The translations under genes were made by a program, and so were the position numbers. Source: Bdellovibrionales bacterium (GTDB lineage: Bacteria > Bdellovibrionota > Bdellovibrionia > Bdellovibrionales > UBA1609). From it: DNA of 51,501 nucleotides. Below, one piece after another: positions 1-51,501 of the stretch. The DNA is taken from the NCBI GenBank assembly GCA_007128005.1, contig SKYF01000117.1:1-51501 (forward strand), read 5' to 3'. The first letter of the stretch is position 1. Each line of letters starts with the position of its first letter. The notes under the pieces are model-generated. The model saw nothing but the letters and a program-made list of their open reading frames with translations, did not search any database and was not told the DNA's origin.

Positions 1-158
1 ACGGAAAAGATATGTTTGCCAGCTTTGCCCTACAAGATCAAACGGGCCAGGGGATGCTGCGCCACTATCTTTGCCACTACCACGGCCGCCATATTGACTG
101 TCATAGACGCCGCAGCCAAGGCCCCGGTGCCATCCCCGAAACTATTCCCGCCCAGTGA
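1..158 (+). CDS. 3' end of an unidentified gene (partial)
   Basis: An open frame enters from the left edge (codons in phase with base 3) and stops at TGA 156-158. The roughly 52 visible residues include a His/Cys-rich stretch, YLCHYHGRHIDCHRR, followed by a Pro-rich end. It lies just upstream of the ribosome site of the next gene, so it is probably an operon member ahead of the zinc-uptake genes. The His/Cys pattern would suit metal binding, but that is inference. I do not recognise the family, and the fragment could be non-coding. Confidence 0.4.
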   Translation, partial: GKDMFASFALQDQTGQGMLRHYLCHYHGRHIDCHRRRSQGPGAIPETIPAQ

Positions 159-172
159 TAAGGAGAAGCGAG

Positions 173-961
173 TTGAAAGCTCTAAAGCACAGAGTCCACC
201 CTCTCAGTGACCTCTCCCGATGGGGGGTCAATTTGATCCGTCTTGGACTGGGGATCTCAATTCTGACCGGCTGCGGGGGTGGACACAATCCCGACCTGGC
301 TTTTGAAGAGGGAGCCAGCTACAAAATGGGGGCCTGTCAGGTGAAAGAGATCATCGCCTCTGGACAGGAGAGCCGTTTGAGCTTTTCCTCTCTGGATTCG
401 ACCCCAGGCCCTCAACATTCCGTGGAGGGCTTTGGTGAACTGCTCTTTCTCTGCCCCCTTGAACAAGTGCAAAGCCAGCACAGCTTTGAACTGAGCTTTG
501 AACTGGAAGAGGGGGGATCTGTCACCTTGGTCACTTTTGCTGATAGAGAACTGAAACATGGCTTCGAGCTGGAGTGGCAAAGACAAGGAGAGGAGCTCAG
601 GGTCCTGGCCCGCAGCGGTGCGGTGGAGCAAAATTGGTCTGGGCCCCTAGAGAACAAAAATCACCGGCGCGCTCCTGGTTTCTTTTCTTCCTTGCAGGCC
701 AAAATGCCCCAAATCTTTACCCTCGATGTGCACAACAACGAAACACCAGCAGCCCATGTCATTATTTGGCAGGGCTTGAGGGATCCGCAGAGGCAAACAT
801 CACAAAACCATTTATTTGATTCTGGCGAGCACACCTATGATTTGGAAAACAACTACCCTCAGAGCTCCCCCGGCAATGGGCAGGGCCGCTTTTGGGGCTT
901 GCGGCTGGATGGAGCTCGAGTCACTGGGGCCAACTTTGGCCCCCCCTTGGCGGGACACTGA
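173..961 (+). CDS. Putative lipoprotein in zinc-uptake operon
   Basis: Start chosen at TTG 173, because AAGGAG at 160-165 sits 7 nt upstream. A longer frame opens at GTG 155 but has no comparable site. From TTG the N-terminus is basic, then hydrophobic, and ends in the lipobox LTGC (Cys about residue 34), so a lipid-anchored envelope protein is predicted. The mature part of about 230 residues looks beta-rich and has no motif I recognise. It is followed after 3 nt by a beta-barrel gene and then znuA, znuC and znuB, all on one strand, so a zinc or metal role in the envelope is inferred from context only. Confidence 0.7.
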   Translation: MKALKHRVHPLSDLSRWGVNLIRLGLGISILTGCGGGHNPDLAFEEGASYKMGACQVKEIIASGQESRLSFSSLDSTPGPQHSVEGFGELLFLCPLEQVQSQHSFELSFELEEGGSVTLVTFADRELKHGFELEWQRQGEELRVLARSGAVEQNWSGPLENKNHRRAPGFFSSLQAKMPQIFTLDVHNNETPAAHVIIWQGLRDPQRQTSQNHLFDSGEHTYDLENNYPQSSPGNGQGRFWGLRLDGARVTGANFGPPLAGH

Positions 962-964
962 AGT

Positions 965-2032
965 ATGAATAGAGGAAGCCCTCTTTTAATCAAATCATGT
1001 TTAGTCTTCTGCCTTCTCTGGCTTCCTCACTTAAGCCGGGCAGGTGAGCCCCGCGCTTGGGAGGAGCACTTAAAGACCTCTTTGGCCGCTGACTTTGTCA
1101 CCGAGGAAGATCACCTGTGGCTGCGCTCGGCTGAGCTTATGCTCTATGGGGCCGTGGACCACCGCTTTGATGGGCGGCTCACCTTAGCCGCCCATGAGTA
1201 TCAAGGCCAATATATGTTTGAGGTCCATGAGGCCTTTTTATCCTCCTCCCGCTGGCTGCCCCGCAGCCAGGTGAAAGTGGGACACTTTTTTCTCAATATT
1301 GGCCGACTCAATCAGTTTCACCAGCACGACTGGCCCTTTCTCTCCACTCCCCGAGTACATAGGGAATTTTTAGACTTCGAGGCCGTGGCAGACACAGGAG
1401 TCGAGATCTCCTATTTGCTCCCCGGCTCTCAGTTTGTTGAGCTCACCTTAGGGGTCACCCGTGGCTACAACTGGGGCCACACTCACACTAAGGGCTTAAG
1501 ACCACAAATGCCCATCCATTATCTTCACCCCAACTTTTTTGTGGATTTGGGGCGAGGTCAGGGCCTGCTGCTGGGAACCACCTATGTGGGCCATGTGGAG
1601 AACTCGGGCCTTCGCCGAAGCCTTGTGGGCTTGGATGCCACTTACAAATGGCGCCAGGGCCGAGTGCTCAAATACCATCTGCAAAGTGAACTCTGGTATG
1701 AGAGAATTAACCCCCAAGTGACAGAAACTCGCGAGAGAGTGGGCGCCTACTTTTTTCCCGAATACGGACTGGATGAACAGTGGTCGGCAGGTCTGCGCCT
1801 GGATCTGTTTAGTGACCTGAGCCGCCGCTTTGTGACCACGGGAGAAAGACAAGAAAACCTTGATGTGACCTTCATTCCCACTTTGACCTTTCGCCACAGC
1901 GAGTTTGCCCTCTTTCGCTTGGCCTATGCCTACGACTTAAGAACCGCTCAAGGCGAGTCCGATCGTCGCCATCAAGAGCTGCAGCTGCAACTCACTTTTA
2001 TTTTAGGAGATCATCCCGCCCATGAATTTTAA
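965..2032 (+). CDS. Outer-membrane beta-barrel protein of zinc operon
   Basis: 355 residues with a signal peptide (basic start, hydrophobic core, cleavage near SRAG at about 26-27). The rest alternates polar and aromatic residues and ends in a run of amphipathic strands, as in porin-like barrels. No TonB box or plug domain is visible, so a passive or selective porin is likelier than a TonB-dependent receptor. The 3' end overlaps znuA by 11 nt, implying translational coupling. Barrel proteins next to ZnuABC are known as candidate outer-membrane metal channels, so zinc passage is a reasonable inference. A general porin or an outer-membrane anchor remains possible. Confidence 0.65.
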   Translation: MNRGSPLLIKSCLVFCLLWLPHLSRAGEPRAWEEHLKTSLAADFVTEEDHLWLRSAELMLYGAVDHRFDGRLTLAAHEYQGQYMFEVHEAFLSSSRWLPRSQVKVGHFFLNIGRLNQFHQHDWPFLSTPRVHREFLDFEAVADTGVEISYLLPGSQFVELTLGVTRGYNWGHTHTKGLRPQMPIHYLHPNFFVDLGRGQGLLLGTTYVGHVENSGLRRSLVGLDATYKWRQGRVLKYHLQSELWYERINPQVTETRERVGAYFFPEYGLDEQWSAGLRLDLFSDLSRRFVTTGERQENLDVTFIPTLTFRHSEFALFRLAYAYDLRTAQGESDRRHQELQLQLTFILGDHPAHEF

Positions 2033-3104
2033 ATACTGGCCATCAGAAACCCAACCGAAAGTTTTAACTTGGGCCCTTGGCCTGGCAAGGGCCCTTAGTT
2101 TAGCAGGGATACTTGGCCTGGCCGGAGCCATTGGCCTCAGCGGGGCCCTTCTCCTCGCTGGCCCCGCAGTTTCTGCCAAGGAGAGCCTCTCACAGACGCC
2201 CTCAGCTCTTAGGGCCCTCACCACTCTGCCGGACTTGGCTGAAATTATCCAGACCATTGGGGGCGAGCGAGTTCAAGTGCAGAGCCTCCTCACCGGACAC
2301 GAAGATCCCCACTATGTGGATGCCCGCCCCGACTTTGTGGCTCAGGCCAGTCGGGCGGATCTGCTCTGTTCCATGGGTCTTGATCTGGAGGTGGGCTGGT
2401 TGCCTCGGGTCTTGAGCCGCTCGGGCAATCGCTCCATTCAGCGCGGAGGGCCTGGCTTTTGCGAAGCCGGTCGCTCTGTGCGGGCCCTTGATGTCCCCTC
2501 GGGTCCCATTGATCGCTCTATGGGTGACCTTCACCCCCACGGCAACCCCCACTTTAACTTGAGCCCCCGCTCCATGGCTCAGGCCTCTGAGGAGGTTTTG
2601 CGCGTGATGGTGGGCCTCCGGCCTGAGTGGCAGTCTGAGTTTGAAAGTCGACAAAAAGACTTTGTGCAGTCCATGGTAAAATTAGAAGAGGCTGTCCGCG
2701 AAAAGCTCCAAGTACTGAAGACCTCAGGTGCGGCCCCTCTGGTGATCGAGTACCACCAGGAGTTCACTTACTTTTTGCGCCTCTACAATATCCCCTCTCT
2801 TGGCTCCATTGAGGAGAAGCCCGGAGTGGCCCCCTCAGCAGCCCACTTGGCTCAGGTGGCCCAGAGAGCCCGAGAAAACTCTGTGCGCCTGGCCTTGGCC
2901 AACCCCTCAAGCCCGAGACGAACTCTCAGGCGCTTTGAGCAGCTCTCTGGAGTCAAGGTGTTGAGGCTCCCTCTGAGCATTAAGCCCTCTCATCCCGAGC
3001 TGGCGACTATTGCTCGGCTTCAGCATCACTTGGCCGATCAGTTGATCCTGGCTTTGGGAACAAAAGATTCCGAGCAGGGAGTCCAAGCCCGCCGTGACCA
3101 CTGA
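2022..3104 (+). CDS. znuA: Zinc ABC transporter substrate-binding protein ZnuA
   Basis: A periplasmic metal-binding protein of the ZnuA/MntA cluster-9 family, which captures Zn2+ and hands it to ZnuB. A long hydrophobic leader ends near AVSAKE (about residue 52). Ligand-type histidines sit in the expected places: GHEDPHY (H97), HGNPHF (H177) and EYHQEF (H245), followed by SIEEKPGVAPS, which is typical of the family. The His/Asp-rich loop of many ZnuA proteins is reduced to HPHGNPH. The gene overlaps znuC by 11 nt. Manganese specificity cannot be excluded from sequence alone, but the His-rich ZnuB and the barrel neighbour favour zinc. Confidence 0.88.
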   Translation: MNFKYWPSETQPKVLTWALGLARALSLAGILGLAGAIGLSGALLLAGPAVSAKESLSQTPSALRALTTLPDLAEIIQTIGGERVQVQSLLTGHEDPHYVDARPDFVAQASRADLLCSMGLDLEVGWLPRVLSRSGNRSIQRGGPGFCEAGRSVRALDVPSGPIDRSMGDLHPHGNPHFNLSPRSMAQASEEVLRVMVGLRPEWQSEFESRQKDFVQSMVKLEEAVREKLQVLKTSGAAPLVIEYHQEFTYFLRLYNIPSLGSIEEKPGVAPSAAHLAQVAQRARENSVRLALANPSSPRRTLRRFEQLSGVKVLRLPLSIKPSHPELATIARLQHHLADQLILALGTKDSEQGVQARRDH

Positions 3105-3762
3105 GACTCAAAGTCCCACTCAGACCACTATTCAGACCACTCCCACTCCCTCCGCTCTGCTCAAAGTTCAGCAGCTGCAGGGACAGACTCCTTTGGGCGA
3201 GCCTCTCTTTGAGGCCATTGATTGGAGCCTAAGACCTGGAGAGCTCTGGGTTCTGCGGGGGCCCAATGGAGTGGGAAAAAGCACTCTTCTCAAAATTTTC
3301 CTCGGAATTCACCCCTACTTCACCGGCCAGTTGGACGGCCCCCTTTGCCCCAGTGAGAAAGTCTACTTGCCCCAGATCACTCAGCCCCACTTGGCCTGGC
3401 CCATCACCTTAGGAGAAGTCTTGGGCCTAGAAGTCCCTAAGGACTCTACTTTGACGGCCAAGGCTCTTGAGCTCAAGTTGATTACCCCTGAGCTACTAAA
3501 GCGTCCATGGGCTGGAGCCAGTGGAGGAGAGCGCCAACGCCTCCTCTTACTCAAGAGCCTGCAACAGCCAGAGGGGAAACTTCTATTGTTGGATGAGCCC
3601 TTCAATCACTTAGATGAGAGAAGCCTCTTTGCCGCCCATCAACTGCTCCAGTGGCAGATCAAACGGGGCCAGGGAGTGGCCGCTCTGATCAGCTGTCACA
3701 ATGACTGGGAAGTGCCCTCTGCATTGAGTGGAGAGCTGCGTTTAAAGAAGGTGAAGGCATGA
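3094..3762 (+). CDS. znuC: Zinc ABC transporter ATP-binding protein ZnuC
   Basis: 222-residue cytoplasmic ABC ATPase that powers zinc import. It has Walker A GPNGVGKST (about 56-64), the signature ASGGERQR, Walker B LLLLDEP followed by FNHLD, and a switch His in ISCHND. The GTG start at 3094 lies inside the end of znuA. The N-terminus has a roughly 20-residue Thr/Pro/Gln-rich extension before the ABC core, so an internal start is possible but none has an obvious ribosome site. The stop overlaps the znuB start as ATGA. Length is close to the short end of the family. Confidence 0.88.
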   Translation: MTTETQSPTQTTIQTTPTPSALLKVQQLQGQTPLGEPLFEAIDWSLRPGELWVLRGPNGVGKSTLLKIFLGIHPYFTGQLDGPLCPSEKVYLPQITQPHLAWPITLGEVLGLEVPKDSTLTAKALELKLITPELLKRPWAGASGGERQRLLLLKSLQQPEGKLLLLDEPFNHLDERSLFAAHQLLQWQIKRGQGVAALISCHNDWEVPSALSGELRLKKVKA

Positions 3763-4706
3763 GTGACGGGTCGCAGCTCATTCACCTGCTGAACATTTAC
3801 AAGTGGACTTTGCTGACCACTCCCCTCCTGGCCCTCGCCTTGGCTTTGGTGGGAATGCACCTGATGGCCAGAGGCCAGAGTCTGCAGACTCTGGTGGTGT
3901 CCCAAGGTTCTTCGTTGGGAGTGCTGTTGGGCATTGCCCTGAATGTGCTGTGGCACAGCCACGGAGCTGGCCATGACTATGGCCACGACTCCACCCACGG
4001 CCATGGCCATGCTTCTTTGGGGTACAGCTCGGAGCTGGAGTCCGGACTTTGGCCTCTCCTCTTTGGTCTCATAGTGGCGGGCTTAAGTTATCTCTGGAGT
4101 GAAAAGCTGCGCTGGAGGCAAAACCCCTCTCTGGCTCCGGCCTCCTTGCTCATGGCCTTTGCCCTGCTGATGGCCTTAAGCCATGTGACCGCCTCCTTGT
4201 CCCCTCACCTGGAGACCCATATGAGTGCCATTTACTTTGGGGACCTGGCCACCCTCTCGGATCGAGAAGCTTTAAGTGCAGGCCTATTGAGTTTTTTAAG
4301 CCTGGGAGCTCTTTTTTACTGGCGTCGCCTCTGGCTCAGGCAGAGCTTCAATCTGGCTGTACTCGGCCCCAGTCAAACCCCCTCGTGGAGCTTCACTCTC
4401 CTTGCACTGCTTTTGATCAGTCTGTCGATTCAGTACTTGGGCCTGCTCTTTACCCTAGGAGGACTCTTTATTGCCCCAAGCCTTCTGGCCCGGCGCCAGG
4501 ACCTGACCCACCAAGGCTACCAGCTGCGCCTGACTCTCGCCACTCTTCTTGGCTCCACCTCAGGCTTCCTTGCCTCCCTGCTCTGGCCCACTCTTCCCAC
4601 AGCCCCTGCCGTGGTGCTGGGGCTCGCCGTGGCGAGTGAGTTTTTTCGCATCACATCTAGGTGGGCTACTCCCAGAAGCTCTGCAATGACAAAAAATACT
4701 GTCTAA
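3759..4706 (+). CDS. znuB: Zinc ABC transporter permease ZnuB with His-rich loop
   Basis: Membrane permease of the ABC-3 family: 315 residues with about 8-9 hydrophobic segments. It forms the zinc channel with ZnuC and receives Zn2+ from ZnuA. Between the second and third membrane segments (about residues 66-90) lies a His/Gly/Asp-rich loop containing HSHGAGHDYGHDSTHGHGH, which is not usual for ZnuB and could bind zinc locally. The start overlaps the znuC stop as ATGA. The TAA stop lies in the left arm of a short perfect hairpin. Operon end. Confidence 0.87.
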   Translation: MSDGSQLIHLLNIYKWTLLTTPLLALALALVGMHLMARGQSLQTLVVSQGSSLGVLLGIALNVLWHSHGAGHDYGHDSTHGHGHASLGYSSELESGLWPLLFGLIVAGLSYLWSEKLRWRQNPSLAPASLLMAFALLMALSHVTASLSPHLETHMSAIYFGDLATLSDREALSAGLLSFLSLGALFYWRRLWLRQSFNLAVLGPSQTPSWSFTLLALLLISLSIQYLGLLFTLGGLFIAPSLLARRQDLTHQGYQLRLTLATLLGSTSGFLASLLWPTLPTAPAVVLGLAVASEFFRITSRWATPRSSAMTKNTV

Positions 4707-4717
4707 GTTTTAGACAG
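4699..4717 (+). terminator. Short hairpin at the znuB stop
   Basis: Perfect 8-bp inverted repeat CTGTCTAA / TTAGACAG with a GTT loop, containing the znuB stop codon. There is no clear T-run after it, so it is a weak terminator or 3'-end stabiliser candidate rather than a classical intrinsic terminator. Confidence 0.35.
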
Positions 4718-4825
4718 ACCCTGTTTAAAGCAGACATTCACTCCCACCTTGAATCAAGTAAAGTCAGTGAGTTAAAGTAGGAACAATTTTTGCCACTCCA
4801 TCTTTGAATAAGGGAGGGGCTATTT

Positions 4826-5998
4826 ATGACTTTAAATTTTCACTCAATCCGCAATCTATGCCTAGTTGGTGTCGCTTTGGCTTGGCTTTCTGGCTGTGAA
4901 TCCAGCAATTCTCCAAGTGTGCTCTCCAATCAAGGCTCACAGGGAGTTGACTCCTCCTGCGGGGAGTATGCCGACGGCGAACTTTGGTTTGAAATCTCAG
5001 ATCAAACAAGCACCCACGACTATATATGTCCTGATGGAAGCCAGGGCTCTGCAACCCACATCGTTGAGGCTCAGCTCAAATGTGAACAGGGGCAGGCAGT
5101 TGCGACTGGTGTCACGCGGCCTGAGCGCGCTCCCATTAGCACCACCTGCGAAGTCGGCCAAAATGATCCCGACCCCAATCCTCCACCGGACGCCACTCCG
5201 CCGCCGCAGCTGTGCAGCCCTGGCTCCAGTCAATCTTGCCCTGTGACCAACGGATCTGGACTCCAGTTTTGCAATCTCACAGGCTCAGAATGGAGTGAGT
5301 GTCGAGTCAGGAGATGTGACCCAGGCTTTACTCAGGTGGGCAACCTCTGTGTGGTCAGCCAGCCCTCTGAGCAGAGTGTCGAAGATCAAATTGTCAGTTT
5401 TTATTGGACTCATTTAAATAGAGCTCCTGATCAAAGTGGTCTGCTCTACTACCTGCAGAAATACAATGAGGGTGTGTCTTTAATGCAAATAGAAGACAGT
5501 ATTGCCAACTCCTTTGAAGCGGCTGTCAGAAGGGCCTTTATGACTCACCTACTCAGGGCACCAAGTCTTGACGAGCAAATCATTGAGTCACGCTCTATCA
5601 AAAGCGAAAGTCAATTGAGCGAGTTTTTGACGGCTGTTAGAAAGTCTGTCTACTGTCAGGCAGACTGTCTTGAGGAGAACCTCAAAGCACAGAAGCAGCG
5701 CCATGAGCCAAGCATTAAGGGTTATTACCACCTTCATCTCAACCGCGATCCAGACATCCTTGGCTTGAACTACTGGATAGATCAGGCCATGAATGGCACA
5801 TTATTGACGACCATTGAGTATGCCTTCAGAAACTCACCAGAGGCTTTTATTAGAAGCTACTATTTAGAGCACCTTTTGCGCGAGCCAGACCTAGCTGGGC
5901 GCATCTTCTACCTCGATAGATACAATGAGGGGTTCTCGCTGGAGCAGATTAGACTCAACATCCGTTCATCCCCAGAGTGCAAGGTCAGCTGTCTCTGA
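4826..5998 (+). CDS. Lipoprotein with DUF4214-like repeats
   Basis: 390 residues; ATG behind AAGGGAGGGG (4810-4819). The signal peptide ends in lipobox LSGC (Cys 24), predicting a lipid anchor. Residues about 25-185 form a Cys-containing spacer with a Pro/Asp-rich linker (DPNPPPDATPPPQLCSPG) and paired cysteines. The C-terminal half (about 187-390) holds repeated units of the type FYWTHLNRAPDQSGLLYYL, YYHLHLNRDPDILGLNYWI and YYLEHLLREPDLAGRIFYL, which resemble the DUF4214 repeat found in surface and S-layer-type proteins. One unit (about 232-260) is degenerate. Function unknown; a surface or carbohydrate-associated role is inferred from the repeat family. Confidence 0.72.
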   Translation: MTLNFHSIRNLCLVGVALAWLSGCESSNSPSVLSNQGSQGVDSSCGEYADGELWFEISDQTSTHDYICPDGSQGSATHIVEAQLKCEQGQAVATGVTRPERAPISTTCEVGQNDPDPNPPPDATPPPQLCSPGSSQSCPVTNGSGLQFCNLTGSEWSECRVRRCDPGFTQVGNLCVVSQPSEQSVEDQIVSFYWTHLNRAPDQSGLLYYLQKYNEGVSLMQIEDSIANSFEAAVRRAFMTHLLRAPSLDEQIIESRSIKSESQLSEFLTAVRKSVYCQADCLEENLKAQKQRHEPSIKGYYHLHLNRDPDILGLNYWIDQAMNGTLLTTIEYAFRNSPEAFIRSYYLEHLLREPDLAGRIFYLDRYNEGFSLEQIRLNIRSSPECKVSCL

Positions 5999-6002
5999 GC
6001 CT

Positions 6003-7370
6003 CTACTGAGCGGAGGGCAAAGCCCTCGTCCCGGAGCGACTGAGCAGAGCGTTTCTACCGCCTCCCGGATGAATCCCATGAACATAGATGGGCTGGCCGG
6101 CAAAGCGACTCAAAAGTGTGGGGGTCATGGAGAAGACATAGCGGTAGCTCCCTGAGCTGACTCCACAGGCCTGAAGCACGGCCGGTTCAGACTCTCTTTC
6201 CGCCCAAGCCCGACCCACATACTGGGCCCCTGGCCGACCTGCCGAGGCCCCTGCATAGATATGCACCTCTATGGGACGGGGGTAAGCCTCCACACAGGCC
6301 CACCCTCGGATCACTCGCTCATCGACTTGGTTGATATCCCCTCTGACAAGCTGGCTGGACCGAGGCAAGGGAGGAGCGATATCTTCACAGGCCCCACTCA
6401 CAGCTCCACAGCCCGAAGGCCAAGCCCCTTGCTTGATACGTCCTCCGAGCTCAAAGAGATAGTCCCTCACCAAGGGCATGTCCCTTGTGCCCAAAAGCCT
6501 TTCTCCGTTCAGGTGGCTCTGATAGAGAAAGGGGAAAAAAGCCACAGTTTTCTCCTGATAACTTTCTGTGATCAGCCTGAGGATTTCGTTGTTGCGCTCA
6601 ATCAGGCTCTGCTGAACTGAGACCGAGGGAGTCTCAGTGGTGCGCCAGTAGCCATCCAAAGTAAACACCATTTTTTGGTGAGCAAGCAGACGTGAATAAA
6701 CTAGGTCGTTCAACTGCTTGAATCTGTCCATGCGACAGACTTGGCCAAAAGCCAAATAACAGTTCACCCCGACCCAATCGATGGCCGAGGGCAGCCAAAA
6801 CTCCTGATCAATGGCCGGGTGGGCTTCAGTGATCAAGACCTTGGCTTGAGGAAAGAACTGCTTGGCCAAGAGAGCCGCCTCTTGCAAATTGTCAAAGACC
6901 TCGCTGCGAGACAAGAGCACCCGAGTGGGATGATTGGCGTTGACTTGATTGCGGTGAAAGGGCTCATCCGTAAGGTAAACGCCCAAGATGCTGTCTTCAA
7001 GACCGCTGAGTTGATCGCGCAGATCCCTTAAAGCCTGGTGGCGACGCTCGTTCAGAGTAAGCTGACGCCAGTCGAATAAAAAGCTCTCCAAAATCAAAAT
7101 CACCTTGTTGTTTTGACTTTGGGCCTCGAGGACTTTTTCCCGCCAGCCCGGTTCTCTTCCTGAGGCAAAAGAGTCCGAGACAAAGTGGACATTGGAGACC
7201 GCCGCGGTCTCAGCAATGTAGTTTCCCTCACCCACCCCACGCATGGCATCGGCAAAAAAACCGAAGTGAGTCACCGCTTGTGCCGGAAAAGAAGCCAGCA
7301 AAATACACAGCCCACAAAACTGTCTTAGCCACAGCCTAAGGCCTGTGAGCCCCCCCTGCGATTTCCTCAT
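6003..7370 (-). CDS. Exported glycoside-hydrolase-like protein
   Basis: 455 residues with signal peptide (cleavage near AQAVTH, about 32-33) and a strong site GGGGGAAGGG before ATG. Residues about 35-330 show the beta-strand/helix alternation of a TIM barrel with candidate acids in GVYLTDEPFHRN and VLITEAHPAID, as in many glycosidase-like folds; I cannot name a GH family. Residues about 350-455 are a separate module (RGWACVEAY ... VHIYAG ... AWAERESEP ... IYVHGIHP), a small beta domain often appended to secreted enzymes. It converges tail to tail with the DUF4214-like gene, 4 nt apart. Substrate unknown. Confidence 0.62.
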   Translation of the reverse strand: MRKSQGGLTGLRLWLRQFCGLCILLASFPAQAVTHFGFFADAMRGVGEGNYIAETAAVSNVHFVSDSFASGREPGWREKVLEAQSQNNKVILILESFLFDWRQLTLNERRHQALRDLRDQLSGLEDSILGVYLTDEPFHRNQVNANHPTRVLLSRSEVFDNLQEAALLAKQFFPQAKVLITEAHPAIDQEFWLPSAIDWVGVNCYLAFGQVCRMDRFKQLNDLVYSRLLAHQKMVFTLDGYWRTTETPSVSVQQSLIERNNEILRLITESYQEKTVAFFPFLYQSHLNGERLLGTRDMPLVRDYLFELGGRIKQGAWPSGCGAVSGACEDIAPPLPRSSQLVRGDINQVDERVIRGWACVEAYPRPIEVHIYAGASAGRPGAQYVGRAWAERESEPAVLQACGVSSGSYRYVFSMTPTLLSRFAGQPIYVHGIHPGGGRNALLSRSGTRALPSAQ

Positions 7371-7406
7371 CCCTTCCCCCTTGAAAGGTCTGCAAACTCT
7401 AGGTCT

Positions 7407-7850
7407 TTATCTTTGACAGTGGATTTTCTCTGTCTCCCCGTTCTGGGTGATTTTCATAACTTCAGCCCTCTTATGAGTTGGATCCACATTGAACATCTCC
7501 ACTTGAAGACGCCCTGAGGTGGTGGGCGCACAAACACTGAGGTCTTTTTGGCGACTCGACCAGAATTTGATCTGAAAGAACTCACTGAGATTTTCCTCAT
7601 CAAAAATCACAATAGCACCGACAAAAGAGAATAGATCGGAAGACTTATAGACCCCCACTTGATAGTGACTCCACCGACTTCCCCCTTTGCACCAAGCTTC
7701 TAACTCTAGGTCCTTGGGAATGGAAAACTGATGTTGATGAACATCTATATCGCAGGGGTTGAGCTCTTCAGCAAAAATACTCCCCCCCACAAAGCTCATC
7801 ACTAGAACAAAGGCCCATAAGAACTTATTCAATACATTCAATATTTTCAT
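7407..7850 (-). CDS. Small exported hypothetical protein
   Basis: 147 residues from ATG 7850, chosen because AAGGGGGAATT lies directly upstream; a longer frame to 7898 lacks such a site and delays the signal peptide. The leader MKILNVLNKFLWAFVLVMSF ends near FAEEL. The mature protein of about 120 residues carries four cysteines (one each near the N-terminus, AWCKGG, SVCAPT and the C-terminal IHCQR), which would suit two disulfides in the periplasm. No family recognised. It lies 36 nt upstream of the glycosidase-like gene on the same strand and may be co-transcribed. Confidence 0.62.
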   Translation of the reverse strand: MKILNVLNKFLWAFVLVMSFVGGSIFAEELNPCDIDVHQHQFSIPKDLELEAWCKGGSRWSHYQVGVYKSSDLFSFVGAIVIFDEENLSEFFQIKFWSSRQKDLSVCAPTTSGRLQVEMFNVDPTHKRAEVMKITQNGETEKIHCQR

Positions 7851-8000
7851 AATTCCCCCTTCACAATACGCGGCCCCCGCCGCATTACCTGACTCCACAC
7901 AATGATCTATTTGGTGAGTTCAAACCAGCAAAGCTGGAGAAAGGAAAAATTTTCTGCTGAGATAGATCAGAGATAACGGGGCTTTTAGAATTCTTTCAAA

Positions 8001-9167
8001 TTAAGGGCCGCCAAAGGAGATGTTGTGGTAGAGCCGCTTGCGCTCAAGAAGAACTTCAGGGGGATGCTCTTTCAGAAGTTTGGAGGTGGAGACGCCCTCT
8101 GGCCCCACCACAGTGCGCACCTGCACTCCCACCAGATCGTTCCAAAATTGGACCAAATTGAAGTAATCTCCATCATTCACATTGAGCATACGCACCACGG
8201 GAGCCGCAGCTCCATCAAAAAACTGGGGCTGCTCCAGAAGTGGATTTGGCTCTCTGAGCTCCAGCATGGAGTACAAAAACAGATTCCAAGCACTGATGTC
8301 CCAGCCGCTGTTTTGCCCCTCGTAGCTCTGGGAAAAGATCTCCTGAATTTGTTTCCAGCCCAACTCAGGGGAGTTCAAAATTTGCCGGATCATCAGTTCG
8401 GTGGTGGCCACATAGTTTTGGATGCGAGTTTGCTCCGCAGGAGAAAGCCGATCAGCCCTTTCAGCCAGCAGGACCTGGGCCCGCTCAGGGAGGGCCTCGA
8501 CAAAAAGACTTAAGGCGACAAGACTTTCTTGGTTGAGAATCACCTGAGGATCCAAGTTCAGCGGCGAGCGGGACAGATAAACTTTATCGGCTATTGGAAT
8601 ACTGGCCAAGTCGGCTAGCCTTGGGTGCATGGGCGACTGAGGAAAGCGGTCCTCACTTTGCAGGGGTCGGCGCAGGGGCTCGCTGCCGCCAAAACCCACA
8701 AACTTGCTGGCCTTGGACTGACCTATCAGTCGATCGCCGTCGGCAATCAGTACCACCAGCACCTGCTCTCGCCTTAAACTCAGCTCCTGCATGTAAGCGT
8801 TGAGAGCTCTCTGCACAAAGAGGGCGTGATTTTGATGGATCACATCGTAGCTGCCGGGCAGGAGCAAAATATGCTGACCCAGCTGGCGGCTCTCTGCAAT
8901 CAGAGCCTTCATCTCCATCCAGTCACTAACCACTTTCTGCTGCAGATAACTCAGATCGGAGCTCACCACCAGAAGCCCATCTTTGTCCACCAACAGGCTG
9001 CGCTCCTGGAGGTTGTGCATATAACCCGTCAGCAGCTCGCGACAGTTTCGATCATGGGCCAAAAGGAGTTGAGGAAAGATAAGGAGGACTAAAAAGAAAA
9101 GACGAAGTTTAGGATAAAGGTTCCAAGCTCTTTGATCAGATCCCTGCACATAGCCCCCAGAGGTCAA
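8001..9167 (-). CDS. Exported hypothetical protein
   Basis: 388 residues in the longest frame (TTG 9167). GTG 9149 with GGGGGC just before it is an alternative start that places the signal peptide (LRLFFLVLLIFPQLLLAHD) nearer the N-terminus. The mature part mixes alpha and beta elements, includes a VLVVLIADGDRLIG strand-loop and many predicted helices, and ends in an NISFGGP tail. I do not recognise the family. It stands alone, divergent from the cystathionine beta-synthase gene. Confidence 0.6.
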   Translation of the reverse strand: MTSGGYVQGSDQRAWNLYPKLRLFFLVLLIFPQLLLAHDRNCRELLTGYMHNLQERSLLVDKDGLLVVSSDLSYLQQKVVSDWMEMKALIAESRQLGQHILLLPGSYDVIHQNHALFVQRALNAYMQELSLRREQVLVVLIADGDRLIGQSKASKFVGFGGSEPLRRPLQSEDRFPQSPMHPRLADLASIPIADKVYLSRSPLNLDPQVILNQESLVALSLFVEALPERAQVLLAERADRLSPAEQTRIQNYVATTELMIRQILNSPELGWKQIQEIFSQSYEGQNSGWDISAWNLFLYSMLELREPNPLLEQPQFFDGAAAPVVRMLNVNDGDYFNLVQFWNDLVGVQVRTVVGPEGVSTSKLLKEHPPEVLLERKRLYHNISFGGP

Positions 9168-9210
9168 GATATCTTAGCTTTTCTGTGTACTTTTGCTCAC
9201 AACTCTCTAG

Positions 9211-9294
9211 CCTTTGGCAGCCTAAAAGGAAAGGCCAAAGACCGACCTCTGTAGAATGTACAAGTCCTGCCAAAAAAAAGAGCAGCCTTTGGCC
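9211..9294 (+). promoter_or_regulatory. Leader with two mutually exclusive hairpins before the CBS gene
   Basis: GGCCAAAG (9233-9240) can pair with upstream CTTTGGC (9212-9218, 7 bp) or perfectly with downstream CTTTGGCC (9287-9294, 8 bp). Both cannot form together, an arrangement seen in attenuators and riboswitch-like leaders. The remainder of the 209-nt gap between the divergent genes holds no ORF. No known riboswitch motif was recognised. Confidence 0.3.
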
Positions 9295-9376
9295 TCTCTC
9301 AGCCCTTAACGCCTGAAGTTTTCATTGCCTTAAGAGAGGCTTTCTCCTTAAATCAATGATCTTCAGGGAGAATAAA

Positions 9377-10327
9377 ATGAAATTGGACAATATACTGCAG
9401 GCCATTGGCAACACCCCGCTGGTGAAGGTCAACCGAGTGGCTCAACATCTGAAATGTAATGTGTGGGCCAAGTGTGAGTTTATGAACCCTGGGGGCTCGG
9501 TAAAGGACCGCATTGGCTACCAGATGGTCATGGATGCGGAAAAATCAGGGCGCATCAAGCCCGGCGACACCCTGATTGAGCCCACCAGTGGCAACACCGG
9601 AATTGGCTTGGCCTTGGCGGGAGCGGTTCGGGGCTACCGAGTGATTATCACTCTGCCGCAAAAGATGAGCCAAGAAAAACAGGTGATGCTGGAGGCCTTG
9701 GGAGCTGAAATCATCCGCACTCCCACCGAGGCCGCCTGGGATGCGCCGGAAAGCCATATTGGTGTGGCCAAGAAGCTACAAAAAGAGCTGCCCAACGCCC
9801 ATATTTTGGATCAGTACGCCAACCCCTCCAACCCCAATGCCCACTACCATGGGACAGCCGAGGAGATCCTTCGCGACCTTAACAATCAAGTGGATATGCT
9901 GGTGATTTCAGCAGGGACAGGAGGCACTTTAAGTGGAGTGGCACGAAGAGTGAAAGAGGTCTGCCCTCAGGTAGAAGTGGTGGGCGTGGATCCCGAGGGC
10001 TCCATTTTAGCTGGAGAAGGGCCCATCAGCTCCTACCAAGTGGAGGGCATTGGCTATGACTTTGTCCCTGAAGTTTTAGACCGCAGCCTGGTGGATCGCT
10101 GGGTGAAGACCAATGACCGCGATTCGTTTTTAATGGCTCGCCGCCTGATTCGCGAAGAGGGCTTTTTGTGTGGCGGCAGCTGTGGAGCCGCCATGACTGG
10201 AGTGATGGAGGCCGCAGGCTCCCTCAAAGAGGGACAAAACTGCGTGGTCATTCTGGCCGATGGAGTGCGCAACTACATGAGTAAGTTTGTCTCTAACCAA
10301 TGGATGAAAGAGCAGGGCTACTTTTAG
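9377..10327 (+). CDS. Cystathionine beta-synthase / cysteine synthase (PLP-dependent)
   Basis: PLP fold-type II enzyme of about 316 residues joining serine (or O-acetylserine) with a thiol, either homocysteine to cystathionine or sulfide to cysteine. PLP lysine is in GGSVKDR (K43), the phosphate loop is PTSGNTG and a second Gly loop is [10 protein letters not shown]. The segment VDPEGSIL followed by [12 protein letters not shown] and CGGSCGAAM matches cystathionine beta-synthase better than CysK. No C-terminal CBS regulatory domains are present. ATG 9377 is chosen over 9356 because AGGGAG precedes it by 6 nt. Which reaction dominates cannot be decided here. Confidence 0.85.
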
Positions 10328-10348
10328 GCCCTCGCTCGCCCATGGCAC

Positions 10349-11050
10349 CTATTGCCCCGAGGGCCCCTGAGCCGGAGTGCGGAGACTCTGGCTTTTGACC
10401 TCCCCACTGTCAGCCTGATGGAGCCGAATCTCTGAGAGGTTCACCTTAAAAGAGGACTTGGTATCGTCTCCATCTGAAGACAACCACAGGGCCACCACCT
10501 CCACCGGCTGATCAAATTCATGCCGGTACTCAAAGGGACCATCGCCATTGTGCTTCCACACCACATGCTCTTTCAACAGATCACTTAAGGGGTGAGCTCG
10601 CTTGCGGCCGACCTGCTCATCCATCTGTCCCACATTCAAAAACAAAATATGATCCACTCCCATATTGGGAGGAGCCAGGTCAAAAAGGGTGCGTATCCAC
10701 TTGGCGGCAATTCGTCTCTGCACAAAGTTCAGGCGCTGTTCTCCCTTGAGCACCAGGCCCAAGCGAAAGATATAGTCGTCAGCAGCCCCATCACCCTGGA
10801 CTTGTCCCTCTTTAAGCTTCACTTGCCCCTGAAACTCACCCTTGACTTCCACCGCCGAGAGCTTTTTGACCTCAGGCAGTGGAAAAATCAGCGGACTGGC
10901 TGAAGAGTTTACGGCAATATTTAAGCCTTTTTCTTGAGAGAACTCCACCTTATTGGCTGGGATACGCGAAAACTCCAAGGACTGCCACTGACCTTTTTCC
11001 TGCAATGGCACCACAAAGGCCGCCGCCAACAGAGTATTTTTTATTTTCAC
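10349..11050 (-). CDS. Hypothetical protein, beta-rich
   Basis: About 233 residues from GTG 11050, which sits behind AGGAGAGGGG; a longer frame runs to 11113. The N-terminus (MKIKNTLLAAAFVVPLQEKG) is mildly hydrophobic but is not a convincing signal peptide. The body alternates short strands (VEVKGEFQGQVKL, YIFRLGLVLKGEQ) and contains NMGVDHILFLNVG, reminiscent of DUF3047-type proteins, though not strongly enough to assign. Convergent with the CBS gene, divergent from the methyltransferase-like gene. Confidence 0.5.
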   Translation of the reverse strand: MKIKNTLLAAAFVVPLQEKGQWQSLEFSRIPANKVEFSQEKGLNIAVNSSASPLIFPLPEVKKLSAVEVKGEFQGQVKLKEGQVQGDGAADDYIFRLGLVLKGEQRLNFVQRRIAAKWIRTLFDLAPPNMGVDHILFLNVGQMDEQVGRKRAHPLSDLLKEHVVWKHNGDGPFEYRHEFDQPVEVVALWLSSDGDDTKSSFKVNLSEIRLHQADSGEVKSQSLRTPAQGPSGQ

Positions 11051-11107
11051 CCCATCCCCCTCTCCTGATAAACTCATATCTTTATTGTAAGAGAATGGGG
11101 GGGGATT

Positions 11108-11875
11108 TTGCAAACTACAGAGCCATTAAACAGCCCCAAAGGCCACTACTCGCAATCTGGGGGACTGATCTATCACTTCAGGGCTTTGCAGTACAGACAC
11201 AGTCTTTGGTCCAGCTACTGTCAGGGGGTTCAAAACTGGCTAAGAAACTGGACTCCTAAGGAAGATAAACTCATTCTTATTGGCCCCAGCTTGGGATGGT
11301 CCCTATCGAGTGATTTTTTGTCTCGTTTTGAGACAGTGGTGGCCCTGGACCCAGACCCTTGGGCGCGCTGGCTGCTGGGTAGAAGGTTTGCAAAAAATCA
11401 GATCCGCTGGATGAAAGAAGATGCCCTCGCCTCACCAAACCTGACTGCCCTTAAAGAGCAGTTCCCTGAGCATGCACTTTTGTTTTGCAATGTTTTGGGG
11501 CAGATACCTCTGATCTACCCAAGCCTTGATTTTCCCGACTGGAAAAGAAAGTTTACATCTCAGCTCGACGACTGGTCCTGGGCCAGCTATCACGATCTCT
11601 ACTCAGGCCAATGCCCTCCCCCTTCTCCAGCCCTTATGGAGAAAGTGCGGGGCTTGAGGCAATCACCCACTTCGTCTGAGCTCAGGCTGATCTTTGCGCG
11701 CAACTTAGACCGAGTGGGCCATATCCAGGACCATGAAACTGCCGAGCTGTTTGAGTCCCTCCGGACAGACAGAGACAAGACAGCCCCTCCTGACTATCTT
11801 CTGTGGGAAATCCGACCGGCTTACCTACATCTGATTGAGCTTTTGAGGTCTACTAAAAGCAGCTCTTGGCCATAA
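11108..11875 (+). CDS. Methyltransferase-like (Rossmann) protein
   Basis: 255 residues from TTG 11108; a poly-G run lies a few bases upstream. Residues about 53-110 look like a class I SAM-dependent methyltransferase core: strand-loop LILIGPSLGWSLS in place of the usual GxGxG, then VVALDPDPWARWLL with acidic residues where the SAM ribose is bound, then RWMKEDAL. No catalytic motif such as NPPY is visible, so the substrate is unknown and catalysis uncertain. Its last 23 nt overlap the 3' end of the opposite-strand coiled-coil gene. Confidence 0.55.
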   Translation: MQTTEPLNSPKGHYSQSGGLIYHFRALQYRHSLWSSYCQGVQNWLRNWTPKEDKLILIGPSLGWSLSSDFLSRFETVVALDPDPWARWLLGRRFAKNQIRWMKEDALASPNLTALKEQFPEHALLFCNVLGQIPLIYPSLDFPDWKRKFTSQLDDWSWASYHDLYSGQCPPPSPALMEKVRGLRQSPTSSELRLIFARNLDRVGHIQDHETAELFESLRTDRDKTAPPDYLLWEIRPAYLHLIELLRSTKSSSWP

Positions 11876-13085
11876 AGCCCCGCTGCCCTGAACGCAGCTG
11901 AACCTGAAACCAAGCCTCTGAGTGATCCACCGTGAGGACTTGTGTCCCTTGGGGAACTTCTAAGAGAACTCGAGCTGGCGCTCTTGCACTGGGTTGATTG
12001 CGCAAGTTGCAGTTTCTTGTCACCACCCGCCGCTGAGGTCTTTGCGCCTGAGGTTGGCGCTGTTGTGGCCTTGGTTTTAACTCTGCCTGAACCGACCCTG
12101 CTCCTAACTTGGCCCTCTGGTTGATGACCTGCTGTTCAGCAGCTGTGGCCTGGGTCCGCGCTCGCACCTCTTGGTCTCGACTGGCCTGAGCCTGACTTTG
12201 GGCCTTTGCCTTTCTCTCCTGAGCCCTTTGCGCAAGGGCTCTTTGCTCACCACGCAGCTGTTCAGCTCTGATCTCCGCCTCGCGCGCTCGGGCTCGACTC
12301 TGCTCGGCCTCCGCCTCAGCCATCACTGCCTGCTCCTGAAGCCCCTGGACCTGTCTTCTTAAATCGCGCACTTCTTGCTCAGTGGAGGCCACCTTTTGCT
12401 TGGATCTGGCAATGTCTTGGCGATACATCTCGATGCGCTTTTCAGATTCAGCTTTTTCTCGCAAGTGAGTTTCCCTGGCTCCTGCCAACCGCTCCATGGC
12501 GACGTTTTCCTGAGCTTTGGTATCTTGAAGTTCACGCTGAACTCGACTGCTCTGGTCGCGAGCGGCCTGAATCTCAGATTCTACTTTGCGTGAGGTCTCA
12601 ACAATTTCTGCCACTTTGGCGACCTGAGCATCCCTCTCCTGCTTGGCCTGCTCAGTCTGAGACTTCACCTGCTCAAGCTCTTGTCGCTGACGGGCGATTC
12701 TCTCCTCGTACTCCCTCATTTCCTGTTCAGCCTGAGCTTTGCTCTGCTCATATCTCTGTCTCTCGGCCAGGCTGGTGGTTCTTGCTCTTTCCAGCTCGTC
12801 GATCTCCAGTTTGGCATCTCGCTCTTTGGCCCTGGCTCTGGCCACGGCCGCCTCAGCCTCTTTCTTGGCTGCCTCTTGACGGCGTTTCTCCTCATCCGCT
12901 CGACGCCTGGCTGCCTCAGCCTCAGCTCTGGCCGCCTCGGATTCAGCCATGGCCTCTTCCATACCCAACTCCACATCATCTAAGTCAAAGCCGTACAACG
13001 GAAAGGCTGTTGTCGTCAGGGCCAACAAAACTATTGCCAGCCATCTCGATAAAATTTGGGGGCACCCTATCTTGTTCCAATCCAT
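11853..13085 (-). CDS. Exported coiled-coil protein with C-terminal SH3 domain
   Basis: 410 residues. Hydrophobic leader (WLAIVLLALTTTAFPLYGF), then a very long heptad-rich coiled coil (about 45-320) dominated by Ala, Glu, Arg and Gln, then a Gln/Pro/Arg-rich linker and a bacterial SH3-type domain (NCNLRNQPSARAPARVLLEV ... AWFQVQLRSGQRGFMAKSCF). SH3 domains of this kind often bind peptidoglycan or proteins, and with the coiled coil this suggests an envelope-spanning or division-site factor. Function not assignable. The opposite strand carries long spurious ORFs because of the repetitive codon pattern. Confidence 0.68.
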   Translation of the reverse strand: MDWNKIGCPQILSRWLAIVLLALTTTAFPLYGFDLDDVELGMEEAMAESEAARAEAEAARRRADEEKRRQEAAKKEAEAAVARARAKERDAKLEIDELERARTTSLAERQRYEQSKAQAEQEMREYEERIARQRQELEQVKSQTEQAKQERDAQVAKVAEIVETSRKVESEIQAARDQSSRVQRELQDTKAQENVAMERLAGARETHLREKAESEKRIEMYRQDIARSKQKVASTEQEVRDLRRQVQGLQEQAVMAEAEAEQSRARAREAEIRAEQLRGEQRALAQRAQERKAKAQSQAQASRDQEVRARTQATAAEQQVINQRAKLGAGSVQAELKPRPQQRQPQAQRPQRRVVTRNCNLRNQPSARAPARVLLEVPQGTQVLTVDHSEAWFQVQLRSGQRGFMAKSCF

Positions 13086-13184
13086 GACTGGCGTATCGGG
13101 TCACCCTTGCTGACACTTGAAACTTATTTGTAATGAGAAAAATTCTGGACCTTGCCCCCCGACCTAGGTCAAGATGGTGATGAA

Positions 13185-13673
13185 ATGAACCAAAAGCCTT
13201 CAAAACCCATGCACGAATCCCAAGTCACCATGACCGAGATGGTCCTTCCCACCCACACCAACTCCCTGGACTCAGTTTTTGGTGGAGTCATTATGTCCTG
13301 GATCGATATAGCAGCCGCCATTTGCGCCCAAAGGCACTGCCAGCTGCCCGTTGTCACAGCTAGCATTGACGATCTTCACTTTATTGCCCCTGTCTACAAG
13401 GGGTGGGTGGTGAACCTTAAAGCCAGCGTCAATTTTGTCGCCAAGACCTCTATGGAGGTGGGGGTTCGAGTGGATGCTGAAAACCCTATTGAAGGCCTCA
13501 CCTATCACACGGCCTCTGCCTACCTGACCTTTGTGGCCCTGGGAAAAGACGGCAAGCCCACTGAGATTATTGGGGTTGAGCCACAGACAGCAGAGGAAAA
13601 GCGTCGCTTTCAAGCAGCCGAACAGAGAAGAAAATGGCGCCTCCAAAGACGTCAATTTGCAAAGAAGCCTTAA
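13185..13673 (+). CDS. Acyl-CoA thioesterase, hotdog fold (YciA-like)
   Basis: About 162 residues from ATG 13185. Hotdog-fold features: VLPTHTNSLDSVFGGVIMSWID (positions given by key residues: N, G, D) with the catalytic-type Asp in SWID, then VTASIDDLHF and a charged C-terminal helix (EKRRFQAAEQRRKW). Family members hydrolyse medium or long acyl-CoAs in the cytoplasm. The ribosome site is weak. The final codons Lys-Lys-Pro-stop are duplicated in tandem, giving a second in-frame stop. Monocistronic; the gap downstream holds the small RNA candidate. Confidence 0.8.
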   Translation: MNQKPSKPMHESQVTMTEMVLPTHTNSLDSVFGGVIMSWIDIAAAICAQRHCQLPVVTASIDDLHFIAPVYKGWVVNLKASVNFVAKTSMEVGVRVDAENPIEGLTYHTASAYLTFVALGKDGKPTEIIGVEPQTAEEKRRFQAAEQRRKWRLQRRQFAKKP

Positions 13674-13685
13674 AAGAAGCCTTAA
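13662..13685 (+). repeat. 12-bp tandem duplication across a stop codon
   Basis: AAGAAGCCTTAA occurs twice back to back (13662-13673 and 13674-13685). The first copy ends with the thioesterase stop and the second repeats Lys-Lys-Pro-stop in frame. It looks like a recent slippage event. Confidence 0.85.
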
Positions 13686-13784
13686 TAGCTGAAATTAATA
13701 CAGCTTATAACCCATTTTTGAACCAGCCTGTTTTTTAAACAAAAAAATAACGAATTTCTTATAAAAAACAAACACTTGAGGTCC

Positions 13785-13790
13785 TATACT
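13785..13790 (+). promoter_or_regulatory. Candidate -10 box for the small RNA
   Basis: TATACT lies within a very AT-rich stretch (about 13690-13780, with A- and T-runs resembling an UP element). No good -35 hexamer is seen at the standard distance, so the promoter call is tentative. Initiation would fall near 13797. Confidence 0.4.
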
Positions 13791-13796
13791 GAGTTT

Positions 13797-13991
13797 GAGA
13801 AGAGCTCAGAAGGAGAGACCGTCTTCCCCAAAAAGGCTCCAACTGCCAAAATCTGGCCCTCCCACTTCCCCTAAAACGCATTTTATTCGACCTGAGCTCG
13901 ACCAAAGTTGGCATCACCTTTGCTATATGAATGAGTATCCCCCCTTGGCGACCTGGTACCCCCTCCTTACCCTCCAGGTCGCTTTTTTTTT
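13797..13991 (+). ncRNA. Candidate small RNA with C-rich anti-Shine-Dalgarno loops
   Basis: A region of about 195 nt between an AT-rich promoter-like stretch and a strong intrinsic terminator, with no credible ORF; the 68-codon frame across it runs through the terminator. GAGCTCAG (13802-13809) pairs with CTGAGCTC (13892-13899) and closes a domain. Small stems GCCA/TGGC (near 13845-13857) and CAAAG/CTTTG (near 13903-13921) follow. Unpaired C-rich tracts (near 13824-13829, 13858-13871, 13939-13944) and the terminator loop CCCCCTCCTT are complementary to ribosome sites of the AAGGAGGGGG type. It does not look like 6S, RNase P, SRP RNA or tmRNA. It could instead be a leader of the downstream esterase. 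Confidence 0.5.
13948..13991 (+). terminator. Strong intrinsic terminator
   Basis: Perfect 9-bp stem GCGACCTGG (13948-13956) / CCAGGTCGC (13974-13982) with a 17-nt C-rich loop, followed by nine T residues (13983-13991). This is the clearest intrinsic terminator in the window. It acts on the + strand only. Confidence 0.88.
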
Positions 13992-14036
13992 GCCCTCTTG
14001 AAAACGGATCCAAAAAGCGTTATTGTGCAGCGCAAT

Positions 14037-14732
14037 ATGAGCCAGACAATAGTGCATCCCACCCCCTTCCGCTTGAAGGCCCAGACTCAGGAATTTGAAC
14101 ATCTGTTTATTCCAGCCCAGAAAGCCACCTGGGCCCACAACCCTCAACTGATGATTGTCCTTCATGGTCGGGGTGACAGCCTGAAGCCTTTTCGACGCAT
14201 TGGCGGAGAGCTCCAGCTCCCGGAAATGAACTACCTCCTGCTCAATGCCCCTCGACGCTACGCTGGAGGCTACACTTGGTATGCCTTTCCCCCAAACCAA
14301 AAACGCGGAGTGCTCCTGGCCAGAAGCAAGCTCTATAGACTTATTCATGAGCTCAGGCTTCAGGGGTGGCCCCCAGAAAACCTCTATTTTTTGGGCTTTT
14401 CTCAAGGCTGCTTGGTCACTGGAGACCTGGCGCTCAACTACCCCTATCCCCTAGGGGGAATTGTGGGCGTGAGCGGCTACTTTTACCTTTTTCCCCAGTG
14501 GAAAAAACGGCTCAAGCCCCCTTTTACTCCCTGGCTCATCACCCACGGCAAGCTCGATGAAGATCTCCCCATTGACTTCACTCGCCGCCAAGTTGAGGAA
14601 ATTCGACAGGCCGGCTACCCTGTCCAATGGAGAGAGTACAAAAAAGGTCATGAGTTCAGCCTCAAGGAGCTGAACGATATCAGGACCTGGCTTAGGGCCC
14701 GATTCTACAAACGGGACTTGGTCAGCCTCTAA
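14037..14732 (+). CDS. Phospholipase/carboxylesterase family hydrolase
   Basis: 231 residues from ATG 14037; an in-frame TTG at 13998 directly follows the terminator. Alpha/beta hydrolase of the Abhydrolase_2 type: oxyanion segment VLHGRGDS, nucleophile elbow GFSQGC (S122), an Asp in THGKLDEDLP (D174 or D176) and the catalytic His in KKGHEF (H205). These enzymes cleave carboxyl or thioester bonds of short acyl esters, usually in the cytosol. No signal peptide. The ribosome site is weak. The gene may be read from its own promoter or by read-through of the upstream terminator. Confidence 0.82.
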   Translation: MSQTIVHPTPFRLKAQTQEFEHLFIPAQKATWAHNPQLMIVLHGRGDSLKPFRRIGGELQLPEMNYLLLNAPRRYAGGYTWYAFPPNQKRGVLLARSKLYRLIHELRLQGWPPENLYFLGFSQGCLVTGDLALNYPYPLGGIVGVSGYFYLFPQWKKRLKPPFTPWLITHGKLDEDLPIDFTRRQVEEIRQAGYPVQWREYKKGHEFSLKELNDIRTWLRARFYKRDLVSL

Positions 14733-14757
14733 GCTCTCTCTACAATATGAGAAGCTT

Positions 14758-15606
14758 ATGAAGAAAGGTTCTCTATCTCGACAGGCCTTCCCAGGCCATT
14801 TAGGGCGGTGTTTAAGGGGTCTCCTCGGAGGACTCCTCCTATGGGGTCATTTCAGCCATTCGGCCTGGGCTCTGCATGTGGTTCTGGATCCCGGACACGG
14901 AGGGCGAGATCTGGGAGCCACTCGCGGAGACATTCGGGAAGCCGAACTGGCTCTCAAGATTGCACAGATGTTGGCAGATAAGCTGGATGCCTCCCCCCAA
15001 TTTCGTGTGACTTTGACACGCAATCAAGACCACTTCCTCAGTCTGGATGAGCGGGTGGAGATCGCCACTCAGGTCAATGGCGACCTCTTCTTGAGCCTTC
15101 ACTTGAACTCCTCTCCCGACCCCAGAGCTCGAGGCGTAGAGTTCTATTTTCGCAACCAACTGCCCCCTGACGAAGAGGCCATGGCTTTGGCGGCCCGAGA
15201 AAATGAACACTATCTGGCCCATGTCTTTGGAGAGTCAGCCCAGTCCACCTCATCCCAGGCGCCCCAAAAAGGACTGCAGCCCCGGGCAGAGGTCAGTCTG
15301 ATTATCGAGGACCTCATCGAACAAAAGCGCACTCGTCTGAGTAGCGAACTGGCGCGAAGACTAGATCGCCACTGGCAGGGCGGAAGAAAGTCCCGAGCCA
15401 ACACCATACGCCAGGCCCCCTTTCGTGTGATCGCCCAGGCCCCTATGCCATCCGCCCTGGTTGAGCTGGGCTTTATCTCCCACCCCCGGGAGGCGCAGCA
15501 GCTCACCGATCGAGGGTTCCAAAAGAGGCTCGTTGAAGGCCTGTTCAGAGGTTTGCAAGATTTTAAAGAAGTATTGGACAAGGACAAGGCCATCGGCCTA
15601 CAGTAG
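14758..15606 (+). CDS. N-acetylmuramoyl-L-alanine amidase (Amidase_3)
   Basis: 282 residues with signal peptide (hydrophobic GLLGGLLLWG, end near SAWALH). Zinc amidase of the AmiA/B/C catalytic type, cleaving the bond between muramic acid and the peptide stem in the periplasm. Zinc ligands: H47 in DPGHGG, E61 in REAEL and H115 in SLHLNSS; the catalytic Glu is in LVELGFIS. No AMIN localisation domain is present, so it is shorter than AmiC. The segment between residues about 150 and 220 resembles the regulatory helix region that blocks the site in Ami proteins. It sits 5 nt before rph. Confidence 0.87.
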   Translation: MKKGSLSRQAFPGHLGRCLRGLLGGLLLWGHFSHSAWALHVVLDPGHGGRDLGATRGDIREAELALKIAQMLADKLDASPQFRVTLTRNQDHFLSLDERVEIATQVNGDLFLSLHLNSSPDPRARGVEFYFRNQLPPDEEAMALAARENEHYLAHVFGESAQSTSSQAPQKGLQPRAEVSLIIEDLIEQKRTRLSSELARRLDRHWQGGRKSRANTIRQAPFRVIAQAPMPSALVELGFISHPREAQQLTDRGFQKRLVEGLFRGLQDFKEVLDKDKAIGLQ

Positions 15607-15611
15607 CGCCC

Positions 15612-16352
15612 ATGCGCTCAGATGGTCGAAAACCCAATCAACTCCGCCCTATTCGTCTTGTCCCCGATGTCATCCGTCACGCTGAAGGCAGTGTGGAAAT
15701 CAGCATGGGCCATACAAGGCTGATCTGTACGGCCTCTGTGGACGATAGAGTGCCAAAGTGGTTGACTGGCTCCGGTCAGGGATGGATCAGTGCCGAGTAT
15801 GGAATGCTGCCTCGCTCTACCCATAGTCGGATTCCCCGGGAAAAGGCCCTGAGCGGTGGACGCAGTCAGGAGATCTCACGCCTGATTGGTCGGGCTCTGC
15901 GGGCGGGAGTGAATTTAAAGGCCCTTGGAGAAAGACAGATCAATGTCGACTGTGACGTGATTCAAGCCGATGGGGGCACCCGAACGGCGGCGGTGACAGG
16001 GGGCTTTGTGGCTTTGGCCTTGGCTCTCAAGTTTTTGCAGGAGCAGGGCCAACTTAAGGAGAATCCCTTAAGCCAGTACATCGCCGCAATCAGTGTGGGC
16101 CTGGATGGAACAGAGCCTTTGCTGGACCTGAACTACGATGAAGACTTTGCCTGCGGAACTGATATGAACTTTGTCATTGCCCCCGGTGGGCGATTTGTGG
16201 AGGTTCAGGGCACGGCTGAGTCCGGCACCTATTCACGCGAGCAACTCAATAAAATGTTGGACCTGGCTGTCGAGGGATGCCAGAGCCTTTTTCAACAGCA
16301 AGCGGAAGTCATTGGAGGCTACTTTCCCCTCCGCCAGAACTCGGAGAGCTAA
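15612..16352 (+). CDS. rph: Ribonuclease PH
   Basis: 246 residues, the usual length. Phosphorolytic 3'-5' exonuclease that trims tRNA 3' ends. Family signatures: MRSDGRKPNQLRPI at the start, the central YGMLPRSTHSR with substrate-binding arginines, GRSQEISRLIGRALR, and the catalytic-region aspartates in NVDCDVIQADGGTR. The stop overlaps the rdgB start (TAATG), indicating coupling. The rph-rdgB pair is common in many bacteria. Confidence 0.95.
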   Translation: MRSDGRKPNQLRPIRLVPDVIRHAEGSVEISMGHTRLICTASVDDRVPKWLTGSGQGWISAEYGMLPRSTHSRIPREKALSGGRSQEISRLIGRALRAGVNLKALGERQINVDCDVIQADGGTRTAAVTGGFVALALALKFLQEQGQLKENPLSQYIAAISVGLDGTEPLLDLNYDEDFACGTDMNFVIAPGGRFVEVQGTAESGTYSREQLNKMLDLAVEGCQSLFQQQAEVIGGYFPLRQNSES

Positions 16353-16972
16353 TGGAGCTCTGGGTGGCTACATCCAACAAGGGCAAATTGGCTGAGTTTC
16401 GTGCTCTTCTGGAAGGGCGCGGGGTCGAGGTTCACTCTCCTGCTGAGATTTCAATTTACTCAAGTCCCCTGGAAAATGGCGACAGCTTTGAGGCCAATGC
16501 TCGCATCAAGGCTCGGGCACTGAAGGTATTTAAACCCACTGAGTGGGTGATTGGTGAGGACAGTGGGCTTGAGGTGGCGGGCCTTGATGGCCTGCCCGGC
16601 ATTCACTCGGCTCGCTACGCAGGCGAGAGAGCTTCAGATGCAGAGAATGTGGCAAAGCTGCTCAAAATGCTTAAAATTCGCTCTCCAAACAACCGGGCCG
16701 CCCGCTTTCGAGCCGTGATGGTGGCCCTTTCCCCCCAAGGTGAAGAGCGAATCTATCAAGGAGTTCTCAATGGACAGATCGCCGAACAGGCTCGTGGTCA
16801 ACATGGTTTTGGCTATGACCCCATATTTATTCCTGAGACCACTTCTGACCAACCAGAGATGGTGAATAAGACCTTGGCAGAGCTGCCCCCCGCCATAAAA
16901 AACAGGCTCTCCCATCGAGCTCAAGCCTTGCGTCAATGGGCTGAAGATCAGCAGATTTTTGAAGCTCGGTAG
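16352..16972 (+). CDS. rdgB: Non-canonical purine NTP pyrophosphatase (RdgB/HAM1)
   Basis: 206 residues from ATG 16352; the longer frame to 16277 would lie inside rph. Hydrolyses dITP, ITP and XTP to the monophosphates, keeping deaminated purines out of nucleic acids. Motifs: VATSNKGKLAEF (substrate entry), ENGDSFEANARIKA, the metal-binding GEDSGLEV, ARYAGE and the C-terminal HGFGYDPIFIP. Length typical. Coupled to rph by a 1-nt overlap, with GGAGAG upstream. Confidence 0.93.
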   Translation: MELWVATSNKGKLAEFRALLEGRGVEVHSPAEISIYSSPLENGDSFEANARIKARALKVFKPTEWVIGEDSGLEVAGLDGLPGIHSARYAGERASDAENVAKLLKMLKIRSPNNRAARFRAVMVALSPQGEERIYQGVLNGQIAEQARGQHGFGYDPIFIPETTSDQPEMVNKTLAELPPAIKNRLSHRAQALRQWAEDQQIFEAR

Positions 16973-17025
16973 ACACTGGGTCTAGAGTGGGTTAGAAACA
17001 AGCAAAAAAGATGGGGCACTAGCAG

Positions 17026-18018
17026 ATGAATGAATTGACCGGCATTGGCAGTCTCAGTGGACTTTCAGGAGCTCATGGGCTCAAAATATTTTCTGGCAAC
17101 TCGAACCCTGAGTTTGCAAAAAAAGTAGCCGCTGAGGCCGGAGTTGAACTTGGCCACTGTGATATCAGTCGCTTTGCCGACGGTGAGGTTCGAGTTGAAA
17201 TCCATGAGTCTGTTCGTGGCTGCAACGTCTTTGTGATCCAGAGCACCAGTCCACCGGTCAACGAAAACTATATGGAGCTGTTCATGATTTTGGACGCCCT
17301 GAAAAGGGCTTCAGCCGCCGATATCACCCTGGTGATGCCCTACTATGGCTATGCGCGCCAAGACCGAAAGGTCGCCCCCAGGGCCCCGATTTCGGCCAAA
17401 TGTGTTGCCAAGCTCTGTGAGGCCGCTGGAGCCAAGCGAATGGTAGTGGTAGATCTCCACAGCTCGCAAATCCAGGGCTTTTTTGATGGCCCAGTTGACC
17501 ACCTCTTTGCCATTCCCACTCTGGCCAGGGCCTGGAGGCAGAAAATGGGTCACGGAAGTGAATTTGTCTGCGTCAGCCCCGATGCAGGAGGAGTAGAGAG
17601 AGCCCGAGCCTTTGCTAAACGCATTGAATGTAGCATCGCAATTATTGATAAAAGGCGTTCTGGCCCCAATGAGGCCCAGGCCCTGCACTTAATAGGCGAT
17701 GTCAGTGGAAAAACGGCTATTATCCTCGACGATATGATAGACACCGCAGGCACCATGGTGCAAGCAGTTGACAGCCTGCTAAATAATGGGGCAAAAAGGG
17801 TGTTTGCTGTCGCCACCCACCCCGTCCTCTCAGGACCGGCCATATCGCGCCTCAATGAGAGTTCGATAGATAAGGTTTGGGTGACGGACTCAATACCACT
17901 GAGGGATGAGGCCAGGGACTGCAAAAAAATTGAAGTTGTCAGTGTGGCTCCTGTGGTGGCTGAGGCCATCCGCCGGATTTACAGTTACGACTCTGTAAGT
18001 GCACTGTTTGATAATTAG
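17026..18018 (+). CDS. prs: Ribose-phosphate pyrophosphokinase (PRPP synthase)
   Basis: 330 residues, slightly longer than the usual roughly 315 because of a 17-residue Gly/Ser/Leu-rich start before KIFSGNSNPEFA. Makes PRPP from ribose 5-phosphate and ATP for nucleotide, His and Trp synthesis. Motifs: RFADGEVRVEI, YYGYARQDRK (ATP/flexible-loop region), VVDLHSSQIQGFFD, SPDAGGVERA, DKRR, and the PRPP loop LDDMIDTAGT. Followed after about 50 nt by rplY, the frequent prs-rplY-pth-ychF order. Confidence 0.95.
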   Translation: MNELTGIGSLSGLSGAHGLKIFSGNSNPEFAKKVAAEAGVELGHCDISRFADGEVRVEIHESVRGCNVFVIQSTSPPVNENYMELFMILDALKRASAADITLVMPYYGYARQDRKVAPRAPISAKCVAKLCEAAGAKRMVVVDLHSSQIQGFFDGPVDHLFAIPTLARAWRQKMGHGSEFVCVSPDAGGVERARAFAKRIECSIAIIDKRRSGPNEAQALHLIGDVSGKTAIILDDMIDTAGTMVQAVDSLLNNGAKRVFAVATHPVLSGPAISRLNESSIDKVWVTDSIPLRDEARDCKKIEVVSVAPVVAEAIRRIYSYDSVSALFDN

Positions 18019-18067
18019 TTTTTATGAAATTGAGTTTAACTTTCAACCGACAGAAGAGGTCCTCCCC

Positions 18068-18736
18068 ATGACAAGCCAAGAAAATATCACTCTGGAAGCA
18101 TTTCCCCGCAAAGCCGGCAAAGGCCAATCCAGGTCTCTGCGTAGAGACAAAAACACTCCTGCAGTGGTCTATGGTCCTCAAGTCAACGGACTGCCTTTTT
18201 CGCTTTTGGAAAAAGATGTGGTCAAGTACTCCAAACAACAATTTGAAAATACAATTTTCACCCTAAAAAGTCCGGATTCCACTCTGAATGGCCTAAAGGT
18301 TCTGCGCAAAGCCATTGATATCCACCCTGTTTCAAGACGCCCTGTCCACATTGACTTTATTGCCCCAGATATGACTAAGGAAGTCCGAGTCAATGTAGAA
18401 CTGCGCTTTGAAGGAAAGGCCAAGGGGCTCTTAGAGGGCGGAGTGGTCAATATTGTAAAGCGAGACATTGAAGTTGAGTGTCTGCCCACAGCCATCCCTG
18501 AGTACATTGCCGTTGACATCAGCAACCTAGATATTGATGGCAGCATCCATGTCTCAGATATTAGTATTCCTGCAGGTTTGGAGTTGATCACTTCCGCAGA
18601 TGAAACTGTTGCCACCTGCGCCACCGTGGACGAAGAGCCCGCCACACCAGCTGCCGCTGCAGCTGAAGGAGCTGCTGCGGCAGGAGGAGCAGAAGGGGCT
18701 GCTGCCACACCCGCAGCCACTGAGAACAAGAAGTAA
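18068..18736 (+). CDS. rplY: 50S ribosomal protein L25/general stress protein Ctc
   Basis: 222 residues from ATG 18068; the longer frame to 17999 overlaps the end of prs and lacks a site. Long (CTC) form of L25, binding 5S rRNA: N-terminal L25 domain (about 1-95; AGKGQSRSLRRDKNTPAVVY, VSRRPVHIDF) followed by the beta-rich TL5/CTC C-terminal domain (to about 185). The tail is low-complexity Ala/Gly/Glu (AAAEGAAAAGGAEGAAATP) ending in Lys, probably disordered. Lies between prs and pth. Confidence 0.92.
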   Translation: MTSQENITLEAFPRKAGKGQSRSLRRDKNTPAVVYGPQVNGLPFSLLEKDVVKYSKQQFENTIFTLKSPDSTLNGLKVLRKAIDIHPVSRRPVHIDFIAPDMTKEVRVNVELRFEGKAKGLLEGGVVNIVKRDIEVECLPTAIPEYIAVDISNLDIDGSIHVSDISIPAGLELITSADETVATCATVDEEPATPAAAAAEGAAAAGGAEGAAATPAATENKK

Positions 18737-18775
18737 ACGGCAATAGCTTGCCTCTTTTTGGCGAGACCTTCTTCT

Positions 18776-19348
18776 ATGAAAATGATTGTAGGCCTGGGTA
18801 ATCCGGGCCCTAAATATCAGCTCAACAGACACAACATTGGCTTTATCCTGGTAGATGCCCTTGCCATGCGCCTAGAGGGGCGGCTGGACTTTCGCTCCGA
18901 GCACAAGGCTCTGACTCTAAAGACCTCACTCCAACAGGAAAGAATTCTACTCGTCAAACCTCAAACTTTTATGAATCTCTCCGGCCAATCCGTTCAGGAT
19001 TTGTTTCAGTACTATGACCTCAGCCTTGATGATCTGCTTGTCGTTCAGGATGACTGTGACCTCCCCTTTCAGGCTCTCCGATTCCAGCGCAGTCGCGGCC
19101 ACGGGGGGCACAATGGAATCCGCAATATTCACCAATACCTGGGCCCAGACTATGCCCGCCTAAAACTCGGCGTGAGTCGCCCTTCTCATCCCGGACAGGA
19201 CGTGGCCGACTACCTGCTCTCTGATTTTAGTAAAGACGAGCAGAAGTCTTTAGACGATTTTTTACTCTACAGCTGTGAAGCAGTAGAAACCCTTATTCTT
19301 CAGGGCTATGATAGGGCCTCTAACCAATTCAACCGAGGAGCACCATGA
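18776..19348 (+). CDS. pth: Peptidyl-tRNA hydrolase
   Basis: 190 residues from ATG 18776, giving the family start MKMIVGLGNPGPKY; ATG 18782 is an alternative. Recycles tRNA from peptidyl-tRNA dropped by the ribosome. Catalytic His in LNRHNIGF, Asn in KPQTFMNLSG, DDCDLPFQALR (catalytic Asp), RGHGGHNGIR and LKLGVSRP. The upstream ribosome site is weak. The stop overlaps the ychF start (ATGA), so the two are coupled. Confidence 0.94.
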   Translation: MKMIVGLGNPGPKYQLNRHNIGFILVDALAMRLEGRLDFRSEHKALTLKTSLQQERILLVKPQTFMNLSGQSVQDLFQYYDLSLDDLLVVQDDCDLPFQALRFQRSRGHGGHNGIRNIHQYLGPDYARLKLGVSRPSHPGQDVADYLLSDFSKDEQKSLDDFLLYSCEAVETLILQGYDRASNQFNRGAP

Positions 19349-20445
19349 GCTTACAGTGTGGAATAGTCGGCCTACCCAATGTGGGAAAAAGCACCCTATT
19401 TAATGCTCTCACGGCAGCAAAGGCCGAGGCTGCCAACTACCCCTTTTGCACCATCGATCCAAACGTGGGGGTGGTCACCGTTCCAGACCCGCGCATGGCG
19501 CAAATCAGTCAGCATATCCAACCTCAAAAGCAAATCCCCACGACCATTGAGTTTGTGGACATCGCTGGCCTGGTGGCCGGAGCCAGTAAGGGAGAGGGCC
19601 TGGGAAATCAGTTTTTAGCCAATATCCGGGAGACAGATGCCATTGTGCACGTGGTGCGCTGCTTTGACGACAGCAACGTGGTCCATGTCAGCGGATCCAT
19701 CGACCCTCTTCGAGACATTGATGTGATCAACACTGAACTGATGCTGGCCGACCTTGATACGGTTGAAAAGCGCCTCAAGCGCATCGAAAAGGTGGTGCAG
19801 GCGAGCAAAGACCCCAAGTTGAAGACTGAGCATCAACTGCTGAAAAGGCTTTACGACCTCCTCAGTGAGGGCAAGCCTGCCCGCAGCCTTCAGGCAGAGG
19901 ATGCGGAGCTTCCAATCTTGAGAGAGCTGCACCTACTCACCTCAAAGCCAACTCTCTACGCCTGCAATGTGTCTGAGGAGGATTTTTCGGCAGGCAAGAG
20001 CGCCTACGTAGATTTGGTTCAGCAGCGAGCCGACTCTGAGAGCAACAAATGTCTAATGATCTGCAGTGCCCTTGAGGCAGAAATTGCCCTTTTAGACCCC
20101 TCAGAGAGGCAGGAGTTTTTGCAGTCCCTTGGAGCCTCGGAGCCGGGGCTTCATCGACTCATTCGGGAGTCCTATGCACTGCTCAATCTTATCACCTATT
20201 TCACCGCTGGCGAAAAAGAAGTCCGCGCCTGGACAATCCCTCAAGGCACCAAGGCCCCTCAATCCGCAGGTGTGATCCACTCGGACTTTGAAAAGGGCTT
20301 TATCCGCGCCGAGACCTACCACTGCGAAGACCTCTTTGAACTGAAAAGCGAAAGTGCTGTGAAGGAGGCTGGACGCTACCGATCCGAGGGCAAAGACTAT
20401 GTGGTCAAAGATGGGGACGTTTTATTTTTTCGCTTCAACGTCTAG
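19345..20445 (+). CDS. ychF: Redox/translation-associated ATPase YchF (Obg-like)
   Basis: 366 residues, typical length. P-loop protein of the Obg family that binds ATP rather than GTP and associates with ribosomes. G1 GLPNVGKST (9-17), G3 DIAGLV in the [20 protein letters not shown] segment, an altered G4 (NVSEED in place of NKxD, as in the family), then a coiled-coil helical insert and a C-terminal TGS domain ([17 protein letters not shown] ... [16 protein letters not shown]). The 3' end overlaps by 4 nt the convergent gene on the other strand. Confidence 0.95.
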
Positions 20446-20816
20446 GTTATTGACCCCACAGGAGTCGCACTCATCCACGGCCTCAGCCCAGAGTTCAGGT
20501 TTAAAAAGTTCACCTCTTCCGCCAGCTCGAGAAAGGACCTAACTTCCTCTAGGCGCTGATCTTGTGAATAGATATGAAGATCGACCCCTTCGATTAGAGC
20601 TATGGCCTTAGCTCTGCGCAAAGCCTCTCTAAAGTCCCGACATTCAAAGCTGTGAGCCCCATCTTCTCCTCTGTGATTTCCTTCTGACTCAAGCCCCACA
20701 GGCAGAATGCGCCACAGATGGTCGGCCGAGTCCCAATACAAGTTGGTAACTCTTCTCTCAAAAGCATGTTCCGAATAGATCTCTTGCTGAGAGTAAGAAA
20801 AGCTCTTGTTGTTCAT
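20442..20816 (-). CDS. Hypothetical protein
   Basis: 124 residues from ATG 20816 with AAAGGGGG upstream. Small cytoplasmic-type protein without a signal peptide. The pattern LWRILPVG ... HSFECRDFREALRRAKAIAL ... VDLHIYSQDQRLEE (a strand, an Ala-rich helix, a strand) resembles the small DUF2188-type fold, but the match is too weak to assign. Tail-to-tail 4-nt overlap with ychF. Confidence 0.6.
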   Translation of the reverse strand: MNNKSFSYSQQEIYSEHAFERRVTNLYWDSADHLWRILPVGLESEGNHRGEDGAHSFECRDFREALRRAKAIALIEGVDLHIYSQDQRLEEVRSFLELAEEVNFLNLNSGLRPWMSATPVGSIT

Positions 20817-20913
20817 AGGAACCCCCTTTACTGCCTCAGATCTTCTTGCCGAAGATCACTCCTGTCAAAAAGGGGGGCTAAACTTGTATAAGACTAAAAA
20901 CTTACGCGCCGAT

Positions 20914-21894
20914 TCAAGGTTCCATCTGCCCGATTCTCTTGGCAATGGTTTCTAACATCTTTTGAACCTCTTCCCAGCGCCGCTCTCTGCGCTTTAAAAA
21001 GTTAGACTCAATTTCAATGATCTCTGCAAGATCTTCTCTTTTGGCCTGTTGAGGGCCTACCAAAATAGAGCGAGCCGTTGCATGATAGAGTGAAAACAGA
21101 GCTCGGTTTTTAAAAGCATCGTCCTTATCCTTATACAGATCTTCTGGTTCCGACCGAGAGAAAAATCTTTCCATGACTGAGGGCTTTCGCTCCGGCACTC
21201 CACCCCCTTGCAGTTGATCTATCTTCTCTGGCCACATCTCCACAAGCTCCTGGACAGTTTTGTAGGGAACAGTGGCCAATATTTCAATAAATTCAATTGA
21301 GTGGAGTTTTTCAGCGATGCTCTCATCATAGTCTAACAGCAGGGGGGACTCTGAAAGCTCTTTGGCTAAGTTTTCCAAACTGGCATAATCACGTTGGCTC
21401 AACCGATTGTCCAAGAGATGCCTGTAGGCCTGTTCATCCATCCCTGAGAGGGACTTGTGATACTTGGATTGAAGGTGATACTCTAAACCCACCAGGGAGC
21501 TATAAAAGTCCATTTCTTGATACTCTTGCTCAAATTTCTGACGAAGATCCGGATCTGTAATCCGGCTTATTTTTTTAGACAGACCGCTGATATGCTCATG
21601 GTAAACTCCCTGCAAGATCATCATATGGGGAAAGTGAATCATGTGGTCCGCATCAGGACTCAAAACTTGGCGCAAATAGACAGATACCTGAGAGGCCCTA
21701 TATAGCTTCTGTTTGACCTCTTCCATCTCCGGAAAATTGGAAGCCCCTCGAGATGCGTTCGATCCACTGCTTTTCAATAGGCTTGAACAGAAGCTCAAAA
21801 AGCCCTTCTTAGACTCTTCAGCCCCCTTGGCCGGAACAGCCAAAACGAGGCTCGTCACCAGTAAACCTACAAGAAGAGACACAACTTGAGTCAA
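20914..21894 (-). CDS. Exported hypothetical protein, helical
   Basis: 326 residues from TTG 21894 behind AGGAGG. Signal peptide MTQVVSLLVGLLVTSLVLAV ends near AKGAEE. The mature part is almost wholly helical with many charged residues (QKFEQEYQEMDFYSSLVGLE, EIIEIESNFLKRRERRWEE) and has two cysteines at most. No family recognised. It stands alone between two minus-strand genes; about 160 nt upstream (21895-22056) hold no ORF I can support. Confidence 0.62.
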   Translation of the reverse strand: MTQVVSLLVGLLVTSLVLAVPAKGAEESKKGFLSFCSSLLKSSGSNASRGASNFPEMEEVKQKLYRASQVSVYLRQVLSPDADHMIHFPHMMILQGVYHEHISGLSKKISRITDPDLRQKFEQEYQEMDFYSSLVGLEYHLQSKYHKSLSGMDEQAYRHLLDNRLSQRDYASLENLAKELSESPLLLDYDESIAEKLHSIEFIEILATVPYKTVQELVEMWPEKIDQLQGGGVPERKPSVMERFFSRSEPEDLYKDKDDAFKNRALFSLYHATARSILVGPQQAKREDLAEIIEIESNFLKRRERRWEEVQKMLETIAKRIGQMEP

Positions 21895-22056
21895 AGTACC
21901 TCCTGGACAGATAGAAAAGTGGCTACACCCTTAGCCTGCCATCCGTAAAAGAGCAATAATGATACCAAAAGACGAGGAGTGGAAAGGTTAGCAATGGGTC
22001 AGAAATGGGGGCTGGAGACAGGAAAGATTTATAGGGTTGAAAAAAATTTTCACAGC

Positions 22057-22878
22057 CTAATGTTTTTGCGGAAGCTCGGGAACAAAGGCCCGGCGTTTTC
22101 CCTCAAGAAGGTCTCGAAACCAAAGCTGAAAGCTCGTCGCAAGGTCCTCTGGGGCGTTTTTCATCTCAAAGCCCAAGAGCTTGAGGGCAAAAACCAAATC
22201 GCGCATTTGGCGCCTTTGCTCCTTGTCCAGAGCGAGTTTGATTCCATAGCCCCCCCAAGAGTGGGTTGACTTGCGGCAGTGGAGGACCTCACCGGAAAAT
22301 GCAAAGGGCTTACCACTGATCTCAAAGGCCACTTCCACTTGATCACCTTCCACCAACTTCATGGCTGACTCAAAGAAAATCCCCCCCTCAGACAGATCTC
22401 TTAAGGCACATTCGTGGGACTCATTGGGGTTTTTCACACTTCCTGGAAAGGAGACGGCAAAGCGAGGTTGATTCTCCCACCATCGAAGCCGGCGATCAAA
22501 GTAGACCGTTCTGACCGCTGGCAAAAGATAGTAGGTCACAAAGGCCAAGTTGACCAAACTGATCAGAAGCAACACCACAAAGGAGTCCGTGATGGCCTCA
22601 TTGCTAAACCAAAGCCAAAAGTTCGAGCCCATCGTCCAGAGCATCACTGCGAGAAACACTGGGTAGCTCCAGCTCTTCATGGCCAAAATGGCTATCCCAG
22701 CAATAGGAAAGGGAAGGAAAAAGAGAAGAATCTCTGTCAGCGTTCTCACCTCAATAAACAGGCTGAGATAAGTCAGAGGAGAAACAGGAACCAATAGGGC
22801 ATTGAGCAAGATACTAAATGCCGGCATCAGGATTTGGATCAAAGCGAGTACAATGATAGGCCAAGGTCTATTTTTCAT
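22057..22878 (-). CDS. Membrane protein with PilZ-like domain
   Basis: 273 residues. Residues 1-125 form about four membrane segments; residues about 150-245 are a PilZ-type domain (PRFAVSFPGSV ... CALRDLSEGGIFF ... FSGEVLHCRKSTHSWGGYGIKL). PilZ domains bind cyclic-di-GMP through RxxxR and (D/N)xSxxG. The DLSEGG part is present, but the first Arg of RxxxR is replaced (ENQPR), so nucleotide binding may be lost or altered. A membrane-tethered PilZ could tune motility, secretion or envelope work. Partners unknown. Confidence 0.75.
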   Translation of the reverse strand: MKNRPWPIIVLALIQILMPAFSILLNALLVPVSPLTYLSLFIEVRTLTEILLFFLPFPIAGIAILAMKSWSYPVFLAVMLWTMGSNFWLWFSNEAITDSFVVLLLISLVNLAFVTYYLLPAVRTVYFDRRLRWWENQPRFAVSFPGSVKNPNESHECALRDLSEGGIFFESAMKLVEGDQVEVAFEISGKPFAFSGEVLHCRKSTHSWGGYGIKLALDKEQRRQMRDLVFALKLLGFEMKNAPEDLATSFQLWFRDLLEGKRRAFVPELPQKH

Positions 22879-22933
22879 ACCCCAATTTTTCGCGCAGCCC
22901 GTCGATAGGTCAACATTAAATTTTTAGTTGCTT

Positions 22934-24106
22934 TTAGCGTATGGCCGAAAGTCCAGTTAACTCCAGCCCCACCACCAAGCGATGCACATCTTCCGTGCCT
23001 TCATAGGTGTTGACAGTCTCCAGGTTGAGCATATGGCGTATCACTGGATACTCATCAATAATGCCATTGCCTCCAAGCATATCCCGGGCCTCACGGGCGA
23101 CCTCAAGGGCCACTTTGCAGTTGTTCATCTTGGCCAGAGAAATATGGTGGGGCTTGATTTGCCCAGACTCCTTGAGCCGTCCCAACTGCAGGGCCAAGAG
23201 CTGTCCCTTAGTGATCTCCTGAGCCATTTTGACAAGCTTTGCCTGGGCCAGTTGGTAGGCCGCCAAGGGCTTGCCGTCAAAGAGAACTCGATCCTTAGCA
23301 TAGTGAAGGGCCGTGTGGTAGCAGGTGTTGGCCGCCCCTAGAACCCCCCAAGCAATTCCATATCTGGCCTGTGAAAGACAGCTCAGAGGACCTTTGAGCC
23401 CCTCAACTCCCGGCAGGATATTCTCCTCTGGCACCACGCAGTCTTCCAGATGAAGCTCCGAAGTCACACTCACACGCAGGGAAAACTTGCCCTTCATGGT
23501 GGATGTGGAAAAGCCCTGAGTCCCCTTCTCAACAATAAAACCTCTTACCACCCCATCAAGTTTGGCCCAAACGACGGCAAGGTCAGAAATGCACCCATTG
23601 GTGATCCACATTTTGTTGCCATTGAGCTTATAGCCACCGGACACCTTTTCAGCCCGCGTCAGCATGGCCCCAGGATTGGAGCCTGCATCGGGCTCCGTCA
23701 GACCAAAACAGCCCACCAACTCGGCCTTCGCCAGACGAGGCAGGTATTTGTTTTTTTGTTCCTCTGAGCCGTAGGCGTAGATGGGATACATGACCAAGGC
23801 CCCCTGAACGGAACAAAAGGAGCGAATCCCTGAATCCGCCCTTTCTAATTCCTGCATCACCAGACCATAGGCGATATTGTTGAGACCAGGGCAGTCGTAC
23901 CCCTGAATTGTTGAACCCAAAAGACCCATCTCACCAAAGCGCGGAATCAACTCCATGGGGAACTTCTCATCCCGATGGGCCTGCTGCAGAGTTGGGATCA
24001 CCTCTTTGCTGACAAAGTCCCGAACCGTGTTGCGCACCATCAGCTCTTCTTCTGAAAAAAGCATCTCCTCATTCATATAGTTGAGGGACTCATAGGCTGC
24101 CATCAT
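22934..24106 (-). CDS. Acyl-CoA dehydrogenase, glutaryl-CoA dehydrogenase type
   Basis: 390 residues, typical. FAD enzyme oxidising, and in the glutaryl type also decarboxylating, glutaryl-CoA to crotonyl-CoA. Diagnostic stretches: PIYAYGSEEQKNKYLPRLAK, GCFGLTEPDAGSNP, KMWITNG, QLAQAKLVKM, MLGGNGI and the catalytic Glu in TYEGTEDVH (E369), as in glutaryl-CoA dehydrogenases. GGAGGATATG gives a strong start. Divergent from the 2-oxoacid dehydrogenase fusion with a shared roughly 110-nt gap, which suggests joint control of lysine/tryptophan or branched-chain catabolism. Other short-chain acyl substrates are possible. Confidence 0.82.
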   Translation of the reverse strand: MMAAYESLNYMNEEMLFSEEELMVRNTVRDFVSKEVIPTLQQAHRDEKFPMELIPRFGEMGLLGSTIQGYDCPGLNNIAYGLVMQELERADSGIRSFCSVQGALVMYPIYAYGSEEQKNKYLPRLAKAELVGCFGLTEPDAGSNPGAMLTRAEKVSGGYKLNGNKMWITNGCISDLAVVWAKLDGVVRGFIVEKGTQGFSTSTMKGKFSLRVSVTSELHLEDCVVPEENILPGVEGLKGPLSCLSQARYGIAWGVLGAANTCYHTALHYAKDRVLFDGKPLAAYQLAQAKLVKMAQEITKGQLLALQLGRLKESGQIKPHHISLAKMNNCKVALEVAREARDMLGGNGIIDEYPVIRHMLNLETVNTYEGTEDVHRLVVGLELTGLSAIR

Positions 24107-24214
24107 ATCCTCCTGGTGACTTGTCTCTGCCTGTTTACTTCGGCCATTGCCTTGGATTCAAACTTCTCATAATCTAGGCTGGTCTGCCTTGAATTCTAAC
24201 GTATAGGACACTGG

Positions 24215-26431
24215 ATGTTCAATCGCGCTGAGATCATTGATCAAAATTTTTCGCGCTTTGTGCAAGGCACTCAACTGCCTCCTGCACGAAGCACCACCAC
24301 TCCTCAAGATGCCGGACTGAGCCCCGAACAGTTTCTAGACCTGTTTGAAAGTCAGATGATCAGCCGCCACCTGGACCTTCAAGCCAGACTGTTAAAAAAC
24401 CAAAACCTCTGCTTTTACACCATTGGCAGCTCCGGGCACGAGGGCAACGCAGGCTTAGGCAGAGTGTTTCGCTACACTGATATGGCCTTCCTTCACTATC
24501 GTAGCTGCGCGTTAATGATTCAGCGAGCCAAACAGTTCCCAGGCAGCACCCCCATCTACGACAACCTTCTGTCCTTTATGGCCTCAAGCGATGACCCCAT
24601 TGCCGGGGGCCGGCACAAAGTCTTTGGTAGCAAACCTCTTTTTGTGCCACCACAGACCAGCACCATTGCCTCCCACCTGCCCAAGGCGATAGGAGCTGCG
24701 CTGTCCATTGCCCGAGCGAAGGACTTGAAGCTCACAGACACTGAGCTTCTACCTGATTCAGTGGTTCTGTGCAGCTTTGGGGACGCTTCGATCAACCACT
24801 CCACCGCCGTAGGGGCTATCAATACCGCTTGCCTGATCAGCTACCAACATATGAATCTGCCTTTGGTGTTTATCTGCGAGGACAATGGCATCGGTATCTC
24901 AGTCCCGACTCCGGGAAGTTGGGTGGCTGATCAGTACTCTGAGCGCCGGGGCCTTAAATACTTTTCCTGTGACAGCTTAAATCTCTGCGATGTGGTGGCC
25001 AAGGCCAAGCTCGCTGAAAGCTATGTGCGCTTAAGAAGGCGTCCTGTTTTCTTTCACTTTAAGACAGTTCGCCTTCTCGGCCATGCGGGCTCGGATGTGG
25101 AGTCCACCTATAAGGCCTTAAAGCAGATTGAACTTGATGAGTTCAATGACCCCCTTTTGCATTCGGCCAGAATTGCCATTGAAAACCAATATCTCTCGCC
25201 ATCGCAAATCCTGGACCTCTACGAGTCCTTGCGCAGACAGGTTGCGGCCGTGACCAAAGAGGCCCTGTGCCGACCTAAACTCCTCGAGCCAGAGGCTGTC
25301 TCCTCATCTATTACCGCCTGTGCCAGCCCTCGTAGATCTCCTGACTTGACAGCAAAAGATGGCACTCCTTCTCAAGGGCAGTGGCATCTGGCCAAGCTCA
25401 TTAACTTTGCCCTCAATGAGATTTTGGAGCGCTACCCAACGGCCCTTGTCTTTGGTGAGGACGTGGCCGCCAAAGGGGGGGTCTACAATGTCACCGACGG
25501 GCTTCTGAAGCGATTTGGCCCAAAACGAGTCTTTAATTCTCCCCTAGACGAGCAGTCGATTATTGGTACGGCCATTGGCATGGCTCACAATGGTTTTTTG
25601 CCGATCCCAGAAATCCAATTTTTGGCCTACGTACACAACGCTGAAGATCAGATACGTGGCGAGGCGGCCACACTGGCCTTTTTTTCCCAGGGGCAATTCA
25701 CCAACCCCATGATCTTGCGGGTGGCTGGCCTGCCCTACCAAAAGGGCTTTGGCGGACATTTTCACAACGACAACTCTCTGGCCGTCTTTCGCGACATCCC
25801 GGGACTGATTATCGCCGTCCCCTCCAATGGACTCGATGCCGTAAAAATGCTGCGAGCTGTGGCTAAAGAGGCCTACGAAAGAGGCCGAGTTGTTGTGTTT
25901 GTGGAACCCATTGCGCTCTATATGACCAAAGATCTCCACCAAGCCGGGGACAAGCTGTGGACCTCTTCCTACCCCTCAGACCCAGAGGACATCATAGCTC
26001 CAGGAGACTTTGGAGTGTTTCAATCCTCCCCAGAACGGCCACCTGATTTGGCCATTGTCACCTATGGCAATGGCTACTACTTGTCTCGTCAGGCAGAAAA
26101 GGTCCTTAGCCAAGAACACAGCTTGAATGTCAAGATCATTGACCTGCGCTGGGTGGCCCCCCTCAACAAAGCCAAGCTCTGTGAAGAACTGAGAGAAATC
26201 CAAAAGGTCTTGATTGTCGATGAATGCCGAAAGACAGGATCGCTGAGTGAGGGGATTGTGACCCTCCTTGTTGAGGGGCTGAAACCCCTTCCTCAAATAG
26301 CCGTTGAGGCGGCCCACGACTGCTTTATCACCTTAGGCGTCGCTGCAGCAGCAGGCCTTCCCAGTCGGGAGAGTATTATCAAGGCCGCCCTCAAGCTCAA
26401 TGAGAGCCCCGACATCGGAGTAGACTTATGA
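24215..26431 (+). CDS. 2-oxoacid dehydrogenase E1, fused alpha and beta subunits
   Basis: 738 residues. Residues about 35-350 are the TPP-binding alpha part (SSGHEGNAG, VPPQTSTIASHLPKAIGAAL, CSFGDASINHSTAVGAIN, CEDNGIGIS). Residues about 385-735 are the transketolase-type beta part (VFGEDVAAKGGVYNVTDGLL, FNSPLDEQSIIG, GFGGHFHNDNS, VKIIDLRWVAPL). The GDG of the TPP motif reads GDA, so cofactor binding is worth testing. Such fusions act as E1 of branched-chain 2-oxoacid dehydrogenase, delivering acyl groups to a lipoyl E2; no E2 or E3 gene lies here. ATGA-coupled to the acyltransferase downstream. Confidence 0.82.
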   Translation: MFNRAEIIDQNFSRFVQGTQLPPARSTTTPQDAGLSPEQFLDLFESQMISRHLDLQARLLKNQNLCFYTIGSSGHEGNAGLGRVFRYTDMAFLHYRSCALMIQRAKQFPGSTPIYDNLLSFMASSDDPIAGGRHKVFGSKPLFVPPQTSTIASHLPKAIGAALSIARAKDLKLTDTELLPDSVVLCSFGDASINHSTAVGAINTACLISYQHMNLPLVFICEDNGIGISVPTPGSWVADQYSERRGLKYFSCDSLNLCDVVAKAKLAESYVRLRRRPVFFHFKTVRLLGHAGSDVESTYKALKQIELDEFNDPLLHSARIAIENQYLSPSQILDLYESLRRQVAAVTKEALCRPKLLEPEAVSSSITACASPRRSPDLTAKDGTPSQGQWHLAKLINFALNEILERYPTALVFGEDVAAKGGVYNVTDGLLKRFGPKRVFNSPLDEQSIIGTAIGMAHNGFLPIPEIQFLAYVHNAEDQIRGEAATLAFFSQGQFTNPMILRVAGLPYQKGFGGHFHNDNSLAVFRDIPGLIIAVPSNGLDAVKMLRAVAKEAYERGRVVVFVEPIALYMTKDLHQAGDKLWTSSYPSDPEDIIAPGDFGVFQSSPERPPDLAIVTYGNGYYLSRQAEKVLSQEHSLNVKIIDLRWVAPLNKAKLCEELREIQKVLIVDECRKTGSLSEGIVTLLVEGLKPLPQIAVEAAHDCFITLGVAAAAGLPSRESIIKAALKLNESPDIGVDL

Positions 26432-27477
26432 ATAAAAGAAAGCGAGTTGTGGTGATCTGCCCGGGAAGAGGTTCTTATACAAAAGAGGAACTCGGTTACC
26501 TGTCTCAGGCAAGACCTCTGGTGGACGACTTTTTGACAGACATCGATCGGCGACGCAGAGAGGATGGTGAGCCCAGTATCACCGAACTCGACTCAGCGAC
26601 CAAGTTTCAGGTCAATCTACACACCAAGGGTGAGCATGCTTCGACACTCATTTATGCCTGCTCCTACTATGACTTTGCCCGCCTCACCCAAACCGAACAG
26701 GGGCAAGAGGAGTACGAAGTGGTCGCTATCACCGGAAATTCCATGGGCTGGTACATAGCCCTGGCCCTGGGAGGCTCTTTGGCTTGGGCCGAGGCCTACA
26801 GCCTCATTCAGGGCATGGGCTCGATGATGAGGGATAAACTTGTCGGCGGACAGATCATTTACCCCGTTTGCGACGAAAATTGGCAGATACAACCTCATGT
26901 CGAGGATGAGATCCGCCTCCTCCTTGAGCAAACTAACTCCCTCCCAGAGCATGAGGCCTATTTGTCTATTCGGCTGGGTGGCTACTGGGTTCTCGGGGCC
27001 AATGCTCTGGGAGCAAAGCATCTGCTTAAAACTCTGCCTCCCAAAGACAACTACCCCTTTCAACTGGTCAACCACGGGGCCTTTCACACCCCCCTTATGG
27101 AGGCCATCTCGGCACAGGCCTTTCAACGCTTCTCTACTGATATCTTCAAAGCCCCTCAGGTGCCCCTGATTGATGGGCGTGGACAGATCTGGAAGCCCTG
27201 GAGCTGCCAGACTGAGGATCTTTACGACTACACTTTAGGTCACCAGGTGATAAAACCCTATGATTTTAGCCAGGCTGTCAGCGTGGCCCTCAAAGAGTAT
27301 GGCCCTGACCACCTGGTCCTCTTAGGGCCTGGAGGAAGCCTTGGGGGGGCCATTGGACAGATTCTAGTAGCCAACCGCTGGCAGTCCATGAGCAACAAAT
27401 CGGAGTTTCAGGAGCGCCAGAGCAAAGACCCCTTTCTCATCTCCTTAGGGCGCAGAGAAAAGTCAAACTCGGGCTGA
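26428..27477 (+). CDS. Malonyl-CoA:ACP transacylase (FabD)-like acyltransferase
   Basis: 349 residues. Acyltransferase fold: nucleophile in GNSMGW (S105, in place of the common GHSLG) and active-site His in NHGAFHTPLM (H220), close to the FabD AFHSPLM motif. The usual Arg after the GHSLG helix and the Gln of GQG are not evident (start CPGRGSYT). The family moves malonyl or related acyl groups from CoA to ACP. Coupled by ATGA to the E1 fusion, an unusual partner that suggests handling of acyl-CoA made by the dehydrogenase. A substrate other than malonyl is plausible. Confidence 0.75.
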   Translation: MNKRKRVVVICPGRGSYTKEELGYLSQARPLVDDFLTDIDRRRREDGEPSITELDSATKFQVNLHTKGEHASTLIYACSYYDFARLTQTEQGQEEYEVVAITGNSMGWYIALALGGSLAWAEAYSLIQGMGSMMRDKLVGGQIIYPVCDENWQIQPHVEDEIRLLLEQTNSLPEHEAYLSIRLGGYWVLGANALGAKHLLKTLPPKDNYPFQLVNHGAFHTPLMEAISAQAFQRFSTDIFKAPQVPLIDGRGQIWKPWSCQTEDLYDYTLGHQVIKPYDFSQAVSVALKEYGPDHLVLLGPGGSLGGAIGQILVANRWQSMSNKSEFQERQSKDPFLISLGRREKSNSG

Positions 27478-27489
27478 TGGGACAGGAAT

Positions 27490-28449
27490 CTAGCGACCTC
27501 GCATCTGAGGGTCAAAGGCATCGCGCAGACCATCGCCCAACAGGTTAAAGGCGAGCATGGTGAGGAAAATAGCTACCCCTGGAGCAATCATCAAGTGAGG
27601 GAAACTGCGCAAGCTGCGCCAGCCATCATCGGCCATTACTCCCCAACTGCTAAAGGGTGGCTGAAGTCCCAGACCAATAAAGCTCAAAAAACTCTCGAAT
27701 AAAATATTGAGAGGGATCTGAAAGGTCAGCAGCACAATAATTGGCCCCAAGATATTGGGAAAAACATGCCGCCAAACAATGGCAAAGGAGTGGGACCCAA
27801 GGGCCCTTGCCGCCTCTACATAGGCCATCTCCTTGACCTGCATCACCTGACCTCTCACCACCCTGGCCAAGGTCACCCAACCCACTACACTTAAAGCCAG
27901 CAGGATACCCGTCAGGGCCCTGAGCTCTGGATTGGTAAATAGGTTCACTGAGTCAAAGATCACCTTGACCAAGATGAGTAGCACAAGAGTCGGAATGGAG
28001 TAGAGGATATCCACCACCCGCATCATCACCGAGTCCACTCGCCCACCCATCCAACCAGAGATACAGCCGTAGATGGTGCCAATAAACAAAGAGATCAAGG
28101 CCGTAATAACCCCGACAGCCATGGACATCCTCGCCCCGTAAATCAAGCGAGAGAGCATATCTCTGCCGAGGGCATCAGTACCCAGCCAGTGAGTCCAGGA
28201 GGGGGACTGCAGAATGCGGTCCATATGCTGCTCATCAAAAGAGTATGGGGCAATCCAAGGGGCAAAGATGGCCACAAGGCTCACAAAGATCACAAAGTAA
28301 GTGGATATCACCGCCATGCGGTTTTTCTTGTAGCGTCTCCAACCTTCAGCCCACAGGCTCTGAGAGCTCTTGCCTTGGCCTAGCTGCTGCTTATTGCCGT
28401 CTGCCACCAACATGGCCGCACTGATCTCCTGAGACCTCATTCCACTCAT
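27490..28449 (-). CDS. Peptide ABC transporter permease, DppC/OppC type
   Basis: 319 residues. Inner-membrane permease of a dipeptide/oligopeptide importer: N-terminal cytoplasmic stretch, then the OppC start (RRYKKNRMAVISTYFVIFVS), six membrane segments in total, and the EAA loop EAARALGSHSFAIVWRHVFPN (key residues EAA and G). Ends GDGLRDAFDPQMRGR, the family-typical end. The start overlaps the dppB-like stop (ATGA). No ATPase gene follows: the next gene downstream is the convergent acyltransferase. Confidence 0.9.
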   Translation of the reverse strand: MSGMRSQEISAAMLVADGNKQQLGQGKSSQSLWAEGWRRYKKNRMAVISTYFVIFVSLVAIFAPWIAPYSFDEQHMDRILQSPSWTHWLGTDALGRDMLSRLIYGARMSMAVGVITALISLFIGTIYGCISGWMGGRVDSVMMRVVDILYSIPTLVLLILVKVIFDSVNLFTNPELRALTGILLALSVVGWVTLARVVRGQVMQVKEMAYVEAARALGSHSFAIVWRHVFPNILGPIIVLLTFQIPLNILFESFLSFIGLGLQPPFSSWGVMADDGWRSLRSFPHLMIAPGVAIFLTMLAFNLLGDGLRDAFDPQMRGR

Positions 28450-29543
28450 GACAGCTTAATCCTTGGATCAAAGTAGGCGTAGAGAATGTCCACTACAAGG
28501 TTGGCCAACACCAACATGACTGAAAAAACCAAAGTTGTACCGAGAATCAGGGGATAGTCTCGGTTGGTCACACTCTGCACCATATGTCGACCCAAGCCCG
28601 GAATGGCAAAGATCTGCTCCACAACAAAGGAGCCTGACAACACACCTGCCACCAGAGGCCCCGAGAAAGTCAAAACAGGAATGAGAGAGTTTTTCAGAAC
28701 ATGTTTATACAGTACCACTTGATGGGACAGCCCCTTCGCCTTGGCCGTACGAATGTAATCCGAGCGAATGACTTCCAGAACACTAGAGCGAGTCAGACGA
28801 GCAATGATGGCTGCAGGACTTGTGCCGAGCACGACCACTGGGAGTATATAGTACTCAGGCCCTAACCACAGAGCCACTTCAAACCAATTCAACCAAAAAG
28901 CAAAAACAATAATCAAGATAGGCGCTATCAAGAAACTCGGCAAAGCCACTCCGCTGATGGCCAAAATCATAGTGGCATTGTCGGCAAAGCTGTTGTGTCT
29001 TGAGGCTGCAAATAAGCCTGCTGGAATACCGATCATAAAGGCCAAAATCAGACTGTAGACTCCAAGCTGTAGGGACACTGGCAGAGCCTCACCCACAATC
29101 TGAGCCACGTTCCTGCCCAAGAACTTATAGGACTCTCCCAAGTCCCCCCTCAACAGACCCAACATATAGTCGCTGTACTGCCTGTGCAATGGGGCATCCA
29201 GATTGTACTTAGCCGCAATGTTGGCAATGACCTCAGGAGGCAGAGCTTTTTCTGTGTCGAAAGGTCCTCCAGGAATCACCCTCAGCAAAAGAAACGTCAT
29301 ACTGGCAATAACAAAAATAACAAAAACTGCCTCAAGGATACGCTTTATCACATAGACTACTAGGTTTTGAGAGAAGGTGTAATGGGCAAAGCCAACAGCT
29401 GCCAAAGAACCCGTCAGCCACCAAAGAGCCCTAGGAATGGGAAGGGCAAAAAAACTCATCACCACAAGACTCAGAGAACCCAGCAAAAGGCCCCAGCCCA
29501 TCAAGAACTTCCAGTTCTCCTTAAGCCTTGAAACTAGCTTCAC
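28446..29543 (-). CDS. Peptide ABC transporter permease, DppB/OppB type
   Basis: 365 residues, longer than the usual 305-340. The extra N-terminal portion (about 60 residues) holds two hydrophobic segments (FLMGWGLLLGSLSLVVMSFF and a second) before the normal DppB start YVIKRILEAVFVIFVIASMT. The remainder is typical: LLRVIPGGPFD, YGL-type periplasmic loop, EAA-like loop (EVIRSDYIRTAKAKGLS) and DPRIKLS end. Pairs with the OppC-like protein and overlaps both neighbours by 4 nt. Confidence 0.9.
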   Translation of the reverse strand: MKLVSRLKENWKFLMGWGLLLGSLSLVVMSFFALPIPRALWWLTGSLAAVGFAHYTFSQNLVVYVIKRILEAVFVIFVIASMTFLLLRVIPGGPFDTEKALPPEVIANIAAKYNLDAPLHRQYSDYMLGLLRGDLGESYKFLGRNVAQIVGEALPVSLQLGVYSLILAFMIGIPAGLFAASRHNSFADNATMILAISGVALPSFLIAPILIIVFAFWLNWFEVALWLGPEYYILPVVVLGTSPAAIIARLTRSSVLEVIRSDYIRTAKAKGLSHQVVLYKHVLKNSLIPVLTFSGPLVAGVLSGSFVVEQIFAIPGLGRHMVQSVTNRDYPLILGTTLVFSVMLVLANLVVDILYAYFDPRIKLS

Positions 29544-31153
29544 TTCAGCTCCACGTCGCGGAAAATAAACCGGGCCAAGCGATTCACTGGATAATTCTGA
29601 ACTCTATCAGCCACGAGCAGGTGGTTGACTTGGGCATAGAGGGGTAATACCGCCGCTCCCTCTTCAGTGAGAATTCTCTGAGCCTCCCGATAAAGCACTC
29701 TTCTTTTGGCAGGGTCCCCCTCAGCCACTGCCTGCTGAATCAGCTCATCAAAGCGCGAATTCTTCCAGCGCGTGTAGTTTTGGTCAGAAAATGAAGTCAT
29801 AATGCCCATAAAATTATCAGGGTCTGGGTAGTCTGCCAGCCAGCCTAGGCGGTAGATATGGCTGGGGTTGGTGCTCAGTGAGCGCAAATAGACCTTCCAC
29901 TCTTCGTTGAGCAGCTCTACGCTGATCCCCAGATTGCGCCTCAACTGAGCCTGGATATTCTCGGCCACTCTGCGGTGATCTTCCATAGTGTTAAATGAAA
30001 GCGTAAGGGTTGGAAACGTAGAGCGATCCTTAAAGCCTGCCTCATCCAGCAGACGGTTGGCTTCAGCCACGTCAAAGTTCAGCCCCACATCGGCCTCATA
30101 GCCCAGCATTCCAGGGGGAATCCAGTTGGAGATGGGAATCTGCCCCCCTTGAAGCATATCGGTCACCTGTTTTCTGTCCACTCCATGAACTATGGCTCTG
30201 CGCACCCGAACATCGTCCATCGGGGGGCGCTCGGTATTGAAGCCAAAATAGTAGGTCGCCATAATTCCCGTCTCTCGATACTCCTTGCGCCTTTTGAGAT
30301 GACCCAGCTCGCGGCTGGGAAGCTGGTGAAGAGAATCCAGACGTCCAGAATCAAATAGGTTCAAGGCGGTTGAAGTCTCATTGACCATATAGGCCAAGAT
30401 GTTTTTGATCTTTGCCTTGTCGCCATAGTAGTTCTCATTGCGCTCAAGAACGATGGCCCTGTCATGATCCCATATCTTGAGATCGTAGGCCCCCAGGGTG
30501 ACAATGTTCTCAGGGTCCGTCCAACGGTCTCCGTGCTTCTCAATCACATCCTTGCGGATAGGGAAGGTGCTGGAGTGAGTGAGCAGCATGGGAAAATAAC
30601 TCTTAGGCTGATCCAGCTCCACCACCAAGCGGCCCTCGGCATCCACCCTCACTCCAACTTCTGAGAAGTCTTTAATGGAACCCTCGTTATAGGCTCGAGC
30701 ATTCTTGATTGAGTAGAGAAAGTAGGCGTACTCGGAGGCAGTCTTAGGGTTCAGCAGTCTCTCCCAACCGTCCACGACCTGCTGGGCCTTAAACTCAACT
30801 CCATCATTCCACTTCACTCCCTCACGCAGAGTGAAGGTCCATTTTGTGAAGTCAGAATTGGAGGACCACTCGGTGGCCAGAGCAGGCAGAAGTTTAAAGT
30901 CGGGGTCTTGGAGATCATATTGAATCAAGCCCTCCATAATGTTGTCTTGAATCAGGGAGGACGTGGTGTCGGTGGACCGGTTCCAATCCAAAGTAGGAGG
31001 CTCTGTGATAATATTGATGCGAAGAGTATCCGCTAAACTTAATCCGTACTCTAGGCGCCTCTCTCGAGTGCAGGAGCTCAGCAGGGGAAGAAGGATCAAA
31101 AGAGGCAGAGAAAATTTTATATGAAGTCGGTCAACCCAACGGAACTGTGGCAT
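29540..31153 (-). CDS. Peptide-binding lipoprotein (SBP family 5, OppA-like)
   Basis: 537 residues from ATG 31153, chosen for AGGGAG about 8 nt upstream; a longer frame begins at 31195. Lipobox LLSSC (Cys 28) anchors the mature protein at the membrane. It carries SBP_bac_5 signatures: INIITEPPTLDWNRSTDTT, EGLIQYD, TLREGVKWNDG, VRVRRAIVHGVDR, RLGWLADYPDPDNFM and a C-terminal YAQVNHLLV. Captures peptides for the DppB/DppC permeases in the same operon. The nearby ATPases (DppD/DppF) are missing and presumably lie elsewhere. Confidence 0.9.
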   Translation of the reverse strand: MPQFRWVDRLHIKFSLPLLILLPLLSSCTRERRLEYGLSLADTLRINIITEPPTLDWNRSTDTTSSLIQDNIMEGLIQYDLQDPDFKLLPALATEWSSNSDFTKWTFTLREGVKWNDGVEFKAQQVVDGWERLLNPKTASEYAYFLYSIKNARAYNEGSIKDFSEVGVRVDAEGRLVVELDQPKSYFPMLLTHSSTFPIRKDVIEKHGDRWTDPENIVTLGAYDLKIWDHDRAIVLERNENYYGDKAKIKNILAYMVNETSTALNLFDSGRLDSLHQLPSRELGHLKRRKEYRETGIMATYYFGFNTERPPMDDVRVRRAIVHGVDRKQVTDMLQGGQIPISNWIPPGMLGYEADVGLNFDVAEANRLLDEAGFKDRSTFPTLTLSFNTMEDHRRVAENIQAQLRRNLGISVELLNEEWKVYLRSLSTNPSHIYRLGWLADYPDPDNFMGIMTSFSDQNYTRWKNSRFDELIQQAVAEGDPAKRRVLYREAQRILTEEGAAVLPLYAQVNHLLVADRVQNYPVNRLARFIFRDVELK

Positions 31154-31273
31154 GAGCAAATCTCCCTGGGACCTTGAGCCCAAACACCAACCCATAAGTG
31201 GGTAAGAGTCCCAGGTTTAACAACTTTTTGGCCCTAGATGTCAAGTCTTAGGCTATCGATTTGGCCCCTCTTG

Positions 31274-33664
31274 CTAGTTGAAGCTCTCCCAGCTCTCTCT
31301 GGCTGGAACCCTCTCTGGTCTCGGCAGGCCCAGGGGCTGGGCCAGCCACTCCAGGCGCCCTATCCGACGCTCCTCGGGTCCACTGAGCTGAGTGTAAACG
31401 CCATAGTGACCCAAGACTCTTTTTACGTAGTTTCTTGTCTCCAAAAAGGGAATGTGCTCAATAAACTCGTCCATTTCTAAGGAACCGAAGGCAGAGAGCC
31501 AGCCTTCAACTCGGTGAGGGCCTGCATTGTAGGCGGCCGCCATCAAGGGCAAGGATCCCTGAAACATTCGCGACAGCCGCGAAAGATAGCGAACTCCCAA
31601 GTGGATATTGGTCTGAGGGTCAAATAACTCCTGAGGATCAAAGCCCTCTTCTCCCATAAGGCGTGCCACCTGCCGACCTGTATTGGGCATGATCTGCATA
31701 AGACCCCGTGCCCCCACAGGGGAGACCACATCAGGCTGAAAATAGCTCTCAGCCTTCATAATGGACCAAACAAACTCAGGAGGAACCATCAACTGCTCTG
31801 AATAGGAAGCCACCCACTGCTCATAGGCTCTCGGAAAAGACTGCTGCCAAAGTTCTCGATTTTTTTCCATGGGCTGGCGATTTCTGAGTTGCCCAAAGTG
31901 GTTTTGACTGAGTCGAGCGGAGCGATTGAAGGCCTGAATGGCCTCGTATTGGGAAATCAACATCTGTAGGTACTTTCTATTTCTAGTGCGTGACTCAATC
32001 TCAAAGAGCTCCCATCTGGCCCAGTCCAATTGCCCCAAGTAGATCAAAGCTTTGGCCTGCTCAAACCTCTTTTGAAGTTGAGGGCTCTCAAACCCCGTCA
32101 CCATCAACTGCTCCTCTTCCTCAGCTAGGTCTTCCTCGCTGCCCAGGACAGGCAAGTCCTCTTCTTCATCCAACTCCACTTCAGAGCTTAAAGTCTCCTC
32201 TGACTCCAGAGCCTCAAGCTCAGCCTCTGAGAGAGCCTCATCTGCCTTGTCCCCCAAAACCTGTGCTGGGCCTGAGGCTAAGCCTCTCTTCTGGGCCTCA
32301 GTCTCGGGAACGGGAATTTTATCTTGAGGGATGCCTCCCAGCCGCTCCCGGGCGGCCAGGGCGTAAAACCCATGGGGGTCCTGGTCCACAAGACGGTTGA
32401 AGAGCTTGTAGGCCTCAACATAGTTTTCCATACGCAGATGACTCATAGCCATCCAGTAACGAATTTTATCTGCGGGGTGTCTAGCCCATGCTCTGCGCGA
32501 ACGAGCCCTCCACTGTAAGATCTGCTCAAATCCAGCCACGGCTCCCTCATAGTCTTCACGCAGGTAGCGGATCCAAGCACGATGCCAGTGCGCATCTCGG
32601 GTCAAACCGGAATTAGGGTATCGCTCTATAAACTCAGCAAATCGCCGGCTGGCCCCATCGTAGTCTTGAAACTGATAGCTTAAGAAGGCCGAATGAAAGA
32701 GAGCTTCTCTTCCCTCTCTCCTTTGTGGACTCAGCTGATGAGCTGAGTAATAGATGCCAACTGCCGCCTGAAACTCGCCTGCTCGAGCCGCGGCTCGAGC
32801 GAGGAGAAGCAGATAATCGAGGTTGCTTTTCTGACTGTCATAGTGTCGCAGCAAAACTTCCACAGCTTCATCCACAAAACCCTCTTGAGTGAGAAAGTTG
32901 GCCAAAAAGGCATCGGCTTCGTAAACTCCAGCTCCTCGAGCCCGCTCGCGAAGCACCTCAATCTCTCCCCGGGCCCGATCAGGCTCACCCGCCCACTGCA
33001 GTCTGCGAAACCTCCTGCGCTGATCATTTTCCGTGGCGACACAGCCGAGCTTCTGCCCCTCATACCTGGCTGCCTGCAGATCCACGCCCCAGTCATGAAG
33101 CAGCGGATGACTGGGATAGTCCGAGTAAAGTCTTCTTGCCCAACGACAGGCCATCCACTTGCGATTGCGCTTGAGTTCAACTCCCACCAACTGCCATAAA
33201 ACTTCAGGGTATTTCTCATTGCGCCTCCAGCCCCTTTCAACAAAGCTAAGGTGGCGGAAGGACTCATTCCAATGGCCTCTTGCGATTGCAACTTGAGCCA
33301 GCTCATGACGTATCTCCCGTCGAAGCTGGCGATTGGGCTGCAGAGTCAATGCTTGAGTGAAAGAATCCTGAGCTTGCCTTAAAAGGCCCTGTTGGCGCTG
33401 GCTGACACCTAAAAAATAGTGGCTGTAAACGGCCAAAGGGGCCTTGCGCTCAATGGCCAGAGCAAAGGCCTTTTCTGCCTCAGGCCAATCTTCCTCTTTC
33501 AAAAGAGCTAAGCCCGCCTCAAGGGGAGTTAAGTCTTGACCTGGAGAGCCCATCTCTTGGGGCTCTGTGGGAGTTTCAGCAGAAAGAGACAGCCCTGCCA
33601 AAAGCAGAACCGTTCCCATAATGCATCGAGTTCTCAAAAGCGCCTGTTGCAACGAGTAAACCAC
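31274..33664 (-). CDS. slt: Soluble lytic murein transglycosylase with TPR region
   Basis: 796 residues from GTG 33664 behind AGGGAGGGG. Signal peptide (IMGTVLLLAGLSLSAE), then TPR-like superhelix (about 45-460), a strongly acidic linker (about 480-530; many Glu, Asp and Ser) and the Slt catalytic domain (about 627-760). Catalytic Glu is E639 in SIMKAESYFQ, followed by GARGLMQIMP and AAYNAGP, the transglycosylase family 1A motifs. Cleaves glycan strands in the periplasm to form anhydro-muropeptides. The long acidic linker is unusual in Slt. Confidence 0.9.
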   Translation of the reverse strand: MVYSLQQALLRTRCIMGTVLLLAGLSLSAETPTEPQEMGSPGQDLTPLEAGLALLKEEDWPEAEKAFALAIERKAPLAVYSHYFLGVSQRQQGLLRQAQDSFTQALTLQPNRQLRREIRHELAQVAIARGHWNESFRHLSFVERGWRRNEKYPEVLWQLVGVELKRNRKWMACRWARRLYSDYPSHPLLHDWGVDLQAARYEGQKLGCVATENDQRRRFRRLQWAGEPDRARGEIEVLRERARGAGVYEADAFLANFLTQEGFVDEAVEVLLRHYDSQKSNLDYLLLLARAAARAGEFQAAVGIYYSAHQLSPQRREGREALFHSAFLSYQFQDYDGASRRFAEFIERYPNSGLTRDAHWHRAWIRYLREDYEGAVAGFEQILQWRARSRRAWARHPADKIRYWMAMSHLRMENYVEAYKLFNRLVDQDPHGFYALAARERLGGIPQDKIPVPETEAQKRGLASGPAQVLGDKADEALSEAELEALESEETLSSEVELDEEEDLPVLGSEEDLAEEEEQLMVTGFESPQLQKRFEQAKALIYLGQLDWARWELFEIESRTRNRKYLQMLISQYEAIQAFNRSARLSQNHFGQLRNRQPMEKNRELWQQSFPRAYEQWVASYSEQLMVPPEFVWSIMKAESYFQPDVVSPVGARGLMQIMPNTGRQVARLMGEEGFDPQELFDPQTNIHLGVRYLSRLSRMFQGSLPLMAAAYNAGPHRVEGWLSAFGSLEMDEFIEHIPFLETRNYVKRVLGHYGVYTQLSGPEERRIGRLEWLAQPLGLPRPERVPARESWESFN

Positions 33665-33767
33665 ATCCCCTCCCTGGAACTTTCAGGCTAAAAGCTCCAC
33701 CCCATTCTCGCAAGTCTAGATGATAGATTTTGAATTTCAGCCCGCAGAGTGGTAGCTGTGAAGCCCT

Positions 33768-35213
33768 ATGGCAAAAGTGAAGACTCTCTTTGTCTGTCAG
33801 GAATGTGGGGCCAGCCGACCCAAGTGGGAAGGCCGCTGCTCCGAGTGTGGAGCCTGGAACTCGCTGATTGAAGAGCAGCAAGTCAAAGCCCAATCAGCCC
33901 CTGCTAGCAGGGGCTGGACTCTGGGGGCCAAAGAGGGGGCCCTGACACCTCTTCGACTTGACCAGCCGGTGACTGAGCTCAACCTCCACCGCAGTAAAAC
34001 TGGCTATCAGGAGCTCGACCGAGTTCTCGGCGGGGGTCTAGTTCCTGGAAGCTACGTCTTGGTGGGAGGAGACCCAGGGGTGGGAAAAAGCACCCTCCTC
34101 CTACAAATGGCCGGAGGGCTTGCCAGAGAAGGACTGAGTGTCCTCTACGCTTCGGCAGAGGAGAGTGTTCAACAGACGGCTTTGAGAGCCCAGCGCCTTG
34201 GGGTGCGTCAACCTCTTGTGGAGGTGCTCAGTGAAAGCAACCTTCAAAACCTGATCCAGCTGGCCCAGGCTAGAAAGCCCAAGGTCCTGGTCGTTGACTC
34301 TATTCAAACTGTTTATCTCAATGAGATCAGCTCTGCTCCTGGGTCTGTGTCTCAAGTCAGAGAATGCGCCAGCCAGCTGATGGGGCTTGCCAAGGGATCA
34401 GGAATCAGCGTGTTTATCATTGGCCACGTCACCAAGGAGGGGCAACTGGCCGGACCTCAGACTCTGGCCCATATGGTGGATACAGTGCTGTCTTTTGAAG
34501 GGGACTCCAATCATCAGTTTCGCCTTTTAAGAGCCTTAAAAAACCGCTTTGGTGCGACCAACGAATTGGGTGTCTTTCAAATGGCCCAGGAGGGCTTGCG
34601 GGAAGTGACCAATCCCTCTGAGTTTTTTCTCGAAGAGCGGGGCAGTGATCTGATCGGCTCGGCCGTATTTGCAGCTATCGAGGGCAGCCGCCCCCTGCTC
34701 TGTGAAATTCAAGCCCTCGCTTCACCCACAACCATGCACACCCCAAGACGCACCTCCTTGGGCTTTGATGTCAATCGGGTGCATCTTCTGGCCGCAGTCC
34801 TAGATAAGCACCTGGATCTCAACTGCCACAGCAGTGAAATCTACATCAATGTGGTCGGCGGCCTGAAACTCACTGAGCCCAGTGCCGACTTGGCCGTGGC
34901 AGCAAGCCTTATCTCCTCTATCAAAAACCACGAGCTCATGGCTCACAGCTGCTTTTTTGGTGAGGTGGGACTCACCGGGGAGGTCCGAGCCAGCACCTTT
35001 GCCGAAGACCGAGTCAAAGAAGCCCTCAAGCTGGGCTTTAAGAGCTTTGTCCTACCCGACTCCAACCGCCGCCATCTCAAGGGCCTGGAGTCGGAAAAGG
35101 TCACCTTTCACTGGGTTAAAAACGTGGGCGATTTGGAAAAAGTGTGCGTGCCACGGCCTCGTGCCAAAGGCCCAAGCGCTTCTTTCTCTGCGCAGGCTTC
35201 ATCCCCACCTTAA
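33768..35213 (+). CDS. radA: DNA repair protein RadA/Sms
   Basis: 481 residues. Branch-migration helicase-like factor in recombinational repair. Zinc finger C10/C13/C24/C27 (CQECG ... CSECG), RecA-type core with Walker A GGDPGVGKST (about 100-109), RadA motif KNRFG (LKNRFGATNELG), then a Lon-like C-terminal domain (PSADLAVAASLIS) without a Lon active site. The last roughly 20 residues (PRPRAKGPSASFSAQASSPP) form an extension beyond the family core. That tail overlaps the end of glpK by 98 nt on the other strand. Confidence 0.94.
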   Translation: MAKVKTLFVCQECGASRPKWEGRCSECGAWNSLIEEQQVKAQSAPASRGWTLGAKEGALTPLRLDQPVTELNLHRSKTGYQELDRVLGGGLVPGSYVLVGGDPGVGKSTLLLQMAGGLAREGLSVLYASAEESVQQTALRAQRLGVRQPLVEVLSESNLQNLIQLAQARKPKVLVVDSIQTVYLNEISSAPGSVSQVRECASQLMGLAKGSGISVFIIGHVTKEGQLAGPQTLAHMVDTVLSFEGDSNHQFRLLRALKNRFGATNELGVFQMAQEGLREVTNPSEFFLEERGSDLIGSAVFAAIEGSRPLLCEIQALASPTTMHTPRRTSLGFDVNRVHLLAAVLDKHLDLNCHSSEIYINVVGGLKLTEPSADLAVAASLISSIKNHELMAHSCFFGEVGLTGEVRASTFAEDRVKEALKLGFKSFVLPDSNRRHLKGLESEKVTFHWVKNVGDLEKVCVPRPRAKGPSASFSAQASSPP

Positions 35214-36621
35214 AGCGGCTCTCCACTTGCCAGATCTTTTCCAGCTCCTTAAGGTCGGACCAAAAGCCCACCCCTAGACCCGCCAAATAAGCCGCGCCCA
35301 AAGCCGTTGTCTCCACCATCTGAGGCCGCTCAATTTCAACCCCCAGATAGTCTGCCTGTAGCTGCATCAATAAGTTGTTGCTCACAGCTCCCCCATCGAC
35401 CCGCAGAGAGCGCAGCCTGGTTTTGGCCTCAGCCTGCATTGCCGTGAGGATGTCCACATTCTGTAGAGCCATGGCCTCAAGGGTGGCCCGAGCAATATGG
35501 GCCCGATTAGAGCCTCGGGTGAGGCCCGTAATAAGCCCCCTCGCATGGGGATCCCAGTAAGGGGCACCCAGCCCCGCCAAAGCCGGAACAAACTCCACCC
35601 CTGCACTGTCGGCCACCTGCAAAGCCAGCTCCTCCACCTCGCGGCTCTCTTTAATAAAACCCAACTCATCTCTTAGCCACTGGACTGCAGCCCCGCAGAT
35701 AAAGGCCCCACCCTCTAATGCGTAAGTCAATTTCCCAGCCTGACCCAGTTGCCAGGCCACAGTGGTGAGAATCCCCTTTTTTGAAAGGGCCGCTTTGGTG
35801 CCCGTGTTCAACAAAATAAAACTCCCCGTGCCAAAAGTGCACTTGGCAGAGCCTGGGCGAAAGCAAGTCTGACCAAACAAAGCCGCCTGTTGATCTCCAG
35901 CCACTCCCGCAATCGGCAACCCATCAGGAAGTCCAGGAACATCTTTGGTGACAGCAAAAACTCCGCTGGAAGGGGATATCTCTGGCAGGAGCTCTCGGGG
36001 GACAGAAAAGAGCTTGAGCAACTCATCATCCCAATTTCCCTTATGAATATTCATCAGTTGAGTGCGCGATGCATTCGACACATCGGTTTTATGGCAAAGC
36101 CCCCCGCTCAGTCGCCAAAGCAGAAACGTGTCTACTGTTCCCGCCGCAAGCTCTCCCGCCTGAGCTCGCTTTTTAGCCCCTGGAATGTTCTCCAAAAGCC
36201 AGCGAATCTTGCTGGCAGAAAAGTAGGGATCTATCACCAACCCAGTCCTCTTGGCGATCATGGGGCCCAGTTTTTTCTTCTTGAGGCGATCACAAAAGTC
36301 TGCCGTACGCCGACACTGCCAGACAATGGCATTGGCAATGGCCCGACCGGACTCTCTCTCCCACATCACCACTGTCTCACGCTGATTGGTAATGCCGATG
36401 GCAGCAATCTCTGGGCGTCGGCCCCCTTCTTCCAGCTGTTTCAGGGAGCGCTTGATGCAAGAGAGCACCGATCGCCAAATGGCCTCTGGGTTGTGCTCGA
36501 CCCATCCTGGTTTGGGGTAGAGCTGCTCAAACTCCTCGTTGACCTTGGCCAGGACCTTGCCCTTGGCATCTATCACGGTCACCGTCGTCCCTGTTGTTCC
36601 CTGATCTATGGATAAAATCAT
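35116..36621 (-). CDS. glpK: Glycerol kinase
   Basis: 501 residues, usual length. Phosphorylates glycerol to glycerol 3-phosphate with ATP in the cytosol. FGGY-family motifs: MILSIDQGTTGTT at the start, GITNQRETVVMWERE, WQCRRTADFC, DPYFSASKIRW, GDQQAALFGQTCF, GTGSFILLNTG, the ATP-site EGGAFICGA and the C-terminal DGGAVSNNLLMQLQADYLG. AGGGGGC precedes ATG. No glpF or glpD is adjacent. The 3' end overlaps radA by 98 nt yet still contains the family's conserved end, LWHEAVART, so the overlap looks real. Confidence 0.95.
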   Translation of the reverse strand: MILSIDQGTTGTTVTVIDAKGKVLAKVNEEFEQLYPKPGWVEHNPEAIWRSVLSCIKRSLKQLEEGGRRPEIAAIGITNQRETVVMWERESGRAIANAIVWQCRRTADFCDRLKKKKLGPMIAKRTGLVIDPYFSASKIRWLLENIPGAKKRAQAGELAAGTVDTFLLWRLSGGLCHKTDVSNASRTQLMNIHKGNWDDELLKLFSVPRELLPEISPSSGVFAVTKDVPGLPDGLPIAGVAGDQQAALFGQTCFRPGSAKCTFGTGSFILLNTGTKAALSKKGILTTVAWQLGQAGKLTYALEGGAFICGAAVQWLRDELGFIKESREVEELALQVADSAGVEFVPALAGLGAPYWDPHARGLITGLTRGSNRAHIARATLEAMALQNVDILTAMQAEAKTRLRSLRVDGGAVSNNLLMQLQADYLGVEIERPQMVETTALGAAYLAGLGVGFWSDLKELEKIWQVESRFKVGMKPAQRKKRLGLWHEAVARTLFPNRPRF

Positions 36622-36701
36622 ATTTAGCCCCCTAAGACTTTAAGTGGCACAATATAAAAACTGAGGGGACGAAGATCATCTCGCAGAGCGCAAAACAGGG
36701 G

Positions 36702-36941
36702 TCATTCGGGAGGGATTTCATCTATTGGGTCAGAGCTGATGGCCACAATGATACCCCTCCAGGCCTGTATCACAAAACCTGGGCTGTCCTCATTGCGGCT
36801 GACCATGACAGTCGTCAAGCCCACGGCAATGGCCACCCCCACCACCAGCAGCAGAATATACTCCACAATAATTTGCCCGGACTCAGACCGCACTTGACCC
36901 CTTCTGGCCTGGCTTTTAATTTGGCGTGGTGAGTGAGACAA
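36702..36941 (-). CDS. Small type IV/Flp pilin-like protein
   Basis: 79 residues from TTG 36941 with GGGGG upstream. A basic N-terminus is followed by SGQIIVEYILLLVVGVAIAV, which matches the prepilin-peptidase site (G before Q) with the Glu at +5 typical of Flp pilins and TadE-like proteins, then a short hydrophilic tail. It would be cleaved and assembled or anchored in the inner membrane by a Tad-type system that is not in this window. Could also be a stray membrane peptide. Starts are divergent from the TlpA-like gene and only 14 nt apart. Confidence 0.6.
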   Translation of the reverse strand: MSHSPRQIKSQARRGQVRSESGQIIVEYILLLVVGVAIAVGLTTVMVSRNEDSPGFVIQAWRGIIVAISSDPIDEIPPE

Positions 36942-36955
36942 AGGAAGACCCCCGT

Positions 36956-37537
36956 TTGGTTTTTTTGACCATGAAGTTTGCAGCCCTCGTGGCCATCCTG
37001 ATACTTATCGGAAGTCTCTATTTATATTCAAACCTCGGTCCGCAAAATTCCACGCAGAATCTTGCCCGACCCGACTTTAGTGGGCTGTCACTTGCCTTAG
37101 CGGAGAGTTCATCTCAATTTGAGACACTAGATCTCGAGGCTCTCCTGAACCTGGAATCCATCCCAAATAGAGGTTTGATCTTGATCAGCCTATGGGCCCA
37201 TTGGTGCTGGCCCTGTCTGGTTGAACTGCCCCTGCTCAATAGGATTTATGAAGAGCTCCAGCAAAAGGGCCTCATTGTCCTGGCAGTAAACTTGGACGAG
37301 AACCCCGAGGAACAGTTCAAAGCTGACGCCTTCTGGTCCGACCAGGGGCTGAGCATGGCCTCCTCAAGAATGAGCCTTAAGGAGTTTCAAGAGACATTTC
37401 CCGCTTCCATTCGGGGCATTCCCTTCCACGCCCTACTGGACTCTGAGGGTCAGATTCTCTGGTCCAAACATGGGGCCCTGGATTGGGCCCATCCCCAAGT
37501 CCTACAGGATTTGACTGATTTATTGACAAAAAAATAA
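36956..37537 (+). CDS. TlpA-like thioredoxin family protein
   Basis: 193 residues from TTG 36956, chosen because AAGGAAG lies 8 nt upstream; ATG 36971 is an alternative. An N-terminal membrane anchor (FAALVAILILIGSLYLY) places the thioredoxin domain in the periplasm. Active site WAHWCWPCLVELP gives CxxC (Cys-Trp-Pro-Cys) followed by the conserved EL/P helix. A later segment RGIPFHALLDSEGQIL holds the cis-Pro loop (IPF). Reduces or oxidises disulfides of exported proteins; partner unknown. The gap to the next gene (37538-37824) shows no supported ORF. Confidence 0.8.
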   Translation: MVFLTMKFAALVAILILIGSLYLYSNLGPQNSTQNLARPDFSGLSLALAESSSQFETLDLEALLNLESIPNRGLILISLWAHWCWPCLVELPLLNRIYEELQQKGLIVLAVNLDENPEEQFKADAFWSDQGLSMASSRMSLKEFQETFPASIRGIPFHALLDSEGQILWSKHGALDWAHPQVLQDLTDLLTKK

Positions 37538-37824
37538 GCCTTTGAGGGCTGTGGGTTTGAACTACTGGACGACAGATTGGAAAAGCCCTCCCTCTCAACC
37601 CACCAAATTGGTTTCCACAGCCCCCTTCTGCTTCCTGCAGCCTCTTTCTGTCTCATTCCCGAGCAAAACCTCTTCGTCTTGAGACGGTCAATTTTCTTTT
37701 TTTGCCTAGACTCTGGTCGAGTGAAAACTTTCTACACTTTTTTGAACTTTAAGGGGCAGATTTTGGAGTTTGAAGGCCCCTACCTTGCACTTAGTCGAGG
37801 AAACGCTTTGATGGGAGGAAAGAT

Positions 37825-38784
37825 ATGACTTCATGTCTTAAAAAAACGCTGGGTGTGGGGACCCTCATTTTCTTTGTAGGATGCTCTACAGACAGTGCCC
37901 TCTTTGTCGAAAAGGAGGATTCCAACCTGCAGCCGAACAGCAAGCTGGACTGCTGGAATCCAGGCTTAGACCCTGACGACCCCGACTACTTCGAACCTAT
38001 ACATGACCCTGACTGCTACAACCCCGACATTCCCTACCCAGATGATGATGGCTTCTCAAATGATGGCGAAAACAATCAGAACGGCAACCCCGACCCCGGT
38101 CACAACGACAATTCAGGGGATGAGAATTCTGATCCGGGCCATCCAGATGATCAGTTTGTCAAGCAACCCATCGATGATGACTTTGATGACAGATGGCTAG
38201 ATACCCATTGCTCAACTGGTACAGCCCTGCCCTCTCATCTTGCACTTAGCTCTGCTGCCAAAGATATTGACCTGCTCAAAATCAGACGTCCTCATCTGGT
38301 GGAAGAGGCATTGAATCTCACTGCTCAGGATGTCCGTGGCCCTCTGCTTGTTCAAAAGGCCGAGCGCGTTCTCTATGCCATCGACCTCAGAGGAGGAACT
38401 TCCATCCGAGCCAATCACATTGACCTTATAGAACACAACAGAGGCCCAGTAAAACTCAGTGCCCTGAGCGTAGAGCAACTCACCGATCTTAGAGGTCCAC
38501 TGAAGGTGACTGCCCACAACATCGGCAACATCTATGACAACCGCGGCCCTCTTTGCATCAGCGCCCATAGCGTTGACCGGCTGGAAAACAACCGAGGCCC
38601 CGTCAGACTTTTTGGCCAGACTAAAGATGGACAAAGAGCTCGCATTGAGGTCATTGAGAACACCAGAGGCCCCATCTTCCTCGACAATATTGATGTGGGC
38701 CGCATTGAAAATGCTCGCGGCCCCATCTTTATCCGCAATGGAAGCGTTGACGAGCGCATCGATCACAAAGGCCCCGTTCGCTAG
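37825..38784 (+). CDS. Lipoprotein with 17-residue solenoid repeats
   Basis: 319 residues; lipobox FVGC (Cys 20). Residues 20-145 are an acidic, Asp/Asn/Pro-rich linker with PDPGHNDN-type repeats. Residues about 165-319 form a regular 17-residue repeat (RGPLKVTAHNIGNIYDN, RGPLCISAHSVDRLENN, RGPIFLDNIDVGRIENA), with an insertion of seven residues in one unit (RGPVRLFGQTKDGQRAR...). The Arg-Gly-Pro turns and alternating hydrophobics suggest a beta-solenoid. It is paralogous to the protein at 40608-41423. Function unknown. Signal, linker and solenoid suit a surface-displayed scaffold. Confidence 0.75.
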   Translation: MTSCLKKTLGVGTLIFFVGCSTDSALFVEKEDSNLQPNSKLDCWNPGLDPDDPDYFEPIHDPDCYNPDIPYPDDDGFSNDGENNQNGNPDPGHNDNSGDENSDPGHPDDQFVKQPIDDDFDDRWLDTHCSTGTALPSHLALSSAAKDIDLLKIRRPHLVEEALNLTAQDVRGPLLVQKAERVLYAIDLRGGTSIRANHIDLIEHNRGPVKLSALSVEQLTDLRGPLKVTAHNIGNIYDNRGPLCISAHSVDRLENNRGPVRLFGQTKDGQRARIEVIENTRGPIFLDNIDVGRIENARGPIFIRNGSVDERIDHKGPVR

Positions 38785-39434
38785 AAATCAATGACTCTCA
38801 GCCTCTCAACAGGACAAGAGGCTCTGTAGGCTAAACTGAGGTAATATCCCTCTCTGAGAAACCAGCTCCATGTCAGAAGCTCGGGTGTTGCCTCTGCCTC
38901 AAACTCAAAAGGCTCCAAGTATTGGAGTCCCTCACCAGACAGCTTCCCCTTGGCCTCTCTTTCAGTCCACTTCCAGAAAAGGTAATTGCTGGACTGGACA
39001 GGATCTACCACCTGTTGCATTTCCCTCAGCTGCTCAGAACTCAGAGCTCTCTGACTGAACCGCACAAGGTCCTTCAATTCTCGGACTCTCTCCATATCAA
39101 AGCCCACTTGGCCATGAGTCGAGATTGCGACTCCCATCCATCCATGACTATGGGACAGGCTAAAGTGGATGGGTTCTCCTTTTAAAAAAGGCTTTCCTGT
39201 GGGACTCACTTGGAGCTCAAAGTTGTGGGGCCAGTCCTGTCCCAAATAAGTCGAGAGCGCCCTGTCCAGCAGCCAGCGCCCCGACAAAAATTCCTGTCGC
39301 CTTTTATGTGAAGTGATTCTATCCAAATGAAGGGAGTCCCGATCAGACAGGCGACTGCCCTCACCCCCTTCAGTCTGCTGTGAAGGGCTCAACCAAATGT
39401 GGATCTCTTTCTCAGGCAAATTCGCAACATACAC
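38781..39434 (-). CDS. 4'-phosphopantetheinyl transferase, Sfp type
   Basis: 217 residues; GTG start at 39434. Transfers phosphopantetheine from CoA to carrier-protein serines. Sfp/EntD features: SGRWLLDRAL, SPTGKPFL, HFSLSHSHGWMGVAIS, the Mg-site VGFDMERV (Asp, Glu), and FWKWTEREAKGKLSGEGL with the WxxxEAxxK motif. No carrier-protein, PKS or NRPS gene is adjacent, so it probably serves the fatty-acid ACP or a distant cluster. The 3' end overlaps the solenoid lipoprotein by 4 nt. Confidence 0.85.
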   Translation of the reverse strand: MYVANLPEKEIHIWLSPSQQTEGGEGSRLSDRDSLHLDRITSHKRRQEFLSGRWLLDRALSTYLGQDWPHNFELQVSPTGKPFLKGEPIHFSLSHSHGWMGVAISTHGQVGFDMERVRELKDLVRFSQRALSSEQLREMQQVVDPVQSSNYLFWKWTEREAKGKLSGEGLQYLEPFEFEAEATPELLTWSWFLREGYYLSLAYRASCPVERLRVIDF

Positions 39435-39505
39435 TCTTATCAGTTAAACCTATTTTGCCCAATTCACAAGTCACTTTCTATTTATCTTGCCTCTTGCCTC
39501 TCCGC

Positions 39506-40414
39506 TTACCTTTTCTCCACTGAGGTCACAGACAGGCTAGGAGTCAAGATGCATCTTCCACTGTTTCCAGCTTGAAGCAACTTCACAGAGCTCAGGTCAA
39601 ACTGAACCACATAGTCGCTGTTGGCCTGGAACAGTTGGTTGCCACGCATGTTAAGCTTTAGACCGGATTGCTGAGCAGAGGGCGTCCTCAGTACCAGCTC
39701 CAGGCTTCGGCCCTCAGCATCTACAAGCTGGTTTCCCTCGGACTCCAATACAATGCTAATCTGATTGGCCCGGGTGGCAGTTGCTACAAAGAGGGGAAGC
39801 CCTTCAGCTAGCTCAGCCAAACTACGAACGCCATATAGAGAGCTAACAAGGGTGTTGCCCAAGTAAACATCCCGAATATTTATGCGAATATCTGATAATC
39901 CAGAAATTCCACAGGCTAGATCAATCTGGTCTCGGGAAGGTTCTGGAGTGGGCACTTGGTGGTCCTGACCGGGAGGCTGGACAGCCACATCTCTATTTTC
40001 TGATTCAACCTCGCGCTGCTCGGAGTCCACAACCTCACGCTGCTCGGAGTCCACAACCTCACGCTGCTCGGAGTCCACAACCTCGCGCTGCTCGGAGTCC
40101 ACAACCTCACGCTGCTCGGAGTCCTCTTCTTTTTCTACGACTTTGGTATCATTATTCTCATTGTGCCCTGAATCATCCCTAATCACTTCTTGCTCAGGGG
40201 TTGGCTGGTTCTCGCCACTGGGCTGGGACTCTCTAGCCACTGGAATCACTGGAATAGGCTCAACGGCCTCTCCGATCTCAAAATCTTCACTCAAGGCCTC
40301 AAGAGGCATTCCTCCCACTAGGCCAAATTCCACATCGGCACAGTTTTGAAAGGAAAAGTTAAGGGCAAAAAGACCCGAAAAAATCACTGTTAAAAAAATA
40401 CGTCTTTGAATCAT
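39506..40414 (-). CDS. Exported protein with acidic tandem-repeat linker and FQNC leader
   Basis: 302 residues; strong site GGGGGA before ATG. The leader ends FSFQNCADVEF, so Cys 26 follows Phe-Gln-Asn: a lipobox-like site with an atypical -1 Asn. An acidic linker (about 45-160) contains about five copies of DSEQREVV coded by a 24-nt tandem repeat, then Pro/Gln-rich sequence. The C-terminal domain (about 165-302) is beta-rich with two cysteines (LACGISG, GRCILTP). No family recognised. Same layout (leader, acidic linker, folded tail) as its two neighbours. Confidence 0.65.
   Translation of the reverse strand: MIQRRIFLTVIFSGLFALNFSFQNCADVEFGLVGGMPLEALSEDFEIGEAVEPIPVIPVARESQPSGENQPTPEQEVIRDDSGHNENNDTKVVEKEEDSEQREVVDSEQREVVDSEQREVVDSEQREVVDSEQREVESENRDVAVQPPGQDHQVPTPEPSRDQIDLACGISGLSDIRINIRDVYLGNTLVSSLYGVRSLAELAEGLPLFVATATRANQISIVLESEGNQLVDAEGRSLELVLRTPSAQQSGLKLNMRGNQLFQANSDYVVQFDLSSVKLLQAGNSGRCILTPSLSVTSVEKR
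40009..40124. repeat. 24-nt tandem repeat, about 4.8 copies
   Basis: The unit CCTCACGCTGCTCGGAGTCC plus ACAA is repeated at 40009, 40033, 40057, 40081 and partially at 40105. The only variation is a synonymous A/G in the sixth position region (CTCGC versus CTCAC). It codes DSEQREVV on the minus strand. Length in whole codons means copy number can change without frameshift. Confidence 0.92.
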
Positions 40415-40607
40415 TACATCCCCCTTTGCTCACGTTCAATTAAAGCAAATTCAATGCCCCCGTTTTTCTTGCGAGGGCCACATAAATCACATTTCACATC
40501 TCAATTTGATTCACTCCCTGTAAATTAGATTTGCATTATCCAAAAATTCAACAGGGTCCCGGTCTGCCTGAACACAAATTGAGACAGATCTATTCACTAT
40601 ATTTATA

Positions 40608-41423
40608 TCAGAGCCGCTCACCGATCTGAGCTCCATTTCTAAACAGGACTTTACCTCGATGTCCGATCAAACGGTGAACATAGACTCCATCTAAAATCAG
40701 TAGACCTTTCGTGTTGGCCACTGTCTCAACCTCGGCCCCATAACTTCCCAAGCTGGCGCCGACAATCTTTAGGGCTCCTTTCACATTCTCAATCCTCTCA
40801 ACAGAATGGGCACTCAAGCAGATCGCACCCTTGGAGCTCTCCAGGGAGCCCAGGTGATTGGCATTGATCAAAGACAGTCCCCTCATTTTCTCAATGGACT
40901 CAATCTCCAGTGCGGTGACTCGAGTTAGGCCCCTCGCTCTATAGACAGAGTCAATCCTGTTCGCTCTGAGCCCCACTCGACCAAATAGATCATTGGCAGC
41001 CCTCACCCGATCAGCCTTTCTCAAAACAAAGTGTCCTCTGACTCTTTCTAAAGAGAGGTTCCTCGCCTCACTGACAACACGACGGCCGATGAGATTCCTT
41101 AACTGAAGGTCTCGGGCACTGGCTGAGATCTCCAGCTCCTCTAGGGCAGACAGTCTTCGAGAACAGTTGGCCTCCAACCACCCTCTTTCTCTCTCGAGGT
41201 TGTCTCCACTCTCGTCGATGTCCTCATAATCCCTGTCGGCAATCTCCTCATAGTCTGAATGGTCTTGGTCGTCTAGACCACGGTCATTCTCTGAATCCGC
41301 GAACTGACTTTTTTGATTATCCCCTGCTTCAGTAAATTGAACTTCAGAGCAGTTCTGAAAGCCAGAGACCACGAAAGCCCCTGTCACTACCAAACTCGAC
41401 AGCCAATAGAACCTTTGAGTCAT
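40608..41423 (-). CDS. Exported 17-residue-repeat solenoid protein (paralogue)
   Basis: 271 residues; GGAGGGG before ATG. The leader ends VSGFQNCSEVQF, the same FQNC pattern as the 39506-40414 gene. An acidic linker (about 33-85) leads to 17-residue units starting near residue 140 (RGLTRVTALEIESIEKM, RGLSLINANHLGSLESS, KGAICLSAHSVERIENV) with the same 7-residue expansion in one unit as in the 37825-38784 protein. ICLSAHSVERIEN corresponds to LCISAHSVDRLEN there. Clear paralogues on opposite strands. Function unknown; beta-solenoid fold inferred. Confidence 0.75.
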   Translation of the reverse strand: MTQRFYWLSSLVVTGAFVVSGFQNCSEVQFTEAGDNQKSQFADSENDRGLDDQDHSDYEEIADRDYEDIDESGDNLERERGWLEANCSRRLSALEELEISASARDLQLRNLIGRRVVSEARNLSLERVRGHFVLRKADRVRAANDLFGRVGLRANRIDSVYRARGLTRVTALEIESIEKMRGLSLINANHLGSLESSKGAICLSAHSVERIENVKGALKIVGASLGSYGAEVETVANTKGLLILDGVYVHRLIGHRGKVLFRNGAQIGERL

Positions 41424-41587
41424 TGTCCCCTCCCAGAGAAATTTTCTTAATCATTGAGGAAGGAAGCAAAAATTGTGCTTAGCCAGAAAGCCTGTTCTCA
41501 AAATGAGAGGTCTCTGAACGAGGAGCCTGGGCTGAGCCTGTGTAAGACATAGACGGACGAAAAAAACTACAACAGTCCAGTCTCACA

Positions 41588-41616
41588 TTGATACACTGGG
41601 CAATTTGGGATAGTTT
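41588..41616 (+). promoter_or_regulatory. Candidate promoter of the Nfu gene
   Basis: TTGATA (41588-41593) and TAGTTT (41611-41616) are separated by 17 nt, resembling a sigma-70-type promoter with a good -35 and a poor -10. It lies 37 nt before the ATG. The rest of the 229-nt gap holds no ORF I can support. Confidence 0.3.
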
Positions 41617-41652
41617 CACCGACATCGTCGACCACAATTTAAGGGAGTCTTT

Positions 41653-42228
41653 ATGTCTCAACAGAGCCCGCAAATCCAAGTTTTCTATGAAGCCACACCC
41701 AACCCCCACTCAATGAAGTTTGTGGCCACTCAGCCCTTTGCCGAGGAAACTCTCTTTTGTGAAGATGTCAGCCAGGCCCGCCGCTCGCCTTTGGCTATGA
41801 AGTTGTTTGGCTTTCCCTGGATGCAGTCCCTGCTCTTGGGCCCAAACTTTGTCACCGTGACCAAACAGGATTGGGTGGACTGGGCCACCTTGGCTGATCC
41901 TCTCGCCCAAATGATCCAAGAACACCTGGAAAGTGGGGAGGCCGTTCTCTTGCCGGACACTCAAGCATCCCGCCCACAGATGGACGATGACCCCTCAGAC
42001 AGCCCCGTGGTTCGAGAAATCAAAAGAGTGCTTAATTTTGAGGTGCGGCCCGCGGTGGCCATGGATGGTGGGGATATCGTCTTTCACAAATACGAGGACC
42101 GCAGAGTCTATGTCTATATGCAGGGGTCCTGTTCTGGATGCCCCAGCTCCACTATGACCCTGAAAGAGGGCATTGAAGTCAGGCTTAAAGAAGTCGTCCC
42201 CGAAATTGAGGAGGTCATTGCCCTCTAA
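41653..42228 (+). CDS. NifU-like iron-sulfur carrier with Nfu_N domain
   Basis: 191 residues; AAGGGAG precedes ATG. An N-terminal Nfu_N domain (about 8-95; FYEATPNPHSMKFVAT, FPWMQSLLLGPNFVTVTK) is joined by an acidic linker to the C-terminal NifU domain (about 115-191) with the cluster-binding CxxC in GSCSGCPSS, preceded by RPAVAMDGGDI. Such Nfu proteins deliver 4Fe-4S clusters to target enzymes in the cytosol. Same arrangement as mitochondrial NFU1. Monocistronic. Confidence 0.9.
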   Translation: MSQQSPQIQVFYEATPNPHSMKFVATQPFAEETLFCEDVSQARRSPLAMKLFGFPWMQSLLLGPNFVTVTKQDWVDWATLADPLAQMIQEHLESGEAVLLPDTQASRPQMDDDPSDSPVVREIKRVLNFEVRPAVAMDGGDIVFHKYEDRRVYVYMQGSCSGCPSSTMTLKEGIEVRLKEVVPEIEEVIAL

Positions 42229-42248
42229 ATGAGGCCAGGACCTATTTG

Positions 42249-42389
42249 GTGACTGGCGTGAAAGTGACTGGCGATAACCGCCAAAGACAAGGCGCCCGGC
42301 TCAAATCGAATGGAGGCGTACTTGAGTGGTACGTTGCAGTGAGATTTGAGACGAGCAACGCCGTATTTGGCGGTTTCGCGCCAGTCACT
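42249..42389. repeat. Nested inverted-repeat element (long hairpin)
   Basis: Five helices nest exactly: AGTGACTGGCG (42263-42273) / CGCCAGTCACT (42379-42389); AACCGCCAAA (42276-42285) / TTTGGCGGTT (42366-42375); GGCG (42291-42294) / CGCC (42359-42362); CTCAAATC (42300-42307) / GATTTGAG (42343-42350); CGTAC (42317-42321) / GTACG (42329-42333). An additional direct copy GTGACTGGCG lies at 42249-42258. The element fills the gap between two convergent genes and its right end contains the DUF366 stop. It could be a bidirectional terminator, a structured RNA or a MITE/REP-like mobile repeat. Confidence 0.8.
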
Positions 42390-42945
42390 ATTTGACCCAC
42401 TTCACCTTCTGGGTAGCCTGAGTGATCGAATCAACTTCACTTGCGAACCTCTCCATCAAGGTGCTGGCAAAATCAGCCTCTGAATCAATCCCCAAATCCC
42501 CCAAACAGAGGGTGGGAACAGGAGTGCCTTCATTGCTGAGGTTGACCGCAAAGTGAACCAGGGAAGAGACAGGACTCTGAGTGGCAATACTGATGGAGAG
42601 TTTTTTCCCATCCAAATAGAGATCATCTCCCGACCTCAGCAAATGAGTTTGCGAGAGCTCATAGATCAGGTCTTGACAGATAGAGGCCATCAGACGCTGC
42701 AGAGCCACGGCTGAAAAAAGTGAAACCTCAAACTTTTCCACAATAAAGTGAAGCATTCGAGAGCCCTCAATCGCGCTCTCCGAAAGCAGATCCTCCCCAT
42801 CAACCATATGCTCAAAATCCACCCGACAGGGCCCAGCCCAACTGACAATACTGTCACCTAGAATTTTATGGTTGAGATAGGCATAAAGTGAGTGCAACTG
42901 ACTGCCATCATAAGTGATCTCCTGCTCCAACCACTCCCACTGCAT
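42388..42945 (-). CDS. DUF366 family protein
   Basis: 185 residues; AGGAGG before ATG. The sequence WLEQEITYDGSQLHSLYAYL, then ILGDSIVSWAGPCRVDFEHM and VDGEDLLSESAI, matches DUF366, a small uncharacterised family with conserved Asp, Cys, Asp and His residues. It is followed by queC 12 nt upstream in the same transcript direction, so a link to 7-deazaguanine (queuosine) metabolism or to DNA/RNA modification is plausible by context only. Its stop lies within the arm of the nested hairpin. Confidence 0.8.
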   Translation of the reverse strand: MQWEWLEQEITYDGSQLHSLYAYLNHKILGDSIVSWAGPCRVDFEHMVDGEDLLSESAIEGSRMLHFIVEKFEVSLFSAVALQRLMASICQDLIYELSQTHLLRSGDDLYLDGKKLSISIATQSPVSSLVHFAVNLSNEGTPVPTLCLGDLGIDSEADFASTLMERFASEVDSITQATQKVKWVK

Positions 42946-42957
42946 ATCTAGACCTCC

Positions 42958-43632
42958 TTAAGCTCCCTCGGGCAAGCCCGCCTTGAGGGCCCGCAAATAG
43001 CGCTGACAGCTCTCACACTGTCCACAGATACTCTCTCCCCCCAAATAACAGGGCCAGAGCTCCGAAAAGGGCAGACCCAACTGGTGCCCACTAGAAACAA
43101 TTTGGCTCTTGTCCATATCAGTGGAGTAACACCTGACCTTCACCTGACTCGCTGTTGAGAAGAGCAGGGACTGATTGAGAGCCCAAATAAACTCCTGAGA
43201 GTTATCAGGGAAGGTTACGGCCTCCTCTCTGTTAAAGCCCACCACAACGTATTCGGCCCCCAGCCCTTCAGCAAACCCCGCGGCGATATTCAAAAAAATG
43301 CCATTTCTATTGGGGACCCACACCCGCTGGGCCGTCTGCTCGGCCTGCCCCAGATCGGTCAGCGACACCTCTTCGGCTTTGGGAACCTCAGCCTCGGCTT
43401 TCACCAAAGCCGTTTGGGTGAAAAGGTCAAACCAGGGCAAATGGACCACCTGGTGGGCAAGTCCCAGTCTCTGAGCCAGTTGAGCTGAAGTCTCTACCTC
43501 TTTGCGAGCGGCCTTTTGTCCGTAATCAAAGGTCAGCACCAAAACGACTTCACTGTCGCGATGGGCTCGCCACAAGTTGTAGCTGGAATCTAGGCCCCCA
43601 CTCAGGAGAACAACGGACTGGGTTTGACTCAT
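42958..43632 (-). CDS. queC: 7-cyano-7-deazaguanine synthase QueC
   Basis: 224 residues. Converts 7-carboxy-7-deazaguanine to preQ0 with ATP and ammonia in queuosine synthesis. N-terminal PP-loop LLSGGLDSSYN, then VWVPNRNGIFLNIAAGFAE, VGFNREEAVTFPDNS and the C-terminal zinc-binding cysteines in CYLGGESICGQCESCQRY. The start overlaps the recJ stop (ATGA). queD and queE are not adjacent, but tgt and queA lie about 5-8 kb to the right. Confidence 0.92.
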   Translation of the reverse strand: MSQTQSVVLLSGGLDSSYNLWRAHRDSEVVLVLTFDYGQKAARKEVETSAQLAQRLGLAHQVVHLPWFDLFTQTALVKAEAEVPKAEEVSLTDLGQAEQTAQRVWVPNRNGIFLNIAAGFAEGLGAEYVVVGFNREEAVTFPDNSQEFIWALNQSLLFSTASQVKVRCYSTDMDKSQIVSSGHQLGLPFSELWPCYLGGESICGQCESCQRYLRALKAGLPEGA

Positions 43633-45404
43633 CGAAGATCCTCTAACACCAACTGAAGACTTTGGCTCCCATTAAAATAATTCCATTGAGGGTGGGCCAA
43701 GACCTCAAGAGTCCTGCCTGGCTCAAGCCCCTGAGATCGCAACAGCGGATGAGAGGGGGGAGGCGAAAACCACAGGGCCTCCTTTCTCACCTGCGAAAAG
43801 TTTCGATCTGCCAACTCCAGCTTAATGTGCCCACCTCTGAGCTCCCGCAGAGATCGGATCTCAAGCTCCTCCAAATGGAACAGGGGCAACTCAAACTGTG
43901 CGCCAAAGGGCCCAAGCCCCTCATACCACCGCATAAAACTGGGAGTGATTTCTGCAAGTCGCCCAGAGGCATCAAAGTAGGTCACCTCAGAGCTCCCTTT
44001 GTCTGCCTGGGCTATCGACTGATAATACTCCTCTAAAGCGCCCGCAAACCCCTCCGCTTTTGCTGGGTCCAACTCAAAGCCTGCCGCCTGGGCGTGTCCA
44101 CCAAAGCGCTCTAAAAATTGGGAGGAACTCTCAAGGCCAAGGAGAACCCCCGGCTCCTGCCCAGTTCCCCGGGCACTGCCCACAATCATTCCGTCCCGCA
44201 AGGCCCCGACAAAACTGGGCAGGGAAAACTTCTGGGCAAGACGGGTGGCCACCAGCCCCACCACCCCCGGATGAAAGCTCTCATCCCAGACAAACAGACA
44301 AGAAGGACTTGAGGACATCAACAGATCCTGAGCTCTCTCTTCGGCAAGGGACTCTGCGGCCGCCTGAAAAGCCACCCGGTCCGCATTGTTCTGTATCACT
44401 TGATCGACAAGGGCCTGAGCTTGCTCCTCTGACTCAATCAAAAATAAATCCAACGGCAAAATTCCCCGCTCCATACGACTGAGGGCATTGAGCTTAGGCG
44501 CAAAACGGATGGCTACATCCTGGGCACTCAGAGGTCGCCCCCAAAGATTCAAGGCCTTAAGAAGAGACTTAAGGCCCGGTCGCCGAGTCTTTGCCAACTC
44601 CACTAGCCCATGCTTTACCAACACTCTATTCTCAGCCCTCAAAGGCACCATGTCGGTCAGGGTTCCAATTGCGAAGCAATCCAAAAGCTCTTTGGAGTTG
44701 ACCTCTGACCTCAACCAACCCTCTTTTTGAAAACGCATCTTCAAAGCCAAAAAAAGATAAAAGGCCACCCCCGCCCCGCACAGATGTCCCAAGCCCGAGC
44801 CACAAGTGCCCTTGTTGGGGTTCACCAGAGCGAGGGCTTCGGGGAGACTCTCTTTGGGCAAGTGATGATCCGTGACAATCAAATCCAAACCCAGCTCCTG
44901 AGCGCGAAGGGCCGCCTCCAGAGCTGTAATCCCCACATCGATAGTCACTACGACATGCACACCCTGTGCCTTGAGCTTTTCCAGGACTGTGCTGTGGAGC
45001 CCATAGCCCTCTGAAAGACGAGATGGCTGGTAATGAACCAGGTTTTCAAAACCCAAAAGTTCCAAGCCCCTTTTGAGCAGAGCCAGTCCCGATGTGCCAT
45101 CCAAATCGAAGTCTGCATAGAGACAGATTTTTTCCCCCTTTTGATAGGCTCGAGACAGCCTATCCACCGCCAGATCCATTTGGTCGAGGCTGTAGGGGTT
45201 AGATAATTCTTTGAGCTGAGGAGAAAAGACCTGTTGAATCTCTGGGAGACTTTGAATCTGCCTCGCCTGCAGCACCTGCCAGATCATCTTTGGCATGGGG
45301 ATGGGAGGAGAGCTCACCGCTTGGCCCCTAACATCTTGGCCTCTAGCATCTTGGCTTCTGACCTCTTGGTGTCTTGGCTGCCAGACCCTGGTATACAAAA
45401 ACAC
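43629..45404 (-). CDS. recJ: Single-stranded-DNA exonuclease RecJ
   Basis: 591 residues. 5'-3' ssDNA exonuclease of the DHH family acting in recombination and mismatch repair. Motif I ADFDLDGTSG, DHH motif VTDHHLPKE, NPNKGTCGSGLGHLCGAGV, SRMERG and the C-terminal GGHAQAAGFEL (DHHA1) with an OB-fold tail. Start GTG 45404 or TTG 45398 (GGGGGAGGG upstream). A short Arg/Gln/Asp insert near residues 14-30, coded by a 15-nt repeat, separates the first Trp region from the conserved core. Coupled to queC. Confidence 0.92.
   Translation of the reverse strand: MFLYTRVWQPRHQEVRSQDARGQDVRGQAVSSPPIPMPKMIWQVLQARQIQSLPEIQQVFSPQLKELSNPYSLDQMDLAVDRLSRAYQKGEKICLYADFDLDGTSGLALLKRGLELLGFENLVHYQPSRLSEGYGLHSTVLEKLKAQGVHVVVTIDVGITALEAALRAQELGLDLIVTDHHLPKESLPEALALVNPNKGTCGSGLGHLCGAGVAFYLFLALKMRFQKEGWLRSEVNSKELLDCFAIGTLTDMVPLRAENRVLVKHGLVELAKTRRPGLKSLLKALNLWGRPLSAQDVAIRFAPKLNALSRMERGILPLDLFLIESEEQAQALVDQVIQNNADRVAFQAAAESLAEERAQDLLMSSSPSCLFVWDESFHPGVVGLVATRLAQKFSLPSFVGALRDGMIVGSARGTGQEPGVLLGLESSSQFLERFGGHAQAAGFELDPAKAEGFAGALEEYYQSIAQADKGSSEVTYFDASGRLAEITPSFMRWYEGLGPFGAQFELPLFHLEELEIRSLRELRGGHIKLELADRNFSQVRKEALWFSPPPSHPLLRSQGLEPGRTLEVLAHPQWNYFNGSQSLQLVLEDLR
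45317..45376. repeat. 15-nt imperfect tandem repeat in the recJ start region
   Basis: Four units of 15 nt sharing CTTGG (45317, 45332, 45347, 45362), for example CATCTTGGCCTCTAG and CATCTTGGCTTCTGA. Translated on the minus strand they give degenerate five-residue units of the SQDAR/GQDVR/GQAVS type in the N-terminus of RecJ. Confidence 0.75.
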
Positions 45405-45431
45405 CCTCCCCCTTTTACAATAACTCTAAAC

Positions 45432-46415
45432 TTAGGCCGCCGCTGCAGCCAGAGCCTTTTTTCTCTCCTCAAGACGATCCAACCAAATCACAATGGGGGC
45501 CGCCACATAAATGGTAGAGTAAGTTCCCAGTACTAAACCGATGGCAAGGGTAAAGGCAAAGTCCTGAATCACTCCCCCAGCAATAAAGTAAAGAGACCCT
45601 ACTGCGAGCATGGTGGTGAAAGTGGTCAATAAAGTTCTCGATAGAGTGTCGTTGACCGAGCGATTGACCACCCAAGAGAACTTCTCATCTCGATAGATAC
45701 TGAGATTCTCCCGAATCCTGTCGAACACCACAATGGTGTCATTGAGCGAATACCCGATGAGGGTCAAAATCGCCGCCAAGGTCTGAACATTCACCTCAAT
45801 TTGAAAGACGGCAAAAATACCCAAGGTGATAATGGCATCATGAAAGAGACAAAAAACAGCTCCTGGAGCAAACTTGTAGTCAAAGCGCATGCCGATATAA
45901 AATAAAATCAACAGCAAGCTATAAAACATAGCAAGCAGGCCATTGCGCTTTAGTTCTGCTCCAATTTGAGGTCCCACCGAGTCCACTCGGCGAATCACCG
46001 GCCCCTCACTGGAAAAAAAACTGCCCAGTGCTGCAGTGATTGTTTGAATCGTCTCGTTGATAAGAGCTTGAGTCTCTTCCTCAGTTTCAGCTTCGATAAT
46101 ACCTAGTCGAATTAAAAACTCATGTTCATCCCCAAAGCTCTGCACAGAGGCATTTTGAAAGCCCAATTCATCGGTAAAGGCTCTCACCGCAGCCACGTCT
46201 ACCTCCTGCTCAAACTGCACCTGAACTTCAGTCCCACCGGCAAAGTCGATTCCAAAGTTGAAGCCCGTCAGCAAGATATTGGCTAAGGCCAGAACAGAAA
46301 AAACAACCGAGGCCAATGCAAAGTATTTAGCAACTCCCAAAAAATCAAAGCGGCCCGGGTCATTCTTAGATGTGCGCTTTGCTTGGCTACTCTGTCCGCT
46401 CAATCGATTTCCCAT
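45432..46415 (-). CDS. secF: Protein translocase subunit SecF
   Basis: 327 residues from ATG 46415, preceded by AGGAG 8 nt upstream within the end of secD. Inner-membrane proton-driven subunit that assists Sec export with SecD. The N-terminus contains FNFGIDFAGGTEVQVQF; a periplasmic domain is followed by five further membrane segments, with IGYSLNDTIVVFDRIREN and LSRTLLTTFTTMLAVGSLYF as family signatures. Ends in an Ala-rich tail. Operon order yajC-secD-secF. Confidence 0.95.
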   Translation of the reverse strand: MGNRLSGQSSQAKRTSKNDPGRFDFLGVAKYFALASVVFSVLALANILLTGFNFGIDFAGGTEVQVQFEQEVDVAAVRAFTDELGFQNASVQSFGDEHEFLIRLGIIEAETEEETQALINETIQTITAALGSFFSSEGPVIRRVDSVGPQIGAELKRNGLLAMFYSLLLILFYIGMRFDYKFAPGAVFCLFHDAIITLGIFAVFQIEVNVQTLAAILTLIGYSLNDTIVVFDRIRENLSIYRDEKFSWVVNRSVNDTLSRTLLTTFTTMLAVGSLYFIAGGVIQDFAFTLAIGLVLGTYSTIYVAAPIVIWLDRLEERKKALAAAAA

Positions 46416-46419
46416 CAAA

Positions 46420-48150
46420 TTATCTCCTGCTCACACCAATGGATCCAGCCATCTGAACTGGAACTAAGTTCTTAAACCCCCAACGCCCTACCAAAATCTC
46501 AAGAATTGTGCGGGACACAAACAAGGCCGTAAACATAGAGGTGATAATTCCAGCCATCAGAGTCACGGCAAAGCCCTTGACTGGCCCTGTTCCGTAGTAC
46601 ATCAGCACCACACAGACTGCCACTGTGGTGATATTGGCATCAAAGATGGCTGAGAAGGCATTGCCAAAACCCATGCGGATGGCGCTTTGCAGCCCGGCCC
46701 CCTTACGCAATTCCTCCTTAATTCTCTCAAAGATAATCACGTTGGCATCCACGGCCATCCCGATGGTCAGAACGAGCCCCGCAACTCCAGGTAAAGTCAA
46801 GGTGGCTCCCAGAGAAGTTAAAATGGCTATCACAAAAAACATGTTTAGGATCAGAGCAATGTTCGCAACCACCCCAAGAGTGCGGTAGAAGATAATCATA
46901 AAGATCAAGACCAAAATTCCACCGACAATTCCGGCGATTGTGCCTTTGCGAATGGAGTCTGCCCCCAAAGTGGGGCCTACAGTTCTCTCCTCAAGCTGCT
47001 CCAGATTCGCCGGCAGAGATCCTGCCCTCAAGGTCGTGGCAATCACCTGAGCTTCAGCCAGTGACTCTTGATAGTCCCCTCGTCCCAAAGTGATCTGTCC
47101 TGAATCGGTAATCCTTCCCCGCAACACGGGAGCTGAGACCACGACATCATCCAAAACAATAGCCATCTGGTTGCCAATATTAGCCCCTGTGAGCTCTCCA
47201 GATAGCCTTCGGCCCTCAGGCCCCCATCTGAAAGTCACCGCCGGTTGGTTGAACTCAGCAAAGCCGACTCTGGCGTCGGTGAGCATGTCTCCCGTCAGCT
47301 GCTTGTCCATTTTAAGCAAAACGGGAATCCGTCCCAGTTCAAGGCTTGTGGCATTGGGGGCCCGCTCAAAAAATACGGCCGTGTCCTCGGGCAAACGGCC
47401 CTCAAGCCCTTCGTTGATCATGCGCACATAGTCCTGATAGCGCAGATCGTCCTGCCCCAAGGTGAATCCGCCGGCTTCCTCCACTTCATTGACCATGGCA
47501 ATCAATTCGCCTCTGTCAATCTCGTCGGAGACAATGCGAAACACCAGACGAGCCGCTCGGTTGATCAACTCTTTGGCCCGAGCTGAGTCCTGAATACCTG
47601 GCAGTTGGACAACAATTCGGTCTCGCCCCTGGGCTGCAATCACCGGTTCAGCCACCCCAAATTCGTCAATACGATTGCGAATGACCTCAATGGATTGATC
47701 CAAGACCTGCTGCGTGAACTCTCTCGTATTGATATCATATTGCCTCAACAGCATACTGGTCGACGTCTGTTCAAGAACCTGAAGCTCCCTTGCGTAGTTG
47801 TCTTGAAAGTACTTCTGCAAAATCGGAAAATCCACAGCACTTTCTAGGCTAACTAGGATGCGCGGCGGCCGGCCCTCCACCAAAGTCACCGACTCCACCC
47901 TGGCTCCTCGTTCCACCAAGTCCTCGCGCATCGTCCGGGCCAAGCGATCCATACGCTCGCGCAGAACTCCATCCACATCCACACCCATCACCAGGTGAAT
48001 TCCCCCCTGGATATCTAGGCCCATGACCATCTTCTCCCCAGAAAACCACCAGTCCTCATCCAGCTCTACGAAGTTGGGCAAAATCCAAACAGTGGCCACC
48101 GCCAAAGTCACAAAGATAATGGCTAGACGGGCCTTCATACTCTCTATCAT
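46420..48150 (-). CDS. secD: Protein translocase subunit SecD
   Basis: 576 residues. RND-family Sec accessory protein. N-terminal membrane segment, GLDIQGGIHLVMGV, large periplasmic domain (about 30-370, with IDEFGVAEPVIAAQGRDRIV and VVSAPVLRGRITDSGQI) and a C-terminal bundle of five membrane segments containing LTIGMAVDANVIIFERIKEE. Typical length. The stop is TAA 46420-46422 with AGGAGA over it serving secF. ATGA overlap with yajC. Confidence 0.95.
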   Translation of the reverse strand: MIESMKARLAIIFVTLAVATVWILPNFVELDEDWWFSGEKMVMGLDIQGGIHLVMGVDVDGVLRERMDRLARTMREDLVERGARVESVTLVEGRPPRILVSLESAVDFPILQKYFQDNYARELQVLEQTSTSMLLRQYDINTREFTQQVLDQSIEVIRNRIDEFGVAEPVIAAQGRDRIVVQLPGIQDSARAKELINRAARLVFRIVSDEIDRGELIAMVNEVEEAGGFTLGQDDLRYQDYVRMINEGLEGRLPEDTAVFFERAPNATSLELGRIPVLLKMDKQLTGDMLTDARVGFAEFNQPAVTFRWGPEGRRLSGELTGANIGNQMAIVLDDVVVSAPVLRGRITDSGQITLGRGDYQESLAEAQVIATTLRAGSLPANLEQLEERTVGPTLGADSIRKGTIAGIVGGILVLIFMIIFYRTLGVVANIALILNMFFVIAILTSLGATLTLPGVAGLVLTIGMAVDANVIIFERIKEELRKGAGLQSAIRMGFGNAFSAIFDANITTVAVCVVLMYYGTGPVKGFAVTLMAGIITSMFTALFVSRTILEILVGRWGFKNLVPVQMAGSIGVSRR

Positions 48151-48524
48151 TTTTTGTCCTCACCGCTGTTGGCCGAAGATGCAATTTGGTTCTTTAGAAT
48201 GCGAATCCGAACATCTTTTGCAATCTCCAAAGTCACATACTGATCCGTTAAGCCCTCTATGGTTCCCAAAATCCCACCGGATGTCAAAACGGAATCTCCT
48301 CTCCTGAGGCCCTCTAAAAAGATCTGATGGTTCTTGGCGCGCCTCTGCTGGGGACGGATCAGCAAAAAATAGAAGATGATCAAAATAAAGACAAAGGGCA
48401 TCAGCTGTTCCCAAACACTTGGCCCAGCTTGACCGGCTTGCGCCCATGCCGCAGCACTTAAGAGCCCAACCTGTCCCAGAGCTAAGACAACAAACCTCTG
48501 CACAAAAATGAAAAATCTAGACAT
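48147..48524 (-). CDS. yajC: Preprotein translocase subunit YajC
   Basis: 125 residues. Single-span partner of SecDF. A hydrophobic leader (FVVLALGQVGLLSAAAWAQ) precedes the usual YajC segment LMPFVFILIIFYFLLIRPQQRR and the cytoplasmic domain (GLRRGDSVLTSGGILGTIEG). The extra leader makes it longer than the E. coli protein (110). It lies 49 nt after tgt in the frequent tgt-yajC-secD-secF order. Confidence 0.92.
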   Translation of the reverse strand: MSRFFIFVQRFVVLALGQVGLLSAAAWAQAGQAGPSVWEQLMPFVFILIIFYFLLIRPQQRRAKNHQIFLEGLRRGDSVLTSGGILGTIEGLTDQYVTLEIAKDVRIRILKNQIASSANSGEDKK

Positions 48525-48573
48525 AACTCTCCTCCAACACGGCCCAGCAGCCTTTCACTGGCAAGGCCAAAAA

Positions 48574-49722
<1,149 letters not shown>

Positions 49723-49862
49723 TTAGCCCACTTTAAACCCAGGGTCAGCAGGCATTTGCGGAGAGCCTCCAGATTTTGTGTGAATTTTGTGAAGAGAACT
49801 AAAATTCCCTACCCGCCAGCCCGCTGCTATCCTTTCGGAACACAACCAACAAGGAGGGATCT

Positions 49863-50267
49863 ATGACTTCACAACAGTCAACCAACCAGCCCCGCTTCCA
49901 CTACGAAATCGCCTTTGCCGACCAAGCCCCCGTGGAAAGTGTGCGCCAAGAGGTTCTCAAGGGGATGGTGAAGCTGCAAAGGATTTTCAATCGCATCATC
50001 TCCTGCCATGTCACACTTCGCACCCCCCACCGCCACCAAACTCAGCCCCTGCACGAAGCCCACATCTACCTGGAAATTCCCGGCGAAGATCTGGTGATCA
50101 ACAACGGCTCCAGCCGACGACTGAGTCACCAAGACCCTCATCTTGCTGTGCGCCAAGCTTTTCGCGCCCTGCATCGTCAGCTGCGCAAACAGGTCGAGCG
50201 TATGCAGGAGAGATCTGCTCGACCAAGACCTGAGCCCTTAAACCTTGAAGGGGCCAGCCAACTGTGA
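49863..50267 (+). CDS. Ribosome hibernation/S30AE-like protein
   Basis: 134 residues; AAGGAGG before ATG. The central pattern IISCHVTLRTPHRHQT, then HIYLEIPGEDLVINNG and AVRQAFRALHRQLRKQVER, matches the RaiA/HPF beta-alpha fold that binds the 30S decoding site. It is short and lacks the long-form dimerisation domain. The tail is Arg/Pro-rich. Could act in stationary phase or stress. The family call is moderate because the sequence is diverged. Confidence 0.72.
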   Translation: MTSQQSTNQPRFHYEIAFADQAPVESVRQEVLKGMVKLQRIFNRIISCHVTLRTPHRHQTQPLHEAHIYLEIPGEDLVINNGSSRRLSHQDPHLAVRQAFRALHRQLRKQVERMQERSARPRPEPLNLEGASQL

Positions 50268-50292
50268 CAGCCTATTGCTGATAACCTGTTTT

Positions 50293-50312
50293 GGGGCTCG
50301 TCTTTGAGCCCC
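50293..50312 (+). terminator. Hairpin after the HPF-like gene
   Basis: Perfect 7-bp stem GGGGCTC (50293-50299) / GAGCCCC (50306-50312) with a GTCTTT loop. It is preceded by TTTT and followed by TGAATGTTTCTC, so only weakly U-rich. Possible terminator. Confidence 0.45.
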
Positions 50313-50340
50313 TGAATGTTTCTCAGCAAAAGGAGTCACA

Positions 50341-50661
50341 ATGATGTCACAGCAAGGATTTTTAACAGCTCTTTTCAGTTTTGCTTTTGTCTTGGCTTTG
50401 GGCCTTGGTCATGGATCCTCGGCCTGGGCCGACTGCGGCAAAGAGCACAAACACGGACACAAACACCACCATGACCACAAGCACGGAGAGTGCGATAAGG
50501 AGTGCAAAGAGGCCTGCGAAGACAAAGCCTGTCCTCGCTGTGGCAAAGACAAAGCTGAAAAAAGCTGCGGCCACAAAAAACGCATGAAGGAAAAATCCTC
50601 TGAGGCCCAAGAGTCCTCTCCTGGAAGATCCCGCAGCGCCCCCCGAGTTTTTGAACTCTAA
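50341..50661 (+). CDS. Small exported His/Cys-rich protein
   Basis: 106 residues; AAAGGAG before ATG. Signal peptide (LTALFSFAFVLALGLG ... SSAWA) ends near AWADCG. The mature peptide starts with KEHKHGHKHHHDHKHGE, followed by Cys-rich CDKECKEACEDKACPRCG and a Lys-rich tail. The His and Cys clusters are typical of metal-binding peptides, so periplasmic zinc, copper or nickel binding is plausible. No family recognised. Lies after the hibernation-factor gene but with its own ribosome site. Confidence 0.7.
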   Translation: MMSQQGFLTALFSFAFVLALGLGHGSSAWADCGKEHKHGHKHHHDHKHGECDKECKEACEDKACPRCGKDKAEKSCGHKKRMKEKSSEAQESSPGRSRSAPRVFEL

Positions 50662-50667
50662 AAGTCT

Positions 50668-51185
50668 TTATCGGTCGAGCAAACTTGACCTTAATAGAGC
50701 CAGGGGCACCCGTTGCCCCAGGACTCTCTCCCCCTGCATATGGCAGAGCCATATGGGAGGAATCTGGGACTTAAAGACCTTCCGCACCTCAGGATAGGTC
50801 TTGAGATCGGGAGGGTCTTGAGTCGCCACCTTGGCCTCAACAAAGAAGAACTCACCATTGCCTTGGTCAATTAGAAAATCCACCTCTTCCCCATCTCGAG
50901 TTCTCCAGTGATAAATGCTCCAATTCAGTTGGTTGTAGAGGTTTGTCTTATAGAGTTCCGCAAAAACTAAAGTCTCAAAGAGGGGACCAAATTGGGGTGA
51001 GGTGAATATGCCCTCAGGCCTGGTCCACCCCTGAAGACGACGTCCATCCGCCCAAACAGGCTGGATTTTCCACACTGTCGAGGCCCGATCAACAGCTGGA
51101 CAAATTCTCGGTCAGAGCTCAGGATTTCCTCAATTTCTCTTTTATTCCAGATATTTGGCAGAACAGGTCTGGGAGACCACTTTTG
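50668..51185 (-). pseudogene. Degenerate AAA_14/DUF4143 ATPase, internally deleted and frameshifted
   Basis: Two fragments of one ATPase lie in different frames. In the frame from 51185, a typical AAA_14 start (RPVLPNIWNKREIEEIL, then LLIGPRQCGKSSL, Walker A at 51086-51060) is readable. Shortly after, in another frame, the C-terminal DUF4143 region appears (FGPLFETLVFAELYK, YHWRTRDGEEVDFLI, FFFVEAKV) and ends at 50668. Full-length members are about 380-420 residues; about 200-250 residues between Walker A and DUF4143 are absent, and no start codon is evident at the 5' end. This is a deletion-plus-frameshift remnant next to queA. Confidence 0.7.
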
Positions 51186-51238
51186 TCAATAAGGAGCTTC
51201 CCCGCCCTACTATGGTCCACCGAATGGCCTCGGTGGCC

Positions 51239-51501
51239 TCAACGAGTCCAAAGGGAGAGATCGCCATAGCTGAATAGGCGAAACTCTTTGTCCAGGGCCC
51301 ACTTATAGGCCTTCATGACTCTCTCTTGCCCGGCAAAGGCACAGACTAAGGCCAGGAGAGTGGAGCCCGGCTGATGAAAGTTGGTCATCAGCCCCTCCAC
51401 CACTTGAAACTCATAGCCCGGCTGAATCAAGAGATCCGTGCCCCCGGCCACACTCCCATCGGACTGAGTCTCAAAGTGCCCCTGGGCCCAGGCCTCAAGA
51501 C
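51239..51501 (-). CDS. queA: tRNA ribosyltransferase-isomerase QueA (C-terminal part)
   Basis: The reading frame runs into the window from the right edge and ends at TGA 51239-51241; about 87 residues are visible. QueA signatures: TDLLIQPGYEFQVVEGLMT, NFHQPGSTLLALVCAFAG and the end FRLFSYGDLSLW. It converts preQ1-modified tRNA to epoxyqueuosine using S-adenosylmethionine. It is on the same strand as tgt but separated by the HPF-like and His/Cys-rich genes, which read the other way. The N-terminal part is outside the window. Confidence 0.88.
   Translation of the reverse strand, partial: LEAWAQGHFETQSDGSVAGGTDLLIQPGYEFQVVEGLMTNFHQPGSTLLALVCAFAGQERVMKAYKWALDKEFRLFSYGDLSLWTR

Follow-up and report, generated by a model that had tools for sequence, protein, structure and literature searches.

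A predicted sigma-54-controlled small RNA with two C-rich tracts, conserved across the Bdellovibrio-like class

In alphaproteobacteria, the CCUCC-loop RNAs (such as suhB/mmgR, RF00519) carry C-rich loops that are complementary to ribosome sites. Pairing by C-rich stretches has also been described in other bacteria. In the B11/6C RNA of mycobacteria, either of two C-rich loops represses a leader with a six-G tract, and does so without a known chaperone (PMC10470900). RepG, from Helicobacter pylori, has a C/U-rich terminator loop that pairs with a G-run in the leader of its target (PMC8295292). CJnc230 (also FlmE), an RpoN-dependent RNA of 98/88 nt that is processed from the flgE mRNA of Campylobacter jejuni, has a single-stranded anti-SD stretch, with which it acts on the ribosome sites of flagella-related mRNAs and represses them (PMC11187230). 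Finally, several small RNAs have been reported in Bdellovibrio bacteriovorus; the published RNA-seq of strain HD100 lists only attack-phase RNAs, which are little conserved, and growth-phase RNAs were not callable in that study for want of start-site data (PMC3627812).

The RNA of interest lies in a 51,501-nucleotide stretch of a Bdellovibrionales genome; this whole stretch is referred to here as the window. It is probably an Hfq-independent, sigma-54-controlled, trans-acting small RNA, whose two C-tracts would pair with G-rich ribosome sites and whose expression is probably coupled to flagella. The features of the locus are as follows:

11853–13085, minus strand: gene for a divergent coiled-coil protein (tblastn synteny), a conserved upstream neighbour in many relatives
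13908–13924, plus strand: predicted sigma-54 (RpoN) promoter TTGGCAT-CACCT-TTGCT, with the -24 GG at 13910–13911 and the -12 GC at 13922–13923
13935–13991 (end at about 13990), plus strand: predicted small RNA of about 56 nt (covariance model match and fold)
13939–13944, plus strand: 5' C-tract CCCCCC, predicted seed 1, at about +5 of the RNA
13948–13956, plus strand: 5' arm of the hairpin, GCGACCTGG (covariation)
13957–13973, plus strand: C-rich terminator loop TACCCCCTCCTTACCCT, predicted seed 2 (C-run conservation)
13974–13982, plus strand: 3' arm of the hairpin, CCAGGTCGC (covariation with the 5' arm)
13983–13991, plus strand: T9 tract of the intrinsic terminator, seen in nearly all aligned loci
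14758–15606, plus strand: N-acetylmuramoyl-L-alanine amidase gene (Amidase_3; Pfam PF01520, E 4.1e-43), after which come rph, rdgB and prs

Like the 6C RNA/B11 sRNA (RF01066, Actinobacteria), the present RNA is short and has two unpaired C-rich tracts. However, 6C consists of two hairpins with C-rich loops, whereas fold and covariation give the present RNA a single hairpin, with the tracts at its 5' end and in the terminator loop. It also differs in its predicted sigma-54 promoter, in the phylum that carries it, and in scoring far below the family threshold (20.6 bits for the copy in HD100, against a cut-off of 47; E 0.86); no RF01066 match at threshold was found in the window or in other family members. 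Against the suhB/mmgR family, RF00519, the window scores 14.2 bits (cut-off 41, E 2). By threshold, the RNA is not a member of the 6C or suhB families; by analogy, it is likely to act as they do. RepG and CJnc230, which were compared by description and Rfam only, differ from it in other ways: RepG has more than one stem-loop, an upstream G-repeat as its described target and no described 5' C-tract, and unlike CJnc230 the present RNA has a predicted sigma-54 promoter and terminator of its own and is not located beside flgE. The attack-phase small RNAs and merRNA of HD100 belong to the same organism group, with coordinates elsewhere. A search of Rfam with the region gave no match at gathering thresholds, and only chance-level scores at relaxed thresholds; other family members likewise gave sub-threshold scores only. 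Rfam contains no such family, in agreement with a sequence-only reading of the region, which had proposed an undescribed small RNA.

The predicted RNA reads GUAUCCCCCCUUGGCGACCUGGUACCCCCUCCUUACCCUCCAGGUCGCU8-9, if transcription is assumed to start 12 nt (plus or minus 2) downstream of the -12 C of the sigma-54 promoter. At the DNA level, the conserved block consists of TTGGCAY-N5-TTGCT, 12–20 bases, and CCCCCC-TTGGCGACCTGG-(C-rich loop)-CCAGGTCGC-T8-9. A covariance model (R1, built on 27 loci) matches 13908–13991 at 89.2 bits, with one match per genome. The last 56 nt have a stable predicted fold (z -5.1; 0 of 200 shuffles as good) in which both C-tracts are unpaired; the 5' C-tract usually begins 14–15 nt after the -12 C, i.e., only a few nucleotides into the RNA. 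The terminator had been recognized from the sequence alone, and is present as described: a 9-bp stem (13948–13956/13974–13982) followed by nine Ts, at which the predicted RNA ends. Its C-rich loop contains CCCCCTCCTT, including CCUCCUU, which resembles the 3' tail of 16S rRNA. The predicted RNA also has single-stranded C-rich tracts suited to G-rich ribosome sites, as had been proposed; there are two of them, both conserved.

Directly before the C-tract lies TTGGCATCACCTTTGCT (13908–13924), which the sequence-only reading overlooked. By the established consensus, its TTGGCAY-N5-TTGCT block is the -24/-12 element of sigma-54 promoters. Of 100 aligned loci, 95 have an intact GG-N9-TGC, and none of the 95 departs from GG or TGC. 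There are six exact TTGGCAY-N5-TTGCW sites in the 2.57-Mb source genome—the RNA promoter is one of these—and six in HD100. When up to one mismatch is permitted, the source genome contains 60 sites (versus 14 for a reversed-pattern control) and HD100 contains 87 (control: 39). RpoN itself is encoded in 127 of the 141 genomes of the order, the source genome included. Taken from these sequence comparisons, the sigma-54 promoter of the RNA family is almost certainly real. A search for an upstream activator motif shared by the class as a whole found none.

Several further observations concern sigma-54-like sites. In the genus Bdellovibrio (e.g., loci L081 and L097), conserved CGACAATTGTCG dyads and TGTC...GACA elements lie upstream of the RNA promoter; these resemble activator sites, and are absent outside the genus. 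The window contains a second sigma-54-like site with one mismatch (TTGGTATCATTATTGCT; 21952–21968, minus strand), some 60 bases upstream of the predicted start (near 21894, minus strand) of a gene with the ribosome site AGGAGG. In HD100, positions 83,740–86,830 contain two neighbouring sigma-54-like promoters (L201 and L202), each followed by a near-identical leader with a small hairpin; the shared leader sequence is AACTCAA(A/G)GCCTCCGCTTCGGCGTGCTCTAA.

When 59 related genomes were searched at the DNA level, positions 13904–13997 of the window were alone in having relatives, normally at one place per genome. The covariance model recovers the RNA in 116 of the 144 genomes of the class Bdellovibrionia. 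Of the 141 genomes of the order, 114 have it; for good genomes alone the figure is 91 of 103, and by genus it is 55 of 66. It is almost always present in a single copy, a count from which weak second matches in three genomes (G009, G019 and G056; 27–29 bits) were left out. The other 225 genomes of the phylum gave four weak matches only, at about chance level (E 0.001–0.008); no credible match was obtained outside the class, and a search of a phage collection gave no match. The 36 matches to a DNA pattern are nearly all in Bdellovibrionales, Bdellovibrionaceae, Oligoflexia or similar records, including B. bacteriovorus kdesi. A looser pattern also matched four viral contigs and one planctomycete, but the covariance model gives these no significant score, the highest being 15.1 bits (E 0.12), and they were rejected as chance.

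In an alignment of 100 distinct sequences, 99.4% of the cells of the 9-bp stem are paired. Two-sided changes are seen in eight of the nine stem pairs (64 cells), a level reached by 0 of 500 shuffles, and sliding the stem register reduces the paired fraction to 16–52%. The alignment used here was fitted to the model, and hence favours the structure; a MAFFT alignment of the 27 loci agrees with it. In three loci (L172, L175 and L179) the stem sequence has been replaced entirely, and both C-tracts are retained. These tracts persist more than any other part of the RNA. Before the stem, 98 of 100 loci carry a C-run of at least 4 (median 6), and within the loop 97 of 100 have one of the same minimum length (mean C fraction 0.63); CCUCC is present in only 49 of 101 matches. 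The existence of the RNA family is, on this comparative evidence, close to certain. A covariance search of relatives had been suggested together with the sequence-only reading; it finds the stem and loop class-wide, and since the loop and the 5' C-tract are both conserved across the class, the objection that the loops lack conservation fails. At one locus of a flagellate genome (L165, in G032), the hairpin and C-rich loop are kept, and the sigma-54 promoter and 5' C-tract have both been lost; the sister genomes in the same genus have no match to the RNA.

The proposed partners of the C-tracts are G-rich ribosome sites, which had been remarked upon in the window; the example given, TAAGGGAGGGG, is indeed present at 4809–4819, shortly 5' of the ATG at 4826. 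Predicted start choice favours SD sequences and biases the window figures, which are (i) the presence of at least five consecutive Gs at 12 of 50 predicted ribosome sites, versus ~1% of windows, and (ii) a mean pairing energy with the C-tracts of -11.6 kcal/mol for predicted ribosome sites, versus -4.9 further upstream. Genome-wide, GGGGGG-N3-11-ATG occurs 212 times in the source genome (84 for the reversed pattern) and 106 times in HD100 (32 for the reversed pattern), and the excess over the reversed control is 2–3 fold in most genomes of the order. This excess is not specific proof of pairing, because the C-tracts would pair with any G-rich site. Hfq (PF17209) was found in 0 of the 141 genomes of the order, with five control genomes positive. 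Overall, the RNA is likely to act in antisense at G-rich ribosome sites. A flagellin mRNA of HD100 (562,130), the best single lead, was followed across species as a candidate target; its SD, AAGGGGGGUUCUAUG, pairs with the 5' C-tract at -20.9 kcal/mol. This pairing site is kept only in HD100 and its two near relatives G063 and G048, with AGGAGG or other sites in orthologues elsewhere, and flagellin was rejected as a conserved target on these grounds.

There are other explanations of the locus. The sequence-only reading took the functional unit to be a ~195-nt sigma-70 RNA with long-range internal pairing, and the elements that it named all exist: TATACT (13785–13790), the 8-bp inverted repeat GAGCTCAG (13802–13809)/CTGAGCTC (13892–13899), and the terminator. 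However, there is no conservation upstream of 13908, even within the genus: the same-genus genome G001 shares nothing upstream of that point, and word-7 blastn found two short matches (25 and 33 bases) to 13675–13907 among all the loci compared, versus 125 loci for 13908–13991. Because conservation starts only at 13908, the 13802/13892 pairing is not kept in relatives, and it lies upstream of the predicted promoter and outside the predicted RNA. Further, as a 207-nt unit the region has a predicted fold barely more stable than that of shuffled sequence (z -1.79), and a promoter scan called no sigma-70 site at TATACT. A functional unit of this length is very improbable. What survives of the original proposal is an undescribed C-rich small RNA with its terminator; its size is reduced to ~56 nt, its promoter is replaced by the sigma-54 element at 13908–13924, and its internal pairing is lost. 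The hairpin plus T9, and the ATG that follows the C-tract in some members, could also point to nothing more than a short coding sequence or a terminator of transcription that has been conserved. This is just as improbable: were the element only a terminator, 100 loci would not have retained the C-rich loop and 5' C-tract along with the sigma-54 promoter, and the loop varies in length from 4 to 25 in single-base steps and across all three phases, so that no reading frame is kept and a coding function can be rejected.

The remaining alternatives accept the short RNA, and assign it a different role. The usual gene order is coiled-coil protein (divergent; no Pfam domain was found in it)–RNA–amidase–rph–rdgB–prs, the amidase gene being the usual downstream neighbour; in the source window, thioesterase and esterase genes intervene between the RNA and the amidase. 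The idea that the region is simply the leader of the esterase gene fails because, in other species, no esterase is found between the RNA unit and the amidase. A sigma-54-driven leader or attenuator of amidase-rph-rdgB-prs, with the short RNA as an aborted leader, would fit the 69 of 100 loci in which the RNA is codirectional with, and just upstream of, the amidase. Yet the RNA points away from the amidase in 15 loci from two families (the genus Bdellovibrio and, separately, L176), 16 loci have no amidase match nearby, and in L134 the RNA is convergent with the next gene, clpB. Due to these loci, an amidase cis-leader is not the conserved function, and was rejected as the sole one; there is also no evident alternative antiterminator pairing, and the conserved C-tracts would be left unexplained. 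Such a leader is, in our judgement, quite unlikely. We also think it unlikely, if a little less so, that the RNA does not regulate by antisense pairing but serves as a decoy for some protein with an affinity for C-rich RNA (e.g., Rho, or one of the cold-shock or KH type). In favour of a decoy, the trait that persists is C-richness and not exact sequence, and no conserved target mRNA was found with the one candidate, flagellin, that was followed across species; against it, the tracts are short, and form uninterrupted C-runs at two fixed sites that match unusually G-rich ribosome sites.

The reading that we prefer, a trans-acting antisense RNA, would operate as follows. The sigma-54 promoter would give rise to a free-standing ~56-nt RNA, ended by its own terminator hairpin. 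Two unpaired C-tracts would be exposed, one at the 5' end of the RNA and the other in the terminator loop, and these may anneal to G-rich Shine-Dalgarno sites of mRNAs and, with no need for Hfq, keep the ribosome from binding. By doing so, the RNA would most likely tune translation during the flagellar programme.

The class in question includes well-known predators, and an undescribed RNA family with one copy per genome runs through almost all of it. The copy in genome G061, which matches B. bacteriovorus HD100, is located at 2,620,002–2,620,084 on the minus strand. The same genome has a c-di-GMP-I riboswitch (RF01051) at 1,073,868–1,073,951 (minus strand), which falls inside the published merRNA coordinates, 1,073,741–1,074,185; none of the eight small RNAs in the published HD100 Table 2 is near 2,620,002–2,620,084 (PMC3627812). 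The HD100 locus thereby provides a named place at which to study how small RNAs exert control in a bacterium that lacks Hfq, and opens to direct testing a possible connection of sigma-54 and flagella with the predatory life cycle.

An association with flagella is suggested by two lines of evidence. Exact sigma-54 sites precede fliL (PF03748) in both the source genome and HD100, and in HD100 a one-mismatch site (L209) stands before a gene of flagellar rod type, identified by visual inspection of its sequence. In addition, flagellin is missing from 15 of the 141 genomes of the order, and the RNA is missing in 11 of these 15 compared with 16 of the 126 flagellate genomes (Fisher p 1.5e-6, uncorrected for shared ancestry). 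The association holds among good genomes only (p 5e-5, kinship ignored) and by genus (RNA missing in 5 of 9 aflagellate versus 6 of 57 flagellate genera; p 0.005); 6 of 94 good flagellate genomes have no RNA. Among the four aflagellate genomes that keep the RNA, two copies have no sigma-54 promoter (L016, L171), one has no C-tract in its loop (L157), and only that of G016 is intact. The RNA is thus lacking or damaged in 14 of 15 aflagellate versus 18 of 126 flagellate genomes, a comparison in which flagellum loss coincides with small genomes, and reduced genomes lose many things. Because sigma-54 drives flagellar genes, and loss or damage of the RNA accompanies loss of the flagellum, a tie between the RNA and the flagellar programme is plausible, at roughly even odds. 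A broader proposal, which we put forward tentatively and consider rather doubtful, is that the RNA could be a class-wide, Hfq-independent global regulator of translation: a minimal, two-seed mimic of the 16S anti-SD tail, fired by sigma-54 in the flagellar programme, that would damp a G-rich-SD regulon during the switch between growth and the motile attack phase.

Sigma-54 sites were also seen before other types of gene. Exact sites precede a TPR-type gene in both the source genome (G000) and HD100, and near-exact sites lie before an ExbB/TolQ-like gene and several exported proteins (including a serine protease and a CAP-domain-like protein). A sigma-54 regulon for Bdellovibrio can be drafted from the sites in G061 and G000.
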